From Verrucomicrobiales bacterium (lineage in GTDB: Bacteria > Verrucomicrobiota > Verrucomicrobiia > Verrucomicrobiales > DEV007): a stretch of DNA of 64,000 nucleotides. Under the pieces are notes generated by a model, which saw only the letters and a program-made list of their open reading frames with translations, was not told the DNA's origin and did not search any database. The DNA is taken from assembly GCA_029213065.1 (NCBI GenBank), contig JARGPH010000024.1:28306-92305 (forward strand), written 5' to 3'. A program made the translations under genes and the position numbers. Shown here piece by piece: positions 1 through 64,000 of the stretch (positions are counted from its first letter, which is position 1; each line of letters begins with the position of its first letter).

Positions 1-1
1 A

Positions 2-946
2 GCCCGTATCTTTGAAGAGAAGATTTCGGCGCTTTATCGTGCCGGGAAGATTGTCGGTGGCGTCTACATCGGGACCGGGCAGGAGGCGTTCAGCGCCGCG
101 CTCGGGCAGCAGCTCGATCGCAGTCGGGGGGATGTTTATGCGCCGTTGATCAGGGATCAGGCAGGGCGCCTCGCTTACGGTGAGCCGCTTCACGATGCTT
201 CTCGAACCTACCTCGGTTCGGTCGAAGGGCCCATGAAAGGGCGGGACGGGAATATTCACCGGGGGAGACCGAAGGAGGGAATGCCGGCGATGATCAGCCA
301 CCTCGGATCTTCGGTTTCGGTCATCAACGGAATGATGATGGCGAAACGCTTTCAGGGGAAAACCGGTTTTGTCGGGGCGGCGAGTTCCGGTGACGGGATG
401 ACTTCCACAGGAGCTTTTCACGAAGGGCTCAATCAGGCGGCGGTGGAAAAACTGCCGCTGGTCGTCGCTCTCGCGAACAACCAGTTTGCCTACTCGACGC
501 CGACGAGCCGCCAGTTTGCCTGTGCGGATCTCGCTGATCGCGCGGCGGGATACGGGGTCCGGGGCTACTCGATCGACGGAACCGATCTTCTCGCCTGTCT
601 CGAAACCTTTGCCGAAGCAATTGACCGCGCTCTCAATGGCGACGGTCCGCAACTCGTCGTCGGGAAACTTCTGCGATTGTCAGGGCATGGGGTGCATGAT
701 GATGCCAGCTATGTTCCCGATGAGGTGAAGGCCGGAAAGTTCGGGGGCGATTCTCTTGCTCTTGCGAGAGAGATGATACAGGCAAAAGGGCTTCTCACTG
801 AAAGTGAGCTGAAGGAAATGGAGGCGGAATTGACCGAAGAGGTTGAGACTGCAGTGAGCGACGCCCAGGGCGAGGAGTCTCCAAATCCGGCGACTGAAAA
901 CTGGAATGCCCTTTCTACCGGCGAGTTGGTCGAACGGATGTTTTAG
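2..946 (+). CDS. 2-oxoacid (pyruvate-type) dehydrogenase E1 component, alpha subunit, 5'-truncated by window edge
   Basis: This is the thiamine-diphosphate-binding alpha subunit of an E1 dehydrogenase, which decarboxylates pyruvate or a related 2-oxoacid in the cytoplasmic dehydrogenase complex. The frame is open from base 2, so the true start lies outside the window; about 314 codons are visible. The TPP-binding motif is clear: GDG at fragment residues about 130-132, ending in the NN pair about 28 residues later, within a conserved GLNQAAVEKLPLVV stretch. The fragment start (RIFEEKISALYRAGKI, then GTGQEA) matches the family N-terminal region, so little is missing. The partner beta subunit is not visible downstream and may lie upstream. 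The exact substrate cannot be told from sequence alone. Confidence 0.9.
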   Translation, partial: ARIFEEKISALYRAGKIVGGVYIGTGQEAFSAALGQQLDRSRGDVYAPLIRDQAGRLAYGEPLHDASRTYLGSVEGPMKGRDGNIHRGRPKEGMPAMISHLGSSVSVINGMMMAKRFQGKTGFVGAASSGDGMTSTGAFHEGLNQAAVEKLPLVVALANNQFAYSTPTSRQFACADLADRAAGYGVRGYSIDGTDLLACLETFAEAIDRALNGDGPQLVVGKLLRLSGHGVHDDASYVPDEVKAGKFGGDSLALAREMIQAKGLLTESELKEMEAELTEEVETAVSDAQGEESPNPATENWNALSTGELVERMF

Positions 947-993
947 GGAAGCAAAGCCTTTGACGAGAGGCAGCGCTTCGCGACAATGGCGCT

Positions 994-1893
994 GTGCCAT
1001 ATTACCTTCTATTGCCTTTTGCTTCGGCAATTATTTTTTCGCTCGGATCCATTGTGATCAAGCGGGCGCTCAAAGAGGGGGTGACGATGGATCAGTCGTT
1101 CCATCTCACCAACCTGGTTCTCGGGGCGATGTTTCTCCCGCTCCTCTTTCTTGAGAAATCGGTCGTTGAATGGTCGGAGTTCTGGAAGCCTCTTCTCATG
1201 GGCGTCGCGTTTTTCGTGGGGAACTGGCTCGCCTTTTTCGGCTTGAAGCGGGGAGATGTCTCGCTGGTGACGCCCATCATGGGAACCAAAGTGGTCTTTG
1301 TCGCTGTCGGAGTGGTCCTGCTCACCGGGAAAGTCCCCAGCGTTCCACTCTGGATCGCAGCGTTCATGACTGCCGCGGGGATTTTTGTCATGGGGATCGC
1401 GGATTTGAGAAAGGGACGTCACCTTCATTTTACGGTCGGGGTCACCCTCGGAAGTGCTGCGGTGTTCGGCCTGAGCGATGTGATTGTGAGTTGGTGGGCG
1501 GCTGATTTCGGGGCACTTACGTTCATCACCCTGGGGTTCCTGTCCGTCTCGGTTTTCACCTCGGTGATGTGGCTCCTCCAAAGGCGTCCCAGCTTCAGGC
1601 TGAAAGCGGGGCAGCGGAGCTGGGCTTCGTGGGGCAGTGTGCTCATCGGACTGCAGGCTCTCGCGATGAGCATTGCCTTGAGCTTTTTTGATGATGCCAC
1701 CGGAATCAATGTCGTTTACGCCTCCCGTGGCGTATGGGCCATCGTTTTAGTGGTTGCCCTCGGCGTGAGCCTCGGTAACAGAGAGCATAAAGATTCCGGA
1801 AAAGCGTTCTGGTGGCGCATTGTCGGCACCTTCATTTTGACCGTGGCGATTGTCATTGCCGTGGTGGATCGTAGCAATCATCCTATCGTTTAA
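994..1893 (+). CDS. EamA/DMT-family transporter
   Basis: A 299-residue integral membrane protein of the drug/metabolite transporter type. I read about ten hydrophobic segments in two halves, as expected for a duplicated EamA fold; the family exports or imports small metabolites and the substrate is unknown. The chosen start is GTG at 994, which places the first hydrophobic segment (YYLLLPFASAIIFSLGSIVI) at the very N-terminus as usual. It lies 47 bp after the E1 gene and its stop is 7 bp before the lpxI ATG, so it may be cotranscribed with lpxI. No functional link between the two is evident. Confidence 0.85.
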   Translation: MPYYLLLPFASAIIFSLGSIVIKRALKEGVTMDQSFHLTNLVLGAMFLPLLFLEKSVVEWSEFWKPLLMGVAFFVGNWLAFFGLKRGDVSLVTPIMGTKVVFVAVGVVLLTGKVPSVPLWIAAFMTAAGIFVMGIADLRKGRHLHFTVGVTLGSAAVFGLSDVIVSWWAADFGALTFITLGFLSVSVFTSVMWLLQRRPSFRLKAGQRSWASWGSVLIGLQALAMSIALSFFDDATGINVVYASRGVWAIVLVVALGVSLGNREHKDSGKAFWWRIVGTFILTVAIVIAVVDRSNHPIV

Positions 1894-1900
1894 AGTATCA

Positions 1901-2725
1901 ATGAACTCAGCTGAAGTCCCCGAAACCGTTGGCATCATTGCCGGGAACGGCATCTATCCAGAGACCTTTATCAGTGCCGCCCGGAAAGCAGGCGTCGCGA
2001 GGCTGGTCGTTTCCGCCTTCACCGATGAAACCGAGCCGCACGTCTCAGCACTCGTCGATGAGATCGCGTGGCTGCGGGTCGGGCAGCTCGGTAAAATGAT
2101 CAAGCATTTCAAAGCTCATGACGTCAAACACGCTGTCATGGTGGGACAGATTGCTCCGAAGAATCTCTTCGATCTCCGTCCCGATCTCCGTCTCCTCAAG
2201 ATGCTTTCCAAAGTGAAGGAGCGGAATGCCGAGACGCTTTTCGGGGCGATTGCTTCCGAGCTGGAAAAGGACGGGATCACCCTGATGCCTGCGACGACAT
2301 TTCTCGATGACTTGCTTCCGGATGTCGGGCCGGTTTGCGGGCCTGCTCTCAGTGAGCGCCAGGAGGAGGATGCCGCCTATGGGTTCCGCATCGCGAAAGA
2401 AGTGAGTCGTCTCGACATCGGTCAGACTGTGGTTGTCAAAAAGGGAACCGTTCTCGCGGTAGAGGCCTTTGAGGGCACTAACGAAGCCCTCAAGCGGGGC
2501 GGGGCGCTGGGAAAAGGAGAGGCAATGATGGTCAAAGTTTCCAAGCCCAATCAGGATTTTCGGTTTGATGTTCCCGTAGTCGGGCCTTCAACGATCGAGA
2601 CCGCGGCCGAAGCCGGCGTCAATGCCATCATTGTTGAAGCCAAGTCGACTTTGTTGCTGGGCAAAGAGGAGGTCGTCCGCCTCTGTGATGAGAAAGGCGT
2701 CAGTATCGTCGCGAGAGCGGAATAA
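1901..2725 (+). CDS. lpxI: UDP-2,3-diacylglucosamine pyrophosphatase LpxI (DUF1009 family)
   Basis: LpxI hydrolyses UDP-2,3-diacylglucosamine to lipid X and UMP, the fourth step of lipid A synthesis, and replaces LpxH in many bacteria. The 274-residue protein has the family N-terminus (GIIAGNGIYPETF), the VGQIAPKNLFDLRPD stretch near residue 80 and the C-terminal block FDVPVVGPSTIE with the following NAIIVEA. I chose ATG 1901 because an upstream in-frame start at 1850 would lie inside the transporter gene and adds a hydrophobic leader not typical of LpxI. The next gene, a Gfo/Idh/MocA oxidoreductase, is 138 bp downstream. Its presence indicates a lipid A-containing outer membrane. Confidence 0.92.
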   Translation: MNSAEVPETVGIIAGNGIYPETFISAARKAGVARLVVSAFTDETEPHVSALVDEIAWLRVGQLGKMIKHFKAHDVKHAVMVGQIAPKNLFDLRPDLRLLKMLSKVKERNAETLFGAIASELEKDGITLMPATTFLDDLLPDVGPVCGPALSERQEEDAAYGFRIAKEVSRLDIGQTVVVKKGTVLAVEAFEGTNEALKRGGALGKGEAMMVKVSKPNQDFRFDVPVVGPSTIETAAEAGVNAIIVEAKSTLLLGKEEVVRLCDEKGVSIVARAE

Positions 2726-2863
2726 ATTTCGCGGCTCGCTTCGTGGCTGGCAGTGCCAATGTCTTTTTCATTCTTCCCGGGGGCTGATGAAGGGGAAAAA
2801 GGGTACACAAAAAATGTCTTAGGAGGTTGCTCAGGAGGGCAGTTGCTGGCATAGGATTAGCTC

Positions 2864-3781
2864 ATGAGCGTAAAAGTTGGAGTCGTAGGGGTTGGAGCAA
2901 TCGGACGAAATCATGCCCGTATCTATTCCGAGTTGGAATCGGCGGAGCTGGTTGCGATTTACGACGCGAATGAAGAACACGCCCGCGCGCTCGCAGAGGA
3001 GTTCGGCACTGAGGCGGTAGGAAGTCTTGAAGAGCTGATTTCCCGGGTCGACGCGGCTTCCGTTTCCACGCCCACTGTGACTCACCGGTCCATTGCGACA
3101 GCGCTGATCGAGCAGGGTAAACACGTCCTCGTTGAGAAGCCTATTTCGGATTCGGTCGATGATGCCAAGGCAATGATCGATCTTGCGAATGAGAAGGGCT
3201 GCGTCCTGCAGGTAGGCCACATTGAGCGGTTCAACCCGGTCATGAGCCAGCTCGAGGCGCGTCTCAATTCTCCGAAGTTCATCGAGTGCCACCGACTTTC
3301 CCCGTTTCCCAATCGCAGCATCGATATCGGGGTGGTTCTCGATCTCATGATCCATGATCTCGAAATCGTTCTGCATCTGGTGCATTCACCGATTGCCGCG
3401 ATCGACGCGGTTGGTATTCCGGTTTTGACGCGACGTGAAGATATCGCCAATGCCCGGATTCGTTTTGAGAATGGCTGCGTCGCCAATATCACGGCGAGTC
3501 GGATCAGTCCTGAGAGGATGCGGAAAATTCGTGTCTTTCAGGGGGATGCCTACCTGTCTCTCGATTATCAGGATCAAAGCGGCTGGATCTATCGCAAAGA
3601 TGGAATGGAAATCGCCCGTGAGGAGGTGGAAGTGGAGCGCGACGAGCCTCTTAAGTGTGAACTCGCATCTTTCGTCGAATGTGCCGCCCGCGGCGAGCAG
3701 CCGAAGGTGAGTGGTCAACAGGGCGCCGCCGCGCTCGATATTGCCCTCGAGATCACGAGGATGATCGAAGCTGCTCAGTAG
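2864..3781 (+). CDS. Gfo/Idh/MocA-family NAD(P)-dependent oxidoreductase
   Basis: A 305-residue cytoplasmic sugar or nucleotide-sugar oxidoreductase. The N-terminal Rossmann fold shows GVGAIG at residues 9-14 and the dinucleotide-side signature EKP at residues 91-93. The C-terminal substrate domain has GHIERFNP (about 118-125) and the catalytic-type DLMIHD at 160-165. The length is normal. It sits directly after lpxI in the same orientation. In some lipid A pathways a Gfo/Idh/MocA enzyme (GnnA) oxidises UDP-GlcNAc to make 3-amino lipid A precursors, so such a role is possible, but no GnnB-type aminotransferase is in view and the substrate remains an inference. Confidence 0.88.
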   Translation: MSVKVGVVGVGAIGRNHARIYSELESAELVAIYDANEEHARALAEEFGTEAVGSLEELISRVDAASVSTPTVTHRSIATALIEQGKHVLVEKPISDSVDDAKAMIDLANEKGCVLQVGHIERFNPVMSQLEARLNSPKFIECHRLSPFPNRSIDIGVVLDLMIHDLEIVLHLVHSPIAAIDAVGIPVLTRREDIANARIRFENGCVANITASRISPERMRKIRVFQGDAYLSLDYQDQSGWIYRKDGMEIAREEVEVERDEPLKCELASFVECAARGEQPKVSGQQGAAALDIALEITRMIEAAQ

Positions 3782-3782
3782 C

Positions 3783-3910
3783 CTGAGCCCGCCCGGTTCC
3801 CGGGCGACAAAACCTCGAGCAAAACGAGGAATGGCCGCGTCCCGCAGTCAGCGGAACCTCTGCGCACCAATCATACGCTGACGTGAGCCTTATCAGGCGG
3901 CCGGAAGCGC
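3783..3910. other. Hairpin-rich intergenic segment (candidate structured RNA)
   Basis: This GC-rich stretch lies in the 279-bp gap between the oxidoreductase and the TPR gene. It contains four perfect inverted repeats: 3790-3796 with 3800-3806 (7 bp, 3-base loop), 3813-3817 with 3825-3829 (5 bp, A-rich loop), and a nested pair, 3833-3838 with 3897-3902 (6 bp) enclosing 3847-3853 with 3876-3882 (7 bp). No convincing reading frame occupies it. The following 3945-4040 stretch is strikingly AT-rich and probably carries the promoter of the TPR gene. I do not recognise a known riboswitch or RNA family; the strand is undecided. Confidence 0.4.
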
Positions 3911-4060
3911 GCTCTCCCCGGTGCGATATGGTCACTTCGCTGAAGAACGGATCAAAAAAAATATCAAAATTGAGAGTCTTATTTAATATTTTTAAAATAT
4001 TTGATTGGATTTATGGTCAGGATGCCCTAAGTTTTTAAAACAATTCAGCCACATCGTCCC

Positions 4061-4642
4061 ATGTTGAAGCAATCCATCCTTATTACCGTTCTTTCATTTT
4101 CCGCTGGCGCTGTCTCTTTGAAGGCAGATTCTCAGTCAACGACTCGCGAGTTCCGTCCTCTTATGGCGAAGAAGGTCGCGGTTGAACTAGCGTCCCGTGC
4201 AACTCACGCAGCGGACGTTGACTCCGTTCAGAGTCAGGCATGGGCGCACTTTGACGCCCGTGATTGGGATGCGGCAATTGACAAATTTTTGACCGTTCTT
4301 GAGAAGGATCCCGCAAGCAAGGCTGCCGGAGAGGGGCTTGCGATGTCGCTCTACCGGTCAGGTGATTACGGATCGGCCTACCGTCTCGGTTCTGAGCTTT
4401 CTGAGGTAATGCCTGAAATCAGGACGGTTGTTTCAGAGACCGTTATCGCCGATGTCCGATACATGGTGAAAGAGGGCGAGTTTGAAACGGCGAAAGAATT
4501 TTTGAGCCACTTTCCGGCGACAGACAGCCTCTACACCAAGGCTCATACGATGCTCGCAGATGCCAACAAGATTTCCGTCTCCCTGGGGGCTGAGACCGGG
4601 GCTAAGCCTGCTGCGGAGGCAGTGGGAGTCGCTAAAAATTAA
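4061..4642 (+). CDS. Secreted TPR-repeat-like protein, function unknown
   Basis: A 193-residue exported protein. Residues 1-22 form a Sec-type signal peptide (LKQSILITVLSFSAGAVSLKA). From about residue 60 the sequence (AWAHFDARDWDAAIDKFLTVLEKDPASKAAGEGLAMSLYRSGDYGSA) has the helical, alanine-spaced pattern of tetratricopeptide repeats, with a further helical pair near the C-terminus. TPR proteins mediate protein contacts in the periplasm or outer membrane, but no partner is apparent. It stands alone between a hairpin-rich AT-transitioned leader and a strong terminator, so it is likely a single-gene unit. Confidence 0.7.
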   Translation: MLKQSILITVLSFSAGAVSLKADSQSTTREFRPLMAKKVAVELASRATHAADVDSVQSQAWAHFDARDWDAAIDKFLTVLEKDPASKAAGEGLAMSLYRSGDYGSAYRLGSELSEVMPEIRTVVSETVIADVRYMVKEGEFETAKEFLSHFPATDSLYTKAHTMLADANKISVSLGAETGAKPAAEAVGVAKN

Positions 4643-4671
4643 AAGGGATTTTGTTCAAACCCCTGGTGGAA

Positions 4672-4703
4672 AAGAGCGGTCATTATGGCCGCTCTTTTTT
4701 TTT
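4672..4703 (+). terminator. Rho-independent terminator after the TPR gene
   Basis: An 8-bp perfect stem, 4672-4679 pairing with 4689-4696, has a 9-base loop and is followed by a run of T to 4703. It lies 30 bp after the TPR stop codon and is correctly oriented for that gene. Confidence 0.88.
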
Positions 4704-4725
4704 GTAACCGGCCGACAGAGGCGAA

Positions 4726-4923
4726 TTATTTTTTGAGGGACTTTTCGCGCCAGAGAGCGCGATGATTCATGGTCCAGTCGACAAGCGCCTTTTCAAATCC
4801 GATGTCGTGTCCGGCTTCTTCGCTCCTGATCCATTTGTAGCGCAGGATTTCCTCGCGTTCATTGATGAACTGTTTGTATAGCGAGGATTTAGCAACAAGC
4901 TGATCGGTCGTTAGTTCGGGCAT
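4726..4923 (-). CDS. Small conserved hypothetical protein (YKW...SE..G.DIG motif)
   Basis: A 65-residue protein with the pattern REEILRYKWIRSEEAGHDIGFEKALVDWTMNHRALWR. I associate the motif YKW-x-SE-x2-G-x-D-x-G-x5-A-x2-W with a small helical domain seen as a stand-alone protein in many bacteria and at the end of some longer proteins, but its function is not known to me. The coding pattern is clear and it ends just after the plus-strand terminator. It lies 65 bp upstream of, but outside, the deoB coding direction: deoB ends at 4989 and this gene starts at 4923, so cotranscription after deoB is likely. Confidence 0.65.
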   Translation of the reverse strand: MPELTTDQLVAKSSLYKQFINEREEILRYKWIRSEEAGHDIGFEKALVDWTMNHRALWREKSLKK

Positions 4924-4988
4924 GGGAAGGCGGGTAGGAAAGCTGGTAAAATCGACTAAGCCCCGAATTCTTCAAGCGGTTTAGGTCG

Positions 4989-6149
4989 TTACTTACAAAA
5001 AGAATTACCCGTTTTATCTGACTGTTTCAGGCTGAACCACTCAGCGACGGTAGCCGCCACGTCGGAATACGATTTTCGCGAGCCGAGGGCCTCCGGCGGG
5101 CCCGGTTTCCTGACAAAAAGAGGGACCTTTTCCCGGGTGTGATCGGTTCCTGACCAGGTCGGGTCATTTCCATGATCTGCGGTGATAATAACGAGCAAAT
5201 CGTCGGTGATACGGTCTTCAAGTTGAGGCAGCCATTCGTCAAAAGCTTGCAGCGCGGCGGCATAGCCTTCCGGGTCGCGACGATGGCCATAGAGGCTGTC
5301 AAAGTCGACGAGATTGGCAAAAATGAGCTCTGGCGAATTCCAATCCCGATCGAGGAGGCGGATGATCGTCCCGCAACCTTCCTCATTGTCTGCCGTGGGG
5401 TGGGATTCCTGAATTCCGGAGCCCGCAAAGATGTCGCTGATCTTGCCAACGCCGATTGTTTTGACTCCGGCTTCAGTCAATTCGTTGAGGACAGTCCGCG
5501 GTGGTTTCAGCGAAAAGTCGTGGCGGTTTTTGGTTCGTTTGAAAGAGCCTGCTTCGCCGGTAAAAGGCCGGGCGATGACCCGGCCGATCCTCTCGCGATC
5601 TGCGATGACACGGCAGGCTTTGCAAATTTGGTAGAGCTCTTCAACGGGGATGATCGCCTCATGCGCTGCAATTTGAATGACCGAATCGGCACTGGTGTAA
5701 AGGATCGGCGAACCGGTCCTGAGATGTTCCGCGCCCAGTTGTTCGAGGATGACCGTGCCTGACTCCGCATAGTTTCCGATGAACTGAACTCCTGAGGCTT
5801 CCTCCATCTCTTTGACGAGCGCGTCAGGGAAGCGATTGAAAACGGAAAAGGGTTCGAGTACCGGGGCTCCTGCGATCTCCCAGTGGCCGGTCGTGGTGTC
5901 TTTACCGGCGGAAATCTCAGTGAGGCAGCCCCACGACCAGGAAGGGAAGGGGGCCGGCGTTGCGGTGTCACCTGCGGCGAGGGCTTCAGCGGCGCGGAGC
6001 CCGGCCCGATCAAGATGAGGCGTGGTAAAGCCGGGGACCACCTCGCGGATGTGTCCCACCGTGTTCGCGCCTTCATCCCCGAAAGCGTCGGCATCGGGAG
6101 CGTGTCCGATGCCAACTGAATCCAGAATGATAATAAGCGCTCGTTTCAC
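4989..6149 (-). CDS. deoB: Phosphopentomutase
   Basis: DeoB interconverts ribose-1-phosphate or deoxyribose-1-phosphate and the 5-phosphates in nucleoside salvage, in the cytoplasm. The 386-residue length is normal. The alkaline-phosphatase-superfamily metal site is visible as the N-terminal ILDSVGIGHAPDA with Asp10, the phospho-acceptor threonine region GKDTTTGHWE at residues 82-91, and the C-terminal TADHGNDPTW and GTDHTREKVP blocks that supply the remaining metal ligands. It starts 12 bp after the half-length aldehyde dehydrogenase gene in the same direction, a context that fits deoxynucleoside catabolism. No deoC or nucleoside phosphorylase is present in the window. Confidence 0.95.
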   Translation of the reverse strand: MKRALIIILDSVGIGHAPDADAFGDEGANTVGHIREVVPGFTTPHLDRAGLRAAEALAAGDTATPAPFPSWSWGCLTEISAGKDTTTGHWEIAGAPVLEPFSVFNRFPDALVKEMEEASGVQFIGNYAESGTVILEQLGAEHLRTGSPILYTSADSVIQIAAHEAIIPVEELYQICKACRVIADRERIGRVIARPFTGEAGSFKRTKNRHDFSLKPPRTVLNELTEAGVKTIGVGKISDIFAGSGIQESHPTADNEEGCGTIIRLLDRDWNSPELIFANLVDFDSLYGHRRDPEGYAAALQAFDEWLPQLEDRITDDLLVIITADHGNDPTWSGTDHTREKVPLFVRKPGPPEALGSRKSYSDVAATVAEWFSLKQSDKTGNSFCK

Positions 6150-6161
6150 GGCTCGGTGTTC

Positions 6162-7043
6162 CTAGACACCGATGGGGTGCCAGGCGGTTTTAAATTCGAC
6201 AGAATCGAGAATCCGATAGGGATCGCAGGCGGCTTCGCCGAACCAGGCCTCAGCATTTTCGAGGGCGTGAGAGTGAACGCGTTTCAAATTGTCGCCCGCT
6301 CCTTTTTTAAGTGCTGTCAGGGTCTCTGCATTGCCCGTTCCGTCCACGACCGCATTTACATCCATGTGACTGGAAATCCAGGGAACCAGTTCCGCGTGTG
6401 GACCGGTCAGGATATTGATGACCCCGGCGGGGACGTCGCTGGTTGCAAAAACTTCTGCCAGCGAGATCGCAGGGAGAGGCACTTTCTCCGAGGCAAGAGC
6501 GATGACGGTGTTTCCTGAGAGAATCGTCTGCGCGATGAGTGTGACAAGCCCGAGTAGGCCTGGGCTCTCAGGTGCGAGAGCGACGACGACTCCGGTGGGC
6601 TCCGGAGTCGTGAAATTAAAATGCGATGACGCGACGGGGTTCACGCTGCTGAAAATCTGGCTGTATTTATCTGTCCAGCCTGCGAAATAAACGAGCCTGT
6701 CGATCGAAGCTTCGACTTCAGTGAGCGCTTCTTTCCTTGAGACTCCGGTGAGTGTCGCTATTTCCTCTGAGATCGCGCTGGATCGACTTTCGAGCATCTC
6801 GGCGGCGCGATAAAGAATCTGTCCTTTCAGATACGGGGAGGTTTTTCTCCAACCGGGAAAGGCGGATCGTGCCGCGACGACGGCATCCCGAAAGTCTTTC
6901 CGTGAAGCGTGGCAGTAGTGGGCAAGATGTTCTCCGGTTTTTGCGTCGGTGGCAGTCATGTAGCGTCCGCTCTCGGTGCGGGGAAATTTTCCGCCGAGGT
7001 AGAGTTTGTAGGTTTTCAGGACAGAAAGTCTCTGGCGTGGCAT
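6162..7043 (-). CDS. Half-length aldehyde dehydrogenase-family protein lacking catalytic residues
   Basis: This 293-residue protein matches only the N-terminal, NAD-binding half of aldehyde dehydrogenases, which usually have about 480 residues. Visible blocks are the N-terminal YLGGKFPRTESGR, the GWRKTSPYLKGQILYRAAEMLE helix, PTGVVVALAPESPGLLG, the LSGNTVIALAS stretch and VPAGVINILTG. The catalytic-Glu motif (normally ELGGK) reads NLKRV, and the catalytic-Cys domain is absent. It is not an obvious truncation, since the C-terminus (KTAWHPIGV) ends cleanly. I recall short ALDH-like genes beside full-length ALDH genes in deoC-containing clusters, so a non-catalytic partner in deoxyribose catabolism is plausible here next to deoB. 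ATG 7043 was chosen over an upstream start at 7190, which overlaps the divergent gene. Confidence 0.8.
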   Translation of the reverse strand: MPRQRLSVLKTYKLYLGGKFPRTESGRYMTATDAKTGEHLAHYCHASRKDFRDAVVAARSAFPGWRKTSPYLKGQILYRAAEMLESRSSAISEEIATLTGVSRKEALTEVEASIDRLVYFAGWTDKYSQIFSSVNPVASSHFNFTTPEPTGVVVALAPESPGLLGLVTLIAQTILSGNTVIALASEKVPLPAISLAEVFATSDVPAGVINILTGPHAELVPWISSHMDVNAVVDGTGNAETLTALKKGAGDNLKRVHSHALENAEAWFGEAACDPYRILDSVEFKTAWHPIGV

Positions 7044-7150
7044 GCGCTCAGAATACAGGGGAAGATCAGTTTTGAACAGAGCAGATCGTGGAAAAATCCC
7101 TCTTAAAAAAAAGTCTGTCGCAGACACCAGCATTGTGATTCCATAGAAAG

Positions 7151-7516
7151 GTGGACGAGGAACGCGAAGAAAAGACAAACAAGCTGGCATTGGGATTGGC
7201 GACGGGATGGATTCTGATTCGTCACCGTCCCTATCGTCGGAATCTTCTGTTTATCTCCACGATTGTGGCGCTCATCCTCGTCTTTGCGGGCGCGATTCCG
7301 CTGGGGCCATTTTTAATGGAGCGCCCGCTGACCTTCGCGCTGTTCTGGCTGGGGTGTTTTCTTCTCGTCGGGTTTGTTTTCATCCTCGCTATTTACGATC
7401 TCATCCGGATTCGCTCGGATCACCGGCACCGCATGATTGAGTTGGAAAAGGAACTCGCTGAGGCGGCAGAGGAAGCGCGGGAGATTGCCCGGGAGGAGTT
7501 GGGTGACGAGTCCTAG
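7151..7516 (+). CDS. Small two-helix membrane protein, function unknown
   Basis: A 121-residue protein with a basic, amphipathic N-terminus (GWILIRHRPYRRN), two strong membrane helices at about residues 32-52 and 60-84, and an acidic coiled-coil-like tail from residue 90 (ELEKELAEAAEEAREIAREELGDE). The start is GTG at 7151; no ATG is available near it. It is divergent from the ALDH-like gene, with about 107 bp between the two starts to hold both promoters. I do not recognise a family. The topology suggests an inner-membrane anchor presenting a charged cytoplasmic helix. Confidence 0.65.
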   Translation: MDEEREEKTNKLALGLATGWILIRHRPYRRNLLFISTIVALILVFAGAIPLGPFLMERPLTFALFWLGCFLLVGFVFILAIYDLIRIRSDHRHRMIELEKELAEAAEEAREIAREELGDES

Positions 7517-7579
7517 CTTGTCAGCGGAAACGCGGATGCGTTGCTTGCAGGGTTGTTTTGTCCCGTGTTAGGATGCGCC

Positions 7580-8299
7580 ATGATGAAACTGGCCTTTCTG
7601 TTTAGTGCTTTCGCGTTGATTCTTCCCGCGCTTCAGGCGGATGAGAGCGGGTTCGGAACGCTCATTTTTGAGGACTACTTTGAGCGAAGCGAGTCGCAGG
7701 AGCTGAAGGACGAGCCGGGGAATGAATGGACGACCTCGAGCGACAAGACGGCAGCGGGGAACAAGGAGGTCGATCTGCGGGACGGGGCGATGTATATATA
7801 CACGCACAAAGACGCGAATCATGCGACCTCGGTGCGTCATGCTTTTGCCTTCACCGACGGAACGATCGGCTTGCGCTTTAAACTCGAAGCGGAAGATGAT
7901 TCTCTGATGTTGAACTTCGCAGATCTGGATCTGAAATCAGTTCATGCCGGGCACCTCTTTAAAGTCTATGTCAATCACGAGGGGGTGAAGATTGCCGATC
8001 AGAAAACCGGGGAGATGAATCTGGAACTCCGGAACGCGAAGAAGAACGGGACCCTGACGAATGAACAAAGGAAGGCCGTCTCAGCGAAAGGAAAAACATT
8101 CCCTAATCCGGTCAGCCTGAACGAGTGGCATCAAATCTATGTGACGGTGAAGGGCGAGGAACTCACCTGTTCGATTGACGGGGAGTTGGCGGGGAGTTTT
8201 TCGTCTGAAGGCTTTGCCCACGAGACGAAGACCCTCCTCCGTTTGCTGGTCGCGAAGAACGCCTATGTCGATGACGTCAAAATCTGGCGTCAAAAATAG
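7580..8299 (+). CDS. Secreted concanavalin-like (LamG/3-keto-disaccharide hydrolase-like) protein
   Basis: A 239-residue exported protein. The first 20 residues are a Sec signal peptide (MMKLAFLFSAFALILPALQA). The mature part begins with LIFEDYFERSES and contains alternating beta-strand patterns ending in a VDDVKIWR motif, typical of the DUF1080/LamG jelly-roll proteins abundant in Verrucomicrobia and Planctomycetes. These bind or cleave glycosidic substrates in the periplasm. No catalytic residue can be assigned from sequence. ATG 7580 is preferred to an upstream start at 7541, which would add a non-signal-like leader. Confidence 0.65.
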   Translation: MMKLAFLFSAFALILPALQADESGFGTLIFEDYFERSESQELKDEPGNEWTTSSDKTAAGNKEVDLRDGAMYIYTHKDANHATSVRHAFAFTDGTIGLRFKLEAEDDSLMLNFADLDLKSVHAGHLFKVYVNHEGVKIADQKTGEMNLELRNAKKNGTLTNEQRKAVSAKGKTFPNPVSLNEWHQIYVTVKGEELTCSIDGELAGSFSSEGFAHETKTLLRLLVAKNAYVDDVKIWRQK

Positions 8300-8356
8300 A
8301 AGGAACAGGTTTCAGCGGTCCTTGACGCAACGGCGAGGGCGCGGTAGCTCTTCCCC

Positions 8357-8713
8357 ATGAGCAAGGTGACGATTTATCATTTCAACCATTGAGGTTCCTC
8401 TACAAATGCCCTGGCGGTCGCCACGGAATTGGGAGTTGAGCACGAGGTTGTTCTTTATATCAAAACCCCTCCGGGTCGGGAGGAGTTGGAGAAGATTATT
8501 TCGGTGTTGGAAGATCCGGTCGAGGATCTCGTGCGGAAGGATTCAAAGTTTAAGAAGCTGGAGTTGAATCCTGATGATTACGTCGGCAATCCCGAGGCCG
8601 TCATCGAAATACTCTTGAAGCACAAGCAGCTCCTGCAGCGCCCTGTGCTTTTGAGGGACGATAAAGCGATCATCGGTCGTCCGAAGGCGAGGATCGTGGA
8701 GTTTTTAGGTTAG
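8357..8713 (+). CDS. ArsC-family reductase with predicted selenocysteine (in-frame TGA at codon 12)
   Basis: The frame from ATG 8357 reads MSKVTIYHFNH, then TGA at 8390-8392, then GSSTNALAVATELGVEHEVV and on to 8713, giving 118 residues, the normal ArsC length. In ArsC/YffB thioredoxin-fold reductases the same segment is IYHNPxCxxSR, with the catalytic Cys at residue 12; here the TGA falls exactly on that residue and His8 is kept. The anion-binding arginines of the plasmid R773 ArsC have counterparts: Arg60 (LVRKD), Arg95 (QRPVLL) and Arg108 (GRPKA). KTPP at 36-39 is also typical. A hairpin with a GGUC loop follows the TGA at bacterial SECIS distance. The residue after the motif differs (SST rather than SR), so the substrate may not be arsenate. 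Selenocysteine insertion machinery is not in the window. Confidence 0.82.
8404..8430 (+). promoter_or_regulatory. Candidate bacterial SECIS element for the ArsC-family gene
   Basis: Immediately downstream of the TGA (8390-8392), 8412-8415 pairs with 8420-8423 to close a GGTC loop at 8416-8419. The stem extends after a C-C mismatch through 8409-8410 with 8425-8426 and, after one more mismatch, 8405-8407 with 8428-8430. The loop G is base 27 counting the U of UGA as 1. Bacterial SECIS hairpins sit inside the coding region with a G/GU in the apical loop; the E. coli fdhF loop also contains GGUC, with its key G at base 23. Confidence 0.65.
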
Positions 8714-8829
8714 ATCCGCCTCGCCGGGGGCAGCTCGTCCGGATCGTCCACGGTGGGTGTTGCGACGGCACGCAGGTCTCCATTGCGGATTGACTCGCTT
8801 CTTTGATCGTCGCACTGTTCATTTCGACG

Positions 8830-9606
8830 ATGACTACGAAAACCTTCCCAGCGAAGATAGACGGATTATTCAGGCTCTTGCGCGGCCTCGTTTGTGTCAT
8901 CGCAATCCCGCTTTTCCCGGCTGGTTCGACCTGCCATGCCGATGAAACGACCTCTCAGATTGTCACGGTCATCACTGGCGACTGGGCTGATACGACGGGG
9001 GAGCTGAATGCGTTCGAGTTTGACGGTGCTCAGTGGAAAAAGGTCATCGCCGGTATTGCTGTGACGGTGGGAAAAAAGGGAATGGGCTGGGGAGTCGGTC
9101 TCTTTCCGGATGGTTTGAAAGGCCCGCAGAAGAGAGAAGGGGATCACCGGGCTCCGGCAGGAATTTTTAAAATTGAATCCGCCTTTGGAAGTGAGGCGCG
9201 AGAGGGGCTTCGGATTCCCTACCGGCGGACCACTGCTCTCGATTTCTGGGTCGATGATTCTAATTCTAAATTCTATAATCAATGGGTGCAGACCCGCGAC
9301 CGCTCCGCTCAAAGCGATTGGAATTCTGCGGAAACGCTGCTTCGGAAGGACGGTCTATATGAACTCGGCCTTGTCGTGGGGCATAACCGGTCTCCCGCGA
9401 TCGCAACGCGGGGCAGTGCGATTTTCATCCACCGGTGGAGGAAGCCCGGAGCTGCCACGATCGGTTGCACCGCGATGGACAAGGCGCATTTGGAAGCGCT
9501 CGCAACCTGGCTCGACGCATCGAAGAACCCTCTCCTCGTGCAAGTTCCCATTGCGGAGCTGGATAAAGTGTCGGTGCCCAACGCCGTTAAGGCGGCTCTT
9601 AAATGA
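8830..9606 (+). CDS. L,D-transpeptidase (YkuD-fold) catalytic domain protein, exported
   Basis: A 258-residue exported enzyme that likely forms or trims peptidoglycan cross-links, or acts as a related L,D-transpeptidase. After a hydrophobic signal segment (residues about 14-36) the YkuD-type fold shows HRAPAGIF (about 105-112), VVGHNRSPA, and the active site IFIH followed 12 residues later by GCTAMD; His201 and Cys213 would be the catalytic pair. I chose ATG 8830 over TTG 8803. It follows the ArsC-family gene by 116 bp on the same strand, with no shared operon signal. Confidence 0.82.
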   Translation: MTTKTFPAKIDGLFRLLRGLVCVIAIPLFPAGSTCHADETTSQIVTVITGDWADTTGELNAFEFDGAQWKKVIAGIAVTVGKKGMGWGVGLFPDGLKGPQKREGDHRAPAGIFKIESAFGSEAREGLRIPYRRTTALDFWVDDSNSKFYNQWVQTRDRSAQSDWNSAETLLRKDGLYELGLVVGHNRSPAIATRGSAIFIHRWRKPGAATIGCTAMDKAHLEALATWLDASKNPLLVQVPIAELDKVSVPNAVKAALK

Positions 9607-9712
9607 TCTATAGAGAGCACTTTACACAAATTCTCCGGGTGCAGAATACCTGAAAAAAGATTTGTCGAACCGTAAATTCTATGTAGCATCAATTCTCAAT
9701 ACACCGACTCAT

Positions 9713-10276
9713 ATGAAAGGGATTATTACATTTTTGGCAATCACCGTGCTCTTCGGCTCGGTTGCTCAAGCGGGATGGGGATGGAACAAAGAGGCCTACC
9801 AAAGTGCCAAGTCTCCCATGGTTGAGCAGAGAACGACCAGCCCGAGTTACTGCTACGACACTGGATTTGAGTTCAGTGCCTTTGGATCAGGTTTCTGGCC
9901 GGAAGCGACCAATTTGGACAACGCTCTCGGTGGCGGTGCCGGACTCTCCTACTTCTTCGGACCGAATCTCGGTGTTGAGTTGATGTATGCGGTTCACGGT
10001 TCCGGCGTTGCTGAGCAGGTTGGAAAAGGAAACATCGTTTATCGCTGGCCTCTCGGTGGTGAGTGCTGCGCAACGATCGCCCCATACGTCTTCGGCGGAC
10101 CGGGTGTTGTTTCACGTGGCGGAAGTGAGTTTCTCTGGAACCTCGGTGGTGGTCTTGATTTCCGTTTGGAATCATGGGGCTGCATCGGAGTGTTCTCCGA
10201 TTTCTCCTACAACTGGGTCGAAGGCGGTGTATCTGATTTCACGATGATTCGCGCCGGATTCAGAGTTCCCTTTTAG
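9713..10276 (+). CDS. Secreted outer-membrane beta-barrel-like protein
   Basis: A 187-residue protein with a signal peptide (MKGIITFLAITVLFGSVAQA) and a mature region of alternating aromatic/hydrophobic residues, rich in glycine: GFEFSAFGSGFWPEATNLDNALGGGAGLSYFFGPNLGVELMYAV and a terminal RAGFRVPF. The final residue is Phe, as in outer-membrane barrels. The size suggests an eight-stranded OmpX/OmpW-like barrel. The internal ATG 9713 gives a clean signal peptide, unlike the upstream start at 9662. It is followed by its own terminator, so it is monocistronic. Confidence 0.75.
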   Translation: MKGIITFLAITVLFGSVAQAGWGWNKEAYQSAKSPMVEQRTTSPSYCYDTGFEFSAFGSGFWPEATNLDNALGGGAGLSYFFGPNLGVELMYAVHGSGVAEQVGKGNIVYRWPLGGECCATIAPYVFGGPGVVSRGGSEFLWNLGGGLDFRLESWGCIGVFSDFSYNWVEGGVSDFTMIRAGFRVPF

Positions 10277-10301
10277 TCGAACTTCGATTCAATCGATTGA
10301 G

Positions 10302-10334
10302 AAACCGGGGTGACTTGTTCGCGCCGGTTTTTTT
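10302..10334 (+). terminator. Rho-independent terminator after the beta-barrel gene
   Basis: The stem 10302-10308 with 10324-10330 (7 bp, 15-base loop) is followed by a T tract to 10334. It lies 25 bp after the barrel stop codon and before the next gene's ATG at 10373. Confidence 0.75.
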
Positions 10335-10372
10335 GTGTCCTGTTCCAAAAAGGTTTGGCACCGTATGCGTCA

Positions 10373-13300
10373 ATGAATTGGACGACCCATACTCTTCGCT
10401 TTTTCTCGATAGGATTTTTCATTGGAGCGACGGGATGGCTTGATGCTCAGGATACTTCTGTGGCCGGGAACGATCAGGTTGCCGACATCATTAAGAACTA
10501 CGAGGGGCGCGGTGCGTTGTCGGACGGCTCCAGCCCGACTCCGCCGGAGGAGGCGCTCAAGGAGTTCACGGTGCGCGAGGGATTTGAAGTCGAACTCGTC
10601 GCGAGCGAGCCGGTCATCGGTCAGCCGCTTCACATCAGTTGGGATTCCAAAGGGCGTATGTGGGTGACGCAGTACCTGCAGTATCAGTTCCCCGCCGGCC
10701 TCAAGATCGTGGAATACGACAACCACCTGCGGGCTCAGTTCGATAAAATGCCGGAGCCTCCGCCGCATGGCGCGAAGGGCGCGGATAAAATCACGGTGTT
10801 TGAGGACACGACGGGGGACGGCCTTTACGACAGTCATCGCGATGTCATCACGGGACTGAATATTGCGACGTCCTGTGTCACCGGGGCGGGTGGCATCTGG
10901 GTGACGAATGCTCCCTATCTGCTTTTCTATCCCGACGCCGATGGTGATGCGGTCCCGGATGGTGATCCTGAGGTGATGTTGTCAGGGTTTGGAATCGAAG
11001 ATACTCACGCGGTCGCGAACAGTCTCAAGTGGGGACCTGACGGCTGGCTATATGGCGCGACGGGGAGCACCACGACTGCTTCGGTGACCGATCCAGCAAC
11101 TGGGCAGACCGTGGAATGGCAGGGGCAGGCGATCTGGCGATTTCACCCGACGACAAAGGAGTTTGAGATTTTCGCCGAAGGCGGAGGCAACACCTTTTCG
11201 CTCGAGATTGATTCGGCGGGACGGGTCTTTTCAGGAACCAATCATGGCAACACCCGCGGGATGTATTACCCGCAGGGGAGTTACGGAAGTAAATCCTGGG
11301 GCAAGCACGGCCCGCTCACAAATCCGTATGCCTTTGGTTACTTCGAACACATGAAGCACGAGGGAGATGATCGACGCTTTGCTCAGGCCTTTTGCATCTA
11401 CGAGGGTGGGCTTTTCCCTGATTCCTGGGATCACAAAATCATCGCCGCGAACTCCCTCCACAACATCGTCTGGGTCAGTGAAATTCAGCCGGACGGTTCG
11501 ACGTTTAAAACCGTCGACGAAGAGCCGCTTCTCAAGTCGGAAGATCGCTGGTTCCGTCCTGTATTCTGCGGCGTCGGTCCCGATGGCTGTGTCTACATCG
11601 CCGACTGGTATGACACCCGGCTGAGCCACGTGCGCCCCGTCGATGACTGGCACAAGAACAGCGGGCGGATCTATCGGGTCAAACCGACGGGAACGAATCC
11701 GAAGGTGACGCATGGGGATTTGAGTAAAATGGAAGCTGCTGATTTGGCTGCAAAATTTGATGACCCGAACTGGGTTGTAAGAAAGCGTGCTCTTTTGGAC
11801 TTGGCTTGGAAATCGAAAGAATACCCTGACTCGTTAATATTTTGGCCCAGTACTTTCGGTTTCTCAGCCGAGTTCGAACCTCGTAAGTTTCAAGAACGGG
11901 AAGGACACGATCCATATGATTTGTTCAGTGCTGTTCTGAAAAAAGCGAATGAACAAGAAGCTAGTGCGGCATGGACGGTTAGAAGTCTCGGAGAGTTTCC
12001 TACGGCAAATCAGAATATTGTGGAGGAGTTTGTTTCAGGCATAGTTGATCTCGAGCTAACAGATTGGGACCTTGCTACCCGAGCCCAATTCGCCTCCACA
12101 GCAAAAAGGGTATCAGTTGATTCCGCTATCAAGATAATATCGAAGCTTCTCACTCATGATGAAGACGCTACCGACCCGCACATCCCGCTCCTGATTTGGT
12201 GGGCGATAGAGGCGCATGCAGAAGACGGTCGCTCCGAAATCGAAGCTCTCGCGGCCGATCCCGAAACCTGGAAGTCGAAGATCTTTCGCGAAGTCGTCGC
12301 TGAGCGCCTTGCCCGTCGTTATTGCATGGCCGGCGGCGATGCCAATTTCCTATCAGCGGCGAAGCTCCTCGAAACGGCTCCTGACGCGGATGCGAAAAAG
12401 CGGCTCATGACGGGATTGCAGCTCGCTTTTCAGGGGGCTCCGATTCCTGAATTGCCTGCGGCACTTTCCACGCAGATGGACGCCTACGAATCCGAAGGTG
12501 GCAGCAACACGCTCGCCCTCGCGATTCAGCGGGGAGACAAGGAGGCGCTGAAAAAGGCGCTCGGAGTCGTCGCGAGCAATGCCTCCGACCCGGTCGAGCG
12601 CATCGAACTCGCGAAGCTGTTCGGTGAGGTCAATGATCCCGTCGTGATCGGGACGCTTCTCAAACTGATCGCGCTCGATCAGCACAGCACGCTGAAGAAG
12701 GTCGCGCTTCAGTCGCTTGCCAATTACGACGATGACAAAATCGGATCGACGATTTTGTATCGACTCGGTTCTACGCTTCCGGCTGAGCATGAAGTGAGAT
12801 CAACGGCTCATCGTGTTTTGGCAGGACGTCTTGCCTGGGCGAAGCCGTTTCTGGAAAAGGTGGACCTCGCTCATGTGAAGGCGCGCAATGTTTCTCCGGA
12901 TGTCGTTCAGCTTCTCGCCCAGCATAAAGATCCCGAGATCAATGCGGCGATCAAAAAACACTGGCCGGATCAGCTCGCCGGTTCGTCGGAAGAGAACCAG
13001 CTGGAGATGGCGCGTATTCAAAAAGCGGTCGCTGCCGGCGGTGGTGACGCTGAGGCGGGGAAAGTTCATTTCGCAGCGCGTTGTGCGATTTGCCACAAAC
13101 TCTTCGGCGAGGGAATGCCGGTGGGTCCTGATTTGACGCCCTACGAGCGCAACAATCTCGAGTTCTGGATTCCGGCGATCGTCGATCCGAGTCTGGAATT
13201 GCGTGAAGGATTTCTCAACTACGTCGCAACGATGAAGGACGGCCGAAAGATCATTGGAATGTTGAAAGAGCAGTCACCTCAGAATGTGACCCTGCGTGAC

Positions 13301-13450
13301 TTTGCCGGTCAGGATACGCTGCTCGACCGTGCCGGAATGGAATCACTGGAGGCGTCACCCGTCTCTCTGATGCCGCCGAGTCTGCTCGCGGGAATGAGCG
13401 ACGAAGAGCTTCGTGATCTCTTCGCGTATCTGATGAAAGATGCGGAGTGA
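10373..13450 (+). CDS. PVC-type membrane-bound dehydrogenase / HEAT / c-type cytochrome fusion protein
   Basis: A 1025-residue exported protein of the large PVC-superphylum family often called heme-binding CxxCH proteins. The order is signal peptide (1-25), a beta-propeller dehydrogenase domain related to soluble glucose/sorbosone dehydrogenases (about 55-440; FEVELVASEPVIGQPLHISWDSKGRMWV, then DTTGDGLYD), alpha-helical HEAT-like repeats (about 450-880), and a C-terminal cytochrome c domain with CAICH at about 904-908. The role is presumed oxidation of a sugar or sugar lactone in the periplasm with electrons passed to heme. An internal segment of markedly lower GC content (about 11725-12165) falls in the helical region. 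ATG 10373 is preferred to 10310, which overlaps the upstream terminator. Confidence 0.88.
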   Translation: MNWTTHTLRFFSIGFFIGATGWLDAQDTSVAGNDQVADIIKNYEGRGALSDGSSPTPPEEALKEFTVREGFEVELVASEPVIGQPLHISWDSKGRMWVTQYLQYQFPAGLKIVEYDNHLRAQFDKMPEPPPHGAKGADKITVFEDTTGDGLYDSHRDVITGLNIATSCVTGAGGIWVTNAPYLLFYPDADGDAVPDGDPEVMLSGFGIEDTHAVANSLKWGPDGWLYGATGSTTTASVTDPATGQTVEWQGQAIWRFHPTTKEFEIFAEGGGNTFSLEIDSAGRVFSGTNHGNTRGMYYPQGSYGSKSWGKHGPLTNPYAFGYFEHMKHEGDDRRFAQAFCIYEGGLFPDSWDHKIIAANSLHNIVWVSEIQPDGSTFKTVDEEPLLKSEDRWFRPVFCGVGPDGCVYIADWYDTRLSHVRPVDDWHKNSGRIYRVKPTGTNPKVTHGDLSKMEAADLAAKFDDPNWVVRKRALLDLAWKSKEYPDSLIFWPSTFGFSAEFEPRKFQEREGHDPYDLFSAVLKKANEQEASAAWTVRSLGEFPTANQNIVEEFVSGIVDLELTDWDLATRAQFASTAKRVSVDSAIKIISKLLTHDEDATDPHIPLLIWWAIEAHAEDGRSEIEALAADPETWKSKIFREVVAERLARRYCMAGGDANFLSAAKLLETAPDADAKKRLMTGLQLAFQGAPIPELPAALSTQMDAYESEGGSNTLALAIQRGDKEALKKALGVVASNASDPVERIELAKLFGEVNDPVVIGTLLKLIALDQHSTLKKVALQSLANYDDDKIGSTILYRLGSTLPAEHEVRSTAHRVLAGRLAWAKPFLEKVDLAHVKARNVSPDVVQLLAQHKDPEINAAIKKHWPDQLAGSSEENQLEMARIQKAVAAGGGDAEAGKVHFAARCAICHKLFGEGMPVGPDLTPYERNNLEFWIPAIVDPSLELREGFLNYVATMKDGRKIIGMLKEQSPQNVTLRDFAGQDTLLDRAGMESLEASPVSLMPPSLLAGMSDEELRDLFAYLMKDAE

Positions 13451-13545
13451 GGATTTAGGGATTTAGGCGGCAGCGGAGTGGAAACCGCGAGAATGCGCGG
13501 CACCCGGGTAGAAAGATTGGGAAGCGCCGGCAGGCGCGGAAGAAC

Positions 13546-13621
13546 ACTAGCCGGTGGTGAAGCGTAAGCGGAACCACCGGATTGTTTCACCTTATTTGTC
13601 CGCCCTGAAGGGGCGGCAGAA
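13546..13621 (+). repeat. Dispersed hairpin repeat (copy 1) between the cytochrome and acyltransferase genes
   Basis: The 294-bp gap 13451-13744 holds no gene. It contains a hairpin with arms 13551-13558 and 13573-13580 (CCGGTGGT...ACCACCGG), followed by a CCCTGAAGGGGCGGCAGAA segment at 13601-13621. The hairpin recurs in inverted orientation at 43880-43908, and the CCTGAAGGG-type segment recurs at 43805-43826 and 44093-44114, so this is a dispersed intergenic element. Confidence 0.7.
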
Positions 13622-13744
13622 GCAACCTTACACCAACGATAATATGCCTCGAATTGCTCGCTCCAGGAGATTCGGCGGGGAATTACGCGGTTACTTTTGC
13701 GCGTGGGCTCTGCTGCCGACGGGGACGTCAGCGCTCCCTGGCCA

Positions 13745-15007
13745 TTACGAAACCTCCTCAAGTGGCGTCGCACCGGGGGCGTCGTTTCTCTCATTGATGG
13801 CATCGATTCCGGACTGCACCCGGTTTTCCATGTCTCTCGTGAGCGTGCTGACGGCATCCTTGAGTTTGCCGTCGGCTGCACTCAGATACTGCGAGACGTC
13901 GAGAGGTGGATGCACTTTTGCGATGAGTCGGCGGGGCCCTGTTCTTGGCATCGCCTTTGAGTAAAAGTCCTCCGAGAGCTTTTCAACGGTTTCGTCGAAA
14001 CGATCGATCGTGGGATTCGCGGTGAGATACGGATCCAGATACCCGTGGATACGCAGCGCGAGAATTGTTTTCTGCGCGGTGGATCGCAGGAGGTCTGTAT
14101 TTGATTCGATGTCGGAGTCCTCTTTGATTCTCAGGGAATGAATCGTTGAGCGCGCTTTTCGAATCCGGGAAATCAATTCATCACTTACTGAAGGCGGGAG
14201 GTTCAGCTCCTTTTCGATATCCGCCATGATGGTGTGGGCGAGTAAGTCCAGTTCGCGGTGAACATTCCGGTCGGTCGGAGAGATTTCATTCCCGTAGCCG
14301 TGCGTTCTCAGGTGTGCGGCGAGCAAGTGGGTCCCGAGGCCCATGATTGCTTCGACAGGATCGGGGTCAGGATCGAATGTAAAGCCGCTGTCGTCCCCGA
14401 GCGTTCGCATGCGTGAGCGGAGGGTGGCGCGCGGCGTGGTCAGGTGAGTGAATTTGAGGCTCAGTGGAACAACCGTGACGCGTTCGTTTTCGAGGGCTTT
14501 CTGTGCCTTGAGTGCGATGAAAGCAGTTCCGTCGAGGAATGGGGTGACGCGGTCGTTGGTGAGGTAAACGTTGCCTTCCGGGAAAATGTTGAGCGCGAAT
14601 TTTCCTTCTTTGAGAATGTTGATCGCGGTGGCCATGGCTTTGCGATCATTGCCTTCGCGGTCGATCGAGAAATGCCCGAGACGTTGCATGCACCAGGCCG
14701 CTCGTTTGCTGCGGAGAAATACGTCATAGGCAGCCATGAAACTGGAAGGCATTCGCATACGCCGATGCAGCTCGGTAACGATTTGGGGATCGCTGTGGCT
14801 GGGGTGATTCATCACAAAGAGAATGCGATGCCCCGTTTTCTTCAGGTCCCGAACCCGGCGGGTATCGCCTTCGATCTGGATGTCTTTAATGAGGTGGTTC
14901 TTTCCCGGAAGAACGAGATGACGGTTCGCCGCCCGGCTCAATGCGATGATGGGCCGCGATGGTTTCGGTTCGAAAAACTGATAGTTGGCGTCGGAAAACT
15001 CAAGCAT
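13745..15007 (-). CDS. PlsC-type glycerolipid acyltransferase domain protein
   Basis: A 420-residue protein with an LPLAT (1-acylglycerol-3-phosphate acyltransferase-like) domain. Motif I is NHPSHSD at residues 67-73, providing the H-X4-D catalytic pair (His68, Asp73), and motif III is IFPEGNVY at about 141-148. The C-terminal third (about 230-400) is helical and charged with no recognised fold. It has no obvious membrane anchor or signal peptide. It is about 200 residues longer than PlsC itself, so its acceptor may be something other than lysophosphatidate. The gene is followed (73 bp upstream in coordinates of its start) by the DUF1028 gene on the same strand. Confidence 0.82.
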   Translation of the reverse strand: MLEFSDANYQFFEPKPSRPIIALSRAANRHLVLPGKNHLIKDIQIEGDTRRVRDLKKTGHRILFVMNHPSHSDPQIVTELHRRMRMPSSFMAAYDVFLRSKRAAWCMQRLGHFSIDREGNDRKAMATAINILKEGKFALNIFPEGNVYLTNDRVTPFLDGTAFIALKAQKALENERVTVVPLSLKFTHLTTPRATLRSRMRTLGDDSGFTFDPDPDPVEAIMGLGTHLLAAHLRTHGYGNEISPTDRNVHRELDLLAHTIMADIEKELNLPPSVSDELISRIRKARSTIHSLRIKEDSDIESNTDLLRSTAQKTILALRIHGYLDPYLTANPTIDRFDETVEKLSEDFYSKAMPRTGPRRLIAKVHPPLDVSQYLSAADGKLKDAVSTLTRDMENRVQSGIDAINERNDAPGATPLEEVS

Positions 15008-15079
15008 GAGGAGAAAAGGGGAGGTGGGGGGAGGATGGATATTTTCGACAACTCTGTAAAGCGTCGTGCGTCAGTAAAA

Positions 15080-15805
15080 TTACGGCCGGGGGAACAACTT
15101 CCGATGGGCCAGGTAGACGCGGCGGAGTTCTTTGATGGGCGTTTCGTGTTCATCGACCCGCACGTCTCTGAAGCGGTCGTTCATACCACCGTAACCCCAG
15201 CCCTCACGGGCAATGATGAGTGCAGCGGACTGTCGTCCCCGTTTGTCACCGCCGGCAGCCTGTCCCGCTTCGAGGGAAGCGAGCAACCGCTCCGCGAGGA
15301 CGCCTTCTGTTTCCTGAAACGCTTTCGCCATTGCCTCGACTACTTCGGGACCGGTGAGCATGTTGCCCTGAACTGCGAAGTGCTTCCCGATGACGCTTCC
15401 GGCCCAGGGGGTGCATTCGTTTCCGGTAAACGAACTCGCGTTGCCTTCAGCGTCGATGATTCCGGCCTGACGGTGATCACGCTGAGGGTCTGCCTGTGTC
15501 AGCATGGAAAGCACATCGTCGGGTGAATGCCCTTCTTCGAGGAGGTAGAGGCCGAAGGGGCCATACTTGACGTTGGCATAGGATTGCGTGGCAACCGCCC
15601 CGACCCCGGCGCGAACAAAGGGGACAATACTCCCGACACTGACGATTTTTGACTGCACTGCGATGCCGATTTCCCCGGTTCCGGGATCGATTGCAACAAT
15701 CGAAAAAGTGGCAACGTGAGGAGGCTCCGCCTGAACCGGAAAAGGTGCGCCTGTCAGGGCGGAAATGAAAATGCCGATGTAGAGGGGCTTTTTGAAAAGT
15801 GGCAT
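15080..15805 (-). CDS. DUF1028 family protein (Ntn-hydrolase-like), exported
   Basis: A 241-residue protein with a signal peptide (residues 1-26, ending VQA) followed by the DUF1028 core: ATFSIVAIDPGTGEIGIAVQSKIVSVGSIVPFVRAGVGAVATQSYAN. This family has the N-terminal-nucleophile hydrolase fold and is sometimes linked to peptidase-like activities, but no reaction is established to my knowledge. Further family blocks are GNECTPWAGSVIGKHFAVQGNML and the terminal LRRVY stretch. It is divergent from the sulfatase gene at 15939, with the intervening 133 bp holding an inverted repeat and the 22-bp-spaced array. Confidence 0.85.
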   Translation of the reverse strand: MPLFKKPLYIGIFISALTGAPFPVQAEPPHVATFSIVAIDPGTGEIGIAVQSKIVSVGSIVPFVRAGVGAVATQSYANVKYGPFGLYLLEEGHSPDDVLSMLTQADPQRDHRQAGIIDAEGNASSFTGNECTPWAGSVIGKHFAVQGNMLTGPEVVEAMAKAFQETEGVLAERLLASLEAGQAAGGDKRGRQSAALIIAREGWGYGGMNDRFRDVRVDEHETPIKELRRVYLAHRKLFPRP

Positions 15806-15853
15806 GATTGGGGGCTTGTTCCTCCGGATGGAATCTCTAAGATCAGTGCAAGG

Positions 15854-15876
15854 ATCGAATGCTAATACGATTCGAT
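15854..15876. promoter_or_regulatory. Inverted repeat in a divergent promoter region (possible operator)
   Basis: A perfect 7-bp inverted repeat, 15854-15860 (ATCGAAT) with 15870-15876 (ATTCGAT) and a 9-base spacer, lies between the divergent DUF1028 and sulfatase genes. Its size and symmetry fit a dimeric regulator's operator, but no regulator gene is adjacent. Confidence 0.35.
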
Positions 15877-15885
15877 GATCGACTC

Positions 15886-15960
15886 AACCCTGTTTGCTCA
15901 GACACCTGACCCTCTTCACTCTTTCACCCAACCCTGTTATGTCATTGATTAAACCCTGTT
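15886..15960 (+). repeat. Four-unit 22-bp-spaced AACCCTGTT array overlapping the sulfatase start
   Basis: AACCCTGTT or a two-mismatch variant starts at 15886, 15908, 15930 and 15952, exactly 22 bp apart. The third unit abuts the ATG at 15939 and the fourth lies inside the signal-peptide coding region. Related pairs at the same spacing occur at 25235, 41806, 49270 and 62644. Confidence 0.7.
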
Positions 15961-17411
15961 TACTCGCCGCTTTGGCGCTGGCTTCGCTGTCTGCTGCCGG
16001 AGCGGAAAAGCCGAACGTGCTCATGATCGCGATTGATGATCAAAATGACTGGATCGGTTATATGGGAGGGCATCCCAATGCGAAGACTCCTAACATTGAC
16101 GCATTGGCAGCGCGGGGGACCGGGTTCACCAACGCCCATTGTCAGGCACCGCTTTGCAACCCGTCGAGAGCGAGCTTGATGCTCTCGAAGCGCCCCGGGA
16201 GCACGGGGATCTATGGGCTGAAGCCCTGGTTCCGCGATGTGCCTGAATTGGCTGAGCTGGAAACTTTGCCGCAGTTCATGCGGCGCAATGGTTACAAAAC
16301 CTACATGGCCGGCAAGATCTATCATGGGAACTATGGTCGGGACGCGCCGAAAGAATGGGATGCGATCGGGCCGGGAGCGACCGGCAAGCCGTTTCCGCCA
16401 AAGCCTCTTGTCGACGCGCCTTCCGGACACAAGCTGATGGACTGGGGTGTCTTTCCTCATGAGGATGAGGACAAGGGGGATTGGAAAATCGCGTCGTGGA
16501 CGGTCGATCAACTTAACGCGATGCCGAAGGATGAACCGTTCTTTCTTTCCTGCGGATTTTTTCTTCCCCATGTGCCGTGCTTCGCGACGCAGAAGTGGTT
16601 CGATCTTCATCCGCTTGAGTCGACCGCTTTACCGATCATTAAGCGTGATGACAGGAAGGATACGCCGCGCTTTTCCTGGTACATGCACTGGAAGTTACCC
16701 GAGCCCCGTTTGGAATTTCTCGAAGATGCCGATGAGTGGTTGAACCTGACCCGCTCGTATCTTGCCTGCACCAGCTTTGTCGATGCACAGGTGAAGCGGG
16801 TTCTCGATGCTCTCGAAGCGAACGGACTGAAGGACAACACGATTGTGGTCCTCTGGTCGGATCACGGCTGGCATATCGGCGAGAAAGAGATCACGGGAAA
16901 GAACACGCTCTGGGATGACGGAACGCGGGTGCCGTTGATTTTTGCAGGGCCCGGAGTCGTTGCCGGTCAGGTTTCGAATCAACCCGCGGAGCTGCTCGAC
17001 ATTTATCCGACCCTTGCCGAGCTCTGCGGGCTGCCGGAGAAAGAAGGTCTCGAAGGGTTGTCTCTTGTTCCTCAGTTGAAAGACGGAACTACCAAACGCG
17101 AACGCCCTGCGATCACGACTCACAACGCGGGGAATCATGGGATTCGTTCAGAGAACTGGAGATATATTGTCTATGCGGATGGTTCGGAGGAACTATACGA
17201 TATGGTGAAAGATCCTAACGAATGGACTAACCTCGCCGGAGACAGTCAGTATGCTGATATCATCGCGGCACACCGCAAGTGGGTTCCGAAAAACGATCGG
17301 GACCCGGCCCCGAACAGCGAGGCGCGGATCATCATTTATAAAGACGGTCAGATGAACTGGGAGGGTGAGGATGTCGCTGCGGATGCACCTATTCCGGAGA
17401 TCACACGCTGA
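15939..17411 (+). CDS. Secreted sulfatase (iduronate-2-sulfatase-like)
   Basis: A 490-residue exported type I sulfatase, which hydrolyses sulfate esters in the periplasm after its active-site Cys is converted to formylglycine. The signal peptide ends near residue 22. Motifs: the metal-binding IDDQNDW near residue 32, the formylglycine signature CNPSR at residues 73-77, GKIYHG, and the C-terminal LWSDHGWHIGEKE. The overall pattern resembles iduronate-2-sulfatase-type enzymes, although the sugar substrate is an inference. ATG 15939 is preferred to 15894 because it gives a clean signal peptide. A c-type cytochrome gene follows 42 bp after its stop. Confidence 0.92.
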   Translation: MSLIKPCLLAALALASLSAAGAEKPNVLMIAIDDQNDWIGYMGGHPNAKTPNIDALAARGTGFTNAHCQAPLCNPSRASLMLSKRPGSTGIYGLKPWFRDVPELAELETLPQFMRRNGYKTYMAGKIYHGNYGRDAPKEWDAIGPGATGKPFPPKPLVDAPSGHKLMDWGVFPHEDEDKGDWKIASWTVDQLNAMPKDEPFFLSCGFFLPHVPCFATQKWFDLHPLESTALPIIKRDDRKDTPRFSWYMHWKLPEPRLEFLEDADEWLNLTRSYLACTSFVDAQVKRVLDALEANGLKDNTIVVLWSDHGWHIGEKEITGKNTLWDDGTRVPLIFAGPGVVAGQVSNQPAELLDIYPTLAELCGLPEKEGLEGLSLVPQLKDGTTKRERPAITTHNAGNHGIRSENWRYIVYADGSEELYDMVKDPNEWTNLAGDSQYADIIAAHRKWVPKNDRDPAPNSEARIIIYKDGQMNWEGEDVAADAPIPEITR

Positions 17412-17453
17412 TCTTTTTCGTAACGGGATCACAGATCTGTGTTATCCAGTGCG

Positions 17454-18062
17454 ATGAAGTTTTGTCTCCTCGCTTTTTCCGGTCTCTTCATCCTCAGTTC
17501 AAACGCTGAGGATATGATCGACTATCGCTCTGATATTCTCCCCATCATGAAAGAGCATTGCTGGAAATGTCACAGCAACGAGGAGAATGTGAAGGGGAGC
17601 CTCGCTCTCGACGATCTCGATGAGGTGCGGGAAAGCCAGATCGGGACTTACAACTTGATCCGTCCGGGGAATGCGGAGGAAAGCAATTTTGTGGAGCGAC
17701 TTCTTTTGAATTCGAGCGATACCGACTTTATGCCGCGGAAGGCGGAGAAGCTTCCGGAAAAGGAGATCGAAAAGATTCGGGCGTGGATCGATCAGGGAGC
17801 GGTGATTGATGCGAAGAAACCGACGGAGAAAGAACAGGTCTGGGTTGATAAGGCAGGCGGGGGCGGTGCGTCGGCAATGCCGTCGCTACCGGAGTATCTC
17901 ACCTGGACGAATCAGGCGGGAAAATCGATTGAGGCCGTTTTTGTTTCCGGAACGCCGGATTCGGTGACGATTAAAATGCGAAACGGGAAGCAGTTTCAGA
18001 TTCCACTGAGCTCGCTAGACAGCGAAAGTGCCGCGCTTGCATCCAAGCTAACTAAACAATAA
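17454..18062 (+). CDS. Exported planctomycete-type cytochrome c / SHD1 domain protein
   Basis: A 202-residue exported protein with a signal peptide (MKFCLLAFSGLFILSSNA) and an N-terminal PSCyt1-like heme domain: ILPIMKEHCWKCHSNEENVKGSLALDDLD carries one CxxCH site and DFMPRKAEKLPEKEIEKIRAWIDQGA the distal part. The C-terminal 50 residues (YLTWTNQAGKSIEAVFVSG, then KMRNGKQFQIPLSSLD) look like the SHD1 (Sla1-homology-like) domain common in these organisms. It probably works in periplasmic electron transfer with, or near, the upstream sulfatase. ATG 17454 is preferred over 17439. Confidence 0.82.
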   Translation: MKFCLLAFSGLFILSSNAEDMIDYRSDILPIMKEHCWKCHSNEENVKGSLALDDLDEVRESQIGTYNLIRPGNAEESNFVERLLLNSSDTDFMPRKAEKLPEKEIEKIRAWIDQGAVIDAKKPTEKEQVWVDKAGGGGASAMPSLPEYLTWTNQAGKSIEAVFVSGTPDSVTIKMRNGKQFQIPLSSLDSESAALASKLTKQ

Positions 18063-18094
18063 AAAAGCCCTTCTCTGTGAGGAGAAAGGCTTTT
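18063..18094. terminator. Bidirectional terminator between convergent genes
   Basis: A 13-base arm 18063-18075 pairs with 18082-18094 with one mismatch and a 6-base loop. A-rich and T-rich flanks on each side let it stop transcription from the cytochrome gene (plus) and the DUF2853 gene (minus). Confidence 0.85.
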
Positions 18095-18130
18095 ATAACG
18101 TTGGAACCAAACGGTTCAAAAGGGGCTGGA

Positions 18131-18466
18131 TTACCCCATGATTGCAGCACGCTTTTTGAAGTGCTTTGCAAGAAGGTAGTAAAAAACGACACGTGATTTG
18201 GCGCGTTTGTTGTAGCGCTTTTTGACGGCGTCGATTCCTTCGTCAAGTTTCGGTGTGTCCTTGAGGCCCAGCTTCTTAATGAGGAAATTAGTGCGAACTC
18301 GCTCGAGCTCTTTCTTGTCCGATGCCGCCACGAGAGCAGCGTCCTTCCGGTAAATTGCAGGACCGCAGGCTTTTGCCACGGCGTGAAGGAATTTGGCATC
18401 AACCTTTTCGTCGAGGGCTTCGAGGTCGGCTGTGTATTTAACGAGGAGATCGTCTAGTTTACTCAT
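18131..18466 (-). CDS. DUF2853 family protein
   Basis: A 111-residue cytoplasmic protein that matches the DUF2853 pattern: MSKLDDLLVKYTADLEAL, then LHAVAKACGPAIYRKDAALVAASDKKELERVRTNFLIKKLGL, then a basic C-terminal helix with VFYYLLAKHFKK. The fold is helical and the function of this family is unknown to me; it is common in Bacteroidetes and Verrucomicrobia. It is convergent with the cytochrome gene and about 157 bp from the divergent sulfatase gene at 18624. Confidence 0.88.
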   Translation of the reverse strand: MSKLDDLLVKYTADLEALDEKVDAKFLHAVAKACGPAIYRKDAALVAASDKKELERVRTNFLIKKLGLKDTPKLDEGIDAVKKRYNKRAKSRVVFYYLLAKHFKKRAAIMG

Positions 18467-18623
18467 GATATTGTGTGGAGTTAGTTACGGTATGATTTGT
18501 AATCATCTGTTAAATATCACAATTAGTGTGTTTTCGCCAACTTTTAATTTGCTATTTGGAAAGGTGCGTATTTTCAAGGGATCACGGTGTTGCATCTTAC
18601 CTGCTATCGTTCTTATTTGACGG

Positions 18624-20099
18624 ATGAAATTCCCTCTGCGTTTAGTCGCGCTCTTTGCGTGCGTTACATCGGTGGCTTCCGTATCCTTTGCAGAAGATCG
18701 TCCTAACATTCTCTTTATTTTCGCGGACGACCAAAGTTACGAAACCGTCCGTGCTTTTGAGTTCACAGATATTGATACGCCGAATCTCGACAAGCTCGTC
18801 GAGCGCGGCACGACGTTTACGCATGCCTACAACATGGGGAGCTGGAGTGGGGCGGTTTGTGTGGCGAGTCGACACATGCTGAACACCGGTGCGTTTGTCT
18901 GGAATGCAGAGCGACTTTCAGAGGGCCTCGGTCGTGCCGGCAAGAAGGGGGCACAGGTTCCAAAAGTGGATTCGGGGATTCCCGACTTTCAGGAGGAGGG
19001 GCTGATGTGGTCGCAGTTGATGAGCCAGTCGGGCTATAGCACTTACTTTACGGGCAAGTGGCATGTGAAGGCTGATCCCAAAAAGATTTTTGATGTGGCC
19101 CGTCATATCCGCGGAGGGATGCCTCAACAGACCCCTGCCGGGTATGACCGACCGGTGCAGGGTATACCCGACAAATGGAGTCCATACGACCCGGCGTTCG
19201 GTGGCTTCTGGGAAGGTGGAAAACACTGGAGTGAAGTGGTGGGTGATGATGCCTGTGATTTTTTGAATGAAGCGAAGGCGGATGCGAATCCCTTTTTCAT
19301 GTATGTCGCCTTCAATGCTCCGCATGATCCGAGGCAGGCTCCGAAGGAATTTGTGGATCGATACCCGCTTGACCGGATCGCGATCCCTGAAAATTTTCAG
19401 ACGGATTACCCCGATCGGGATTTGATCGACAATCCCGCCTCGTTGCGTGACGAGCGTCTGGCGCCGGTGCCGCGCACGAAGTTTGCGGTGCAGGTTCATC
19501 GTCAGGAGTACTATGCGAGTATCACTCATATGGACGAGCAGATCGGGCGCATTCTCGACGCTTTGGAGAAGAGTGGGAAAGCGGACAATACCTATATTGT
19601 TTTCACCGCTGACCATGGACTCGCGGTGGGGCATCATGGATTCATCGGGAAACAGAATCTCTACGAGCACAGCACCCGTGTTCCTTTCATGATCGTGGGG
19701 CCGGATGTCGAAGCGGGTAAAAAGATGGATACGCCAATCTATTTGCAGGATGTCATGCCGACTTCACTTGAGCTGGCCGGTATCAAAAAGCCGGAGCATG
19801 TCGAATTTCAATCTCTCCTCCCGGTTCTCGCAGGAGAATCGAAGGGATACGAATCCATTTACGGTGCCTATTTGAAGAGTCAGCGGAGCATTACGAGAGA
19901 CGGTTTTAAACTGATTGTTTATCCAAAGATTCCGAAAGTGCTTCTTTATGATCTCGCGAATGATCCCATGGAGATGAACGACCTTGCAGGAGAGAAGCCC
20001 ACCAAAGTGGCAGGCTTGTTCACCGCCCTCTTAGATCTGCAGGAGGAAGTCAACGACACGGTCGATCTCAAGACCGTCTTTCCGGACCTCGCGAAGTAG
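18624..20099 (+). CDS. Secreted sulfatase with a CVASR active-site motif
   Basis: A 491-residue exported sulfatase with a signal peptide of about 23 residues. The metal site begins with FIFADDQSYE (about 31-40), the formylglycine motif is CVASR at 79-83 (Ala in place of the usual Pro), then GKWHVK and the C-terminal TADHGLAVGHHGFIGKQNLYEHSTRVPF. The C-x-A-x-R variant is compatible with formylglycine formation, so the enzyme should be active. The arrangement resembles choline-sulfatase and arylsulfatase-type family members; the substrate is unknown. No partner gene is linked to it; 205 bp of non-coding DNA follow. Confidence 0.9.
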   Translation: MKFPLRLVALFACVTSVASVSFAEDRPNILFIFADDQSYETVRAFEFTDIDTPNLDKLVERGTTFTHAYNMGSWSGAVCVASRHMLNTGAFVWNAERLSEGLGRAGKKGAQVPKVDSGIPDFQEEGLMWSQLMSQSGYSTYFTGKWHVKADPKKIFDVARHIRGGMPQQTPAGYDRPVQGIPDKWSPYDPAFGGFWEGGKHWSEVVGDDACDFLNEAKADANPFFMYVAFNAPHDPRQAPKEFVDRYPLDRIAIPENFQTDYPDRDLIDNPASLRDERLAPVPRTKFAVQVHRQEYYASITHMDEQIGRILDALEKSGKADNTYIVFTADHGLAVGHHGFIGKQNLYEHSTRVPFMIVGPDVEAGKKMDTPIYLQDVMPTSLELAGIKKPEHVEFQSLLPVLAGESKGYESIYGAYLKSQRSITRDGFKLIVYPKIPKVLLYDLANDPMEMNDLAGEKPTKVAGLFTALLDLQEEVNDTVDLKTVFPDLAK

Positions 20100-20304
20100 C
20101 GAGGGGCCGGTATTCGGGGACAGAAAGGGAGGAGGTGGAAGGCCTTCTTCGTCGGCCGTTTTGGGTACGGAAGGGGAGTCTTTCGCGGGAGCGATGAGTT
20201 CTCGAATGAGGGGATTCAGGCCGGAACGGCAAAATAAGGGAGTAATTCCTGATTAAAAGCGTCTAATTATAGTAAAAATTATCGATTATTATGGTTATTA
20301 TGAT

Positions 20305-21828
20305 ATGTTTTCGAAAATGTTGGGCGCATCAAAAGATAAGCAAACGTTCTCTCTCGGGCTGTCATCACGGTCCGGGTTGAGTGATGTGGGCTGGAAGCTT
20401 CTCGTTGCCGAGGATCGTCGCCTGATTCTCAAAAACCTGCGTTTGATCTGCGTTCTCGCGGCGCTGCTGGTTCCGCTTTTCAGCCTCGTTGACTTCTTCG
20501 CCTACCCGGAGCACATCTATCTCTTTGGCTGGTTCAGGGTGATTTGTTCGGCCATTATCCTCGGGATTCTCGCGGTCGTGAATTCCAGATTCGGGAAGAG
20601 ATATTTCAGGGTCCTCACCGTAATACTGCCCCTAGTCCCGGCTGCCTTTATCGCCGGAATGATCTTTGTCGCTCAGGATCCCGCGACACCCTACTACGCA
20701 GGATTGTCGCTCTGTATCGTCGCGATTGGATTCCTCTTTCACTGGACCTATCGCGAGGCTTTCATTGTGTGCACCTCAGTGCTGATTTTCTATCTCGTTT
20801 CCTGTTCGACGGCGCTCATTCTCGGAATGGATTCCACGACTGCAGCGGGATTCACCAGTAACGCGCTTTTCCTCTCTGCGAAGGGGTTCGTCATCGTGTG
20901 TGGCAGTGTCGCTCATCACAATGTTCGTATTCAGGAATTCAAAGGACGCGAGAAAATGCGGCTTCAAAAGATCGCATTGAGACAGAATGCAGAAACGCTC
21001 AAAGAGACGCTCGATGAACTGAACCATACGGAGAACCAGCTGATCCAGTCTGAGAAGATGGCTTCGCTGGGGCAGCTCAGTGCCGGGGTGATTCACGAAA
21101 TCGGCAACCCGCTAAACTACTCCAATCAGGCGCTCTTTCTTCTTCGCAAGCGACTTAAGCGCCAGGAGGCAGACGGGCAGATGATGGAGGCGGTCGATGA
21201 CATTCAGGATAGCATCGATCGAATGAAAGAGATCGTTACTGAGTTGCGTGAGTTTTCCCATAAGAGCAGTGAGGTGCAGATCGAGTTTAATCTGCGGGAG
21301 CCTGTTGATGTCGCTCTGCGAATGCTCGGTGCTGAGATCGCTGAAACTTCGACGAAGGTGAAGGTGATCATGGAGGATGAACTCAGAGTGGAGGGGGTTA
21401 AAAACCAGATCACTCAAGTTTGTATCAACCTGATTCACAACTCCATCCAGGCGATGGTGAAAGCTGAGAGGCAAGGTCAAAACGAGATTGAGATTCGCGG
21501 CCTGGTCGATGAGGGACAGGTGATGCTACTGGTTCGAGACAACGGACCGGGGATTTCAGAGAAGATTAGAAAAGAGATTTTTGATCCGTTCTTTACCACT
21601 AAAGAAGCAGGCGAGGGCACCGGGCTGGGATTGAGTATCTGTTTCCGAATTATCGAAGCTCATCGCGGCACCATGGCGGTTAACTCAGAGGTCGGCGAAT
21701 TCACCGAGTTTATCATTACATTTCCAATGAACCCTGTTTCCAGAAAACGGGCCGACCATCACCTCCCCGCTGTTGCGAACACACTTACCAATCGATCACC
21801 ACAAATACATGAAAAAGCAGTTTCCTGA
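20305..21828 (+). CDS. Membrane sensor histidine kinase
   Basis: A 507-residue kinase. About six hydrophobic segments lie between residues 45 and 205 and form an integral sensor region, followed by a coiled coil (about 206-250). The dimerisation/phospho-acceptor box is AGVIHEIGNPLNYS with His264, and the ATPase domain shows an N-box near INLIHNSIQAMV, the G1 box DNGPGIS and the G2 box GTGLGLS. The preceding 40 bp are very AT-rich and may hold the promoter. It overlaps the following receiver-kinase gene by 20 bp in another frame, so the two are translationally coupled and likely act in one pathway. Confidence 0.9.
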   Translation: MFSKMLGASKDKQTFSLGLSSRSGLSDVGWKLLVAEDRRLILKNLRLICVLAALLVPLFSLVDFFAYPEHIYLFGWFRVICSAIILGILAVVNSRFGKRYFRVLTVILPLVPAAFIAGMIFVAQDPATPYYAGLSLCIVAIGFLFHWTYREAFIVCTSVLIFYLVSCSTALILGMDSTTAAGFTSNALFLSAKGFVIVCGSVAHHNVRIQEFKGREKMRLQKIALRQNAETLKETLDELNHTENQLIQSEKMASLGQLSAGVIHEIGNPLNYSNQALFLLRKRLKRQEADGQMMEAVDDIQDSIDRMKEIVTELREFSHKSSEVQIEFNLREPVDVALRMLGAEIAETSTKVKVIMEDELRVEGVKNQITQVCINLIHNSIQAMVKAERQGQNEIEIRGLVDEGQVMLLVRDNGPGISEKIRKEIFDPFFTTKEAGEGTGLGLSICFRIIEAHRGTMAVNSEVGEFTEFIITFPMNPVSRKRADHHLPAVANTLTNRSPQIHEKAVS

Positions 21829-23050
21829 CCTGGGCGTTCTCTACGTCGACGACGAAGTGAAGTCCCTTAAATATTTCGAAGCCATCTTCGAAGATATCGC
21901 GCCTATCTTCATTGCCGGCAGTCCGGAAGAGGGATTGGAGATTTTTGAAGCCAATCACGAACACATTGGTTTGGTCCTCAGTGACAAGAAGATGCCGAAC
22001 ATTTCCGGGCTGGATTTTCTGGCCAGGGTCAGGGAGATCAACCCCGAACCGCTTCGCTTTCTCGTGACCGCCTTTGCTGATCTGGATGTCGCTGTGGATG
22101 CATTGAACGACGGGCTTCTCTATTCCTATCTTTCGAAACCATGGGATCCTGCTGATCTTGAGCATCGGATTATAAAGGCTCTCGGTCACTACTCTCTCGC
22201 TCAGGAGAAAGAGCGCCTCGTTCGCGAGAAAGCAGATGCTTTCCAACATCTCATGATGGCCGATAAAGCGGCGAGTATCGGAATCCTCTCGACGGGCCTT
22301 AATCATCACATGAGGAATGCGCTCACAGTGATGCGGACCTTCCACGATTTGCTGCCCTATCAGTTGGCAGAGGAAATCGAAGGCGAGCCCGGAGATGTTG
22401 ATTTCTGGACCCGCTTTTATGACGAGGTGGGAGGACAGATCGACCGGATGACCTCAATGCTTGGGAATCTCGCCGAGGGGACTCGCTCCAATACGCTCAA
22501 GTTTGCCGGTGACATAAATTTGGTTGAAACGGTCAGCCAAACTTCTGATCTGGTATTCGGCCAGCGCGCCGACGTTGATGTATCGGTCTTTGCTTCCAGC
22601 GAGATTCCCTCAATCGAGGGTGACCCGAGCCGGATTGCTCAGATGTTTCGCCTTCTCTTTGATGAGGTGAACAGCAGTTTGAAGCGAGGTGGAAAGGTCG
22701 AGGTCAACTTCGGCTACGTCGCGAATTCGGATGCTGTGAAAATCGAAGTGCTGGATAACGGCAGCCCGCTTCCTGCCAAGGAGTTGGAGCGCGTATTTGA
22801 TCCGTTTTACGTAAGAAGCGACCGCCCTGAAGAATTGGGAACCAATTTGATGGCCTGTTATCTCACGGTGTTCTACCACGGGGGAAGAATTGATGCTAAA
22901 ATCGCTGACGACGGGCGCAATGTTATTTCGCTGCTTCTCCCGGTCAAGGCGACACAACCGGATGACCAGGAAACCACATTGGATCTTCTGAACCGCCTCT
23001 CTGTTCCCGAGACGGTTCCGCAGCGGTTGAGCGCCGCCCTCGTCTCGTAG
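21809..23050 (+). CDS. Receiver-histidine kinase hybrid protein
   Basis: A 413-residue cytoplasmic protein that starts with a receiver domain: acidic pair VDDE at about 13-16, the phospho-acceptor aspartate in LVLSDKKMP (about Asp59), and the conserved lysine in LSKPWD (about Lys110). A coiled coil and a dimerisation-like box, LSTGLNHHMRNALTVM (His163/164), follow, then an HATPase_c domain with DNGSPLP. It has no output DNA-binding domain. The nucleotide-binding glycine box is weak (LGTNLMACYLT), so kinase activity may be reduced. I chose ATG 21809 because the RR core begins there. It probably receives phosphate from the upstream kinase and passes it on to another protein not in the window. 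Confidence 0.85.
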   Translation: MKKQFPDLGVLYVDDEVKSLKYFEAIFEDIAPIFIAGSPEEGLEIFEANHEHIGLVLSDKKMPNISGLDFLARVREINPEPLRFLVTAFADLDVAVDALNDGLLYSYLSKPWDPADLEHRIIKALGHYSLAQEKERLVREKADAFQHLMMADKAASIGILSTGLNHHMRNALTVMRTFHDLLPYQLAEEIEGEPGDVDFWTRFYDEVGGQIDRMTSMLGNLAEGTRSNTLKFAGDINLVETVSQTSDLVFGQRADVDVSVFASSEIPSIEGDPSRIAQMFRLLFDEVNSSLKRGGKVEVNFGYVANSDAVKIEVLDNGSPLPAKELERVFDPFYVRSDRPEELGTNLMACYLTVFYHGGRIDAKIADDGRNVISLLLPVKATQPDDQETTLDLLNRLSVPETVPQRLSAALVS

Positions 23051-23080
23051 TGAGGCGGGCGGGGCCCGAATACTGGAAAA

Positions 23081-23929
23081 CTAGAGCAGCGTATCGACGA
23101 ACCTTTCGGGATCGAAATGTTCGAAGTTCGCTGCTTCCTCACCGGTTCCGATAAACCGGGTCGGGACTCCGAGTTCGTGCTGAATTGCGACGACGCTCCC
23201 GCCTTTACCCGATCCGTCCAGCTTCGTCACGATGACTCCGTTGAGATCGAGGGCTGACTGAAATTCTTTCGCCTGCGAAACCGCGTTGGAGCCGGTCGTT
23301 GCATCGACGACAATCCAGCGCTCGTGAGGTGCTGTCTCGTCCTGCTTGGCGATGGTGCGGCGAATCTTTTTCAGTTCCTCCATCAGATTGTGGCGAGTGT
23401 GCAGTCGTCCCGCCGTGTCGCAGATGACGTATTGGGCGCCGGTCGCGATGGCCTGTTTGTGTGCTTCAAAACACACCGCGGAAGGATCGCCCTGATACTC
23501 TGTTGTCACGATGGGAACGTCGATGCGCTCGGCCCAGATCTTAAGTTGCTCAATGGCCGCGGCGCGGAAAGTGTCCGCGGCAGCAAGCACGACACTGTGT
23601 CCGCTTCCTTTGAGATAGGACGCCAGTTTCGCTACGGAGGTGGTTTTACCAACCCCGTTGACGCCGGCGACAAGGATGACGGTGGGTTTTCCGGGCTCAC
23701 CGGGAGGTGGCACTGGAATGGCGGAGCCTCCGAGGATGCTCGTGATTTCCTCTTTGCAGGCATCGACAACGGAATCGGCATCAAGTTTGCCCTTCTTTTC
23801 CTGTAACTGGTCAACGATTTTTGTGGTGAGCCGAATCCCGAGGTCTCCTGCGATTAAAGTCTCTTCGAGATCGTCCCAATCTATGTCGTTACCTTTGAAG
23901 CGGTTGATGATAGAGGAAAAAAGTCCCAT
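23081..23929 (-). CDS. ftsY: Signal recognition particle receptor
   Basis: FtsY is the SRP receptor GTPase that delivers ribosomes translating membrane proteins to the SecYEG translocon. The 282-residue protein lacks the long acidic A domain of E. coli, as in many bacteria. The N-domain (residues about 1-75) precedes the G-domain: GVNGVGKTT (P-loop), DTFRAAAIEQL, DTAGR, TKLDGSGKGG and the closing FIGTGE block near the C-terminus, followed by LEHFDPERFVDTLL-type end. It lies 28 bp after nusB in the same direction and appears cotranscribed with it. It is convergent with the receiver-kinase gene at 23050. Confidence 0.96.
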   Translation of the reverse strand: MGLFSSIINRFKGNDIDWDDLEETLIAGDLGIRLTTKIVDQLQEKKGKLDADSVVDACKEEITSILGGSAIPVPPPGEPGKPTVILVAGVNGVGKTTSVAKLASYLKGSGHSVVLAAADTFRAAAIEQLKIWAERIDVPIVTTEYQGDPSAVCFEAHKQAIATGAQYVICDTAGRLHTRHNLMEELKKIRRTIAKQDETAPHERWIVVDATTGSNAVSQAKEFQSALDLNGVIVTKLDGSGKGGSVVAIQHELGVPTRFIGTGEEAANFEHFDPERFVDTLL

Positions 23930-23956
23930 AATAAAAAAGGAGTCAGGTCCTGCAGG

Positions 23957-24433
23957 CTAGCTCTTGAGGATCTTATCGAGAATGCCGTTGATGAACTTCG
24001 GGGACTCTTCGGTTCCGAAGCGTTTCGCGATTTCAATCGACTCGTTGATCGCGGCCTGTGGCGGGATGTGATCGGCAAAAAGGATCTCGAAGGCGCCGAG
24101 GCGCAGGATATTGCGGTCCACTGCCGTCAGCCTTTCAAAGGCGAAATTTTCGAGCCTCTCACGAATTGAACGATCGATTTCGGGGAGGTGTTCCTCGATA
24201 CCCGTGAGGAGTTCTGCGGTGAAATCCTGAGCAAACGATTTGGCGAGACGGATCTCCCAGAACTCGGCGATTCGCTCGGGCGAGAAATCGACCTCGCCGC
24301 TGATATCGTTGCCATACAGGTACTGTACCGCTGCCTCGCGACCGTCACGGCGCGGGGAAGGGGCCTTCTTTTTCGACTTTTTGTCGGACTTGCCGGAGGA
24401 ATCCATCGGTGCGTGTAAAGACTTCTTGGTCAT
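23957..24433 (-). CDS. nusB: Transcription antitermination factor NusB
   Basis: NusB helps RNA polymerase pass Rho-dependent terminators in rRNA operons. The 158-residue protein has a lysine/serine-rich N-terminal tail (1-27) before the core RDGREAAVQYLYG, and ends with the family block LGAFEILFADHIPPQAAINESIEIAKRFGTEESPKFINGILDKIL. The conserved start may be ATG 24433 or ATG 24406; with either, the gene overlaps the end of apbE by 62-89 bp in another frame. It is followed by ftsY. Confidence 0.93.
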   Translation of the reverse strand: MTKKSLHAPMDSSGKSDKKSKKKAPSPRRDGREAAVQYLYGNDISGEVDFSPERIAEFWEIRLAKSFAQDFTAELLTGIEEHLPEIDRSIRERLENFAFERLTAVDRNILRLGAFEILFADHIPPQAAINESIEIAKRFGTEESPKFINGILDKILKS

Positions 24434-25415
24434 CGATTATGACCGCAATCTGGCATTCGACTCCTCGTTTATTTCGGATGAATTGCAAGCCTTCCTTTTC
24501 TCCCAGAAGGGTGACGATAGTCGCATGAGTGTCAGAGGTTACGGCGTCGGGTGCAATCACGCTTGCTCCAATTCTCTCGGTCAGGCCGAGTCCTGTTTTT
24601 GTCGAGACAATGTGGGAGTAACGCGAGCCGTTCAGCTCGACATATTGTCTCGTATCGCCGGAAGTCGAAATCGCCTGATTCTCAAGGACAATGACCTGGA
24701 GGTTCTTCAACCCGGCATACAGTTCAAGTGTTTCGATCCCGATCTTCCAGCCTTCCTCGTTCGGCGGGGCTTCTCCGACGACAATATCGCCACTTGCCGC
24801 GACGAGGGCGCGGGAAAAACCTCCGTCACGGAGGATATTAAGCGCTTCATCAGCCGCATAACCTTTGGCGATGCCTCCGAGGTCAAAAAGCATTCCATCG
24901 ATCTTTTTGGTGATCGTTTGCGCCGTCTCATCGAGTTCGAGGTTCTGAAATCCGGTTCGCTCTTTCGCTGAGTTGAGTTGTTCCCGAGTCGGCATGCGAC
25001 GGTTTTTCCTCGTCATTCTCCACAGGCGGATGAGAGGTCCCGCGGTGATGTCGAAGGCCCCGTCGGATTCGTGGTGCAGCTTCTCTGCGATCGCAAAGAG
25101 GTTGAATAAATCGTCGCTTACTCCGATCGGGTAGCGCGAAGGGGACTTCGCGAACTGGTTGATCTCAGAATCGGGAAGGTAATCCGAGCAGATCTGATTC
25201 AATTGCGCGACCCGTTTGAATGCCTGATTTATCAACAGGGTCAGTTCGTCGGCTTGACCCTGTTCGGCCCAGACGCGGATCGTGAATTCGGTCCCCATGT
25301 GAGGCTCTTTCACGGTGTGGAGCTCCCATTCATCGGCCCGGCACGACGTGATGAACAGTGATGCTGCGATGATGCAATGAAGCAACGGGCACGGTTTGAT
25401 TCCCGGAATTTGCAT
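24345..25415 (-). CDS. apbE: FAD:protein FMN transferase (ApbE), probable lipoprotein
   Basis: ApbE attaches FMN covalently to threonine residues of electron-transport proteins such as RnfG/NqrC, in the periplasm. The 356-residue protein has a lipobox (LFITSC, Cys about 25) and the family markers HMGTEFTIRVW, YLPDSEINQF, GAFDITAGPLIRLW, FDLGGIAKGYAADEA, SGDIVVGE and the metal-region TSGDTRQYVELNGSRYSHIVSTKTG with DAVTSDTHATIVTLLG. ATG 25415 was chosen because it yields the lipoprotein signal. The tail overlaps nusB. It contains, at 25235-25265, a perfect inverted copy of the 22-bp-spaced AACCCTGTT-type motif. Confidence 0.93.
   Translation of the reverse strand: MQIPGIKPCPLLHCIIAASLFITSCRADEWELHTVKEPHMGTEFTIRVWAEQGQADELTLLINQAFKRVAQLNQICSDYLPDSEINQFAKSPSRYPIGVSDDLFNLFAIAEKLHHESDGAFDITAGPLIRLWRMTRKNRRMPTREQLNSAKERTGFQNLELDETAQTITKKIDGMLFDLGGIAKGYAADEALNILRDGGFSRALVAASGDIVVGEAPPNEEGWKIGIETLELYAGLKNLQVIVLENQAISTSGDTRQYVELNGSRYSHIVSTKTGLGLTERIGASVIAPDAVTSDTHATIVTLLGEKEGLQFIRNKRGVECQIAVIIDDQEVFTRTDGFLRQVRQKVEKEGPFPAP
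25235..25265. repeat. Perfect inverted AACAGGGTC/GACCCTGTT pair inside apbE
   Basis: AACAGGGTC at 25235-25243 and GACCCTGTT at 25257-25265 form a perfect 9-bp inverted repeat, with the two arms starting 22 bp apart. This matches the spacing of the AACCCTGTT copies in intergenic DNA at 15886, 41806, 49270 and 62644. Confidence 0.55.
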
Positions 25416-25460
25416 CGTGAGACTCGTAAAGTAGGGGTGCCGGCTTTCCGGCCGGGACGA

Positions 25461-25490
25461 AAAAAGGCGAACCGTCCGGCTCGCCTTTTT
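25461..25490 (-). terminator. Terminator after the cytochrome-SUMF1 gene
   Basis: A 10-bp perfect stem, 25461-25470 with 25481-25490, and a 10-base loop follow the stop of the minus-strand gene at 25533 by 43 bp. On the minus strand the stem ends in a T run, so it terminates that gene and isolates it from apbE. Confidence 0.85.
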
Positions 25491-25532
25491 CGAAAGTATC
25501 ATGCGGAAATACGCTGAATGTCGTATTTCCGA

Positions 25533-27086
25533 TTATTCGTCACCGCGGCCGAAGCTCCAGCGATCGTGCATTTCCTGCTCTTCAGGAACTGTGAGAGGGC
25601 GGACGATACGGAAACCGAGCCAATGCGCGTCGGTGTGATACCAGATCGACTTTGGCAGCTGAGGATCCTGTGTTTTCCAGTTCTCGTCGGAGAAAACGCG
25701 GCGGGCGGAGCGAAGCTCTTCGGCCGGGTCATACCATGAACCGCCTCGTGCAACCCGTGGATACAGTTTCGTTGGGACTACCAGTGGATTGTCGGAGACA
25801 CCGGTGCGTCCGGCGTAGGCATCAGCCTGATACTGGTCGAGAACCCACTCCATGACGTTTCCGTGCATGTCGTAAAGGCCCCATGGATTGGGCTTTTTGG
25901 TTCCGATTTTCTCGTATCCCACGCGGATCTGCTCGGGGTCGAGAACGGCGTAGTCGGCCAATTCCTCTTCAGGACAGGAGAAGGGACCGGTTGTTCCGGC
26001 GCGGCAGGCATACTCCCACTCCGCTTCGGTAGGGAGGCGGTAGTAGTGACCTGTCTGGGCGCTGAGCCACTGGCAGAACTTATTGGCCGCGTGCTGCGTC
26101 ATGCAGATTGCAGGGTAACCGTCGGTTCCCATGCCGAAGCTCATTTCAGTGTAAGGAGTCGTAGGGCTGGATACCACGTCGACGGACTCGGCATCCGCAG
26201 GAATGTCCTGAGGAGAGCCATCTTTGTTACGGGCGACACCGGTAATCATGAAGGGCTCATACATGTTCCAGGTCACTTCGAATTTACCCATCCAGAATGG
26301 GTCGATTTTGACTTTATGCTGAGGGCCTTCGTCTTCGAAGCGGCCTTTTTCATCTTCAGGGCTGCCCATCATGAACTCGCCGCCTTTGATCGCCACCATG
26401 TCATATTTGACCCCGGTTTTTGGAATCACGTTGGTGTAGTCCTTCATGTCGCCCTCTGCCTTTTCAGGAGAGTTCGCGAGGATGTTTTCGCGGATTGCTT
26501 TGGCGAGAGCAAGGTTGTCACCAAGTGCGCCGTCATCTTCAGCGGCTTCTCCGCCGCCGAGGCTGTTGCCTGCAGGCCAGTCCGCGCCCTGTGATGCCCA
26601 GAGCTTGAGTGTTTCAATCTGCTTGGCAGTGAAAGGGCCACCTTTCATGAGAAGCCCGCGAACGCTTTGAAAAGTCACGCGTGCCTCCTCCTTGAGAGTG
26701 ACGCCGTCGGGCCACTCTGCACCCTGGTCAATCCAGTCGCGAATCAGATTCTGCTGGTGCTCGTTGAGAGGTTTTTTGGGAGGCATCGCCTCATCGCTGT
26801 CCGGTTCATCGAGGTGCACCGTAGTCATCCAGTAGACGGGACTGTTGTTCGCGTTCTTCGCGATGATGACTTCGTCTCCATAGCTGTCTCCTCCGGCGAA
26901 AGCGGCTTCTTTGGTCGACATGTCGTAGTCACCGCCGTCTTTCTTGGCCTTTTCCGGGCTGTGACAGTGAATACAGGCGCCTTCGAAAAGTGGCTTCACC
27001 TGAGTCATGAAGTCTACGTTTTCCGCCTGGATGCTTAGAGGGCCCAATGACCCGACGAGTAAGATTGAAAAGAATTTTCTTCGCAT
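25533..27086 (-). CDS. Exported cytochrome c domain fused to a SUMF1/formylglycine-enzyme-fold domain
   Basis: A 517-residue exported protein. After a signal peptide (1-21), a PSCyt1-type cytochrome domain carries CIHCH (residues 38-42) and a second copy of the helical distal element (PPKKPLNEHQQNLIRDWIDQGAEWP, then LKLWASQGADWP). From about 230 the SUMF1 fold begins with YDMVAIKGGEFMMGSPEDEKGRFEDEGPQHKVKIDPFWMGKFEVTW and continues with YYRLPTEAEWEYACRAG, WGLYDMHGNVMEWVLD, ARGGSWYD and LGFRIVRP. It may serve sulfatase maturation or carbohydrate/peptide binding; SUMF1-fold proteins without the catalytic Cys pair are common. It is expressed alone. Confidence 0.87.
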   Translation of the reverse strand: MRRKFFSILLVGSLGPLSIQAENVDFMTQVKPLFEGACIHCHSPEKAKKDGGDYDMSTKEAAFAGGDSYGDEVIIAKNANNSPVYWMTTVHLDEPDSDEAMPPKKPLNEHQQNLIRDWIDQGAEWPDGVTLKEEARVTFQSVRGLLMKGGPFTAKQIETLKLWASQGADWPAGNSLGGGEAAEDDGALGDNLALAKAIRENILANSPEKAEGDMKDYTNVIPKTGVKYDMVAIKGGEFMMGSPEDEKGRFEDEGPQHKVKIDPFWMGKFEVTWNMYEPFMITGVARNKDGSPQDIPADAESVDVVSSPTTPYTEMSFGMGTDGYPAICMTQHAANKFCQWLSAQTGHYYRLPTEAEWEYACRAGTTGPFSCPEEELADYAVLDPEQIRVGYEKIGTKKPNPWGLYDMHGNVMEWVLDQYQADAYAGRTGVSDNPLVVPTKLYPRVARGGSWYDPAEELRSARRVFSDENWKTQDPQLPKSIWYHTDAHWLGFRIVRPLTVPEEQEMHDRWSFGRGDE

Positions 27087-27227
27087 GAGTGAATAAATTT
27101 AACGGCAATAGTTGCAGATATAGCAGTGAGAATCAAGCAACGTGATAAGGGCATTCAGGTCTTTTTTGCTTCACGGGGTATTGAATCACGATCTTGACGA
27201 TGTTGGATGCGCTGCTTTGGTTAGGGT

Positions 27228-28439
27228 GTGTCGCGCATCCTTCTATCATTCATCTGCTTTTTCTCCGTGATTTCAGGGGGATCACACGGATTTTCCGCAG
27301 AAAGCGATGCCGTTCGCGGTTTTGTGAATGTGGAGCCTTTTGAATTGAGGGTCGAAGCGCTTATCCGCGTTGACGCGTTTCGGGAGCGCTGGAGGATAGA
27401 GGGGGAGACCATTGATGCGGCAGAGAAATCCGTCGTCCTCGACAATCTGCTGACGCTTCTGGAGAGCGGGGTAACCGTAGCCGAAGAAGGCCGGACGATT
27501 GCCTTTCCCGATCAGTCGATTCAGTTCGTGGTTCGCGATGAGGCCAAGGGGTATCTGCCGGATGAAAGAGCTTCGATTCCGGTTGGCGAGGCGCTTGTCG
27601 GGGTCACGCTCTCCGCTGCGGAATCGGGCATTCGCTCCCTCGATGTGGACTGGTTCTGGTTCGGTCCCGAGCAGGAAAAGCTCGTCGTGGAAATCGCGAG
27701 CAGGGGAAAGCCCTCCGCCCGGATCGTGACGCCTCAGGCAACGACGTTCAACTGGGTGCAGTCCGGGGAGATTTCGCTCCCATCGTTGATGCCGGTGCCC
27801 AAGCTTCAGTTGGATGAGACGGCGCCATTTAAGTATCTGCTCTTTGTCGCCATCGCGCTGTTCCTTTTCGCCATTATCACCGTGATCAAAAAGAAGAATC
27901 TTTCCCCCTCGTGGGTATGGTGGCTTTTCCTGGGGGCTCTTGTGCTAGCCTTCGTCTCCTACAAAGTTCGCATTGAAACGGTCGTGATGCCGGGAGCGGA
28001 AACAAAAGAGGAGATCGTCTATTCACTTTTGCGGAACACCTATCACGCTTTCGACTTTCGGGACGAGTCGGCAATTTACGACACCCTTGAGAAAAGTGTC
28101 ACGGGGGCGTTGCTGGAGAAAATCTATCTGGAAATCTATGCCTCACTCAAGTTGGAAAATGCGGGCGGGCCCCGCGTTCGGGTCTACGAGATTGCCCTGC
28201 GTGACGTGGCTGAAGCCTCCAGCGAGGATCCTGATTCCTTCGCAAGCACGGCGGAGTGGGTTACGATCGGCCAGATCACTCACTGGGGACATACTCACGA
28301 GCGTACCAACCGGTATGAAGCGCTCATCACAGCGTCCCTTTCGGGGCGGGAGTGGAAAATCAGTGCGCTGGATTTGCTGAACGAAGAGCGCGTCCAGAAA
28401 GTTTCCCGGCAAAGCGCGACTCCGGAACCGGAAGAATGA
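27228..28439 (+). CDS. Signal-anchored membrane protein of an ABC-transporter operon, function unknown
   Basis: A 403-residue protein with a Sec signal peptide (SRILLSFICFFSVISGGSHGFSA), a beta-rich periplasmic domain (about 25-200), two membrane helices at about 203-222 and 228-248, and a second periplasmic or cytoplasmic domain (about 250-390; KEEIVYSLLRNTYHAFDFRDESAIYDTLEKSVTGALLEKIYLEIYASL). The start is GTG 27228. Its stop codon overlaps the ATPase ATG by 4 bp, so it is part of a three-gene operon. I do not recognise the family; with an adjacent FtsX-type exporter it might be a substrate or a partner in envelope transport. Confidence 0.7.
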   Translation: MSRILLSFICFFSVISGGSHGFSAESDAVRGFVNVEPFELRVEALIRVDAFRERWRIEGETIDAAEKSVVLDNLLTLLESGVTVAEEGRTIAFPDQSIQFVVRDEAKGYLPDERASIPVGEALVGVTLSAAESGIRSLDVDWFWFGPEQEKLVVEIASRGKPSARIVTPQATTFNWVQSGEISLPSLMPVPKLQLDETAPFKYLLFVAIALFLFAIITVIKKKNLSPSWVWWLFLGALVLAFVSYKVRIETVVMPGAETKEEIVYSLLRNTYHAFDFRDESAIYDTLEKSVTGALLEKIYLEIYASLKLENAGGPRVRVYEIALRDVAEASSEDPDSFASTAEWVTIGQITHWGHTHERTNRYEALITASLSGREWKISALDLLNEERVQKVSRQSATPEPEE

Positions 28440-29104
28440 TCACCTGTCGTCATCTTAAATTTGCCTACCCGGGAGAGCGGTTTGCGCTTGAGATCGACGC
28501 GCTCGAGATCAAAAAAGGGGAGAAGGTTGCTTTGGTCGGCGCGAGCGGGTGCGGAAAGACGACCCTGTTCAATCTCATTTCGGGAATACTCATTCCGGAA
28601 AGCGGAGACCTCGAAGTATTCGGCGCGACTCCGTCCGCTCTTTCGGTGTCGGAGAGGCAGCAGTTTCGCATCAGGACGATCGGAATGGTCCCTCAGAATT
28701 TTGAACTGCTCGACTACCTGACGATACGGGAAAACATCGAGCTTCCGTTCCAAATCACCTCGGTGCTGCCGGATAGTTCCGGAATCGCCGCCCGATGTGA
28801 GGAGTTGGCGGAACGCAGCGGGATTACCGGGCAGCTGAACAAATTTCCTCACGAACTTTCGCAGGGCGAACGCCAGCGGGCCGCGATTTGCAGGGGCCTG
28901 ATCGCCTCACCGGCCTTGATTCTTGCGGACGAACCGACCGGCAATCTCGATCCGGGCAATCAGGATAAGCTCGTGAGCCTCCTGCTCGAAGAGGCTGACC
29001 GCCTCGGCTCGACGCTTTTCATGATCACGCACGAACCGGAGCTCGTGCCACGTTTTGATCGGTGCATCGACTTGCTGAAACTGCGAGGGGAGGCCGGGGT
29101 ATGA
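28436..29104 (+). CDS. ABC transporter ATP-binding protein (LolD/MacB-type)
   Basis: A 222-residue ATPase of the type that powers lipoprotein-release and MacB-like exporters. Walker A is GASGCGKTT at residues 35-43, the Q-loop is MVPQNFELLDYLTIRENI, the signature is LSQGERQRA (about 147-155), Walker B is ALILADEPTGNLD and the switch histidine is in MITHEPE. ATG 28436 overlaps the stop of the upstream gene by 4 bp, and its own stop overlaps the permease ATG (29101) by 4 bp, showing tight coupling of the three genes. Confidence 0.93.
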   Translation: MITCRHLKFAYPGERFALEIDALEIKKGEKVALVGASGCGKTTLFNLISGILIPESGDLEVFGATPSALSVSERQQFRIRTIGMVPQNFELLDYLTIRENIELPFQITSVLPDSSGIAARCEELAERSGITGQLNKFPHELSQGERQRAAICRGLIASPALILADEPTGNLDPGNQDKLVSLLLEEADRLGSTLFMITHEPELVPRFDRCIDLLKLRGEAGV

Positions 29105-30288
29105 ATTTTCGCGGGCTCTTCTACCTGGGATCGCGCTACCTCACAAGGCACAAGGCGCGCACCCTCATTCTCGTCTCTGCTTTCACTCTCGTGTGGTTGC
29201 TTCCCTCGCTCATTGCGATGGTGGTTGGTCAGGTCGAAACCCGGATACGGGCACGGGCGGGGGAAACGCCGTTTCTGCTCGGGAAAAACGGCAGTGCGCT
29301 TGAGTTGGTTTTTAACGGTCTCTACTTTACGAAGCCTGAAATCCAGGTGCTCGCTTTTCGGGAGGTTCAGGCGATTCAGGAGGGGGAACTTGCGACAGCA
29401 ATTCCGCTATACTCACGCTTCAGCGCGGGAAAGAACCGGATTGTCGGGACCTCGATCGACTACTTTCTTTTCCGGGAACTGGAGATCGAAAGCGGGCGTC
29501 AGTTGCTCCGCCTCGGTGAGTGCATCGTCGGGGCCAAGGTCGCTGAAGAGAACGGGATCGTCGTTGGTGACTCGGTGATTTCCTCTCCTGAGACGCTCTT
29601 TGATCTGGGTGGAGTCTATCCGCTCAAGATGAAGGTCGTCGGGATTCTCGGCAGCAGTGGAACGCCTGATGACACCGCTGTTTTCGTTGATGTGAAGACG
29701 TGCTGGATCATCGAGGGCCTCGGTCATGGACATGATGAAGCCGATAAACTCGATCCTGACAAACTTCTCACAACCGATGCGGAATCCGGTGTCATTCGGG
29801 TGAATGCATCGGTCGTCGAATATAACGAGATCACCGGGGCAAACGTGGCCAATTTTCACTTTCACGGCGATACGGGAGATCATCCCGTCACTGCCGCCAT
29901 TCTCATTCCTCACGGAACCAAAGAGCAGGCCCTCCTGAAGGGAGCTGTCGCGGCGGACAAGTCGCTTCAGATGGTGAGCCCGACAGAGGAAATGGACGAA
30001 CTCTTTGCGACCGTCTTCAGTGTCCAGCGGGTCGTGCTCTGGATTCTCTTTGCCGTCGGGATCGCTACGATTCTCATCGGAATTCTTGTCTTTCTTCTCT
30101 CTAACCGGCTTCGTAAAGACGAGTTCCGGCAGCTCGGAATGCTCGGAGCGGATCTTTCCACGATGCGGGCGCTCGTCGTTTACGAGGCCGTGTTTGTCAT
30201 CCTCGTGAGTTTGCTCGTCAGTGGGGTGTTGCTCTACCTCTGCTCGCTCGTAACTCCCGGAGTCGTCCGCACTGTTTTGGCGGGCTAA
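29101..30288 (+). CDS. FtsX/MacB-type ABC transporter permease
   Basis: A 395-residue permease with a first membrane helix at residues about 20-40 (TLILVSAFTLVWLLPSLIAMVV), a large periplasmic domain of about 250 residues, and three more helices near the C-terminus (VVLWILFAVGIATILIGILVFLLS, then AVFVILVSLLVSGVLLYL). This one-plus-three topology is that of LolCE/MacB exporters, which move lipoproteins or peptides outward. Together with the ATPase and the anchored protein it forms one operon. The 105-bp tandem repeats follow within 13 bp of its stop. Confidence 0.87.
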   Translation: MNFRGLFYLGSRYLTRHKARTLILVSAFTLVWLLPSLIAMVVGQVETRIRARAGETPFLLGKNGSALELVFNGLYFTKPEIQVLAFREVQAIQEGELATAIPLYSRFSAGKNRIVGTSIDYFLFRELEIESGRQLLRLGECIVGAKVAEENGIVVGDSVISSPETLFDLGGVYPLKMKVVGILGSSGTPDDTAVFVDVKTCWIIEGLGHGHDEADKLDPDKLLTTDAESGVIRVNASVVEYNEITGANVANFHFHGDTGDHPVTAAILIPHGTKEQALLKGAVAADKSLQMVSPTEEMDELFATVFSVQRVVLWILFAVGIATILIGILVFLLSNRLRKDEFRQLGMLGADLSTMRALVVYEAVFVILVSLLVSGVLLYLCSLVTPGVVRTVLAG

Positions 30289-30300
30289 GCGCTGCCGGAT

Positions 30301-30695
30301 CGGCTCCGGGTAGAAATGCTCACGCAGTTTCTCTACGTCTTGTGCATGTAGAGGAATCCGCGAGGATTTCTTCTATGCATCGGGGGCGTCGAATTGAGAG
30401 CGGGTCGGCTCCGCGTAGAAATGCTTACGCAGTTTCTCTACGCCTTGTGCATGTAGAGGAATCCGTGAGGATTTCATCTCTGCATCGGGTTCGTCGGATT
30501 GAGAGCGGGTGGGCTCCGGTTAGAAATGCTCACGCAGTTTCTCTACGCCTGCGCATGTAGAGGAATCCGTGAGGATTTCTTCTCTGCATCGGGGTCGTCG
30601 GATTGAGAGCGGGTGGGCTCCGGGTAGAAATGCTTACGCAGTTTCTCTACGTCTTGTGCATGTAGAGGAATCCGTGAGGATTTCTTCTCTGCAGC
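30301..30695 (+). repeat. Four-copy 105-bp tandem repeat with two hairpins per unit
   Basis: The 433-bp gap between the permease gene and the minus-strand gene ending at 30722 holds four near-identical units: 30301-30405, 30406-30510, 30511-30614 (one base shorter) and the partial 30615-30695. Each unit encodes a first hairpin (GTAGA-AA-TGC...GCA...TCTAC) and a second (GCATGTAGAGGAATCC, a 4-base loop, GGATTTCTTCTATGC in unit 1). Apparent reading frames across the units (for example 30342-30560) are by-products of the repetition. It resembles a BIME/REP-like array rather than a gene. Confidence 0.85.
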
Positions 30696-30721
30696 GACGC
30701 GAAAATCCTTTGAGCCGCCGT

Positions 30722-31264
30722 TTAGCGCCGCGGATTCCTGCTCAGGGCTTTGGGTGGACCCAGAATCTCTTTTAAGATGAGAGCCGTGCGGAGCTGGTTC
30801 CCGTCGCTTAAAGTCTTCGCCAGTGGATGCCGTCCTTTTCTGACGGCTTTTTTGCGGAGTATTGGCGTCACTTTTGGAAGCTCTGGAACCGCTGCGATTC
30901 CACCGAATTCATCGCCGTCGCCCCACGGTTCGTCAGCCTCATCGAATACCTCTTCCACTTTTGGGACCTGAGGAGGAAGCGGAGGCGGCGCTGCGGGGGC
31001 CGTTCTTTGAGCATTGATTTCATCGAGGAGTTCCTTAAACGTCCTCGGAATTTCCTCCTCAACAACTTCAGGGGAGCGCGCGTCCCGGTAAGGCGATTCG
31101 TAGGCGGGTTTCGCAGGCTCGGTGGTTCGACGGGCGCGTGCCACCTCCGCCTTCGCTGCATTCCGCGCACGGCGAATCTCGGCTGCTTCCACGATCCGGT
31201 TTCGCAACCAGCTCAGGAAAGCGATGAAAACCATCGCAAGGGGCAACCAGGGGATATCTTCCAT
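30722..31264 (-). CDS. Membrane-anchored proline/acid-rich hypothetical protein
   Basis: A 180-residue protein with one N-terminal membrane helix (WLPLAMVFIAFLSWL, residues 5-19) followed by a basic coiled-coil-like stretch (RNRIVEAAEIRRARNAAKAEVARARR), then a low-complexity acidic/proline-rich linker and a basic C-terminus (RKKAVRKGRHPLAKTLSDGNQLRTALILKEILGPP). The last part is more conserved-looking than the linker. It lies 21 bp downstream of floA on the same strand, so it may be a partner in flotillin-organised membrane domains, but that is an inference. No family recognised. Confidence 0.6.
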   Translation of the reverse strand: MEDIPWLPLAMVFIAFLSWLRNRIVEAAEIRRARNAAKAEVARARRTTEPAKPAYESPYRDARSPEVVEEEIPRTFKELLDEINAQRTAPAAPPPLPPQVPKVEEVFDEADEPWGDGDEFGGIAAVPELPKVTPILRKKAVRKGRHPLAKTLSDGNQLRTALILKEILGPPKALSRNPRR

Positions 31265-31285
31265 TCGACCTTAAAAGACTTGGAT

Positions 31286-32296
31286 TCAGGAAACCGCGTC
31301 GTCTTCGTCGCTGTCGTTGATCTCCTCGGCAATGCTCGTTCTCATTTCGGTATCGGAGACGATGTTGCGGTAATTGGTGTAGTCCATCACGCCGAGATTT
31401 CCGTTGCGGAACGCTTCCGCGATCGCCTGTGGGACTTCCGCTTCCGCTTCGACCAGTTTGGCGCGCATCTCTTGAGTCCGGGCCGACATTTCCTGCTCGG
31501 TTGCAACCGCGGCAGCGCGTCGAACTTCGGCCTTCGCCTGGGCGACCTGCTTGTCCGCTTCGGCCTGACTCGCCTGCAGCTTGGCTCCAATGTTCTCGCC
31601 CACATCGACGTCGGCGATGTCGATCGAAAGAATTTCAAATGCGGTGTTGGCGTCGAGGCCACGCTCGAGAACGCGGTGGGAAATATGATCCGGATTTTCC
31701 AACACGTCCTTGTGGGACTTGGCAGAACCGATCGAGGTCACGATGCCTTCGTTGACCCGCGCGATGATGGTTTCCTCCGTAGCACCACCGACGAAACGTT
31801 CCAGATTGGTTCGCACCGTAACACGGGCCCTGGCGCGCAGCTGAATGCCGTCACGCGCCACCGCGTCGATTTTCTTTCCATCGCCGGGGCAGTCAATCAC
31901 CTGCGGGTTAATTGAGGTTCGAACCGCCTCGAGCACCGTTTTACTGGTGCCTTTGACAGCGAGGTCAATCGCACAGGCACGGTCAAAAGTGAGCGGGATA
32001 GCCGCCTTGTCAGCGGCAACCATGGCGAGGGTAACGTCTTCAATATGTCCGCCGGCCAGGTAGTGTGCCTCGAGCTGATCGGTTGAGAAATCGAGACCTG
32101 CCTTGGCTGCGGTAATGCGGCTGTCGACGATCAATGAAGCGGGGACTTTTCGAATCCACATCGCGACAAGAGTGAGCAATCCGACCGGAGCGTTTGAGAC
32201 GCGAGCCCGGATCCAGATGCCGATGAACTTCATCAGGATAATTCCGAGAACCAGAATTACGACAATTGCGACGCCGCCAATGATATATGATGTCAT
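31286..32296 (-). CDS. floA: Flotillin-like protein FloA
   Basis: FloA organises membrane microdomains and influences membrane fluidity and signalling protein assembly. The 336-residue protein starts with a membrane helix ([25 protein letters not shown]), then the family core: [20 protein letters not shown], the SPFH-like domain with [38 protein letters not shown] and the [32 protein letters not shown] coiled coil. The length and motifs match the UPF0365/FloA family. It is followed by the single-helix protein at 30722. Confidence 0.93.
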
Positions 32297-32347
32297 GAAA
32301 GAATGATAGAGTAGAGCAAGGGGTGGGGGTAAAGGAAATAAGTAACC

Positions 32348-33460
32348 TTATCGAGTTTCAAGGGCCTTTCTGAGAACGGGCTCAAAAGCATCTGCCTGAC
32401 GGAGGAATCCGAGGTCATTCGGGTGCGAGCCGTCCGTGGCACCTTCATGATCATCGCCCAGTAGATCAGCTCCCGGGAGGTAGTAGAGGTCTTTTACGCC
32501 GGAGGACACGAGCTCATCGTATGCTCGAATCAGAGCCGCCCGGCTCTTGGCGTGGTGCTCGCGGCGTGATTTAAAAACCCAGGCATTGGTAAAAGTCCGG
32601 TCCTCGACGAGAACAATCGGTGTGTCGGGACGTATTTCGCGAATCTGTTTCACCAGTGAAACGGCATTCGTATCCACTTGATCTCCATTCATATTGGGAA
32701 GGCAGTCGATCACGTAGACGGAGGCATCAATCTCGGTGAGAAGGGCGCCGACTTCCGCTTCCATTTTTCCGTTTCCGGAAAATCCCAGATTGATAGTTGG
32801 CTTTTCGAGACGGCGGGAAAGGAGCGCAACATGCGTCATTCCCGGACGCGAGGCACAGGCACCGTGCGTGATCGAGGTGCCGTAGAAAACGATCGGCTTT
32901 CCTTTTTGCGGGGCAACCTGCTGATAGGTCTTTCCTTCGGGCACTTCGACTTGAATCGACTTCACTCCGTTGTAGAGGGGGAGGTAGGCGAGGTAGCTGC
33001 GCATCCCCGGGTCAAGTCCCTCGACTTTGAAGGTCACTTCCTGTCCAGTGGGTCTTGCCACCGAGACCCACTTCCATTGGCCGTCCACATCGAGCGCGTA
33101 GAGATCGACTCCGCTGACACCGGTTGCGGGCATGTGAGGCTTTGCGAGGCTGCCCGAGGTGAGAGTGTATTTAATGGTGATGTCAGGAGAATCACTGTTA
33201 AAGCGAAATGAAATTCCCGCGCTGTGACGGCTCAAATTCCAAACGTCCGGTCTCACGATCTTCTCGGCCTTGGCAGGGAGTCGGTCAAAGGGGCTCGCGA
33301 GATCGGCTCCGGTCCAACCCTGGCCCTCGGTTTGGTCCGGTGTGATCTCGTGAACTGTTACAGGTGTTTCCTCTTTGGGCTTCTCCGCGAGAGCGGTTCC
33401 TGCAGTGAGCATGAAAGCACTGCCGAAAGCGATGCGTGAGAGAATGGTGCGGTGTCTCAT
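32348..33460 (-). CDS. Exported SGNH/GDSL-type hydrolase
   Basis: A 370-residue exported esterase/lipase-type enzyme with a signal peptide of about 25 residues (ending TALA). An N-terminal beta domain (about 40-170) precedes the SGNH domain: GTSITHGACASRPG (block I, catalytic Ser), LGFSGNGKME (block II-III, with Gly and Asn) and DGSHPNDLG (block V, Asp and His). The substrate is likely an O-acetyl or acyl ester on a glycan, consistent with the many sulfatases and esterases nearby. It lies 51 bp before floA's start in coordinates, but in the same direction it is upstream of floA. Confidence 0.85.
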   Translation of the reverse strand: MRHRTILSRIAFGSAFMLTAGTALAEKPKEETPVTVHEITPDQTEGQGWTGADLASPFDRLPAKAEKIVRPDVWNLSRHSAGISFRFNSDSPDITIKYTLTSGSLAKPHMPATGVSGVDLYALDVDGQWKWVSVARPTGQEVTFKVEGLDPGMRSYLAYLPLYNGVKSIQVEVPEGKTYQQVAPQKGKPIVFYGTSITHGACASRPGMTHVALLSRRLEKPTINLGFSGNGKMEAEVGALLTEIDASVYVIDCLPNMNGDQVDTNAVSLVKQIREIRPDTPIVLVEDRTFTNAWVFKSRREHHAKSRAALIRAYDELVSSGVKDLYYLPGADLLGDDHEGATDGSHPNDLGFLRQADAFEPVLRKALETR

Positions 33461-33529
33461 TATCGGGTGGGATGGAACTGATGTCTCGCAGGCAATGGAA
33501 CCGTAGTAAGTGAACTCGTCAACCGACTA

Positions 33530-34843
33530 TCACTGTTCGGGCGTTTGCAGATCGAGCCATGCGAGTGCTTCCTCGCGCGTCTTAACCTGATTCTCCAACT
33601 GTAGATCAAATCCCTTTTCCAATATTTCGCCAAACTCCGGACCTGCTTTCCAGCCCCGCTCGATGAGATCGCGGCCATTGATGAAACGTTTCGGCATCAG
33701 CGGCTCGCTCTCAAACTCAGCCATTTTCTCTCGGACAAAATGATAGTTCTCGAAATTCTGATTGCTCCCCGCGCAGTCGACCCGGTGTAGCTCGAGTTCG
33801 TCATCAAACCGGTCTTTGGCAATGAAGCGTTTCAGCGTCGCGGTGCGCATTTTCTGCACGTCTTTGAATTTCATGTGGTTCGCGACGGCTGCTTCGACCG
33901 CTGCAATCACTTCATTGGAGTAGCGCAGTCGTTTTAATATCGTCACTGCCATCTCAGAGCCCAGCTTGTCGTGGCCATTGAATCGAATCCTGTCATCGAC
34001 TTCGTCGTAGGTATAGGTAGCGGGTTTCGCGATATCGTGAAAGAGCACCGATAGAACCAGAGGCAGACTGGCGTCTTCGGGAAGATGCCCCAGCATGAGC
34101 CGGGTGTGTTTAAAGACATCTCCCTCCGGGTGCCATTGGGGAGGTTGCTCGCAGCCTTTCAAATCGAGAATCTCCGGAAGAACCGCTTTCATCAAACCCG
34201 TCTCGACGAGAAGATCAAAGCCGCGTTGACGATGAGGGCTCAGCCATATCTTATTGAGTTCCTCCTTGATCCGCTCGGGAGCAATCTGAGCCGACTGATG
34301 GGCGAGCGACTTGATGGAGCGCATTGTCTCCGCTTCGATCTCAAATTCCAACGTGGTTGCGAAGCGCACCGCACGCAGCATTCTCAGGTAGTCTTCGGAA
34401 AACCGGTCTTCAGGGGTCCCGATAGCGCGGATCAATTGAGCATCGAGGTCCGTTTGACCATTGACGTAGTCGATCAGTTCTTCGCTCACCGGGTCAAAGA
34501 AGAGTCCGTTCACGGTGAAATCCCGCCGGCTCGCATCCTCTTTTGCGGTGGAAAATGAAACACTGTCAGGGCGACGGCCATCGGTGTAATTCCCGTCTGT
34601 TCTAAAAGTTGCGATTTCGAAGTGAAATCCGCCCTTCTTCACGAGGACGACTCCGAAATGGGCTCCCACGGTATTGGCGTGGGGAAAAAGCTTAATGACC
34701 TGCTCCGGAGTGGCACTGGTGGCAATGTCGTAGTCGCCCGGCGTTTGGCCCAGCAGTTGATCGCGGACGCAACCTCCCGCAAAGAGCGCTTCATAGCCGC
34801 TCTCCTGAAGTCTGCTGACGATCGCAATGGCTGTCTTTTTCAT
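33530..34843 (-). CDS. CCA tRNA nucleotidyltransferase / poly(A) polymerase family with HD domain
   Basis: A 437-residue class II nucleotidyltransferase that adds or repairs the CCA end of tRNAs. The N-terminal domain shows the GGCVRDQLLG loop, the two catalytic aspartates in DYDIATSA, the ATFRTDG block and RRDFTVNGLFFD. An HD domain is present at about residues 260-330 (VLSVLFHDIAKPATYTYDE and NHMKFKD), as in bacterial CCA enzymes with phosphohydrolase activity. Poly(A) polymerase is the alternative call; I judge CCA-adding more likely for a single-copy gene. It starts 9 bp after the VanX-like gene on the same strand. Confidence 0.9.
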   Translation of the reverse strand: MKKTAIAIVSRLQESGYEALFAGGCVRDQLLGQTPGDYDIATSATPEQVIKLFPHANTVGAHFGVVLVKKGGFHFEIATFRTDGNYTDGRRPDSVSFSTAKEDASRRDFTVNGLFFDPVSEELIDYVNGQTDLDAQLIRAIGTPEDRFSEDYLRMLRAVRFATTLEFEIEAETMRSIKSLAHQSAQIAPERIKEELNKIWLSPHRQRGFDLLVETGLMKAVLPEILDLKGCEQPPQWHPEGDVFKHTRLMLGHLPEDASLPLVLSVLFHDIAKPATYTYDEVDDRIRFNGHDKLGSEMAVTILKRLRYSNEVIAAVEAAVANHMKFKDVQKMRTATLKRFIAKDRFDDELELHRVDCAGSNQNFENYHFVREKMAEFESEPLMPKRFINGRDLIERGWKAGPEFGEILEKGFDLQLENQVKTREEALAWLDLQTPEQ

Positions 34844-34851
34844 ACAGAGAG

Positions 34852-35538
34852 TCAGGGCATTTTGATACCCAGATCAGCGGCGGTGACGTTGCGGATTCCG
34901 CCTTGAGCGGTCATATCGTCAAAGTGCCACCATTCCGATTCAATGGTGCGAAAGCCTACATCCCGCATCGTTTGCTGAAGCAGGTTGACCCGTTCCGCGA
35001 TTTCCGGGTCGCCTCCTGTGTAATTCGAGGCGGCACGATCTGAGAATTCGTCAAAGCGCGAAGGCATTGTCACTGCTTCGCCGTTGGTTTTGACCAGGGT
35101 CAGGTCGATAGAGATTCCGTAGCAGTGCCAGGAGAGCCCTTTGCTCGGAGGCACTACGTATTTCGGGTCCTTCACTGCATTCCAGAGCGCATGATGAGCC
35201 TCCGGCGGGCGCCAGGCATCCCAGATTTTGATCGCGTAGCCGCTTTTAGCGAGAACTGCATTGGCCTTTTTCAGCTTCTCCGCCGTGGAGCGATGCGCGA
35301 GACAGGGCATATCCTTGAGATAAAGGGGCTTGTTAGCAGCTGAGGTGATTTTATACCTCATGTCTATATAGGCACCGGGAACGGCATCTTTCACCGCGAC
35401 GAGATTGTATCGCTTTGCCTTCCTGATAATCTTATCCTCAGGATCGCCGCCGAAAAAGCGAGTCTGTCCGCCGGTGACAAGCGGCAGCGTCAACACTGTC
35501 AGGGTGATTAGGGCCGTGAATATAGGAGAACGGTTCAT
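34852..35538 (-). CDS. Exported D-alanyl-D-alanine dipeptidase (VanX/DdpX, M15D)
   Basis: A 228-residue zinc dipeptidase with a signal peptide of about 24 residues. The zinc site reads SWHCYGISIDLTL (SxHxxGxxxD), and the catalytic glutamate with the second zinc histidine reads ESEWWHF. IWDAWRPPEAH carries the conserved Arg region. The family hydrolyses free D-Ala-D-Ala; in non-resistant bacteria it is used to recycle peptidoglycan dipeptide rather than to give vancomycin resistance. No van regulator or ligase genes are nearby, so resistance should not be inferred. Confidence 0.88.
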   Translation of the reverse strand: MNRSPIFTALITLTVLTLPLVTGGQTRFFGGDPEDKIIRKAKRYNLVAVKDAVPGAYIDMRYKITSAANKPLYLKDMPCLAHRSTAEKLKKANAVLAKSGYAIKIWDAWRPPEAHHALWNAVKDPKYVVPPSKGLSWHCYGISIDLTLVKTNGEAVTMPSRFDEFSDRAASNYTGGDPEIAERVNLLQQTMRDVGFRTIESEWWHFDDMTAQGGIRNVTAADLGIKMP

Positions 35539-35695
35539 TGAATGAAGATTGAGACCGCAGTCTAGCCGGACTTCGAAGACTCGGCAATTGGCTCAGGGGG
35601 GGATTTTACCCTTTTCGGTAAAGTCACAGAAAAAGAAGCGCAATCTGGCGAGTTTGAAACTTGCCAGTTTCATTTCAATCGCTAGCATAACGTCA

Positions 35696-36151
35696 ATGAG
35701 TATGTTTTCAAAACTGAAGGGCCTTATTTTTGGCACCGACGAAAAAGCTGATGCTGCTGAAGAAGCGGCACCATCACCATCACCTGTAGCAGAAGGCGCT
35801 GAAGTTGCTGTTGAAGGCGGCGAAGCCACTGCTGCCACCGATGAGGCCACTGCCGAAGCAGCACCAACTCCTGCTCCCGTATCGGCTGTAGACGTTGAAG
35901 CTAACCTCACCAAGCTCGCAAGTGCCCATCCCGAGGACCTCGATTGGCGTCGTTCAATCGTCGATCTCATGAAACTCGTGGGAATGGACAGCAGCTACGG
36001 TGCCCGTAAAGAACTCGCTCTTGAGCTCGGCTACTCACAAGCCGACATCGACAGCAAAGGTTCCGCTGAAATGAACATGTGGCTCCACAAGGAAGTGATG
36101 AAGCAGCTTGCCGCTAATGGTGGAACTGTTCCAGCTGATCTCCTTGACTAA
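35696..36151 (+). CDS. DUF3597 family protein
   Basis: A 151-residue protein with a short N-terminal motif (MSMFSKLKGLIFGTDEK), a long alanine/proline/glutamate-rich linker (about 20-65) and a C-terminal globular domain: VDVEANLTKLASAHPEDLDWRRSIVDLMKLVGMDSSYGARKELALELGY. The last part matches the DUF3597 family, whose function is unknown; it is LysM-independent and small. I chose ATG 35696 since translation from upstream positions would add an atypical basic leader. The gene is monocistronic with a strong terminator. Confidence 0.8.
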   Translation: MSMFSKLKGLIFGTDEKADAAEEAAPSPSPVAEGAEVAVEGGEATAATDEATAEAAPTPAPVSAVDVEANLTKLASAHPEDLDWRRSIVDLMKLVGMDSSYGARKELALELGYSQADIDSKGSAEMNMWLHKEVMKQLAANGGTVPADLLD

Positions 36152-36189
36152 CAAACGACTCAATCGTTTAACTCTCTTCTTATAAATTC

Positions 36190-36226
36190 AAAGGCCGGTC
36201 TTCCCGAAAGGGAGCCGGCCTTTTTT
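36190..36226 (+). terminator. Terminator after the DUF3597 gene
   Basis: A 9-bp perfect stem, 36190-36198 with 36215-36223, and an inner short hairpin in the loop precede a T run. It lies about 40 bp after the DUF3597 stop. Confidence 0.88.
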
Positions 36227-36243
36227 GTGAGCAAAGAGATTTT

Positions 36244-36612
36244 CTATGTTGCCGTTTCATCCGCTTCCTCATCGCGGATTTCGCTCTCCCTTTCGTTTAG
36301 CTCTATAAGGGCGTCGATTCTTGCATTGGTGGCGTCGATCCTTGAGTCGATTGCGATTGAGCGCGCTTCAATGAAAATGATAGCGAGAGCGCCCAGTATG
36401 GGAAAAAGATAAGGTGATTCGGGAATAAACGTATAGATCAGAAATCCGACTACTATAAGGGAGGATGAGCCGTAGTGGATTGCACGGGACCCTTTTGCCG
36501 CTGCAAGGAGGGCTCGATGTTTCCGGCCATCTTCCAGGGCCAACTCCCCGATCAAATCCTGTTGTTCGGGGGAGAGTTGCTCTACTTGTTCTTTCGTCAA
36601 TTTCCTCATCAT
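36244..36612 (-). CDS. Small two-helix membrane protein, hypothetical
   Basis: A 122-residue protein with a charged N-terminal helix (KLTKEQVEQLSPEQQDLIGELALEDGRKHRALLAAAKGSRA), two adjacent membrane helices at about 49-68 and 70-82 (SLIVVGFLIYTFIPESPYLFPILGALAIIFIEA) and a coiled-coil tail (IDATNARIDALIELNERESEIRDEEADE). The family is not known to me. It begins 20 bp after the ThuA-cytochrome gene ends, on the same strand, so it may be cotranscribed with it. Confidence 0.6.
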   Translation of the reverse strand: MMRKLTKEQVEQLSPEQQDLIGELALEDGRKHRALLAAAKGSRAIHYGSSSLIVVGFLIYTFIPESPYLFPILGALAIIFIEARSIAIDSRIDATNARIDALIELNERESEIRDEEADETAT

Positions 36613-36631
36613 GGGGCAATTCCGTTATCTC

Positions 36632-39600
36632 CTACTTCACCGTCGCCAAATAAGCCGCTAAATCCGCGAGATCCTGCGCCGTCAATCCCAACTGATCCGC
36701 CGAAAGCATCAGCGAGCTTCTGAAATTGGCGACACGATCCACTTTCTCTTTGGGTATGATCTGGGTGAGCCCTCCCATTGATTGGATAATGACAGGGTCC
36801 TGACGGCTGATCGCGAGGCCGTGAATGTAGCCGCCTTCTTTCAACCTCACGCTTGCGCCGTTGAATCCGTGAGCAATCTCCGCTCCCGGGTCAATAACCG
36901 CGCGCAAAAACGGCTCCACTCCCTGATTGGCGACCCAGCTTCTCAAGTCGGGACCGTAGGCGACGCCATTGCCCTCGATCTGGTGACAGGTGTAGCAACG
37001 TCCCGCCGCAATCTTTCCTTTCGCGGGATCGCCATTCAGTTTCAAAATCTCCGCGATAGGGGGAAGGTTCGATTCCTTCGGCGGTTTGGGCATCGTGATC
37101 GCGGTGACGGTGACATTGTCAGGATCGTAGATGCCGAGTTCCTTGAGTTTCGCTTCGGTGCCGAAATCCTTCCATTCGCCCCAGGCGCGGGTCAGGAGCC
37201 AGCGCTTCGCGGCGAGGTCACCGTCCGCCGCGAGCTGAGCCATCGCGCTTGCGGCCGCTTCGCTGCGGGTGAAGGCAATCGTGTCGAGCGCAAGGGTGCG
37301 TTGCTCGTCGGTGAGATCCTCGTTTCCGATTCGTTCTAGCAATGCCGGAATCGCCGCGTCGGGTTGAAGTCTCCAGGTAATTCGGGCAAACTCTTTGCTC
37401 CAATTTTCAGAGGCCCGTTCCTCCTCTTTCAGTTCTTCAAAAAGAACGCCCCAGATTTCCTCCTCTGCTTCCTCAGCGGCAAGACCGCAGGCTTCGAGGT
37501 AGTAGCGGTCGTTTTGCGGCAGGAGTTGGAGCAGGTAGGGAACATATTCTTTTTTCTTCCCGACCGGCGCGTAGCGCAGTGACAGGGCGACTTCGCGTCG
37601 AATTGCGACATTGTCAGCAACAAGTCGATTCATCTGCTCGTCGCTGAAGGAGTATTCGGCATTACGCAGTGCCCGGAAGGCGAGAAGTCTTTCACCTTCA
37701 TCATCGCCCTGCAACATCTCCTCGACTTGTTTGATTCCCTTTTCGCCTGTGAAGGGGAGCAGCCAAACACCTCTCGCAGCAACGTAGGGGTTCTCCGCCT
37801 CTAACTGCCAAAACAGTTCACTGTCCTCATGGGCTTGTGCCCCCATCTCTTTAATTGCCACAAATCCGGCGTCTCTAACATTGGGAGAAGGACTGAGGAG
37901 CAGTGAATAAGGATCTTTCTGATAGGAGGCAGGCGGAACAAAATTCTTCGGGGCAATCCGGTAGATCGTTCCCGAGGTGCTGTCGTCACGATCGGCATGA
38001 CCTCCCACGCCCGGATCAAACCAGTCGCTTACGTAAAGCGCGCCGTCGGCTCCTACGAGAACATCAGAGGGACGGAAAAGCGTTCCCGGTTTCGCTTTCA
38101 TGAAGTCGTAACGCTCCATCTCGAATCCTGCACCCTTCGGCTTGGGCTGATAGCCGAAAATGACCTGGCCGCGAGCCTCGCAGCTCAGGAGAGTGCCATT
38201 ATACTTTTCGGGGAGGGCGCCGTTTTCGTAAAAAGTGATGCCGGTGGGGGAGCCGCTTCCGTAGACATCGCCCGGGGGAGTCGTTCCCGGTGAGTTCTGG
38301 CGCCAGTGTGCTTCGGGGATGGACTGGCCGGGGCGCTGGTCCGCCTGCCAGGTGCGTTTTCCATCGCGGGAAAAGAATCCGAAAAATCCGCCTTCCATCA
38401 TCCAGCTGACACGGCAGGCGGGAGGATCGTCGTTGTCATTTTGAAAAACGTCGCCGAGCGAGGTCACGGTGTGCTCGTAGGAATTGCGGAAGCCATGACC
38501 GATGATGGTGAGCCCGGTCGTGTCGCGGTTCATGCGTGCGGCGAACCCACCGGTCCAGACGCGTCCGTCATCACTGACAACACCACCCAGCTCGTGGTTG
38601 TCGTTGTAGAAAACGCCGCCGCCGCCCTGGTAGGGGCCGCCGATGGAAAAGTTTCTTCCGTCGCCATCGGTGAACTTCGCTCCACAGTTTCCCTGATTGA
38701 TATACCATTTGCCATCGGGCCCTGCCGTGACCGCGTGGAGGCTGTGGTCGTGCTGCCGGCCGTTGAAACCGGTTAAGAGTGTTTCCTTGGTGTCTTTAAC
38801 CGGATCAAATTTGAGATTGCGATCGACGTCGGTGTAAACAATCAGGCCCGGTGGCTGGGAAACGATGATCTTGTTGTCCATCACCGCGATTCCCAGAGGG
38901 GCTTCCAGTTCAGGATCCTGAACAAAGGTGTGGGAGCTGTCTGCCTGTCCGTCACCGTTGGTGTCTTCGAGGATGACGACACGATCACCGCCGGGGCGCC
39001 TTCCCGCGTGGCTGCGGTAGTTGACGCCTTCGGTGACCCAGATTCGTCCATCGGCATCGGAATCCATGTTCGTCGGGTTGAAAAGCATCGGGCTCGTCGC
39101 CCAAACCGTCACTTCGAGATCGTTGGGAACTTCAAAGAGGCCCGTGTCCACTTTCTGCGGGTCAAGGTTTGCGGGGTCGAATACGATCGGTTTGTTGCTG
39201 GCCTCCGGAGAAGGCTCGCTCGTGTAGATCGCGAAACGCACCTCTGCCGGCGTTGATTTGCCGCCGCGAATCGCGCCGCCGTCATCGAGCGCGACCTGGC
39301 CCGATACCATTGCGACCGACTTCGGCAGTTTGAAATGAATCACGGAAGGGGCATGGGTTCCGATCCCGTCTGGGTAGGTCTTGCCTTCAACGGTGAGCGC
39401 CTTGTTGTCGAAGTTCCGACCGAAGCGGGTCTGACCGAGTGATTTCGCGGACTCCCACTTCAGCTCCGAGAGCGGGATTTTACTGCCGTCCTTGAGTTGC
39501 AGCGTGGGGTTGAGCCAGTCGGACCAGTCGTGGGAAGGGCTTCCTTCGTTTGATACGACGAGGTAAAGTTCTTCGGCCCCTTTGAGATCGACCTCGAAGT

Positions 39601-40693
39601 CGGCGATCCGCTTCTCCGCGCCGCTCTTCATGACGGGGCTTTCGTAGAGGGCCGCGGGAGCCTTTTTGGATGCGTCAGGTTTTTTTTGAGCCTTCTTCTT
39701 CTTTTGAGCTGTCTCTTTCGCCTTCTTTGCTGCTTCGCGCTGTTTGAGATCTTCCATGGTCACAAACTCAGCCGGAGGCAGCTCCATGAACGCATCGACA
39801 TCGGGAAGGGGAATGCGCGGATTCGGCTTTCCGTAGTCGTCGAGGTTGGCATTCAACTCGTCCTCGGTGACTGCTTTCGAGATGACGCCCTCTGTCGGCA
39901 CCTCCATTCCCGCTACCCAGACGATCGCGTTCAGCGCGATCTTGCGAAAGCCGTCGATGGCCCAGTTGCGGTGATAGTGGCCCCCGGTGAAGCCGACCCC
40001 GCGTCCGCCGTCCTCACGCTCGATTCCCCACATCAGGGTCTGAGGCTTTCCGATCCCTTTGATCCCGTTTTCGTTCCACAGATTGATGATGCGTTTGAGG
40101 CGTTCTTTCGTCGGAATCGCGGTGACGAGGTCGAGGACCTTGCTGCGGTCTTCAGGAAAACGCATCGAGTAGTAGAACTCGTCGTAGGCGCGAACGAGGT
40201 CGGTCACGCCGTTCGAGATCGGGTGATCCGGCAGCGTCTTCAAGTCGGCGACCCAGTGAGGATTAACGGACCAACCGGTTTCGAAGGCACCGCCAATCCA
40301 GGGGCGGAAATACTTTTCACCCTGCTCCGCGCTCGGATGAACCGCGTAATGCATGAACATCAGTCCGACTCCGGCCTTTGCCAGTTCGTCGGTTTTCTCC
40401 CACCCCTTACCAACGACCTGAGTGCTGTCTGAGTATATGATGATGGCTTCGACTCCGTCGAAAACGCTCTCGTCCTCGGGCCAGCCTTTGATCACGGAAG
40501 CCTCGATGTCGAGTCCGCTTTGTTCATTGAGCGCTTTGGCGAGAAGTGAACAACCTGCGAAGAATTCGTGATCCCCCGAGGCGTGACTTCGCGGCCCTGC
40601 CAAAAAGAGAATTTTCGTCGTTTCAGCGGCGTCGCCGAGGAGCGTTCCCACGATGAAGAAAAGGGTGAGGAGTAAAGTGGTGATTGTTTTCAT
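36632..40693 (-). CDS. ThuA-like / NPCBM / PVC dehydrogenase / cytochrome c fusion protein
   Basis: A 1353-residue exported multidomain protein, the largest in the window. Order: signal peptide (1-23), ThuA-like domain (about 27-270; ILFLAGPRSHASGDHEFFAG, then MHYAVHP and FTGGHYHRNW), a lysine/alanine-rich linker (about 325-350), an NPCBM-type carbohydrate-associated domain (about 360-490, with FDNKALTVEGKTYPDGIGTHAPSVIHFKLP), a PVC beta-propeller dehydrogenase domain (about 510-900), helical repeats (about 930-1220) and a cytochrome c domain with CYTCHQ near residue 1246. ThuA relatives are trehalose-utilisation or sugar-oxidoreductase related. The protein is a likely periplasmic sugar dehydrogenase system on one chain. 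Confidence 0.88.
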   Translation of the reverse strand: MKTITTLLLTLFFIVGTLLGDAAETTKILFLAGPRSHASGDHEFFAGCSLLAKALNEQSGLDIEASVIKGWPEDESVFDGVEAIIIYSDSTQVVGKGWEKTDELAKAGVGLMFMHYAVHPSAEQGEKYFRPWIGGAFETGWSVNPHWVADLKTLPDHPISNGVTDLVRAYDEFYYSMRFPEDRSKVLDLVTAIPTKERLKRIINLWNENGIKGIGKPQTLMWGIEREDGGRGVGFTGGHYHRNWAIDGFRKIALNAIVWVAGMEVPTEGVISKAVTEDELNANLDDYGKPNPRIPLPDVDAFMELPPAEFVTMEDLKQREAAKKAKETAQKKKKAQKKPDASKKAPAALYESPVMKSGAEKRIADFEVDLKGAEELYLVVSNEGSPSHDWSDWLNPTLQLKDGSKIPLSELKWESAKSLGQTRFGRNFDNKALTVEGKTYPDGIGTHAPSVIHFKLPKSVAMVSGQVALDDGGAIRGGKSTPAEVRFAIYTSEPSPEASNKPIVFDPANLDPQKVDTGLFEVPNDLEVTVWATSPMLFNPTNMDSDADGRIWVTEGVNYRSHAGRRPGGDRVVILEDTNGDGQADSSHTFVQDPELEAPLGIAVMDNKIIVSQPPGLIVYTDVDRNLKFDPVKDTKETLLTGFNGRQHDHSLHAVTAGPDGKWYINQGNCGAKFTDGDGRNFSIGGPYQGGGGVFYNDNHELGGVVSDDGRVWTGGFAARMNRDTTGLTIIGHGFRNSYEHTVTSLGDVFQNDNDDPPACRVSWMMEGGFFGFFSRDGKRTWQADQRPGQSIPEAHWRQNSPGTTPPGDVYGSGSPTGITFYENGALPEKYNGTLLSCEARGQVIFGYQPKPKGAGFEMERYDFMKAKPGTLFRPSDVLVGADGALYVSDWFDPGVGGHADRDDSTSGTIYRIAPKNFVPPASYQKDPYSLLLSPSPNVRDAGFVAIKEMGAQAHEDSELFWQLEAENPYVAARGVWLLPFTGEKGIKQVEEMLQGDDEGERLLAFRALRNAEYSFSDEQMNRLVADNVAIRREVALSLRYAPVGKKKEYVPYLLQLLPQNDRYYLEACGLAAEEAEEEIWGVLFEELKEEERASENWSKEFARITWRLQPDAAIPALLERIGNEDLTDEQRTLALDTIAFTRSEAAASAMAQLAADGDLAAKRWLLTRAWGEWKDFGTEAKLKELGIYDPDNVTVTAITMPKPPKESNLPPIAEILKLNGDPAKGKIAAGRCYTCHQIEGNGVAYGPDLRSWVANQGVEPFLRAVIDPGAEIAHGFNGASVRLKEGGYIHGLAISRQDPVIIQSMGGLTQIIPKEKVDRVANFRSSLMLSADQLGLTAQDLADLAAYLATVK

Positions 40694-40717
40694 TATGCAA
40701 AAGAGGGAGGGGGCAGG

Positions 40718-41773
40718 CTATTTTCCGCTTTCGGATTCACCTTTTTCTGTTTCGAACATGATGGGATTGTCGATTTTCCAAACCGCAGGCTGCCCCAGTC
40801 GTTGAGAGTTGAGCCAGTTCAAGGCGGCTTCGTGGATGATCTCGTGACCGCCGTCGAAAATCGTGATTCGAGTGGGGCCGTTCACTTTTCGGAAAACGGG
40901 CTGGTTGATTCCATAAAGGGGATCTTCAGCGACTTCGTGATCCGGGAACTGCTGCGTTTTAAACCATGTTTTCATCTGAGCGTCAGAGAAACGATTCGGC
41001 GCGGGGACGACCGCATTCCATGCCTCGAGGGAATGAGTGAAAGGAACGCTGCCCCCGAAGAAATTATCTTCTTTCCGGCTCGATCTGCCGTCGTTGACCC
41101 CGTGGTTGATGTCCAGGTTGACCTTCCCGGCAGCGGGTAGCCACGTCACCGGAGAACGATGCCTGGCCGACGCGCTTCGCTTCGGGCTTGATTGAGGCGT
41201 TCCGCCGAGGGCTGACTCAATATGCCTCGCGTAGGCACTGAATGAGCGATTGTCAGTGCATTGCTGATGCCACTTGGCGATGTCTGAAATCCCGCACCAG
41301 GCGGAAACACCCGCCCAGAGTTCCGGAGCGCGAGCCGCCATGAGCAGTGAGGCATGTCCGCCGCCGGAAACGCCGATGCAGTAGATGCGGTCAACGTCGA
41401 TATTGGCCTGAGTTTTCGCAAATTCCACCGCACTGAGAATGTCTTCGACGACGAGATCGGAACCGAGTGCTTCGGGCGTGTTATTTTTGCCCCGGAAATT
41501 CGGGTGAATAAACGCCCAGCCCATTTGCTGACACCAACGAGCGTAGACCGCTTCGCCGCCGGCCTGCTTGTAGTCGTTCGACCAGGTGTGCAGCGCGACG
41601 AGAAGCGGGAGCGGGCCGTTCGTCTCCGCCGGAACTTCGAAGAGTGCCGGTTGTTCGGTGTTGTCGGCGGCGGAGAGGTAGGTCACGGCTTTAACACCCG
41701 CTGGGTAACCTTTGACCTGAGCGAAAGCGGGAGTGGATAGCATGAAGAGAAAGGCGAGAGTAAGAAAACGCAT
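40718..41773 (-). CDS. Exported alpha/beta-hydrolase (esterase/peptidase-type)
   Basis: A 351-residue exported hydrolase with a signal peptide (MRFLTLAFLFMLSTPAFA). The alpha/beta-hydrolase nucleophile elbow is GVSGGG (Ser about 139, in IYCIGVSGGGHASLLMAARAP) and a C-terminal FDGGHEIIHEAALNWLNSQ holds the catalytic His. The acid residue is not certain. Enzymes of this type remove ferulate or acetate from plant- or algal-type polysaccharides, or act as peptidases. It lies in a minus-strand run with a sialate O-acetylesterase and a LamG protein, which suits a glycan-ester degrading role. Confidence 0.78.
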   Translation of the reverse strand: MRFLTLAFLFMLSTPAFAQVKGYPAGVKAVTYLSAADNTEQPALFEVPAETNGPLPLLVALHTWSNDYKQAGGEAVYARWCQQMGWAFIHPNFRGKNNTPEALGSDLVVEDILSAVEFAKTQANIDVDRIYCIGVSGGGHASLLMAARAPELWAGVSAWCGISDIAKWHQQCTDNRSFSAYARHIESALGGTPQSSPKRSASARHRSPVTWLPAAGKVNLDINHGVNDGRSSRKEDNFFGGSVPFTHSLEAWNAVVPAPNRFSDAQMKTWFKTQQFPDHEVAEDPLYGINQPVFRKVNGPTRITIFDGGHEIIHEAALNWLNSQRLGQPAVWKIDNPIMFETEKGESESGK

Positions 41774-41805
41774 TTTGAATTGAAGTGTTTTTAGGGAATC
41801 TGGTC

Positions 41806-41836
41806 AACCCTGTCAGGTCAACGACTCAACAGGGTT
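41806..41836. repeat. Inverted AACCCTGT pair between two esterase genes
   Basis: AACCCTGTC at 41806-41814 and AACAGGGTT at 41828-41836 form an inverted pair whose arms start 22 bp apart, in the gap between the alpha/beta-hydrolase and sialate O-acetylesterase genes. The intervening bases (AGGTCAACGACTC) resemble those in other copies. Being a palindrome, it could also fold as a hairpin. Confidence 0.6.
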
Positions 41837-41846
41837 AAATCCTATC

Positions 41847-43589
41847 CTATTTCGCAGCCGGTGCTGTCGCCTTGAATTCTTTCAGCATCTCCTGACGCTT
41901 CTTCAGGAGTTCTCTCGCTTCTTCGGCTTTCGGTTCGAGGGCTTTGAGCCTTGCTCCGAGCGCTTTGATCTCGACCGCGAGCGCGCGCCTCACTTCCGCT
42001 GCTTTGGCCACTGCCGGATCGATTTTCTCTTCGACGTCATCCCAGTCGTCGGTGCGGAAAACGGAGGCGGGTAGGCCTTCGCTGTTGACGAGATTGGCAC
42101 CTTCGGGATTGGCCGCCCAGGCGTAGCGAACCGCGACAGGAAATTCCACTTTGGAATTCATTACGATGACAGTGTCTTCGTTGGTGATCTTAGCGGTCGC
42201 CCAGTGCCAGACTTTGTCTTCTCCTGCAATTTCGAATCGCTGGAGTTCTTTTCCGTCTCGAACTCTTAAACCGCTTCCGACTTGATCAAAAGTGACTTCG
42301 ATAGCTCCTTTGACATTATTGCTGGATTGATAGAGCGGGCCTGAGTAGGTGATATCCTGACCGTAATCTTTGGCAAGCGCCCAGAGCGCGAGACGCTTTC
42401 CGACGTCGTGCTTGTTTTTCGGGTGGATGTCTTTCGCGTCGCCGATGTCGTTGATGATCGCCATTCCGGTCTTAGGCGTGGTATCGAGAACGAGGCGCAT
42501 CCGGTCCTGGAGGAGAGGCCAGGGATCGTTGTTGCCCGGTTCGGTGGCGACGGGTTTGTAGTTGGCAAGCTGAGCGTAATAGAAGGAAAAATCGTCGTCC
42601 CAGCGCTCCCGCCAGTCATTGATCATGAGCGGGAGGGTTTCGTCGTAAGGCACTGCGCCCGGTTTGGCATTGCCTTCACCCTGATACCAGATCGCACCCC
42701 GCATCGTGTAGCCGGCGAAGGGATAGATCATCGAGTCGAAAAGGACGCCGGGTCTTCCTTCCGTATCGAGAGGACGCTTCGGAGGCTGCGGTTTTTTCGG
42801 GAGCTTCTTTCTCTCGGCGGCCGGCAGTTTCTTCGCTTCAGCGAGGGCGGCTTCCCATTGGTCAAGACGGGTTTCGTAGGCGGCCTGTGCTTTCGTCTGA
42901 TCGTAGCCCGCGTCGGCCTGAAGCAATGCGTCGACCATTTTTTTCGTGCCGGGATGGGTGTTAAGTGCGGCACGGCTCGTGAAGGTTTCGACCGGCTTTC
43001 CGCCCCACGCGGATTTGATCATACCGATGGGAATCTCGAGTTCTTCGTGGAGGTGTTTCGTGAAGAAGAAAGCGACTGCGGAGTAGCCGGGAATGGTTTC
43101 CGGTGAGGCGGCGGTCCATTCACCTTCGATGTCATCTTGAGGTTCCGTTGCGGTGACGAGCGGGGCACTGAAGGTGCGAATTGCGGGAAGGTTCGTTTTT
43201 GAAATCATCTCCTCGTAGGCTTTGACGCGATTCATCGGGAAAAACATGTTCGACTGACCGGAAGCGAACCAGACTTCTCCGACGAGGACGTCTCTGATGA
43301 CCCGCTTCTCGTCGTTCGCCTGAATCGTGAGCTCCGCTCCCGTCGCGTCGGCCATTCCCGTGGCGATTTCGATTTTCCAGGCACCGTTCGCGTCCGACTT
43401 CGTCGTGACGGTCTCGCCTTTGAAGCTCACTTTGATATCTGCATTCGGTGCCGCCTTTCCCCAAATCGCGGCGGGGCGCTCACGTTGCAGGACCATGTGA
43501 TCACTGAAAAAGTGAGGGAGCGTCAGTTCCGCCATGAGGCTGGAAGCCGATGCAAAGCACAGAGCCAAGGCGATGAGAAGCGTTTTCAT
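41847..43589 (-). CDS. Exported sialate O-acetylesterase
   Basis: A 580-residue SGNH-type esterase that removes O-acetyl groups from sialic acids or related sugars. Signal peptide: MKTLLIALALCFASASSLMA. Block I is FASGQSNMFFP with the catalytic Ser at about 113; block V is GDAKDIHPKNKHDVGKRLALWAL, with the Asp and His of the triad. An N-terminal beta domain (LPHFFSDHMVLQRE) is typical of the family. A coiled-coil-like charged tail (about 525-575) is unusual. ATG 43589 is preferred to 43625 since it gives the signal peptide. Confidence 0.9.
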   Translation of the reverse strand: MKTLLIALALCFASASSLMAELTLPHFFSDHMVLQRERPAAIWGKAAPNADIKVSFKGETVTTKSDANGAWKIEIATGMADATGAELTIQANDEKRVIRDVLVGEVWFASGQSNMFFPMNRVKAYEEMISKTNLPAIRTFSAPLVTATEPQDDIEGEWTAASPETIPGYSAVAFFFTKHLHEELEIPIGMIKSAWGGKPVETFTSRAALNTHPGTKKMVDALLQADAGYDQTKAQAAYETRLDQWEAALAEAKKLPAAERKKLPKKPQPPKRPLDTEGRPGVLFDSMIYPFAGYTMRGAIWYQGEGNAKPGAVPYDETLPLMINDWRERWDDDFSFYYAQLANYKPVATEPGNNDPWPLLQDRMRLVLDTTPKTGMAIINDIGDAKDIHPKNKHDVGKRLALWALAKDYGQDITYSGPLYQSSNNVKGAIEVTFDQVGSGLRVRDGKELQRFEIAGEDKVWHWATAKITNEDTVIVMNSKVEFPVAVRYAWAANPEGANLVNSEGLPASVFRTDDWDDVEEKIDPAVAKAAEVRRALAVEIKALGARLKALEPKAEEARELLKKRQEMLKEFKATAPAAK

Positions 43590-43731
43590 GGTAAGAGGTG
43601 TAACGGTTTGGCAGCGTGAGAGCAATGAACGTATTTGTGTATCAAAGTCTCTTTTTCTTTTTCCTACTCTTTTTCTTAATCTAATTCAGAGCCTATCAAC
43701 GTTCGATAGCTATCCGGAACCCACGACGGAA

Positions 43732-44114
43732 CTGGAGGCTTCGGAGAAGTTAGCGCGGCGTGGAGCGCAGCGGAACGCCGGGAATGGAGGTCATGATGAA
43801 AACCCGGTCCTGAAAGGGCCGCAGAACGAGGGTAGCAGTTCTGCGACCCCTCCAGGGTCGAAGCTCCATTTCCAATGATCCGGTGGTTTCACTTCGTTCC
43901 ACCACCGGCTAAGTTCTTGTGAACCTCCGGTTCATGACTGTCGCGGGCCATATCGCTCCCATCGTTGTTGTATTCCTGCATGCGTCATTGTTGAGGGTTT
44001 TGTGTCAATACGCAGGGAGCTGGAGGCTCCGGAGACATTAGCTCGGTGTGGAGCGCAGCGGAACGCCGGGGATGAGATTCGACAACCTGTATCGGTCCTG
44101 AAGGGACCGGAGAA
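43732..44114 (+). repeat. Gap with two copies of a dispersed repeat and an inverted hairpin
   Basis: The 565-bp gap 43590-44154 has no gene. Two related blocks, 43732-43787 and 44020-44075 (both containing a shared GTGGAGCGCAGCGGAACGCC core), are each followed by a CGGTCCTGAAAGGG-type segment at 43805-43826 and 44093-44114. Between them, 43880-43908 is a CCGGTGGT...ACCACCGG hairpin in the orientation opposite to 13551-13580. The pattern fits a dispersed, possibly mobile, intergenic repeat family. Confidence 0.75.
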
Positions 44115-44154
44115 GAGGGTGGAGATCGCGACCACGATAGATCATTCGAACGTG

Positions 44155-47100
44155 CTACTGTTTCATCTTCAAGGTAACCTCTCGCGTCGCACCCTCCTCA
44201 ATCGGAATGTTGTAGGTCCGGCTCCATTTTCCGGCTTCGGCATCGTAATCGCTCTGCCAGAAATCGTTTCCGTGAACGCTTTGATCGAGTGGCTCGCCGT
44301 CGAGGATGAGGACATAGCCGCGATGCGAACTCAGATTGGAAAAGGTGAGGGGGACATACCCGATTCCTCCATCGAGGGTGAACGCGACTTCATCGGCATC
44401 GGCTTCGATGGCAATGTCAGGGTAGCGGTGGATCAGTTTCCCTTTCGAGACCTCGACGGTGCGGTCATTTCCTTCCGCTTCGCGATGGATGGTCTCCCAG
44501 CTGTTGGGATGTCGGGTCAGGGCCGCACGCAGGCTTTCGTTGGGTCCATAGTAATCGTCTGCGGATTGGGGGACGATGATGTGCTCGATTGTCGCTTCGA
44601 CGAAATCACCGGCTTCGAAGCGTGTCAGACCCGGCGGGGGAACGAGGTCGATTGTCGAGGAATCCTGTTTGTGACGAGTGAGGCCGCGTTCCGCGATCCA
44701 CGGGGACGCGTCCTTGCCGCCGAGGCGGGCCTTCCACTCGCGAATCACAAACCCGCGATTTGCCCAGGCACCGTCATGCTCCAATTTCACTGTTTCCGCC
44801 TCATGAAGGGAGACCCAGGGAGTTTTGCCGGTGGCTTCCTTTGGCTGGGTTCGGTAGGTGTCGCCGCCCCATTGCGCGTTCCACTCGTCTTTGACCCCGC
44901 TCGCATCACCGAGAGCGAAGCGTTTTTCGCGGGTCGAGTTGTAGGTGTCGGCTCCGATTTGAAAAATGACGAAACGCGAGAAATCGGTCCCCTCGCTCAC
45001 ATCCATGCGAATCCGGTAGGTTCCACGGACGAGGTCATCGGTGCGACTGAGACTGACGTTTTCTTTGATCGAAATGTGCGGGCCTGCCTGCCCTGCATAA
45101 GTCACCTCGGTGAGACACGGACCCTGACGATGATACACGGTTCGCATGGAGGCATGGGGAACCCGGTTCTCTTCGGTGTCGAAAAAGCGGAAAAAGTCCC
45201 CGCCTCCGACGTTGTTGGTCCAGCCCCACTGAGGCTCTTTTCCCATCGAAGTCACCATGAGCGGTCGCACGTCGGTGATGGTGCAGTTAGCCTGAGTCTG
45301 TTCGGGGTTGTAACAAAGGCTTTCGCCCCATGAGCCGAGCGCGCTCTGCTCCCAGAGTTGATTTCCGCCCCAGCCGATCAGGCTGAGTTGCGCGTGAGAG
45401 GACGCCGGAACGCCGCCCCAGTGTCCGTAGGCAATCGTGAGTTCGAGCGTGAGGCTCGACTTTGCGGGGAGTTCGATCTCTGTGATGCCGTGAAACCACA
45501 TTTCGGCGTAGGTGCCGCCTTCTGCGTCGTTGTGCCAGTTCTTGCTGAGCTGCACGGGAATCCCGGTGGGGTTTCCGTTTTCGTCACGCAGGATCGCGGA
45601 CACACCGGTGATGGCTGCCCCGATTCGCTGACGAATCCCGCGGGAGGTTTTCTCGAACATGAGTCGTGCGACCTGCTCCGTCTCTTCCGGGTTGGACAGG
45701 GTCAGTTTGATTCGTTCCAGCGCATCGTTGGATGGGGGGGCGGTGCCTTCGGGCAGGATGGGGTCGATCCCGTCGAGATTAATGCGATGCCACCCGATTG
45801 CTGCGTCGAAGGTGACAGGACGGGGTTGACCTTTGCCGGTTTCGGTGGCTTCAACCGTGATCGCTGAAGTCTCCGGCGCCGGGGAAAAGTCTTCAGGGTG
45901 CAGTGTCAGGGCGAGTTGTTCAGGCTGATCCGACCACTCTGTTCCGGGCGGAAGGGTCCATTTTTGACTGAGTTGTCTTCCGCCTGATCCCAGGGTGATC
46001 CCCATCGCCGCGTCGCCCCACTTCTCGCGGAGCTGCTTCATTGCCGCTTTGCCTTCTTCGTGAAAGGTCCATTCCCTGAGCGGCTTCAACGAGGGGCGGT
46101 CCGTTTCAGGTTTGTTGAAATGCTGACGGAACTCTTCCAGTTTCAAAGCGCGGTCGTAGTAGCGCACTTCGTCTATCACTCCCCGAAAACGGTAGCCGTC
46201 GCCCGAGTTGTCACCCCGTCGGCCGAAGGTGATCGGCGCGGGGGGAGCAATGCGTTCTTTTCCGATCACTTCTTCTGCGACGATCTGTCCATTGGTGTAG
46301 AGTTGCAGGGCCTTGTTATCGTAGCTCACCGCAAGATGATTCCACTGATCGAGCTTGAGGGAGCCGCCTTTCGCGGGGCTCAGGGTGTGGAGGTTCTCAC
46401 GACCTCCGCCGAGATTCAAACGCACCTCGGGGGAGGCGCCACTCTTGAGCAGAATTCCAATATTGCCGTCGGAGAGTTCGTTCTTCCCCCGGCAGAAAAG
46501 CCAGGGCGCATTTTTTCCTGCTTGATAGTCGGCAGGGATAAACGCCCAGAACTCCATGGTGAAATGAGCGGTTGCGAGCGCGGGATCTTCGGGAATGACA
46601 AAGGCGTTGTCTCCGTCGAGCCCGAAGCCGCCACGGACGCGACCGAAGGAAACCTCACCCGCCTCAATGGGCTTTACTCCGGGTCGCCCCGTGAGAATGA
46701 AGGCAAGCCGATCACTCCACGCCGCGGTCTCCAATCGCATTTCCGCGTTGAGCACCGTTCCGTCCTCTGACTTGAAAGCGAGATCGGTGATGTCTCCGCG
46801 TTGGAAAAAGCGTCCCGACTCAATGAGCCGCGGACCCGTGTATCGTGTCCACTCTCCGCCTGCTTTTCCGTGATAGACTTTACCCGCCACGGTGACCTGA
46901 AGGTCGAGCTCTGCCGGAGGCAACTGGAACAGGGCGTGCTCATCCGCATTCGGGGGGAGCGCTCCAAAATGAGGGATTGTCAGGGTCGGAGTCTCGAAAA
47001 CCAATCCGAAATGCTTCGTCTGAATACATCGGTGCCAACGCGCTTCCGGGATGAGGCCGGGGAAGCCGTCCCGCCACCACATCGAGGTGTGAGTTTCGGA

Positions 47101-47202
47101 GCGGGGCATGAAGTCGCCTAGCTCGTCATTCGATTGCGCCTTCGTGGTGAACATGACCGTGAGGGTCATCGACAAAACTGCGCTGCTGAGTGTATGTGTC
47201 AT
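44155..47202 (-). CDS. Large exported LamG-domain protein, function unknown
   Basis: A 1015-residue exported protein with a signal peptide of about 22 residues. Residues about 190-365 form a LamG/concanavalin domain (FTMEFWAFIPADYQAGKNAPWLFCRG, LNQWNHLAVSYDNKALQLYTNGQIVAEE-type pattern, then DEVRYYDRAL). The rest, about 400-1000, is beta-rich with many conserved-looking aromatic residues, but I do not recognise a known fold. The context (esterases, sulfatases) suggests glycan binding or cleavage at the cell surface. A 443-residue plus-strand frame within it is a shadow and was rejected. Confidence 0.72.
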   Translation of the reverse strand: MTHTLSSAVLSMTLTVMFTTKAQSNDELGDFMPRSETHTSMWWRDGFPGLIPEARWHRCIQTKHFGLVFETPTLTIPHFGALPPNADEHALFQLPPAELDLQVTVAGKVYHGKAGGEWTRYTGPRLIESGRFFQRGDITDLAFKSEDGTVLNAEMRLETAAWSDRLAFILTGRPGVKPIEAGEVSFGRVRGGFGLDGDNAFVIPEDPALATAHFTMEFWAFIPADYQAGKNAPWLFCRGKNELSDGNIGILLKSGASPEVRLNLGGGRENLHTLSPAKGGSLKLDQWNHLAVSYDNKALQLYTNGQIVAEEVIGKERIAPPAPITFGRRGDNSGDGYRFRGVIDEVRYYDRALKLEEFRQHFNKPETDRPSLKPLREWTFHEEGKAAMKQLREKWGDAAMGITLGSGGRQLSQKWTLPPGTEWSDQPEQLALTLHPEDFSPAPETSAITVEATETGKGQPRPVTFDAAIGWHRINLDGIDPILPEGTAPPSNDALERIKLTLSNPEETEQVARLMFEKTSRGIRQRIGAAITGVSAILRDENGNPTGIPVQLSKNWHNDAEGGTYAEMWFHGITEIELPAKSSLTLELTIAYGHWGGVPASSHAQLSLIGWGGNQLWEQSALGSWGESLCYNPEQTQANCTITDVRPLMVTSMGKEPQWGWTNNVGGGDFFRFFDTEENRVPHASMRTVYHRQGPCLTEVTYAGQAGPHISIKENVSLSRTDDLVRGTYRIRMDVSEGTDFSRFVIFQIGADTYNSTREKRFALGDASGVKDEWNAQWGGDTYRTQPKEATGKTPWVSLHEAETVKLEHDGAWANRGFVIREWKARLGGKDASPWIAERGLTRHKQDSSTIDLVPPPGLTRFEAGDFVEATIEHIIVPQSADDYYGPNESLRAALTRHPNSWETIHREAEGNDRTVEVSKGKLIHRYPDIAIEADADEVAFTLDGGIGYVPLTFSNLSSHRGYVLILDGEPLDQSVHGNDFWQSDYDAEAGKWSRTYNIPIEEGATREVTLKMKQ

Positions 47203-47224
47203 TTAAAAGAGGGATTGATTCGGG

Positions 47225-49069
47225 TCAGTCTCGGAGCCATTCCAGTTTCAGAACGACGTCGCGGTTCGCTTCATCGGTGAAGTGAAGGCTCGATTTGGCT
47301 TCACCATCGTAGACGTCGATCGTGAAGGTGGAAATGTTAGACCAGTCGGTCATTCGGCTTTTGTCGCGCTCAATAAAGTCAGAGGCGGCGAAGACGAGTT
47401 CCTTTTTCCCGGGTTCGGAGATTTCCCGCGATAATGAAAAGTTGGTTTGCGGGTCTTTGACTCCGGCGATGTATTTGTTCTTTGTGATCCGGAAGCGGTA
47501 ACTGAGCCGTTTCCGCGGCGCGTTGATCGTGACTTTGAGCCTGGCTTCCGGTTCCGGCGTGGTCGCCCGGGGATCGCGGAACTTGTAGGTCGTGATTCCT
47601 CCATTGGGATGGAAGCCCCAGTCGCGAAAGCCGTCTTTTTGAATGTTGGAAAAGACCGCCCGGGGTGTCGCTTCCGCATCGAGAAGAGTCGGGTCGAGTG
47701 ACTCAGGATAATGTGCCGCCGCCTTCGAGGTGATCGTAAAAGTCGAGGCGGTTCCCTTCAGCGATTCGGCCGGGGCATCGAGCCGGTAAGTGCAGTTCGC
47801 GAACACGAAGAGGGGGAGGTGATCCCGCAGCGGCAGTTCCACAACCCGCTTTCCCTCGCGGTCTGTGACATTGGCCTCCTTTTGAATCCAGAAACGGGAA
47901 CGCGGATTGGGATCATGGCTGTAGTAGAATTCGACTCCGGTGAGATCTTTTTTGTCCGGCACGACCGAGTAGGTCGCGCTCCCGTTGTCTGCGGCCACGG
48001 AGAAGGTTGAGTCCGGTGTTTCCGGGTGGGTGATCGCTTTCCCGGTGAGGTATTGATCGAACCAGCGGTTGATAAGGATCCACTGCTCCGGTCCGAGATT
48101 GTGATTAAAATGGAGGTGCTGACTGACGCGCCAATGGTCGTGAGGGAGCGTCTCCATCGCGGCGTAGATGTGGTCAAAGGCGGAGTGAAAATCATCGGTT
48201 GCGCTCAGGAAGAGGACGGGGCATTTCGTTTGCGGGTAGTAGAATTGCGATTCCATCGTCTTCGCGAAAAGTTCTGCGTGGTCGTGGTAGCCTTTCGCGC
48301 GCCCCGAATCGGGCACCCCCGGAAAATCTGAGGTGATGAAACCCGCGCCTCCCACCATGGGAATGACCGCTTTGAGCCGTGGATCGATCGAGGCGTAGGA
48401 GGTGATGTTGCCGCCCATTGAGTAGCCGGTGAATCCGATTTTCTCCGCGTCGACCTCCGGCTGCTTCTCGAGAAAGGTGATGGCGCGACGTCCCGCATAG
48501 GTGAGCAGGAACCAGTTGCCGTTTCGCGGGCTCAGAACCGGATCGATGGTGTGTTCGTCAGGGAGAAAGTTGAGTTTGGTTTGTTCCCTCAGCGCTCCGG
48601 GGTAAAACTTCGGGCCCTGGCTCGGGTCAACCGCACCCCAGTCGGTGTTCTTTTCGATCCCTTCGAAGATTTCCCGTCCGCCCCAGTTGAGGTCGATGGT
48701 GGCGAAACCCTGCTTCGCAAAGTAGATGCCGCGCTCGCGTTCCGCGCGTTGCCCGCCTCCGTGAGCCCAGACAAAAGCGGGCGCGTTCTCTGCCCCTTCG
48801 GGAAAGGTGTAGAACGCGGCGATTCTCGAGGTTTCCCCTTTGAACGTGCCGACGGTGAAGAGCACGTAGCGGATCACGACCCCATCCTCGATCCATTCAC
48901 GAACCACTTCGGTGTCGAGTGGATCTTTCCGGAAATCAATCTCACTCCAGAGATCGACGACGTTGCCGGGGACAGAACCTTCGGTGTAAGGAGTGAGGGA
49001 ATTTTCGTCCGCGAGGCCCGACTGACAGGCCAGGGCGAGGAATGAAAAGAGGAGGTTTTTCAGGTTCAT
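47225..49069 (-). CDS. Exported acetylxylan-esterase/dienelactone-hydrolase-like alpha/beta hydrolase
   Basis: A 614-residue exported esterase. Signal peptide: MNLKNLLFSFLALACQSGLA. The nucleophile elbow is FTGYSMGGNITSYAS (Ser about 247). LSATDDFHSAFDHIYAAM and LHFNHNLGPEQWILINRWFDQYL likely supply the acid and His of the triad. The last about 250 residues are a beta-sandwich-type domain of unknown role. Substrate is inferred to be an acetylated polysaccharide. ATG 49069 is preferred to 49150 because of the signal peptide. Confidence 0.8.
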   Translation of the reverse strand: MNLKNLLFSFLALACQSGLADENSLTPYTEGSVPGNVVDLWSEIDFRKDPLDTEVVREWIEDGVVIRYVLFTVGTFKGETSRIAAFYTFPEGAENAPAFVWAHGGGQRAERERGIYFAKQGFATIDLNWGGREIFEGIEKNTDWGAVDPSQGPKFYPGALREQTKLNFLPDEHTIDPVLSPRNGNWFLLTYAGRRAITFLEKQPEVDAEKIGFTGYSMGGNITSYASIDPRLKAVIPMVGGAGFITSDFPGVPDSGRAKGYHDHAELFAKTMESQFYYPQTKCPVLFLSATDDFHSAFDHIYAAMETLPHDHWRVSQHLHFNHNLGPEQWILINRWFDQYLTGKAITHPETPDSTFSVAADNGSATYSVVPDKKDLTGVEFYYSHDPNPRSRFWIQKEANVTDREGKRVVELPLRDHLPLFVFANCTYRLDAPAESLKGTASTFTITSKAAAHYPESLDPTLLDAEATPRAVFSNIQKDGFRDWGFHPNGGITTYKFRDPRATTPEPEARLKVTINAPRKRLSYRFRITKNKYIAGVKDPQTNFSLSREISEPGKKELVFAASDFIERDKSRMTDWSNISTFTIDVYDGEAKSSLHFTDEANRDVVLKLEWLRD

Positions 49070-49269
49070 GGATGGGTGGATTGAAGCCGGGGAGGTTGAG
49101 GGGGGAGATCGATTCCAAACAGGGTATCGATGGTTCAGTGTTTTTGTCACGAGGTAACCGCACGGAGGACGGAAAACTCACCGGATTTCCGCGAAAAATG
49201 CCCGCTCGATTGCGGCGGGGGCGGTTTCCGCTGCGCCCGGCGTGTCGAGAGGTGATCCTGCGGGGGCTT

Positions 49270-49300
49270 TACCCTGTTGGGTCATGGGCTTAACCCTGTT
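49270..49300 (+). repeat. Direct AACCCTGTT pair (22-bp spacing)
   Basis: TACCCTGTT at 49270-49278 and AACCCTGTT at 49292-49300 lie 22 bp apart in the 253-bp gap between the esterase and TauE/SafE genes; the intervening bases (GGGTCATGGGCTT) resemble those of the copy at 62644. The rest of the gap holds no gene. Confidence 0.6.
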
Positions 49301-49322
49301 TGCTCGCCCGAAGATCCGGCGA

Positions 49323-49691
49323 TCAGGCCTTTTTAAAGAGCATGCTGATCCCGACGAGAATCATGAGGACTGCGAAAATCTTCGTGAGCTGATCGTTGCT
49401 GAGCTTACGCACCCAGGCGGTCGCGAAATAGGCTGCAAAAATGGCTCCGATCGCGGTGGGCCAGAAAATGTGCCATTGGACGAGTCCCGCCTCGCTGAAT
49501 CGTGCCACCGCCATGATGGAGGTGGGAACAATCACGGCCATGCTCGTGGCGACGGCTTCTTTCTGCTCCATTCCGAGAAGAAAGGTGAAGGCGGGAACCA
49601 TAACGATGCCGCCACCGACCCCACAGAGACCGGCCATGACACCGGCGAAGACTCCTATTCCGAGAGGCAGCAAGAGCAGCTTCGGGGTCAT
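49323..49691 (-). CDS. TauE/SafE-family membrane protein, half-length
   Basis: A 122-residue membrane protein with four hydrophobic segments (LLLPLGIGVFAGVMAGLCGVGGGIVMVPAFTFLLG, then VATSMAVIVPTSIMAVA, IFWPTAIGAIFAAYFA, FAVLMILVGISMLF). The GVGGG motif is typical of the TauE/SafE sulfite/sulfoacetate exporter family, which usually has about 240-270 residues and two such halves. Single-domain members are known and may form dimers. The substrate is unknown. Its start overlaps the end of holA by 4 bp, so they are cotranscribed. Confidence 0.82.
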   Translation of the reverse strand: MTPKLLLLPLGIGVFAGVMAGLCGVGGGIVMVPAFTFLLGMEQKEAVATSMAVIVPTSIMAVARFSEAGLVQWHIFWPTAIGAIFAAYFATAWVRKLSNDQLTKIFAVLMILVGISMLFKKA

Positions 49692-50779
49692 GTCAGGATC
49701 CGGGTGACGAGTTGGTTCAGGACCAGTTTCGGGTCGAGGCTGGTGGTGACGAGCCGGAGATTGGCTTCGAGGCAGGCGTCGAGGGCGACTTTCAATTCTT
49801 TCACCGTGAATCGATTGGAGATTTGTGCCGCGAGGAAAAGGGGGTAGGCCGAGACATTGCCGTCTTTTTTGCGGGGGAGGTGGGCGGTCTCGGATTTGGG
49901 AAGAGCGTCAATCGCGGATTGAAAGGGAGCGAAACTCCTCCCGGGACGGAGCCCGTGCCGCTCGATGAGATCACGGGCGTGAAGGAGGCTGCGCACTTTT
50001 GGAACAATCGAGGCGAGGAGAATTCCCACGGCACTCTCGCCCTGGCTCAACTGGCGGTCGATAAGGTCGAGCGCTTTGGGGAGATTCTTCCGTGCGATGG
50101 TGTCTCCGATTTCAAAAATAACTCCGATGTGGCTCGAGGCCGCGATCCGGCTGACGTCCTCCTCCGTCGCCGGCTTGTCACCAACGTAGAGGGAAAGCTT
50201 TTCGATCTCGCTGTCGAGCATTCGGGTTTCCGCACCGACCATGAGGACGAAGCGTTCGAGGGCATCGCCGGCGAAGGTCAGGCCGAGTTCATCGGACTTC
50301 TTTCGCACGAGGGTCATGACCTGTGCTTCCCAGCCTTGCTTGGATATGTCGACTTTGTCGAAAATCTGAGGCTTGGTCAGTTTCCCTATCTTCTTGTAAA
50401 AGATGCGTCGTTTGTCGACATCGGTCGCGGAAATAATGACCTGAACCTCTGCGGGGAGACCTGATTCGAGCACGTCGACGAGTGCTTCAACCGCGCGGAG
50501 AGTCGTTTCCGCTTTTCCGGTCTGGGTGTCGCTGAAAAAGGTCGCGCCCTGAAGCCAGACGACCTTCTCCCCTCCGAAAAAGGGAAGAGTCTGGATCGCC
50601 TCAATGGTGCGGCCCACGATCTGCGAGGCGTGATCGGCGTTGTCGGCGGCGCCGGCGATGATCTCGAGACCGAATTCGTCGTCCTGAGGTGCTATTTTGC
50701 GGGAGAGAAGCAACGCGCCCTCTTTGACGCGGGCCTCGTCGGTTCCGAAAAATGCATGAATGTTGGAAGCTCCTGCCAT
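49688..50779 (-). CDS. holA: DNA polymerase III delta subunit
   Basis: HolA opens the beta clamp in the clamp-loader complex. The 363-residue protein has the family N-terminus (IHAFFGTDEARVKEGALLLSRKI), the LPFFGGEKVVWLQGATFF region and the AAA+ like arrangement without a P-loop, ending with a helical C-terminal domain (ESAVGILLASIVPKVRSLLHARDLIE). Sequence divergence is high in this family, so confidence is moderate-high. ATG 50779 was chosen over ATG 50842. It overlaps TauE by 4 bp. Between its start and the upstream gene at 50856 lies a short gap. Confidence 0.88.
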   Translation of the reverse strand: MAGASNIHAFFGTDEARVKEGALLLSRKIAPQDDEFGLEIIAGAADNADHASQIVGRTIEAIQTLPFFGGEKVVWLQGATFFSDTQTGKAETTLRAVEALVDVLESGLPAEVQVIISATDVDKRRIFYKKIGKLTKPQIFDKVDISKQGWEAQVMTLVRKKSDELGLTFAGDALERFVLMVGAETRMLDSEIEKLSLYVGDKPATEEDVSRIAASSHIGVIFEIGDTIARKNLPKALDLIDRQLSQGESAVGILLASIVPKVRSLLHARDLIERHGLRPGRSFAPFQSAIDALPKSETAHLPRKKDGNVSAYPLFLAAQISNRFTVKELKVALDACLEANLRLVTTSLDPKLVLNQLVTRILT

Positions 50780-50855
50780 GGACAGGAAGAGGTAAAACGA
50801 TCTTCCTGAAACTGCAAGACTCGAAACGGCGTTCCCGCGCAAAAGGAGGTCTCAG

Positions 50856-51038
50856 CTACTGCTGCGGCAGGTCCTCCCATGGAGTGGCTGCATCCTGCTG
50901 CCAGCGGAAGTTCTGTGCGGAAGTCAAGATCATGTCCCGGGGCGGAGTCTCCGGCAGGAGTCTTATCTGGCGGCAGGAAGCACGCCACTCCTTGAGGATG
51001 TAGAGGAATGAGAACTCATTCCATTGCGGAAGCCCTGC
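50856..51038 (-). other. Open coding-like frame continuing past the TGA of the 78-residue gene
   Basis: Reading on the minus strand, the frame of the gene at 51039-51275 continues after its TGA (51041-51039) for 60 sense codons to a TAG at 50858-50856. By hand count, about three quarters of third codon positions from the seventh codon on are G or C, and the protein (NEFSFLYILKEWRASCRQIR, then LPETPPRDMILTSAQNFRW) looks real. No ATG, GTG or TTG occurs before its middle; CTG occurs only as residue 28. A perfect GGAATGA-GTTC-TCATTCC hairpin lies just after the TGA. It could be a selenocysteine/readthrough extension, a nonsense-mutated gene, or a separate ORF with a non-standard start. Confidence 0.55.
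51005..51022 (-). promoter_or_regulatory. SECIS-like hairpin after the TGA of the 78-residue gene
   Basis: A perfect 7-bp stem, 51005-51011 with 51016-51022, has a 4-base loop reading GTTC on the minus strand. The loop G is base 27 counting the U of the UGA at 51041 as 1, the same spacing as in the ArsC-family gene. The function is unproven. Confidence 0.4.
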
Positions 51039-51275
51039 TCAGTTGTCTTTGACCATGGCCTCAACCGCCGCACGGATCTCGGTGAGAATTTCCAGAGGTG
51101 GGTTCTGCGAGGGACCGTGTTCGAGAAAATGGTCGAAGCCTTGAGTGGCGGCTCCGCCACCGCCGTGAGGATTGTGCTTGTGCGTGAACCAGACCAGTTT
51201 GTCTTCGTGAAGGTAGACGCCGTCGTAGCCCCAGCGGTCGCGGTTCCATTCCCAGCTGCTTTTTCGTTGACTCAT
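51039..51275 (-). CDS. Small conserved-looking hypothetical protein (78 residues, possibly extended)
   Basis: The 78-residue product is rich in aromatic residues and histidines: WEWNRDRWGYDGVYLHEDKLVWFTHKHNPHGGGGAATQGFDHFLEHGP, followed by a C-terminal helix (PPLEILTEIRAAVEAMVKDN). It has no signal peptide or membrane segment. I do not recognise the family. The frame continues through the terminal TGA for another 60 codons with coding-like base use, so the true product may be 139 residues with selenocysteine at position 79. It is 57 bp from the end of the OmpA-like gene, which is on the same strand upstream. Confidence 0.65.
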   Translation of the reverse strand: MSQRKSSWEWNRDRWGYDGVYLHEDKLVWFTHKHNPHGGGGAATQGFDHFLEHGPSQNPPLEILTEIRAAVEAMVKDN

Positions 51276-51331
51276 GCGTTCAGACGGAGGCCCATAGATA
51301 CGCGGAGGCGCGGGATTTCAAGAGGGAACGC

Positions 51332-52072
51332 TTACTCAAGATTCAACTCGATGCGATTCTGAAAAGCGCGTTCGCCGGGAACGTTGGGAAACTTTTTCTG
51401 AGTCTTCGATTCGACCGGTGCGGGGCGTCCGCTGTTGATGCTGTCGGCGGGGAGTCCGCCTTGATCTTCAAACCACTCAATGAGACTGAGGGAACGCCCC
51501 CAGGCGAGAGATTTACCGTCTTCCTGGTCGGGTGCGTAGAAGCTCGTCAGAGTGATCTTTCTCTTCTCGGTGAGGAGGAGGTATTCCGAGATCTGTTTCA
51601 AGACCGGCTCGGAAAATTTGTCGATCATGACAGGATCTTCGTCCTCGAAAAGCTCGTCGGCCGGAAGGACGATGCGGGCTCTCGAAGCAGACTCGGCAAT
51701 ATTGAGTTCGCGGCGCAGCTCGGAGAGTCTTTTAATCGTCGCGACGCTCTGGGGCGCTGCTTTTGCTTCGACGCGCTGGATCGCGATCACTTTCGAACCG
51801 TCGATCATTTGCTCCTTGACCGGTTGGGTCGAGGTTGTGATCGTGGCCTTTTGCCCCGGGTTCTGCGTCGTAGGCTGTTGAACCCGTGAAACGGCACTCG
51901 AGCTGTTAAAAGCGGGCTGACTCACCGCTGGAGGTGCTGTCGTCGTTGAAGCGGGAGCGTTTTCGAGCGACTTCGCCGAGTTGGCGGGGATTTTCACCTG
52001 CGCTTCCGAATAGCCGGTCCAGCCAAGGGCAAGCGAGGTGATCGTGAGAAAGAATCGATTGGTGTTTTTCAT
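51332..52072 (-). CDS. Exported OmpA-like-domain protein
   Basis: A 246-residue exported protein with a signal peptide (1-24), a Ser/Thr/Pro/Gln-rich linker (about 30-90) and a C-terminal domain reading ARIVLPADELFEDEDPVMIDKFSEPVLKQISEYLLLTEKRKITLTSFYAPDQEDGKSLAWGRSLSLIEWFEDQGGLPADSINSGRPAPVE. This matches the OmpA/MotB C-terminal fold, which binds peptidoglycan. The classical NxxLSxxRAxxV motif is replaced by SLAWGRSLSLIEWF, so binding may be altered. It likely links the outer membrane or a lipoprotein to the wall. Confidence 0.7.
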   Translation of the reverse strand: MKNTNRFFLTITSLALGWTGYSEAQVKIPANSAKSLENAPASTTTAPPAVSQPAFNSSSAVSRVQQPTTQNPGQKATITTSTQPVKEQMIDGSKVIAIQRVEAKAAPQSVATIKRLSELRRELNIAESASRARIVLPADELFEDEDPVMIDKFSEPVLKQISEYLLLTEKRKITLTSFYAPDQEDGKSLAWGRSLSLIEWFEDQGGLPADSINSGRPAPVESKTQKKFPNVPGERAFQNRIELNLE

Positions 52073-52141
52073 GCCTGCGTCGGTTGGGGTCTACTTATTA
52101 TTGCCGTGAAACCCGGCAGCGTGACACCCCTTAGACGCAGG

Positions 52142-52167
52142 AACCCGCCCGTTCAGGCGGGGTTTTT
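52142..52167 (+). terminator. Terminator-like hairpin on the plus strand between two minus-strand genes
   Basis: A stem of about 8 bp (52142-52149 with 52156-52164, one bulged base) is followed by a T run. Both flanking genes are on the minus strand, so this hairpin points the other way and may end an unannotated transcript or have another role. Confidence 0.4.
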
Positions 52168-52189
52168 GTGAAAATGTGCGTCAGGGAGC

Positions 52190-53788
52190 CTAGCCTTTGA
52201 AGTCAGGCCAGAACTCTTTCTTCTTCTCGAGTGAATACTCGGGCTCGTCGCTGTTGTCGTCGTAGTGCTCGCGAAGGTCTTTGAGCTTCTCCTTCATTTC
52301 GGAAACGAGGCTCTGGTCAGCGGTCTCGTAGATGTTGGTGAGCTCGTCGGGATCCTCCTGCAGGTCGTAGAGCTCCCAGACGCCGAACTGGTAGAAGTAG
52401 ATCAATTTGTAGCGATCGGTGCGGATGCCGTAGTGACGCGGCACCATGTGGACGCTGGGATACTCGTAGTAATGGTAGTAGACCGCGTCGCGGAAGCTGC
52501 CTTCGTGCTCGCCGTTGAGAAGGGGAACAAGTGACTTGCCCTGGAGATCACCGGGGATCTCAGCACCGGCCATTTCGAGGAAAGTGGAGGCGTAGTCGAG
52601 GTTCTGCACCATCTCTTCATTTCGTGATCCCTTTTTAGCAACGCCGGGCCATTTCACGATGAGAGGCATTTTGAAAGACTCTTCATACATCCAGCGCTTG
52701 TCATACCAGCCGTGGTCTCCGATGTAGAATCCCTGATCGGATGAATAAATAACGACGGTGTTCTCGTCGAGCTTCAGCTCTTTGAGCGTGTCCATGAGCG
52801 TGCCGACGCTTTCATCTACGCCTTTGACGCAGCGCAGGTAGTTTTTCGCGTAGCGCTGATACTTCCATCGCACGAGATCGTCACCGCTGAGGTTCGCTTT
52901 GTGGAAGGCGGCGTCTTTGGGATCGTAGGCGGCGTGCCAGGTCGCGAGCTGTTCGGGCGACATGCGCTTCATGTTGACCCAGGCTGATTTGTCCTGACGC
53001 TTCTGAGTGTTTTGGCCTTCAAAGTCGGCGGTGAGATCGAGGAAAAGGTCGTAGTTGATATCCATGTGGTTATCGATCTCGAGCTCCTGATATTTGGCAG
53101 CGAGCGTGTTGTCCTCCCACTTGTCGAAAAGGGTGGGGGGCTCCGGCATTTCGACATCGTCGTAGAGATTGAGGTGGCGGGCGGCCGGCATCCAGTTGCG
53201 GTGCGGAGCTTTGTGCTGAACCATGAGCATGAAAGGCTTGTCCTCTGTGCGCTTCTCTTTGAGCCATTCGACGGCGAGGTCAGTGACGACGTCGGTGCAG
53301 TGTCCCTCGATTCGCTTCTTCCCTTCAGGGGTGTGAAAATCGGGATTGTAGTAGAGGCCCTGACCGGGGAGAACCATCCAGTCGTCGAAGCCCTGAGGAT
53401 CGCCTTTGAGGTGGGACTTACCGTAGATCGCGGTCTGGTAGCCAACTTCTTTGAGGAGCTTGGGAAAGGTCTGCTGATTCCAGTCGAACGAGTTTCCATT
53501 GTTCATGAACCCGTTCTTGTGGCTGTGCTTACCGGTCTGGATCACGGCGCGGCTTGGACCGCAGATTGAGTTGGTACAGAAGCTGTTTTCGAACAGCATG
53601 CCCTGTGCCGCGAGCTGGTCGATGTTCGGCGTCGGGTTCACCGATTTGAGCCAGCCGTTGTAGGCTCCAATCGCGTGGGGAGCGTGGTCATCCGAAAAGA
53701 TGAATACAATGTTAGGACGATCTTCCGCCTGAAGAGAGGAGATCAGACCGACAGCGAGCAACAAGGAAGCGAGCAGTTTATGAAACAT
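52190..53788 (-). CDS. Secreted sulfatase with a CGPSR active-site motif
   Basis: A 532-residue exported sulfatase with a signal peptide of about 21 residues. Motifs: IVFIFSDDHAPHAIGAY near residue 30, the formylglycine signature CGPSR (about 76-80), GKSHLKG, and the C-terminal VIYSSDQGFYIGDHGWYDKRWMYEESFKMPLIVKWPG. The C-terminal DLREHYDD and the last 40 residues are typical of the S1 family of heparan- or alginate-type sulfatases. The substrate is an inference from context. Its stop faces a plus-strand terminator-like hairpin. Confidence 0.92.
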   Translation of the reverse strand: MFHKLLASLLLAVGLISSLQAEDRPNIVFIFSDDHAPHAIGAYNGWLKSVNPTPNIDQLAAQGMLFENSFCTNSICGPSRAVIQTGKHSHKNGFMNNGNSFDWNQQTFPKLLKEVGYQTAIYGKSHLKGDPQGFDDWMVLPGQGLYYNPDFHTPEGKKRIEGHCTDVVTDLAVEWLKEKRTEDKPFMLMVQHKAPHRNWMPAARHLNLYDDVEMPEPPTLFDKWEDNTLAAKYQELEIDNHMDINYDLFLDLTADFEGQNTQKRQDKSAWVNMKRMSPEQLATWHAAYDPKDAAFHKANLSGDDLVRWKYQRYAKNYLRCVKGVDESVGTLMDTLKELKLDENTVVIYSSDQGFYIGDHGWYDKRWMYEESFKMPLIVKWPGVAKKGSRNEEMVQNLDYASTFLEMAGAEIPGDLQGKSLVPLLNGEHEGSFRDAVYYHYYEYPSVHMVPRHYGIRTDRYKLIYFYQFGVWELYDLQEDPDELTNIYETADQSLVSEMKEKLKDLREHYDDNSDEPEYSLEKKKEFWPDFKG

Positions 53789-53896
53789 GCCCTTTTATGG
53801 CGCTATGCAGGAAGCGTCGCAAGGGAATTCAGGCCTGGAGGAATAGCAGGAACACGCGAAAATAAAACGGCAAGTGAAGCGGCCACGAAACGTGAA

Positions 53897-54697
53897 CTAT
53901 TTGACTCCGGGGAGGGAGCCGAATCCAACGAGGCTTTTCTGGTAGCCGGAATTGAGTTTGAAAACATCCACGCCGGCACCGTTGAGACCTTTTTTCTTTT
54001 TGCCCCGTGCACCGAACATGTAGTGAGTTCCGCTGTCGCCCTGTCCCAGGTAGATCATGACGTGAGAGACTTTGTGGCCTGAATTGTAGGTTCCTCCCCA
54101 AAAGATGAGATCACCGGGTTTGATTCCTTTTCGGCCACCCATGCTCGCGGGAATGCTTCTCGAATGAAACAGCGTCCGATTCTTTTTCAGCCAGTCATAT
54201 TGGTTGTAACTGGTCCTCGGCATATCCGAAAACCCGAGGTCACCAAGGAGGTATTTCATTGTCGCGGAGCAGTCCATGCCGCCCTCGGAAGGGTGATTCC
54301 CTCCGAATTTGTAGGTGAGGTTGAATCTGGCGAGGGCCTCAGCACGCTGGCGGACAATGGCGATGAACTGCAGCATATCCTGCGACGGCTTGCCTGATGA
54401 AAAGAATCCGCGCGATTTGCCTTCGGAACGGGGAAATTTGTAGTCCGAGTAGGGGAGCTCATACGACGGCGGCTTCCAGAAAGGGCGTTTGAAGGAGACC
54501 AGTTGAGCATTTCCGCTTTCCTGCTGACTGCCGGAAAGAAACGGGTTGCCCGCAGGGGCGGCGCTTTCAGGAGGGGAAAGAGGGTGTTTGGGTTTTTTGT
54601 TCTTGTTGAACAATCCCGCTTCGGAATTCACCGCCGATGCGAGGAATAGCAAGAGTAGAGCGCCTGAAAAAAGGTGACGAAGGTGGGAAGTCTTCAT
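53897..54697 (-). CDS. Exported NlpC/P60 peptidoglycan endopeptidase
   Basis: A 266-residue exported cysteine peptidase with a signal peptide of about 27 residues (ending NSEA) and a proline/serine-rich linker (about 30-60). The NlpC/P60 domain has the catalytic Cys in GGMDCSATMKYLLGDLG, the His in HKVSHVMIYLGQG and the block KPGDLIFWGGTYNSG. It would cut cross-bridges or stem peptides of the wall. The upstream region is very AT-rich (about 54710-54750), consistent with a promoter. Confidence 0.87.
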   Translation of the reverse strand: MKTSHLRHLFSGALLLLFLASAVNSEAGLFNKNKKPKHPLSPPESAAPAGNPFLSGSQQESGNAQLVSFKRPFWKPPSYELPYSDYKFPRSEGKSRGFFSSGKPSQDMLQFIAIVRQRAEALARFNLTYKFGGNHPSEGGMDCSATMKYLLGDLGFSDMPRTSYNQYDWLKKNRTLFHSRSIPASMGGRKGIKPGDLIFWGGTYNSGHKVSHVMIYLGQGDSGTHYMFGARGKKKKGLNGAGVDVFKLNSGYQKSLVGFGSLPGVK

Positions 54698-54874
54698 AAA
54701 TCTGAAAATATAACAGTTAAAAATACCATAACTATTATATTATTCAAGTCTTGATTGTTTTCGGTCGTGGTGGGCCCTGCCGGGGCGATGCGTCCCGCTG
54801 AGAGGCAGACCGTTCGGATCTCCCAAGCGATTCGTGTACGTCCGGCTCCCCCGGGCCCGAATCTACGACTCCGC

Positions 54875-55588
54875 TTACGACTGCTTCAGCTTCCGCATGA
54901 TGCGGTGCTCTGCGATGTGCATGCCGTAATCGGCGGCGGTCTTGAGAACCATGAAAATGATCATGAGCCATCCGCCGGATGAAAGGGCCCCTCCGACGAT
55001 GATGGTGAGATGCATCGGGATGATTCGAAGGTAGGGAAGCATCATCATCAGCCCGATATTAGGCCGGCCTTCGAGATCCGCTTCGACGTTTCTCCGGTAA
55101 GAGAAGGCGTGGCTGATAAGAAATCCGACGACGGCGAAGAGAATCCAGAGCAGTTCGAAGGTGAGCGATTTTTCGCCCTCAAGTGTTTTGATAAAGTCAA
55201 AAGCGCCGCCAGCGAGGAAGATCAGATAGACAAAGTGGAAGATGCCGAAGTGTATCGCGAAGAACCACGCCGTTTTGGTTTTGGCCTCTTTCGTCTCCGC
55301 CACAGGTCGCCCGTTCATGGTGTAGCCGTCGGTTGCAAATCGCTGCAGCTTCAGAATGCGGGCGACATTGAAACCGCCAATGATAACGCTCTGGCTCCAA
55401 TAGACGACCAGAAGCGGAAAAAGCGGCCACCCCTGGATCACCGCGAGGAGAATCGCGAAGCCATTGCTCAGCAGAATCGATTTTCCCGAATAGTCGGAAG
55501 ACCCGTCTTTCACAGAATCCGATACTGCGTCTGAGTGTTTGTTAGTGATCTTACTCTGCTTCTTCATCCTCGACCGACCATTTGCCAA
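54875..55588 (-). CDS. DUF6498-like multi-pass membrane protein
   Basis: A 237-residue membrane protein with about six hydrophobic segments after a basic, Ser-rich N-terminus. It shows PLLVVYWSQSVIIGGFNVARILKLQRF, FFAIHFGIFHFVYLIFLAGGAF, GFLISHAFSYRR, MMLPYLRIIPMHLTIIVGGAL and LKTAADYGMHIAEHRIMRKLK. The combination YWxxxVIIG-x-FN, HFGIFxxVY and LHLTIIxGG is what I associate with DUF6498, of unknown function. It overlaps the preceding gene (55551-56594) by about 38 bp in another frame, so they are probably coupled. Confidence 0.72.
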   Translation of the reverse strand: MANGRSRMKKQSKITNKHSDAVSDSVKDGSSDYSGKSILLSNGFAILLAVIQGWPLFPLLVVYWSQSVIIGGFNVARILKLQRFATDGYTMNGRPVAETKEAKTKTAWFFAIHFGIFHFVYLIFLAGGAFDFIKTLEGEKSLTFELLWILFAVVGFLISHAFSYRRNVEADLEGRPNIGLMMMLPYLRIIPMHLTIIVGGALSSGGWLMIIFMVLKTAADYGMHIAEHRIMRKLKQS

Positions 55589-56594
55589 GATGGCCGATGT
55601 CAGCGCGAATGAAAAGTAATACCATGGGATCGTCGCGTTTTGACTTTTCCTCAGGCATGGGGCGGCAGGAGCCTGCGAGGACGTAGCGGCCGTCGAGCAG
55701 GGTGACCTGCGTGGTCACCTTCATGCGATGAAACGTGGGCATGCTGATTTTCATGGCATCCGGAGTGTTCTCACTGAACCATTCCGATTGGCCGCTCAAC
55801 TTAATCATCTCAGGCGAGAGATTGAGATCGATCGTGGTGCCGTCTGCACCGAGAACGGGGTCCACTTCAAGCGTGATACCCAGATTTCGCGTCTCAAACG
55901 CTGAGGGGTAGGGACTTGATTCGGGTAGTTGCGCTTCTTCTCCCAGTGTCAGGGTGCCGGGCATGCTTGGAGGGCTGATCTCCGTTGGATAAATATACTC
56001 ATCGCCCGACTCCGTCTTCGCTCTCTGCCCGGAGCGCGCAGTAATCATGGACGTTTCCAGAATCGTTCCGCGTTTGTCGTGGAGCCATTCCTGAACCTCC
56101 TTTCGCAATTCGGTCGCGTCACCGGAGAGCCGGTTGTCGAGGAGCCAGTCACTGAAATCGAGATGTTCTACTTCGATGAATTCGACAATGACGTGGAGTT
56201 GTCTTTCGCTGTTGTAGGAAAAGTTCTCAAGAGCGGCAGTGAGGATCTGATGATGCTTTTCGGTGCCGCGAAGGACGAGTGTTGCCGTCGCTTCATTGAA
56301 AACGACACTGGCTCCGTCTTCACCTGTGATAATGCCCATGGAGGCAAACTTCTCCTTCGGCGTGACTTGCTTTCCTTCGCCCTTCTGCGCCGGAGTCGCA
56401 AAGGGATCAGATGACGGCGTTGCCGGCCCCTGTTTCAGCCAGCGAAAGAAGGTCGCGGGGACCGTGTATTTTTTTGTGAAAAGGAGTGCCGGGTTTTTCT
56501 TCTCCGGCGTGGCAGTTGCTTCGGCCGGCTTTTCCTCCGCGTGAAGCAACGGCAAACAAGAGAAGGCAATGAGGAGTGTAATCAGGGGTTTCAT
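55551..56594 (-). CDS. Exported secretin-like/beta-domain protein, function unknown
   Basis: A 347-residue exported protein with a signal peptide (MKPLITLLIAFSCLPLLHA). The core ALENFSYNSERQLHVIVEFIEVEHLDFSDWLLDNRLSGDATELRKEVQEWLHDKRGTILETSMITARSGQRAKTESGDEYIYPTEISPP is followed by a secretin-type beta block (RNLGITLEVDPVLGADGTTIDLNLSPEMIKLSG and TTQVTLLDGRYVLAGSCRP). This resembles the type II/III secretin-domain proteins common in Verrucomicrobia. It is paralogous to the following gene at 56594-57304, and the two are joined by a 1-base start/stop overlap. Confidence 0.7.
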   Translation of the reverse strand: MKPLITLLIAFSCLPLLHAEEKPAEATATPEKKNPALLFTKKYTVPATFFRWLKQGPATPSSDPFATPAQKGEGKQVTPKEKFASMGIITGEDGASVVFNEATATLVLRGTEKHHQILTAALENFSYNSERQLHVIVEFIEVEHLDFSDWLLDNRLSGDATELRKEVQEWLHDKRGTILETSMITARSGQRAKTESGDEYIYPTEISPPSMPGTLTLGEEAQLPESSPYPSAFETRNLGITLEVDPVLGADGTTIDLNLSPEMIKLSGQSEWFSENTPDAMKISMPTFHRMKVTTQVTLLDGRYVLAGSCRPMPEEKSKRDDPMVLLFIRADIGHLGKWSVEDEEAE

Positions 56595-57304
56595 TAAAGT
56601 TGGTTCGTGGGCGTGGTTTCGGGTAGTGGCGGTAAATTGGTATCGGCCCGGAGGAAAAAGAGGGCAGTCCTCAAAAGCGAACGTTTCCCGTTTGGAGCTG
56701 TTGCGCCGGAGTTGCGGCTCCCGAGAAAACCATAAGTCATTTCCGGGAGTGCCATCGACGAGGCGAGATTTGTCCCGCTCCAGTTCCAGACGGTGTCCTT
56801 GAGATCAGATTTGGTTTGAGTTTTGTCAGGGGTCAACAGGCCGGGCTGGAGCTCAACCGAGCACAATCTCGAATCGGGATTGATCGTCACGGAGGCTTCC
56901 AGTGCGCTACCGAGGGTGTTTGTGTGAAGGCTGAAATCTTCTTCAGTCGAAAATATGATGTGTTGCGATTGGATACGGGATGCCGATCCATTCCTGACGC
57001 TGAGGGTGATCGTTTCGGCGATAGCGGCATCACCTTGATGGATCCAACTTTGAGCGGTTTTCCGCAAAGGTGTCGCCGAATCGGAAATCAACCGGTTCTG
57101 AGCGATCCACTCTTCGAAGAGCGACGACTTCACGTCGATCACCTCAAGGATCAACGTCGCGTTCAGCTCCATGTCTGCGGGGCGATCGGGAGCGGGAGCG
57201 TTCAAAACCTCGTATTCCCGCGGCGGCGCTTTGCCGCATGAACTCGTCAGTGAGCACAGCACGAGCGCTGACGCCGCAAAGATTCCACAGGACAAAGAGT
57301 TCAT
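56594..57304 (-). CDS. Exported lipoprotein, paralogue of the secretin-like protein
   Basis: A 236-residue lipoprotein with a lipobox ending in SSCGKA (Cys about 23). It shares with the following gene (55551-56594) the pattern EVIDVKSSLFEEWIAQNRLISDSATPLRKTAQSWIHQGDAAIAETITLSVRNG, matching the other protein's EFIEVEHLDFSDWLLDNRL block, and it ends in a similar LRTALFFLRADT stretch. It is shorter and lacks the central secretin-like beta region in part. The end overlaps the next start by one base. The two may be parts of one envelope machine. Confidence 0.68.
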   Translation of the reverse strand: MNSLSCGIFAASALVLCSLTSSCGKAPPREYEVLNAPAPDRPADMELNATLILEVIDVKSSLFEEWIAQNRLISDSATPLRKTAQSWIHQGDAAIAETITLSVRNGSASRIQSQHIIFSTEEDFSLHTNTLGSALEASVTINPDSRLCSVELQPGLLTPDKTQTKSDLKDTVWNWSGTNLASSMALPEMTYGFLGSRNSGATAPNGKRSLLRTALFFLRADTNLPPLPETTPTNQL

Positions 57305-57584
57305 TCACCTGAGTATTTGAAATCATGCCGGGGAAGGCAACCCTATTCTCTGGTTAGATCTTCCCATCGGGATCCCACTATATACAATTTCGCGCCCCGC
57401 AGCATTCGTTTACTGTTGCCTAATCGGACTCACCGACAAGCTCACGCGCAATCTGCAGGCGATGGCCGCGACTTCGCTCTTCGGCTCTCCGCGCATCCCT
57501 TACGATCCGAGCGCACCCACGGGAAGGGGCTACAGCGCTGGCGCTTTTGCTTGCTCCGCTGTGCTGCCAAATGCAGAATGCTGC

Positions 57585-59003
57585 ATGATTCGACGCTTTT
57601 TCATTCTCTGCAGTGCCTTAATTGTAATCAGCTCTTCTGAAGCGGCTGACAAAACGAACGTGCTCCTCATCTGCGTGGATGACCTGAGGCCGGAATTGAA
57701 TTGCTACGGCGTTGATTACATTCATTCGCCTAACATTGATGCTCTCGCTGCGGGCGGGCGCCTTTTTACGCGGCATTATGTTCAGGCTCCCACCTGTGGT
57801 GCATCCCGTTTCACGCTTCTAACGGGCAAATATGGTGGCTCTTCGAACGACGCCCTTTTCCAGCGGTCCAGAGTCCTCGCCGCTGAACCTGAAGCGGTCG
57901 ATCCCAGCATGCCGGCCTGGTTTAAGGACCATGGATACACCACAGTATCAGTTGGCAAAGTATCGCATCATCCCGGTGGGCTCGGCGGGCCGGATTGGAA
58001 CGATCCGGCCCTTCCTGAAATGCCGAATTCCTGGGATCGCCATTTGCTGCCCTTCGGTCCCTGGCAACACCCGCGAGGCTGGATGCACGGACTTGCGAAT
58101 GGCGAGATTCGGGTGAAGGCAGGGGAGATGGATCTGTTTCAGGCGGTTGAAGGGCCGGACACAATCTATCCGGACGGCGCGGCAGTGGACCTCACTCTTG
58201 AGGAACTCGAGACGCTTGGAGAGGGCGTTGCAGAGAAGCCTTTCTTCCTCGCCGCCGGCATTCTCCGTCCACACCTGCCCTTCGGTGCGCCTGCAAAGTA
58301 TCTCGAACTCTACAAAGATGCCGATCTCCCCCCGATCCCGCATTCCGAAAAGCCGGAAGGAAAAACGACCTGGCACAAGTCGGGCGAGTTCATGAAATAC
58401 AATCGATGGGGAAAGGACCCTAACACCGATCCTGCCTTCGCTCTTAAGGTTCGCCGTCACTACGCGGCCTGTGTTTCCTACGCCGACGCCCAGGTCGGAC
58501 GTATCCTTGCGAAGCTCGATGCGCTTGGCTTGCGCGAGTCCACCGTCATCGTCCTCTGGGGCGATCATGGCTGGCATCTCGGTGAACATGCCATCTGGGG
58601 GAAGCACGCGCTCTTTGAGGAATCACTTCGCTCGCCGCTGATTGTTGCGTATCCCGGGATTCAGAAACCCGGAACACCGGCGGAGGGCATTGTGGAAACG
58701 ATCGATATTTTCCCGACCCTGACCGAACTCACGGGAATCGAGACCCCTGATTTTGTGCAGGGCACCTCAATGCGCTCGCTTCTCGAAAACCCCGGGGGTG
58801 AGGGGCGCGAGGCTCACTCCTATTCCCGTAATGTCCGGACGATTCGCACGGATCGCTACCGCCTCGTTGCGCATCAAGGGGGATATTTTGAACTTTACGA
58901 TGAGTCGGATCCTGACGGCGAAACACGGAACATCGCTGAGACGAAGCCCGCCATAGTCGAAAGATTGGCAGCGAAAATCAACGCTCGCTTCCCCCGCGAG
59001 TGA
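57585..59003 (+). CDS. Secreted sulfatase with a CGASR active-site motif
   Basis: A 472-residue exported sulfatase with signal peptide [20 protein letters not shown]. Motifs: [17 protein letters not shown], the formylglycine-type CGASR (about 67-71, Ala in place of Pro), GKVSHHPGG, and [31 protein letters not shown]. The overall pattern resembles iduronate-2-sulfatase-type enzymes. ATG 57585 is chosen over 57462, which would add 41 residues with no signal character. The 280 bp before it contain nothing I recognise. Confidence 0.92.
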
Positions 59004-59105
59004 TCTTTTCGGATCGGGGCGGGGGTGTTGTTGGAATTTATTTTCACTAAATCCTAAGAATTTGTCTCACGGCGGGTCATCCCTTTGTGAGAGGATAATT
59101 TTTTC

Positions 59106-59705
59106 GTGAGAACGACCCAACAGCAAACCGACTCAGAAACGATCCAGGCAATGTCGAAATCCAAACCAGATCATTCGACGCCGCCTTCAAAGGGATCGTT
59201 GCTGCAGTTATTCGAAACCGAGGAAACGCCGCTTCTGCGCTACGCGTTTTCGCTGGTGGGTCGTCGGGCCATTGCCGAGGAGATCGTTCAGGAGACGTTT
59301 CTGCAGCTGCACACCCATTGGGATTCGGTTGAGAACCCGGTCGCGTGGTTATACCGGAGCGCTCGTAATCGCTCGTTCAACTATCATCGCGACAACAAGC
59401 GGGAAATTCTCACGGACGAGGACGAGACGCGGAGTTCCTTTCAGAGCGGGCTTTCTGAGTCCAGCGAAACACCTGAAGAGGTTTTACATCGCATGGAGGC
59501 AGCAGGATTTTTACGACTGTTAGTATCTGAACTGGAGGAGGCGGATCGGCAGTTGATCGATCTGAAGTATTTTCAAGACCTCAAGTATAAAGAGATCAGC
59601 GAGAAAACGGGGCTGAGCATTGGCAATGTCGGTTACCGGCTCCACCACGTTCTCAAGCAGCTTGCGGATAAACTTCAACAACTGGGAATCGACGGAAAGC
59701 AATGA
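59106..59705 (+). CDS. ECF-type RNA polymerase sigma factor
   Basis: A 199-residue sigma-70 family factor of the extracytoplasmic-function type. Region 2 is LLRYAFSLVGRRAIAEEIVQETFLQLHTHWDSVENPVAWLYRSARNRSFNYHRD (about 45-98); region 4 is LEEADRQLIDLKYFQDLKYKEISEKTGLSIGNVGYRLHHVLKQL (about 145-188). The GTG start at 59106 is preceded by GAGAGGA at 59090-59096; ATG 59151 is an alternative. Its stop overlaps the next ATG by 4 bp (59702). Together with the VWA protein it forms a likely sensor/effector cassette for envelope stress. Confidence 0.92.
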   Translation: MRTTQQQTDSETIQAMSKSKPDHSTPPSKGSLLQLFETEETPLLRYAFSLVGRRAIAEEIVQETFLQLHTHWDSVENPVAWLYRSARNRSFNYHRDNKREILTDEDETRSSFQSGLSESSETPEEVLHRMEAAGFLRLLVSELEEADRQLIDLKYFQDLKYKEISEKTGLSIGNVGYRLHHVLKQLADKLQQLGIDGKQ

Positions 59706-62599
59706 AAGACGAATCTTTACATCCCTGGATTGAACCCGAACTCGAAGCCCGCATCGTCGCGCTCGTGCTTGGCGAAGCGTCAGACTTTGAAAAGGAGGAG
59801 TTGGAACGGCTCATCGGCGAAAAGCCGGAATTGGGTCTTTTTCGAGACCGTATCGAATCGATGCACACGATGCTGAGGTCGAACGGGAAAACCGCGTCTT
59901 TGAAGGAAGAGGGGGAGTGGAAGCTGTCGCCGGAGAGGCGGGGTGCGGTTCTGGATGTGCTAGGTGGCGATGCCGCTGATCCATCCGGGGCGAAAGAGGT
60001 TCCGAAGAGACCCAACCCTGAGCGTCGCAGAGTGCTTCCTGCGTTACTGAAAGTGGCTGCCGTTGTCGCTTTGTTGGCGGCGTTTGTCGGGGTGATGATG
60101 CCGGCGTCCTCACCGATGATGAGCCGGGGAGGGAAAGATACCGCACGCCCAACGAGCGGGATGATTGCCTTCAGGGAGGGAGCTACGGACGAATTGGATG
60201 CCGTTGGCACAAGCTTGAGTTCCCTCGATGTCGATGCAGAGCGATTTATGAAATCAGTAATCGAGCCCACTCCCGCTGAGAGTGGCATCGCCGCGGCTGG
60301 TAGCGAACGGGCTTCACGGTATTCTTCGATTGGGCACGGAGGCTCCACTGCAGATCTGGCGATTTCCGGGCAGGCGATAGCGGATCATTCGGAGATAACA
60401 GTTTCTGCGGGGAAAGAGGTGAAGCTGCGGCAGGATGATCAAAGGTTGGCTGAGTTGAGCGACGATGGTTCCTCGCTTCTTGCCGCGAACGGACCGCAGT
60501 CCAACGGACAGGTTCGAATGCATTATTATGACGGTTCCTATGATCACACCCGTGCGAAAATGCTCACACGAGTGGCGGAGGGATGGGAGACGCCGGTGCC
60601 ACAATTAAAGGCTGAGGAAAGCAGCGCTGATTCCCCTGAAAAATTGGCAGCTGCGACCGCGGGAACGAAAACTGAGGGTGTGAACTTCGGCCTCGTCGAG
60701 GAGAACAAGAACAGGTCGCTGGCATTTCCGGAGGCTCCTGGGGCGCCGGTTGTTGTGAGCCGTTTTGGTGCAGGCCGTCTCGCAGGTGAAGACGCCGACA
60801 CCGTCTCGGATTTGCGGACTACTGGCGCACTCCCTCAAGCGGACCTGGCCGACAACGGAGATGGCGGAGTCTCAGCTGGCTACGCGAGTGATTATGTCTT
60901 CGTAAATCCCCGTGATCTCAAGGCAAAGAAAGTGTCTGAGAAACAGCATGCCGGCACCGTCTCTATTGGAGGGAAAGTCGTCGAATCCAGAGAAGGGGAG
61001 AGTGATAGGTTTTACTCCTCAATGAATTCCGTAGACGGGGTGATTCCAGAGCTGGAAGAGAGTGAGGCCATAGCGCTCCGAACGCAATCCGCCACTCCGG
61101 CTCCCGGTCAGATCGATATTTCAGGAAAGGACAAGACAGTGGATCAGCTCTTCCGGCGGGAGCGCCCCGTAGTTGTCGCTGCGCCTGTCAGCGAGGCGGT
61201 CGTAAATCCTGCCGAACTTCAACTCAAGAAACTCCCGCAAAGACTGCTTCGGGAGATTCCATCGGACCTCACCGAGTCCAGCGCGAAGGACGAACCTTTC
61301 TCTACCTTTTCCCTCCATGTCAGTGATGTCTCTTTCAAGCTCGCTCAGGCGGCTCTCGCGAAAGGGGAATGGCCTGATGCGGAACGGATTCGGATCGAGG
61401 AGTTCGTGAATGCCTTCGATTATGGTGATCCTCTCCCCGGGCAGGATGAAAAGGTCTCAGCGGTCCTCGAGCAGACGATTCATCCCTTTCTTCAACAGCG
61501 CAATTTGCTCCGTGTTTCGATGCGAACCGCTGAAACCGGTCGCAATGCCTCGACACCGTTGCGCCTCACGTTCCTCCTCGATAATTCAGGCTCGATGGAG
61601 CGCTCTGATCGTCGTGATACCGTGAGGAGCGCCTTTGCTGTTCTCGCCTCGATGTTGCACCCTTCCGATGAAGTCACCCTGATCAGTTTTGCCCGCCAGC
61701 CCCGACTCCTCGCGGATCGTGTTGCCGGCGATCAGGCAGACTCGCTCGTCGAGACGGTCGCGAATCTCCCCAGTGAGGGAGGGACGAATCTCGAAGCCGC
61801 TCTCGATCTCGCTTTTGAAAAAGCACTGGAGCAAAAGACGCCGGGCGCGCAAAACAGGATCATCCTTCTCACCGACGGAGCCGCGAATCTAGGGGATGCC
61901 CGTCCCGAGAAACTCGCCGCCCGTGTCGAGACGATGCGTAACGCCGGCATCGCCTTCGATGCCGCCGGGATCGGAACGGTAGGGCTCAACGACGAGATTC
62001 TCGAAGCACTCACCCGCAAAGGCGACGGACGTTATTACCTCCTCGATCGCAAGGAGGACGTTGATGCCGGTTTTGCAAAACAGATCGCCGGGGCGCTTCG
62101 GCCTGCTGCCGGCAATGTCAAAATTCAGATGGAATTCAATCCGGACCGGGTCGGAAAATACAAGCTACTCGGCTTCGAGAAACATCGGTTGAACAAAGAG
62201 GACTTTCGCGACGACAAAGTGGACGCGGCCGAGCTGGCTTCCGCCGAAGCGGGTGTGGCGGTCTATCAGATCGAGACGCTTGCGGATGGTGAAGGGGAGA
62301 TCGGGGCGGCCTTTGTGAGATTTCGCGATATGGCGACCGGTGAAATGACGGAGCGACGATGGACGATTCCCTATCAGTCGCATCCCGCGAGACCTGAGGA
62401 GGCGAGCCCGTCGATGCAGGTCGCCATCGCCGCCGCGATGCTCGGGGCGAAGTTGAAAGGCGGCGTCCTCGGGGAGGTTGTCGACTTGGCTGAACTCAGC
62501 CAAATCGTCTCACAGTTGCCGCAGGCCTGGCGTGAGAAACCGCGTCTCGTCGAGCTGACGAAGATGATCGAATCGGCCCGTTCCATCGCCGGTCAATAG
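59702..62599 (+). CDS. VWA-domain (YfbK-like) membrane protein with an N-terminal cytoplasmic region
   Basis: A 965-residue protein encoded in a 4-bp overlap with the sigma factor. The N-terminal region (1-115) is helical and charged and could act as an anti-sigma domain; one membrane helix follows (LLKVAAVVALLAAFVGVMM, about 118-136). The long middle part is Gly/Ser/Glu-rich. From about 525 it matches the YfbK family: FSTFSLHVSDVSFKLAQAALAKGEWP, then a VWA domain with the MIDAS motif DNSGSM (about 627-632), LSEGGTNLEAALDLAFEKA-type repeats, and the C-terminal AELSQIVSQLPQAW. The likely role is a periplasmic adhesion or signalling partner. Confidence 0.85.
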   Translation: MKDESLHPWIEPELEARIVALVLGEASDFEKEELERLIGEKPELGLFRDRIESMHTMLRSNGKTASLKEEGEWKLSPERRGAVLDVLGGDAADPSGAKEVPKRPNPERRRVLPALLKVAAVVALLAAFVGVMMPASSPMMSRGGKDTARPTSGMIAFREGATDELDAVGTSLSSLDVDAERFMKSVIEPTPAESGIAAAGSERASRYSSIGHGGSTADLAISGQAIADHSEITVSAGKEVKLRQDDQRLAELSDDGSSLLAANGPQSNGQVRMHYYDGSYDHTRAKMLTRVAEGWETPVPQLKAEESSADSPEKLAAATAGTKTEGVNFGLVEENKNRSLAFPEAPGAPVVVSRFGAGRLAGEDADTVSDLRTTGALPQADLADNGDGGVSAGYASDYVFVNPRDLKAKKVSEKQHAGTVSIGGKVVESREGESDRFYSSMNSVDGVIPELEESEAIALRTQSATPAPGQIDISGKDKTVDQLFRRERPVVVAAPVSEAVVNPAELQLKKLPQRLLREIPSDLTESSAKDEPFSTFSLHVSDVSFKLAQAALAKGEWPDAERIRIEEFVNAFDYGDPLPGQDEKVSAVLEQTIHPFLQQRNLLRVSMRTAETGRNASTPLRLTFLLDNSGSMERSDRRDTVRSAFAVLASMLHPSDEVTLISFARQPRLLADRVAGDQADSLVETVANLPSEGGTNLEAALDLAFEKALEQKTPGAQNRIILLTDGAANLGDARPEKLAARVETMRNAGIAFDAAGIGTVGLNDEILEALTRKGDGRYYLLDRKEDVDAGFAKQIAGALRPAAGNVKIQMEFNPDRVGKYKLLGFEKHRLNKEDFRDDKVDAAELASAEAGVAVYQIETLADGEGEIGAAFVRFRDMATGEMTERRWTIPYQSHPARPEEASPSMQVAIAAAMLGAKLKGGVLGEVVDLAELSQIVSQLPQAWREKPRLVELTKMIESARSIAGQ

Positions 62600-62610
62600 A
62601 TGATGAATTT

Positions 62611-62674
62611 AACCCTATCAAAGACAGAAATGTGCCTCGACCCAACCCTCTCAGGTCATTGACCTAACCCTGTT
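62611..62674 (+). repeat. AACCCT-type triplet with 33- and 22-bp spacing after the VWA gene
   Basis: AACCCTATC at 62611, AACCCTCTC at 62644 and AACCCTGTT at 62666 lie 33 and 22 bp apart, in the 180-bp gap between the VWA gene and the lipoprotein gene. The bases between the last two (AGGTCATTGACCT) closely match those between the repeats at 49270 and 15930. No gene lies in this gap. Confidence 0.6.
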
Positions 62675-62779
62675 GAGTTTCTTGAAACGCCTCTCCTGAC
62701 AACTTTCTGACATCTCCCTGACAATCAAATGACAACTTCGAAATCGCTATTTTCTCTGAACGCCTCAACCTGATATATC

Positions 62780-64000
62780 ATGAAAACCTACCTGCTGCTG
62801 ATTCTCTTTCTGATCACTCTTCCTGCCTGCAGCGCAGAGAATTCACCACCAGCGACCGAAGCGGGGCAGGCGAGCGTTTCCACGACGATTGACGAGAATG
62901 GAGCCGGTAAGATTGTCGTTGAAGCGAGAGGCGAACTCCCGAAGCCGCCTGTTTTCTATTCGAGTGATATCACTAACAATGTCACGGTTCGACCGAATCA
63001 GATCGATTCCGAGATTCTGGTGAAAGTAAAGATCCTCCAGGGCGAGGCAAAGACGGTTAGCTACTGGACCCACGGTCTCGCTGAGGTCGTAACCGTCGAG
63101 GGCGGCACGGTAGCGGGCTGGGCGGTTCGATGGGACGACAAACGAAGACGGTTCATCGATGTCACTTTCAAAGAATCCGGGAAGCCGGTCGCGGAGCATT
63201 CCTTCAAGATTCGACTGAAAGAGGAGATCGGGGCCTTTCCGGCGATGGAGCAGGTCACCAATCTCGGGCCCGCCAACGACGAGTCGGCCAGCTTCACCCA
63301 AATTGTCAATCTCAGCTACACGAACGGAGTCGAGGGGCAGTTGAAATCGATCAAGAATTTTCTGGCTTTGAATGCCGATGAAGGCGTGCCTTCCCGTTAT
63401 CAAACCGACTACGGCGGGACGTTTCAGCTCCAGTTGAATCGCAGTGGCACGACGCCTAGCGATGTCGAGCTGACCCGGTTTCGACTTTCCGGCGAATTGG
63501 ACCAAGATGCGAAGTTCGGAACCTTCCGCATCGAGGGCTTAGCGCGTGTTGCTAAGGCGGGGGCGACGGTAACAATTTTGCGCGGGGCGGCGGTATCACT
63601 CAGCTCGGTTCCCGCGAATCCGAATTACCGGGTCAGGTTGGAGACTTCAGGAAAGCAGGCTCCTTACTACGAACTGGTTTTTGAAAAGCCCGGCGAATGG
63701 CCCGTCGAGCTGGAGTTTGTCGGGGCGGTGACTCAGGATAAAGAGTGGAGCCGGATTCTCTTCACAGTCGCGGCGGGTGCGGTCTCTCCGGTGTCGCTCG
63801 ACGGGTTTCCTGAAGCAATCGAGTTTCGCAACGACTCGACGGTGCAGCCGGTTTTTCAAACGGCAAAGTGGAACGGGTTCATCCCTGCGAGCGGAGATTT
63901 TCACATCGCCTGGAAGGCTCTGCGACGGGTTGGCGAAGGGAAGCTTTTCTTCAGCACCAGCGCGAAGATCGATACGACCGTGAGTGCGGGGCTACTCCGT
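62780..64000 (+). CDS. Exported lipoprotein of unknown function, 3'-truncated by window edge
   Basis: The frame from ATG 62780 is open to base 64000, giving at least 407 residues. The N-terminus has a lipoprotein-type signal (KTYLLLILFLITLPACSA, Cys about 17). The mature part starts with a beta-rich, repeat-like stretch (KIVVEARGELPKPPVFYSSDITNNVTVRPNQIDSEILVKVKILQGEAKTVSYWTHGLAEVVTVEGGTVAGWAVRWDDKRRRFIDVTFKE). I do not recognise a named family. It follows the ECF/VWA pair at 180 bp on the same strand and may be part of the same system, although the gap holds a repeat element. Confidence 0.7.
   Translation, partial: MKTYLLLILFLITLPACSAENSPPATEAGQASVSTTIDENGAGKIVVEARGELPKPPVFYSSDITNNVTVRPNQIDSEILVKVKILQGEAKTVSYWTHGLAEVVTVEGGTVAGWAVRWDDKRRRFIDVTFKESGKPVAEHSFKIRLKEEIGAFPAMEQVTNLGPANDESASFTQIVNLSYTNGVEGQLKSIKNFLALNADEGVPSRYQTDYGGTFQLQLNRSGTTPSDVELTRFRLSGELDQDAKFGTFRIEGLARVAKAGATVTILRGAAVSLSSVPANPNYRVRLETSGKQAPYYELVFEKPGEWPVELEFVGAVTQDKEWSRILFTVAAGAVSPVSLDGFPEAIEFRNDSTVQPVFQTAKWNGFIPASGDFHIAWKALRRVGEGKLFFSTSAKIDTTVSAGLLR

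Follow-up and report, generated by a model that had tools for sequence, protein, structure and literature searches.

The 64,000-nt stretch of Verrucomicrobiales DNA analysed here (the window) contains a gene that very probably encodes a selenoprotein of the ArsC fold, with the SECIS element listed in Table 1. Comparison across two bacterial phyla makes it practically certain that the in-frame TGA at codon 12 is read as selenocysteine (Sec). The Sec machinery of the genome, the conservation of the TGA and a downstream hairpin showing both codon constraint and covariation all agree with this reading, which a first-pass annotation made from the window alone had put forward as probable.

Table 1. 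Features of the Sec-ArsC locus (positions within the window)
Feature	Position	Strand	Remarks
Predicted Sec-containing ArsC-family gene	8357..8713	+	118 aa with TGA as selenocysteine; 88 distinct copies conserved
TGA codon 12, predicted Sec at the catalytic Cys position	8390..8392	+	88/88 distinct copies, two phyla; aligns with E. coli ArsC Cys12
Predicted SECIS hairpin within the coding sequence	8409..8426	+	7-bp stem, 8409-8415 / 8420-8426; GGUC apical loop
GGUC apical loop	8416..8419	+	23 nt 3' of the TGA; invariant
Shortened frame, TTG start	8429..8713	+	What an ordinary gene caller would give instead

With the TGA taken as a residue, the gene is a single open frame ending in a TAG stop (8711-8713), and the TGA is its only internal stop, as the first-pass annotation had stated. 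The translation, MSKVTIYHFNH-U-GSSTNALAVATELGVEHEVVLYIKTPPGREELEKIISVLEDPVEDLVRKDSKFKKLELNPDDYVGNPEAVIEILLKHKQLLQRPVLLRDDKAIIGRPKARIVEFLG, begins MSKVTIYHFNH-U-GSSTNAL and carries the motif U12-G-S-S15. The expectation that a gene caller would shorten the gene was also correct, the plain ORF list at the locus yielding the TTG frame of 94 aa and nothing longer; Sec genes of this type are shortened or overlooked by standard annotation. TGA-spanning frames elsewhere in the window were listed and judged by eye, and gave no convincing second candidate. Two sulfatase-like genes, recognised by eye, lie close to each other in the window (15894-17411 and 18624-20099); such pairs are common in marine Verrucomicrobiota.

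In 115 related genomes, 26 further full-length copies (65–91% identity) and two fragments were found, each interrupted once, by a TGA. A scan of named genomes gave 80 loci, all with TGA at codon 12, from Verrucomicrobiales (Akkermansiaceae, Roseibacillus), Acidimicrobiia and one bin labelled Pirellulaceae. Among the pooled distinct copies, the TGA was present at codon 12 in 88 of 88 and any other in-frame stop in none, which excludes chance; neither TGC or TGT at this codon in close relatives nor a relative with the frame broken elsewhere, two possibilities raised in the first-pass annotation, was encountered. With pN/pS at 0.23 for codons 2–11 and 0.20 for codons 13–117, the parts of the gene before and after the TGA are both under purifying selection, from which it follows that translation passes through it. 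The supposition that the TGA is a sequencing error, or a mutation that made a pseudogene of an ordinary Cys ArsC gene, has the mere presence of a stop codon in its favour and nothing more; it is refuted by this selection and by the conservation of TGA and intact frame in every distinct copy, and deserves practically no credence. The Pirellulaceae-labelled (Planctomycetota) bin, whose Sec-ArsC belongs to the same clade, had no selA match and a tRNA-Sec scoring over the cut-off; this copy is either mis-binned or a further transfer.

Bacterial SECIS models describe a stem-loop with a small G-containing apical loop, located some 16–37 nt past the UGA. The hairpin in the Sec-ArsC gene, with its GGUC loop at 23 nt, fits this description. 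In an alignment of 86 sequences (83 distinct), 96.6% of the stem cells were paired and 22 cells had changed on both sides, compared with 5.0 in shuffles, none of the 500 shuffles reaching as high a value; shifting the register of the stem partner abolished the signal. As an example of the pairing, TTA at codon 19 is accompanied by GCT at codon 22 in 10 of 10 cases and never by GCC, whereas TTG occurs with either GCC or GCT. Codon choice is most constrained at codons 18–23 and 26, the top seven positions in the gene: Ala20 is GCG in 83 of 83 sequences (23% at other Ala codons), and Val21 is encoded by GTC in 88 of 88 (against 42% at the remaining Val codons). No GGUC hairpin is present at the equivalent place in the Cys homologues of Acidimicrobiia. 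The window copy itself has an imperfect stem with one C-C mismatch and, taken alone, is thermodynamically no more stable than shuffled sequences (z 0.61), so that the support for the hairpin comes from the relatives. Thus, the GGUC-loop hairpin noticed in the first-pass annotation stands on codon constraint and covariation in relatives and not on the stability of the window copy, and by these comparative signs it is a bacterial SECIS element.

The first-pass annotation had proposed searching the genome for selA, selB, selC (tRNA-Sec) and selD, and all four were found, with scores of 501 (cut-off 267.9), 291.8 (242.25), 60.6 (47) and 379.9 bits (125) for selA, selB, tRNA-Sec and selD, respectively. 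The tRNA-Sec, with anticodon TCA, was located with its dedicated model and shares its contig with the sel cluster; Rfam and ARAGORN at default thresholds reported nothing in the window and nothing in the sel cluster. The cluster has the order selD-selA-transporter-selB, which recurs in 3 of the 10 relatives looked at. The transporter combines a PhnC-like ATPase and a pair of PhnE-like permeases with a binding protein that passes the TIGR04553 threshold (putative selenate ABC transporter) (G000:C52:240000-258000, 9422-12974). The selD gene has an in-frame TGA of its own (SCAG-U-ASKL; G000:C52:244400-246000), followed after 32 nt by a hairpin with a GGU(U) apical loop, and SelD is thus predicted to be a selenoprotein itself. 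Since the GGU loops of the selD and Sec-ArsC hairpins are similar, one SelB could serve both. Across genomes, selA was found in 28 of 28 carriers of the Sec-ArsC gene against 59 of the 115 related genomes overall (hypergeometric P 1.2e-10) and, within the genus, in 14 of 14 carriers against 25 of 34 genomes (P 0.003), genomes being counted as independent in both comparisons. Nine carrier assemblies lie beyond the 115-genome set; three of these, which are drafts, had no selA match, and one of the three has a tRNA-Sec over the cut-off. The readthrough of the TGA might also be explained by reassignment of this codon to another amino acid, e.g. Trp, in the host. We rejected this explanation, to which we assign next to no probability, since the other genes of the window fill normal table 11 frames, relatives end the same gene with a TGA terminator, and the genome has complete Sec machinery with the TGA at a catalytic Cys site.

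The window protein matched PF03960 (ArsC) with 46.7 bits, over the Pfam cut-off of 24. Its best-scoring NCBIfam model was TIGR00014 (arsC), matched over the full model length with 83.6 bits, which does not reach the equivalog threshold of 106.05, and the nearest sequences of solved structure are arsenate reductases. An AlphaFold model, for which 39 aligned sequences served as input, had a mean pLDDT of 90, and its best PDB matches were all ArsC, Spx or YffB proteins, including E. coli ArsC with arsenate (1jzw). H8, U12, R60, R95 and R108 align with His8, Cys12, Arg60, Arg94 and Arg107 of the E. coli plasmid (R773) ArsC, bearing out the earlier assignments of the TGA to the catalytic Cys codon and of His8 and the three arginines as preserved residues. 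Across the Sec copies, His8 and the three arsenate-holding arginines are retained almost without exception, the arginines at positions 60, 95 and 108 being kept in 87, 88 and 88 of 88 distinct copies. The nearness in fold to Spx structures and a match of 44.6 bits to TIGR01617 (Spx/MgsR) could be taken to mean that the product is a Sec-containing, RNA polymerase-binding regulator and no enzyme. This is very unlikely, as the match falls short of the 75.05-bit cut-off and scores far lower than that to the arsC model, the oxyanion-binding arginines are kept, and the motif of the window protein is UxxS; Spx proteins have a CxxC motif.

An Arg four residues after the catalytic residue (HX3CX3R) is absent from the window protein, which has Thr there. 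The same Arg was found in 0 of 62 Sec forms of the Verrucomicrobiota type and 11 of 26 Sec forms of Acidimicrobiia, compared with 22 of 27 Cys forms; as far as these sequences go, position 16 varies freely in the Sec form. From the replacement of SR by SST at this place it had been suggested that the substrate may be another one. The suggestion is half borne out: position 16 does vary freely in the Sec form, but with the oxyanion-binding arginines retained, a change of substrate does not follow.

On the comparative evidence, UGA 12 is very probably decoded by SelB and tRNA-Sec under the guidance of the downstream GGUC hairpin. If the enzyme works as E. coli ArsC does, an oxyanion bound by Arg60, Arg95 and Arg108, most likely arsenate, would be attacked by the position-12 selenolate, after which a low-molecular-weight thiol and a redoxin would resolve the seleno-adduct. 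The Sec form may be able to do without the Arg after the motif, a plausible reason being that at neutral pH its selenol is ionised anyway.

The chemistry of Sec-ArsC is thus most likely ArsC-like, and we consider arsenate, on a slightly better than even estimate, its likeliest single substrate. A serious competitor, which we rate at somewhat under an even chance, is that the protein is an ArsC-fold selenoprotein and no arsenate reductase, i.e. a thiol/seleno-oxidoreductase that has taken over the fold, acting for instance in deglutathionylation, as a thiol-peroxidase-like enzyme or in the reduction of another oxyanion. The genomic context points in that direction: i) no arsenic genes were recognised beside Sec-ArsC, and its neighbours vary between genomes, giving no functional hint in Verrucomicrobiota; ii) the Acr3 of the same genome lies on another contig, paired with ArsR (6905-8388 of locus L215), with no ArsC recognised adjacent; iii) a separate ArsC-like protein of the low-molecular-weight-phosphatase type is encoded elsewhere in the genome (125.9 bits, below the cut-off of 174.3); and iv) in Candidatus Microthrix-like and related MAGs of Acidimicrobiia, Sec-ArsC is located close after the dephospho-CoA kinase gene coaE and 4–20 nt before a gene for a CysQ-like phosphatase (TIGR01331, below cut-off). 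The loss of the Arg after the motif in Sec forms of the Verrucomicrobiota type, set against its retention in Cys forms, and the TIGR00014 score below the equivalog cut-off may be read in the same way. A tie to arsenite export is customary for arsenate reductases of this kind, although it does not strictly define them. Nor is there an association with Acr3, found in 7 of 28 carriers and 18 of 87 non-carriers (P 0.61); Acr3, which this comparison covered, is however one of several arsenite exporters, ArsB being among the others. Against a function other than arsenate reduction stands the almost invariable retention of His8 and of the three arginines by which the E. coli enzyme binds arsenate.

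A search of 388 genomes of the phylum beyond the host family yielded ten matches to Cys-type ArsC (E 1e-8) and not one further Sec form. In 198 genomes of the Acidimicrobiia order, the same profile had about 63 single-TGA matches and a similar number lacking a TGA; in those TGA matches that were read, the codon occupied the catalytic position, and the subfamily also includes Cys forms. The window protein shares 71–78% identity with the Sec forms of Acidimicrobiia and only about 36% with a Cys-type ArsC from the host's family. The occurrence of Sec-ArsC in one Verrucomicrobiota family and many Acidimicrobiia at some 70–80% identity implies, as judged from identity, that the gene was transferred between the two phyla, probably with its SECIS intact. 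A first tree had the Verrucomicrobiota Sec forms nested in those of Acidimicrobiia with five Sec/Cys changes and was not upheld by AU tests, in which neither a single Verrucomicrobiota clade (p 0.46) nor a single Sec clade (p 0.31) was rejected, and a constrained tree keeping the Verrucomicrobiota Sec forms together was as good or better. The 119 alignment columns are too few to settle the direction of transfer or the number of Sec/Cys changes. More tentatively, and with the odds against it, the Sec clade may constitute a separate selenoenzyme outside arsenate resistance, in which selenium replaces the Arg-assisted thiolate and which spread ready-made, with UGA and SECIS, between Acidimicrobiia and Verrucomicrobiota. 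Further Sec-ArsC subfamilies were seen in Acidimicrobiia, with the motifs U-N-S-S, U-G-K-S and U-H-A-S, some having other downstream hairpins, and four Acidimicrobiia genomes have two TGA-bearing ArsC genes apiece.

A family known mainly from metagenomic reads is hereby assigned to genomes that possess the full Sec system, and both its constrained residues and its constrained RNA bases become visible. In the two phyla, Sec and Cys versions of one small enzyme can be compared as they occur in nature and, since a catalytic-loop Arg is free to vary in the former, the advantage that selenium gives an oxyanion reductase becomes testable.

Sec-containing ArsC proteins have been known from ocean metagenomes since 2005, and the first-pass annotation was right to mention reports from metagenomes. 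A study of the Sargasso Sea metagenome described a Sec arsenate reductase with the motif UXXS and 14 sequences (PMC1088965), and the GOS metagenome study listed 77 sequences under ArsC 1 (PF03960, UxxS) (PMC2398784). Recent reviews retain the Sec arsenate reductase family, such proteins being largely uncharacterised (PMC9312934, PMC13188914). Our literature search returned no report of Sec-ArsC in Acidimicrobiia, and none was noticed for Verrucomicrobiota. The family is therefore not new; new are its setting in Verrucomicrobiota and Acidimicrobiia, the covarying SECIS and the loss of the Arg after the motif.

Among known systems, the UxxS-type Sec arsenate reductases (COG1393/PF03960) are the closest: as in the window gene, a member of the ArsC family has Sec at the catalytic Cys, the UxxS motif (here U12-G-S-S15) and a downstream bacterial SECIS. 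The published entries are mostly metagenomic, whereas the gene described here is placed in a Verrucomicrobiota family and in Acidimicrobiia, its SECIS being backed by covariation and codon usage; the likeness is judged by motif and family. The UxxC-type arsenate-reductase-like selenoprotein (NF041106; ArsC 2 of the GOS study) is likewise related to ArsC, with Sec taking the place of the catalytic Cys, but differs in its motif, and NF041106 did not match the window protein. Spx/MgsR (TIGR01617) and YffB are alike in fold and length class, with a score below the model cut-off and a different active-site motif. R773 ArsC of E. coli (TIGR00014; 1jzw, 1i9d) and the window protein, some 30% identical, have in common the fold (TM 0.79 when normalised to the query), His8, the catalytic position 12 and the equivalents of Arg60, Arg94 and Arg107. 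In contrast to R773 ArsC, the window protein would have Sec in place of Cys12, lacks Arg16, is 118 instead of about 140 aa long, is not encoded in an ars operon and scores below the cut-off of the arsC model.
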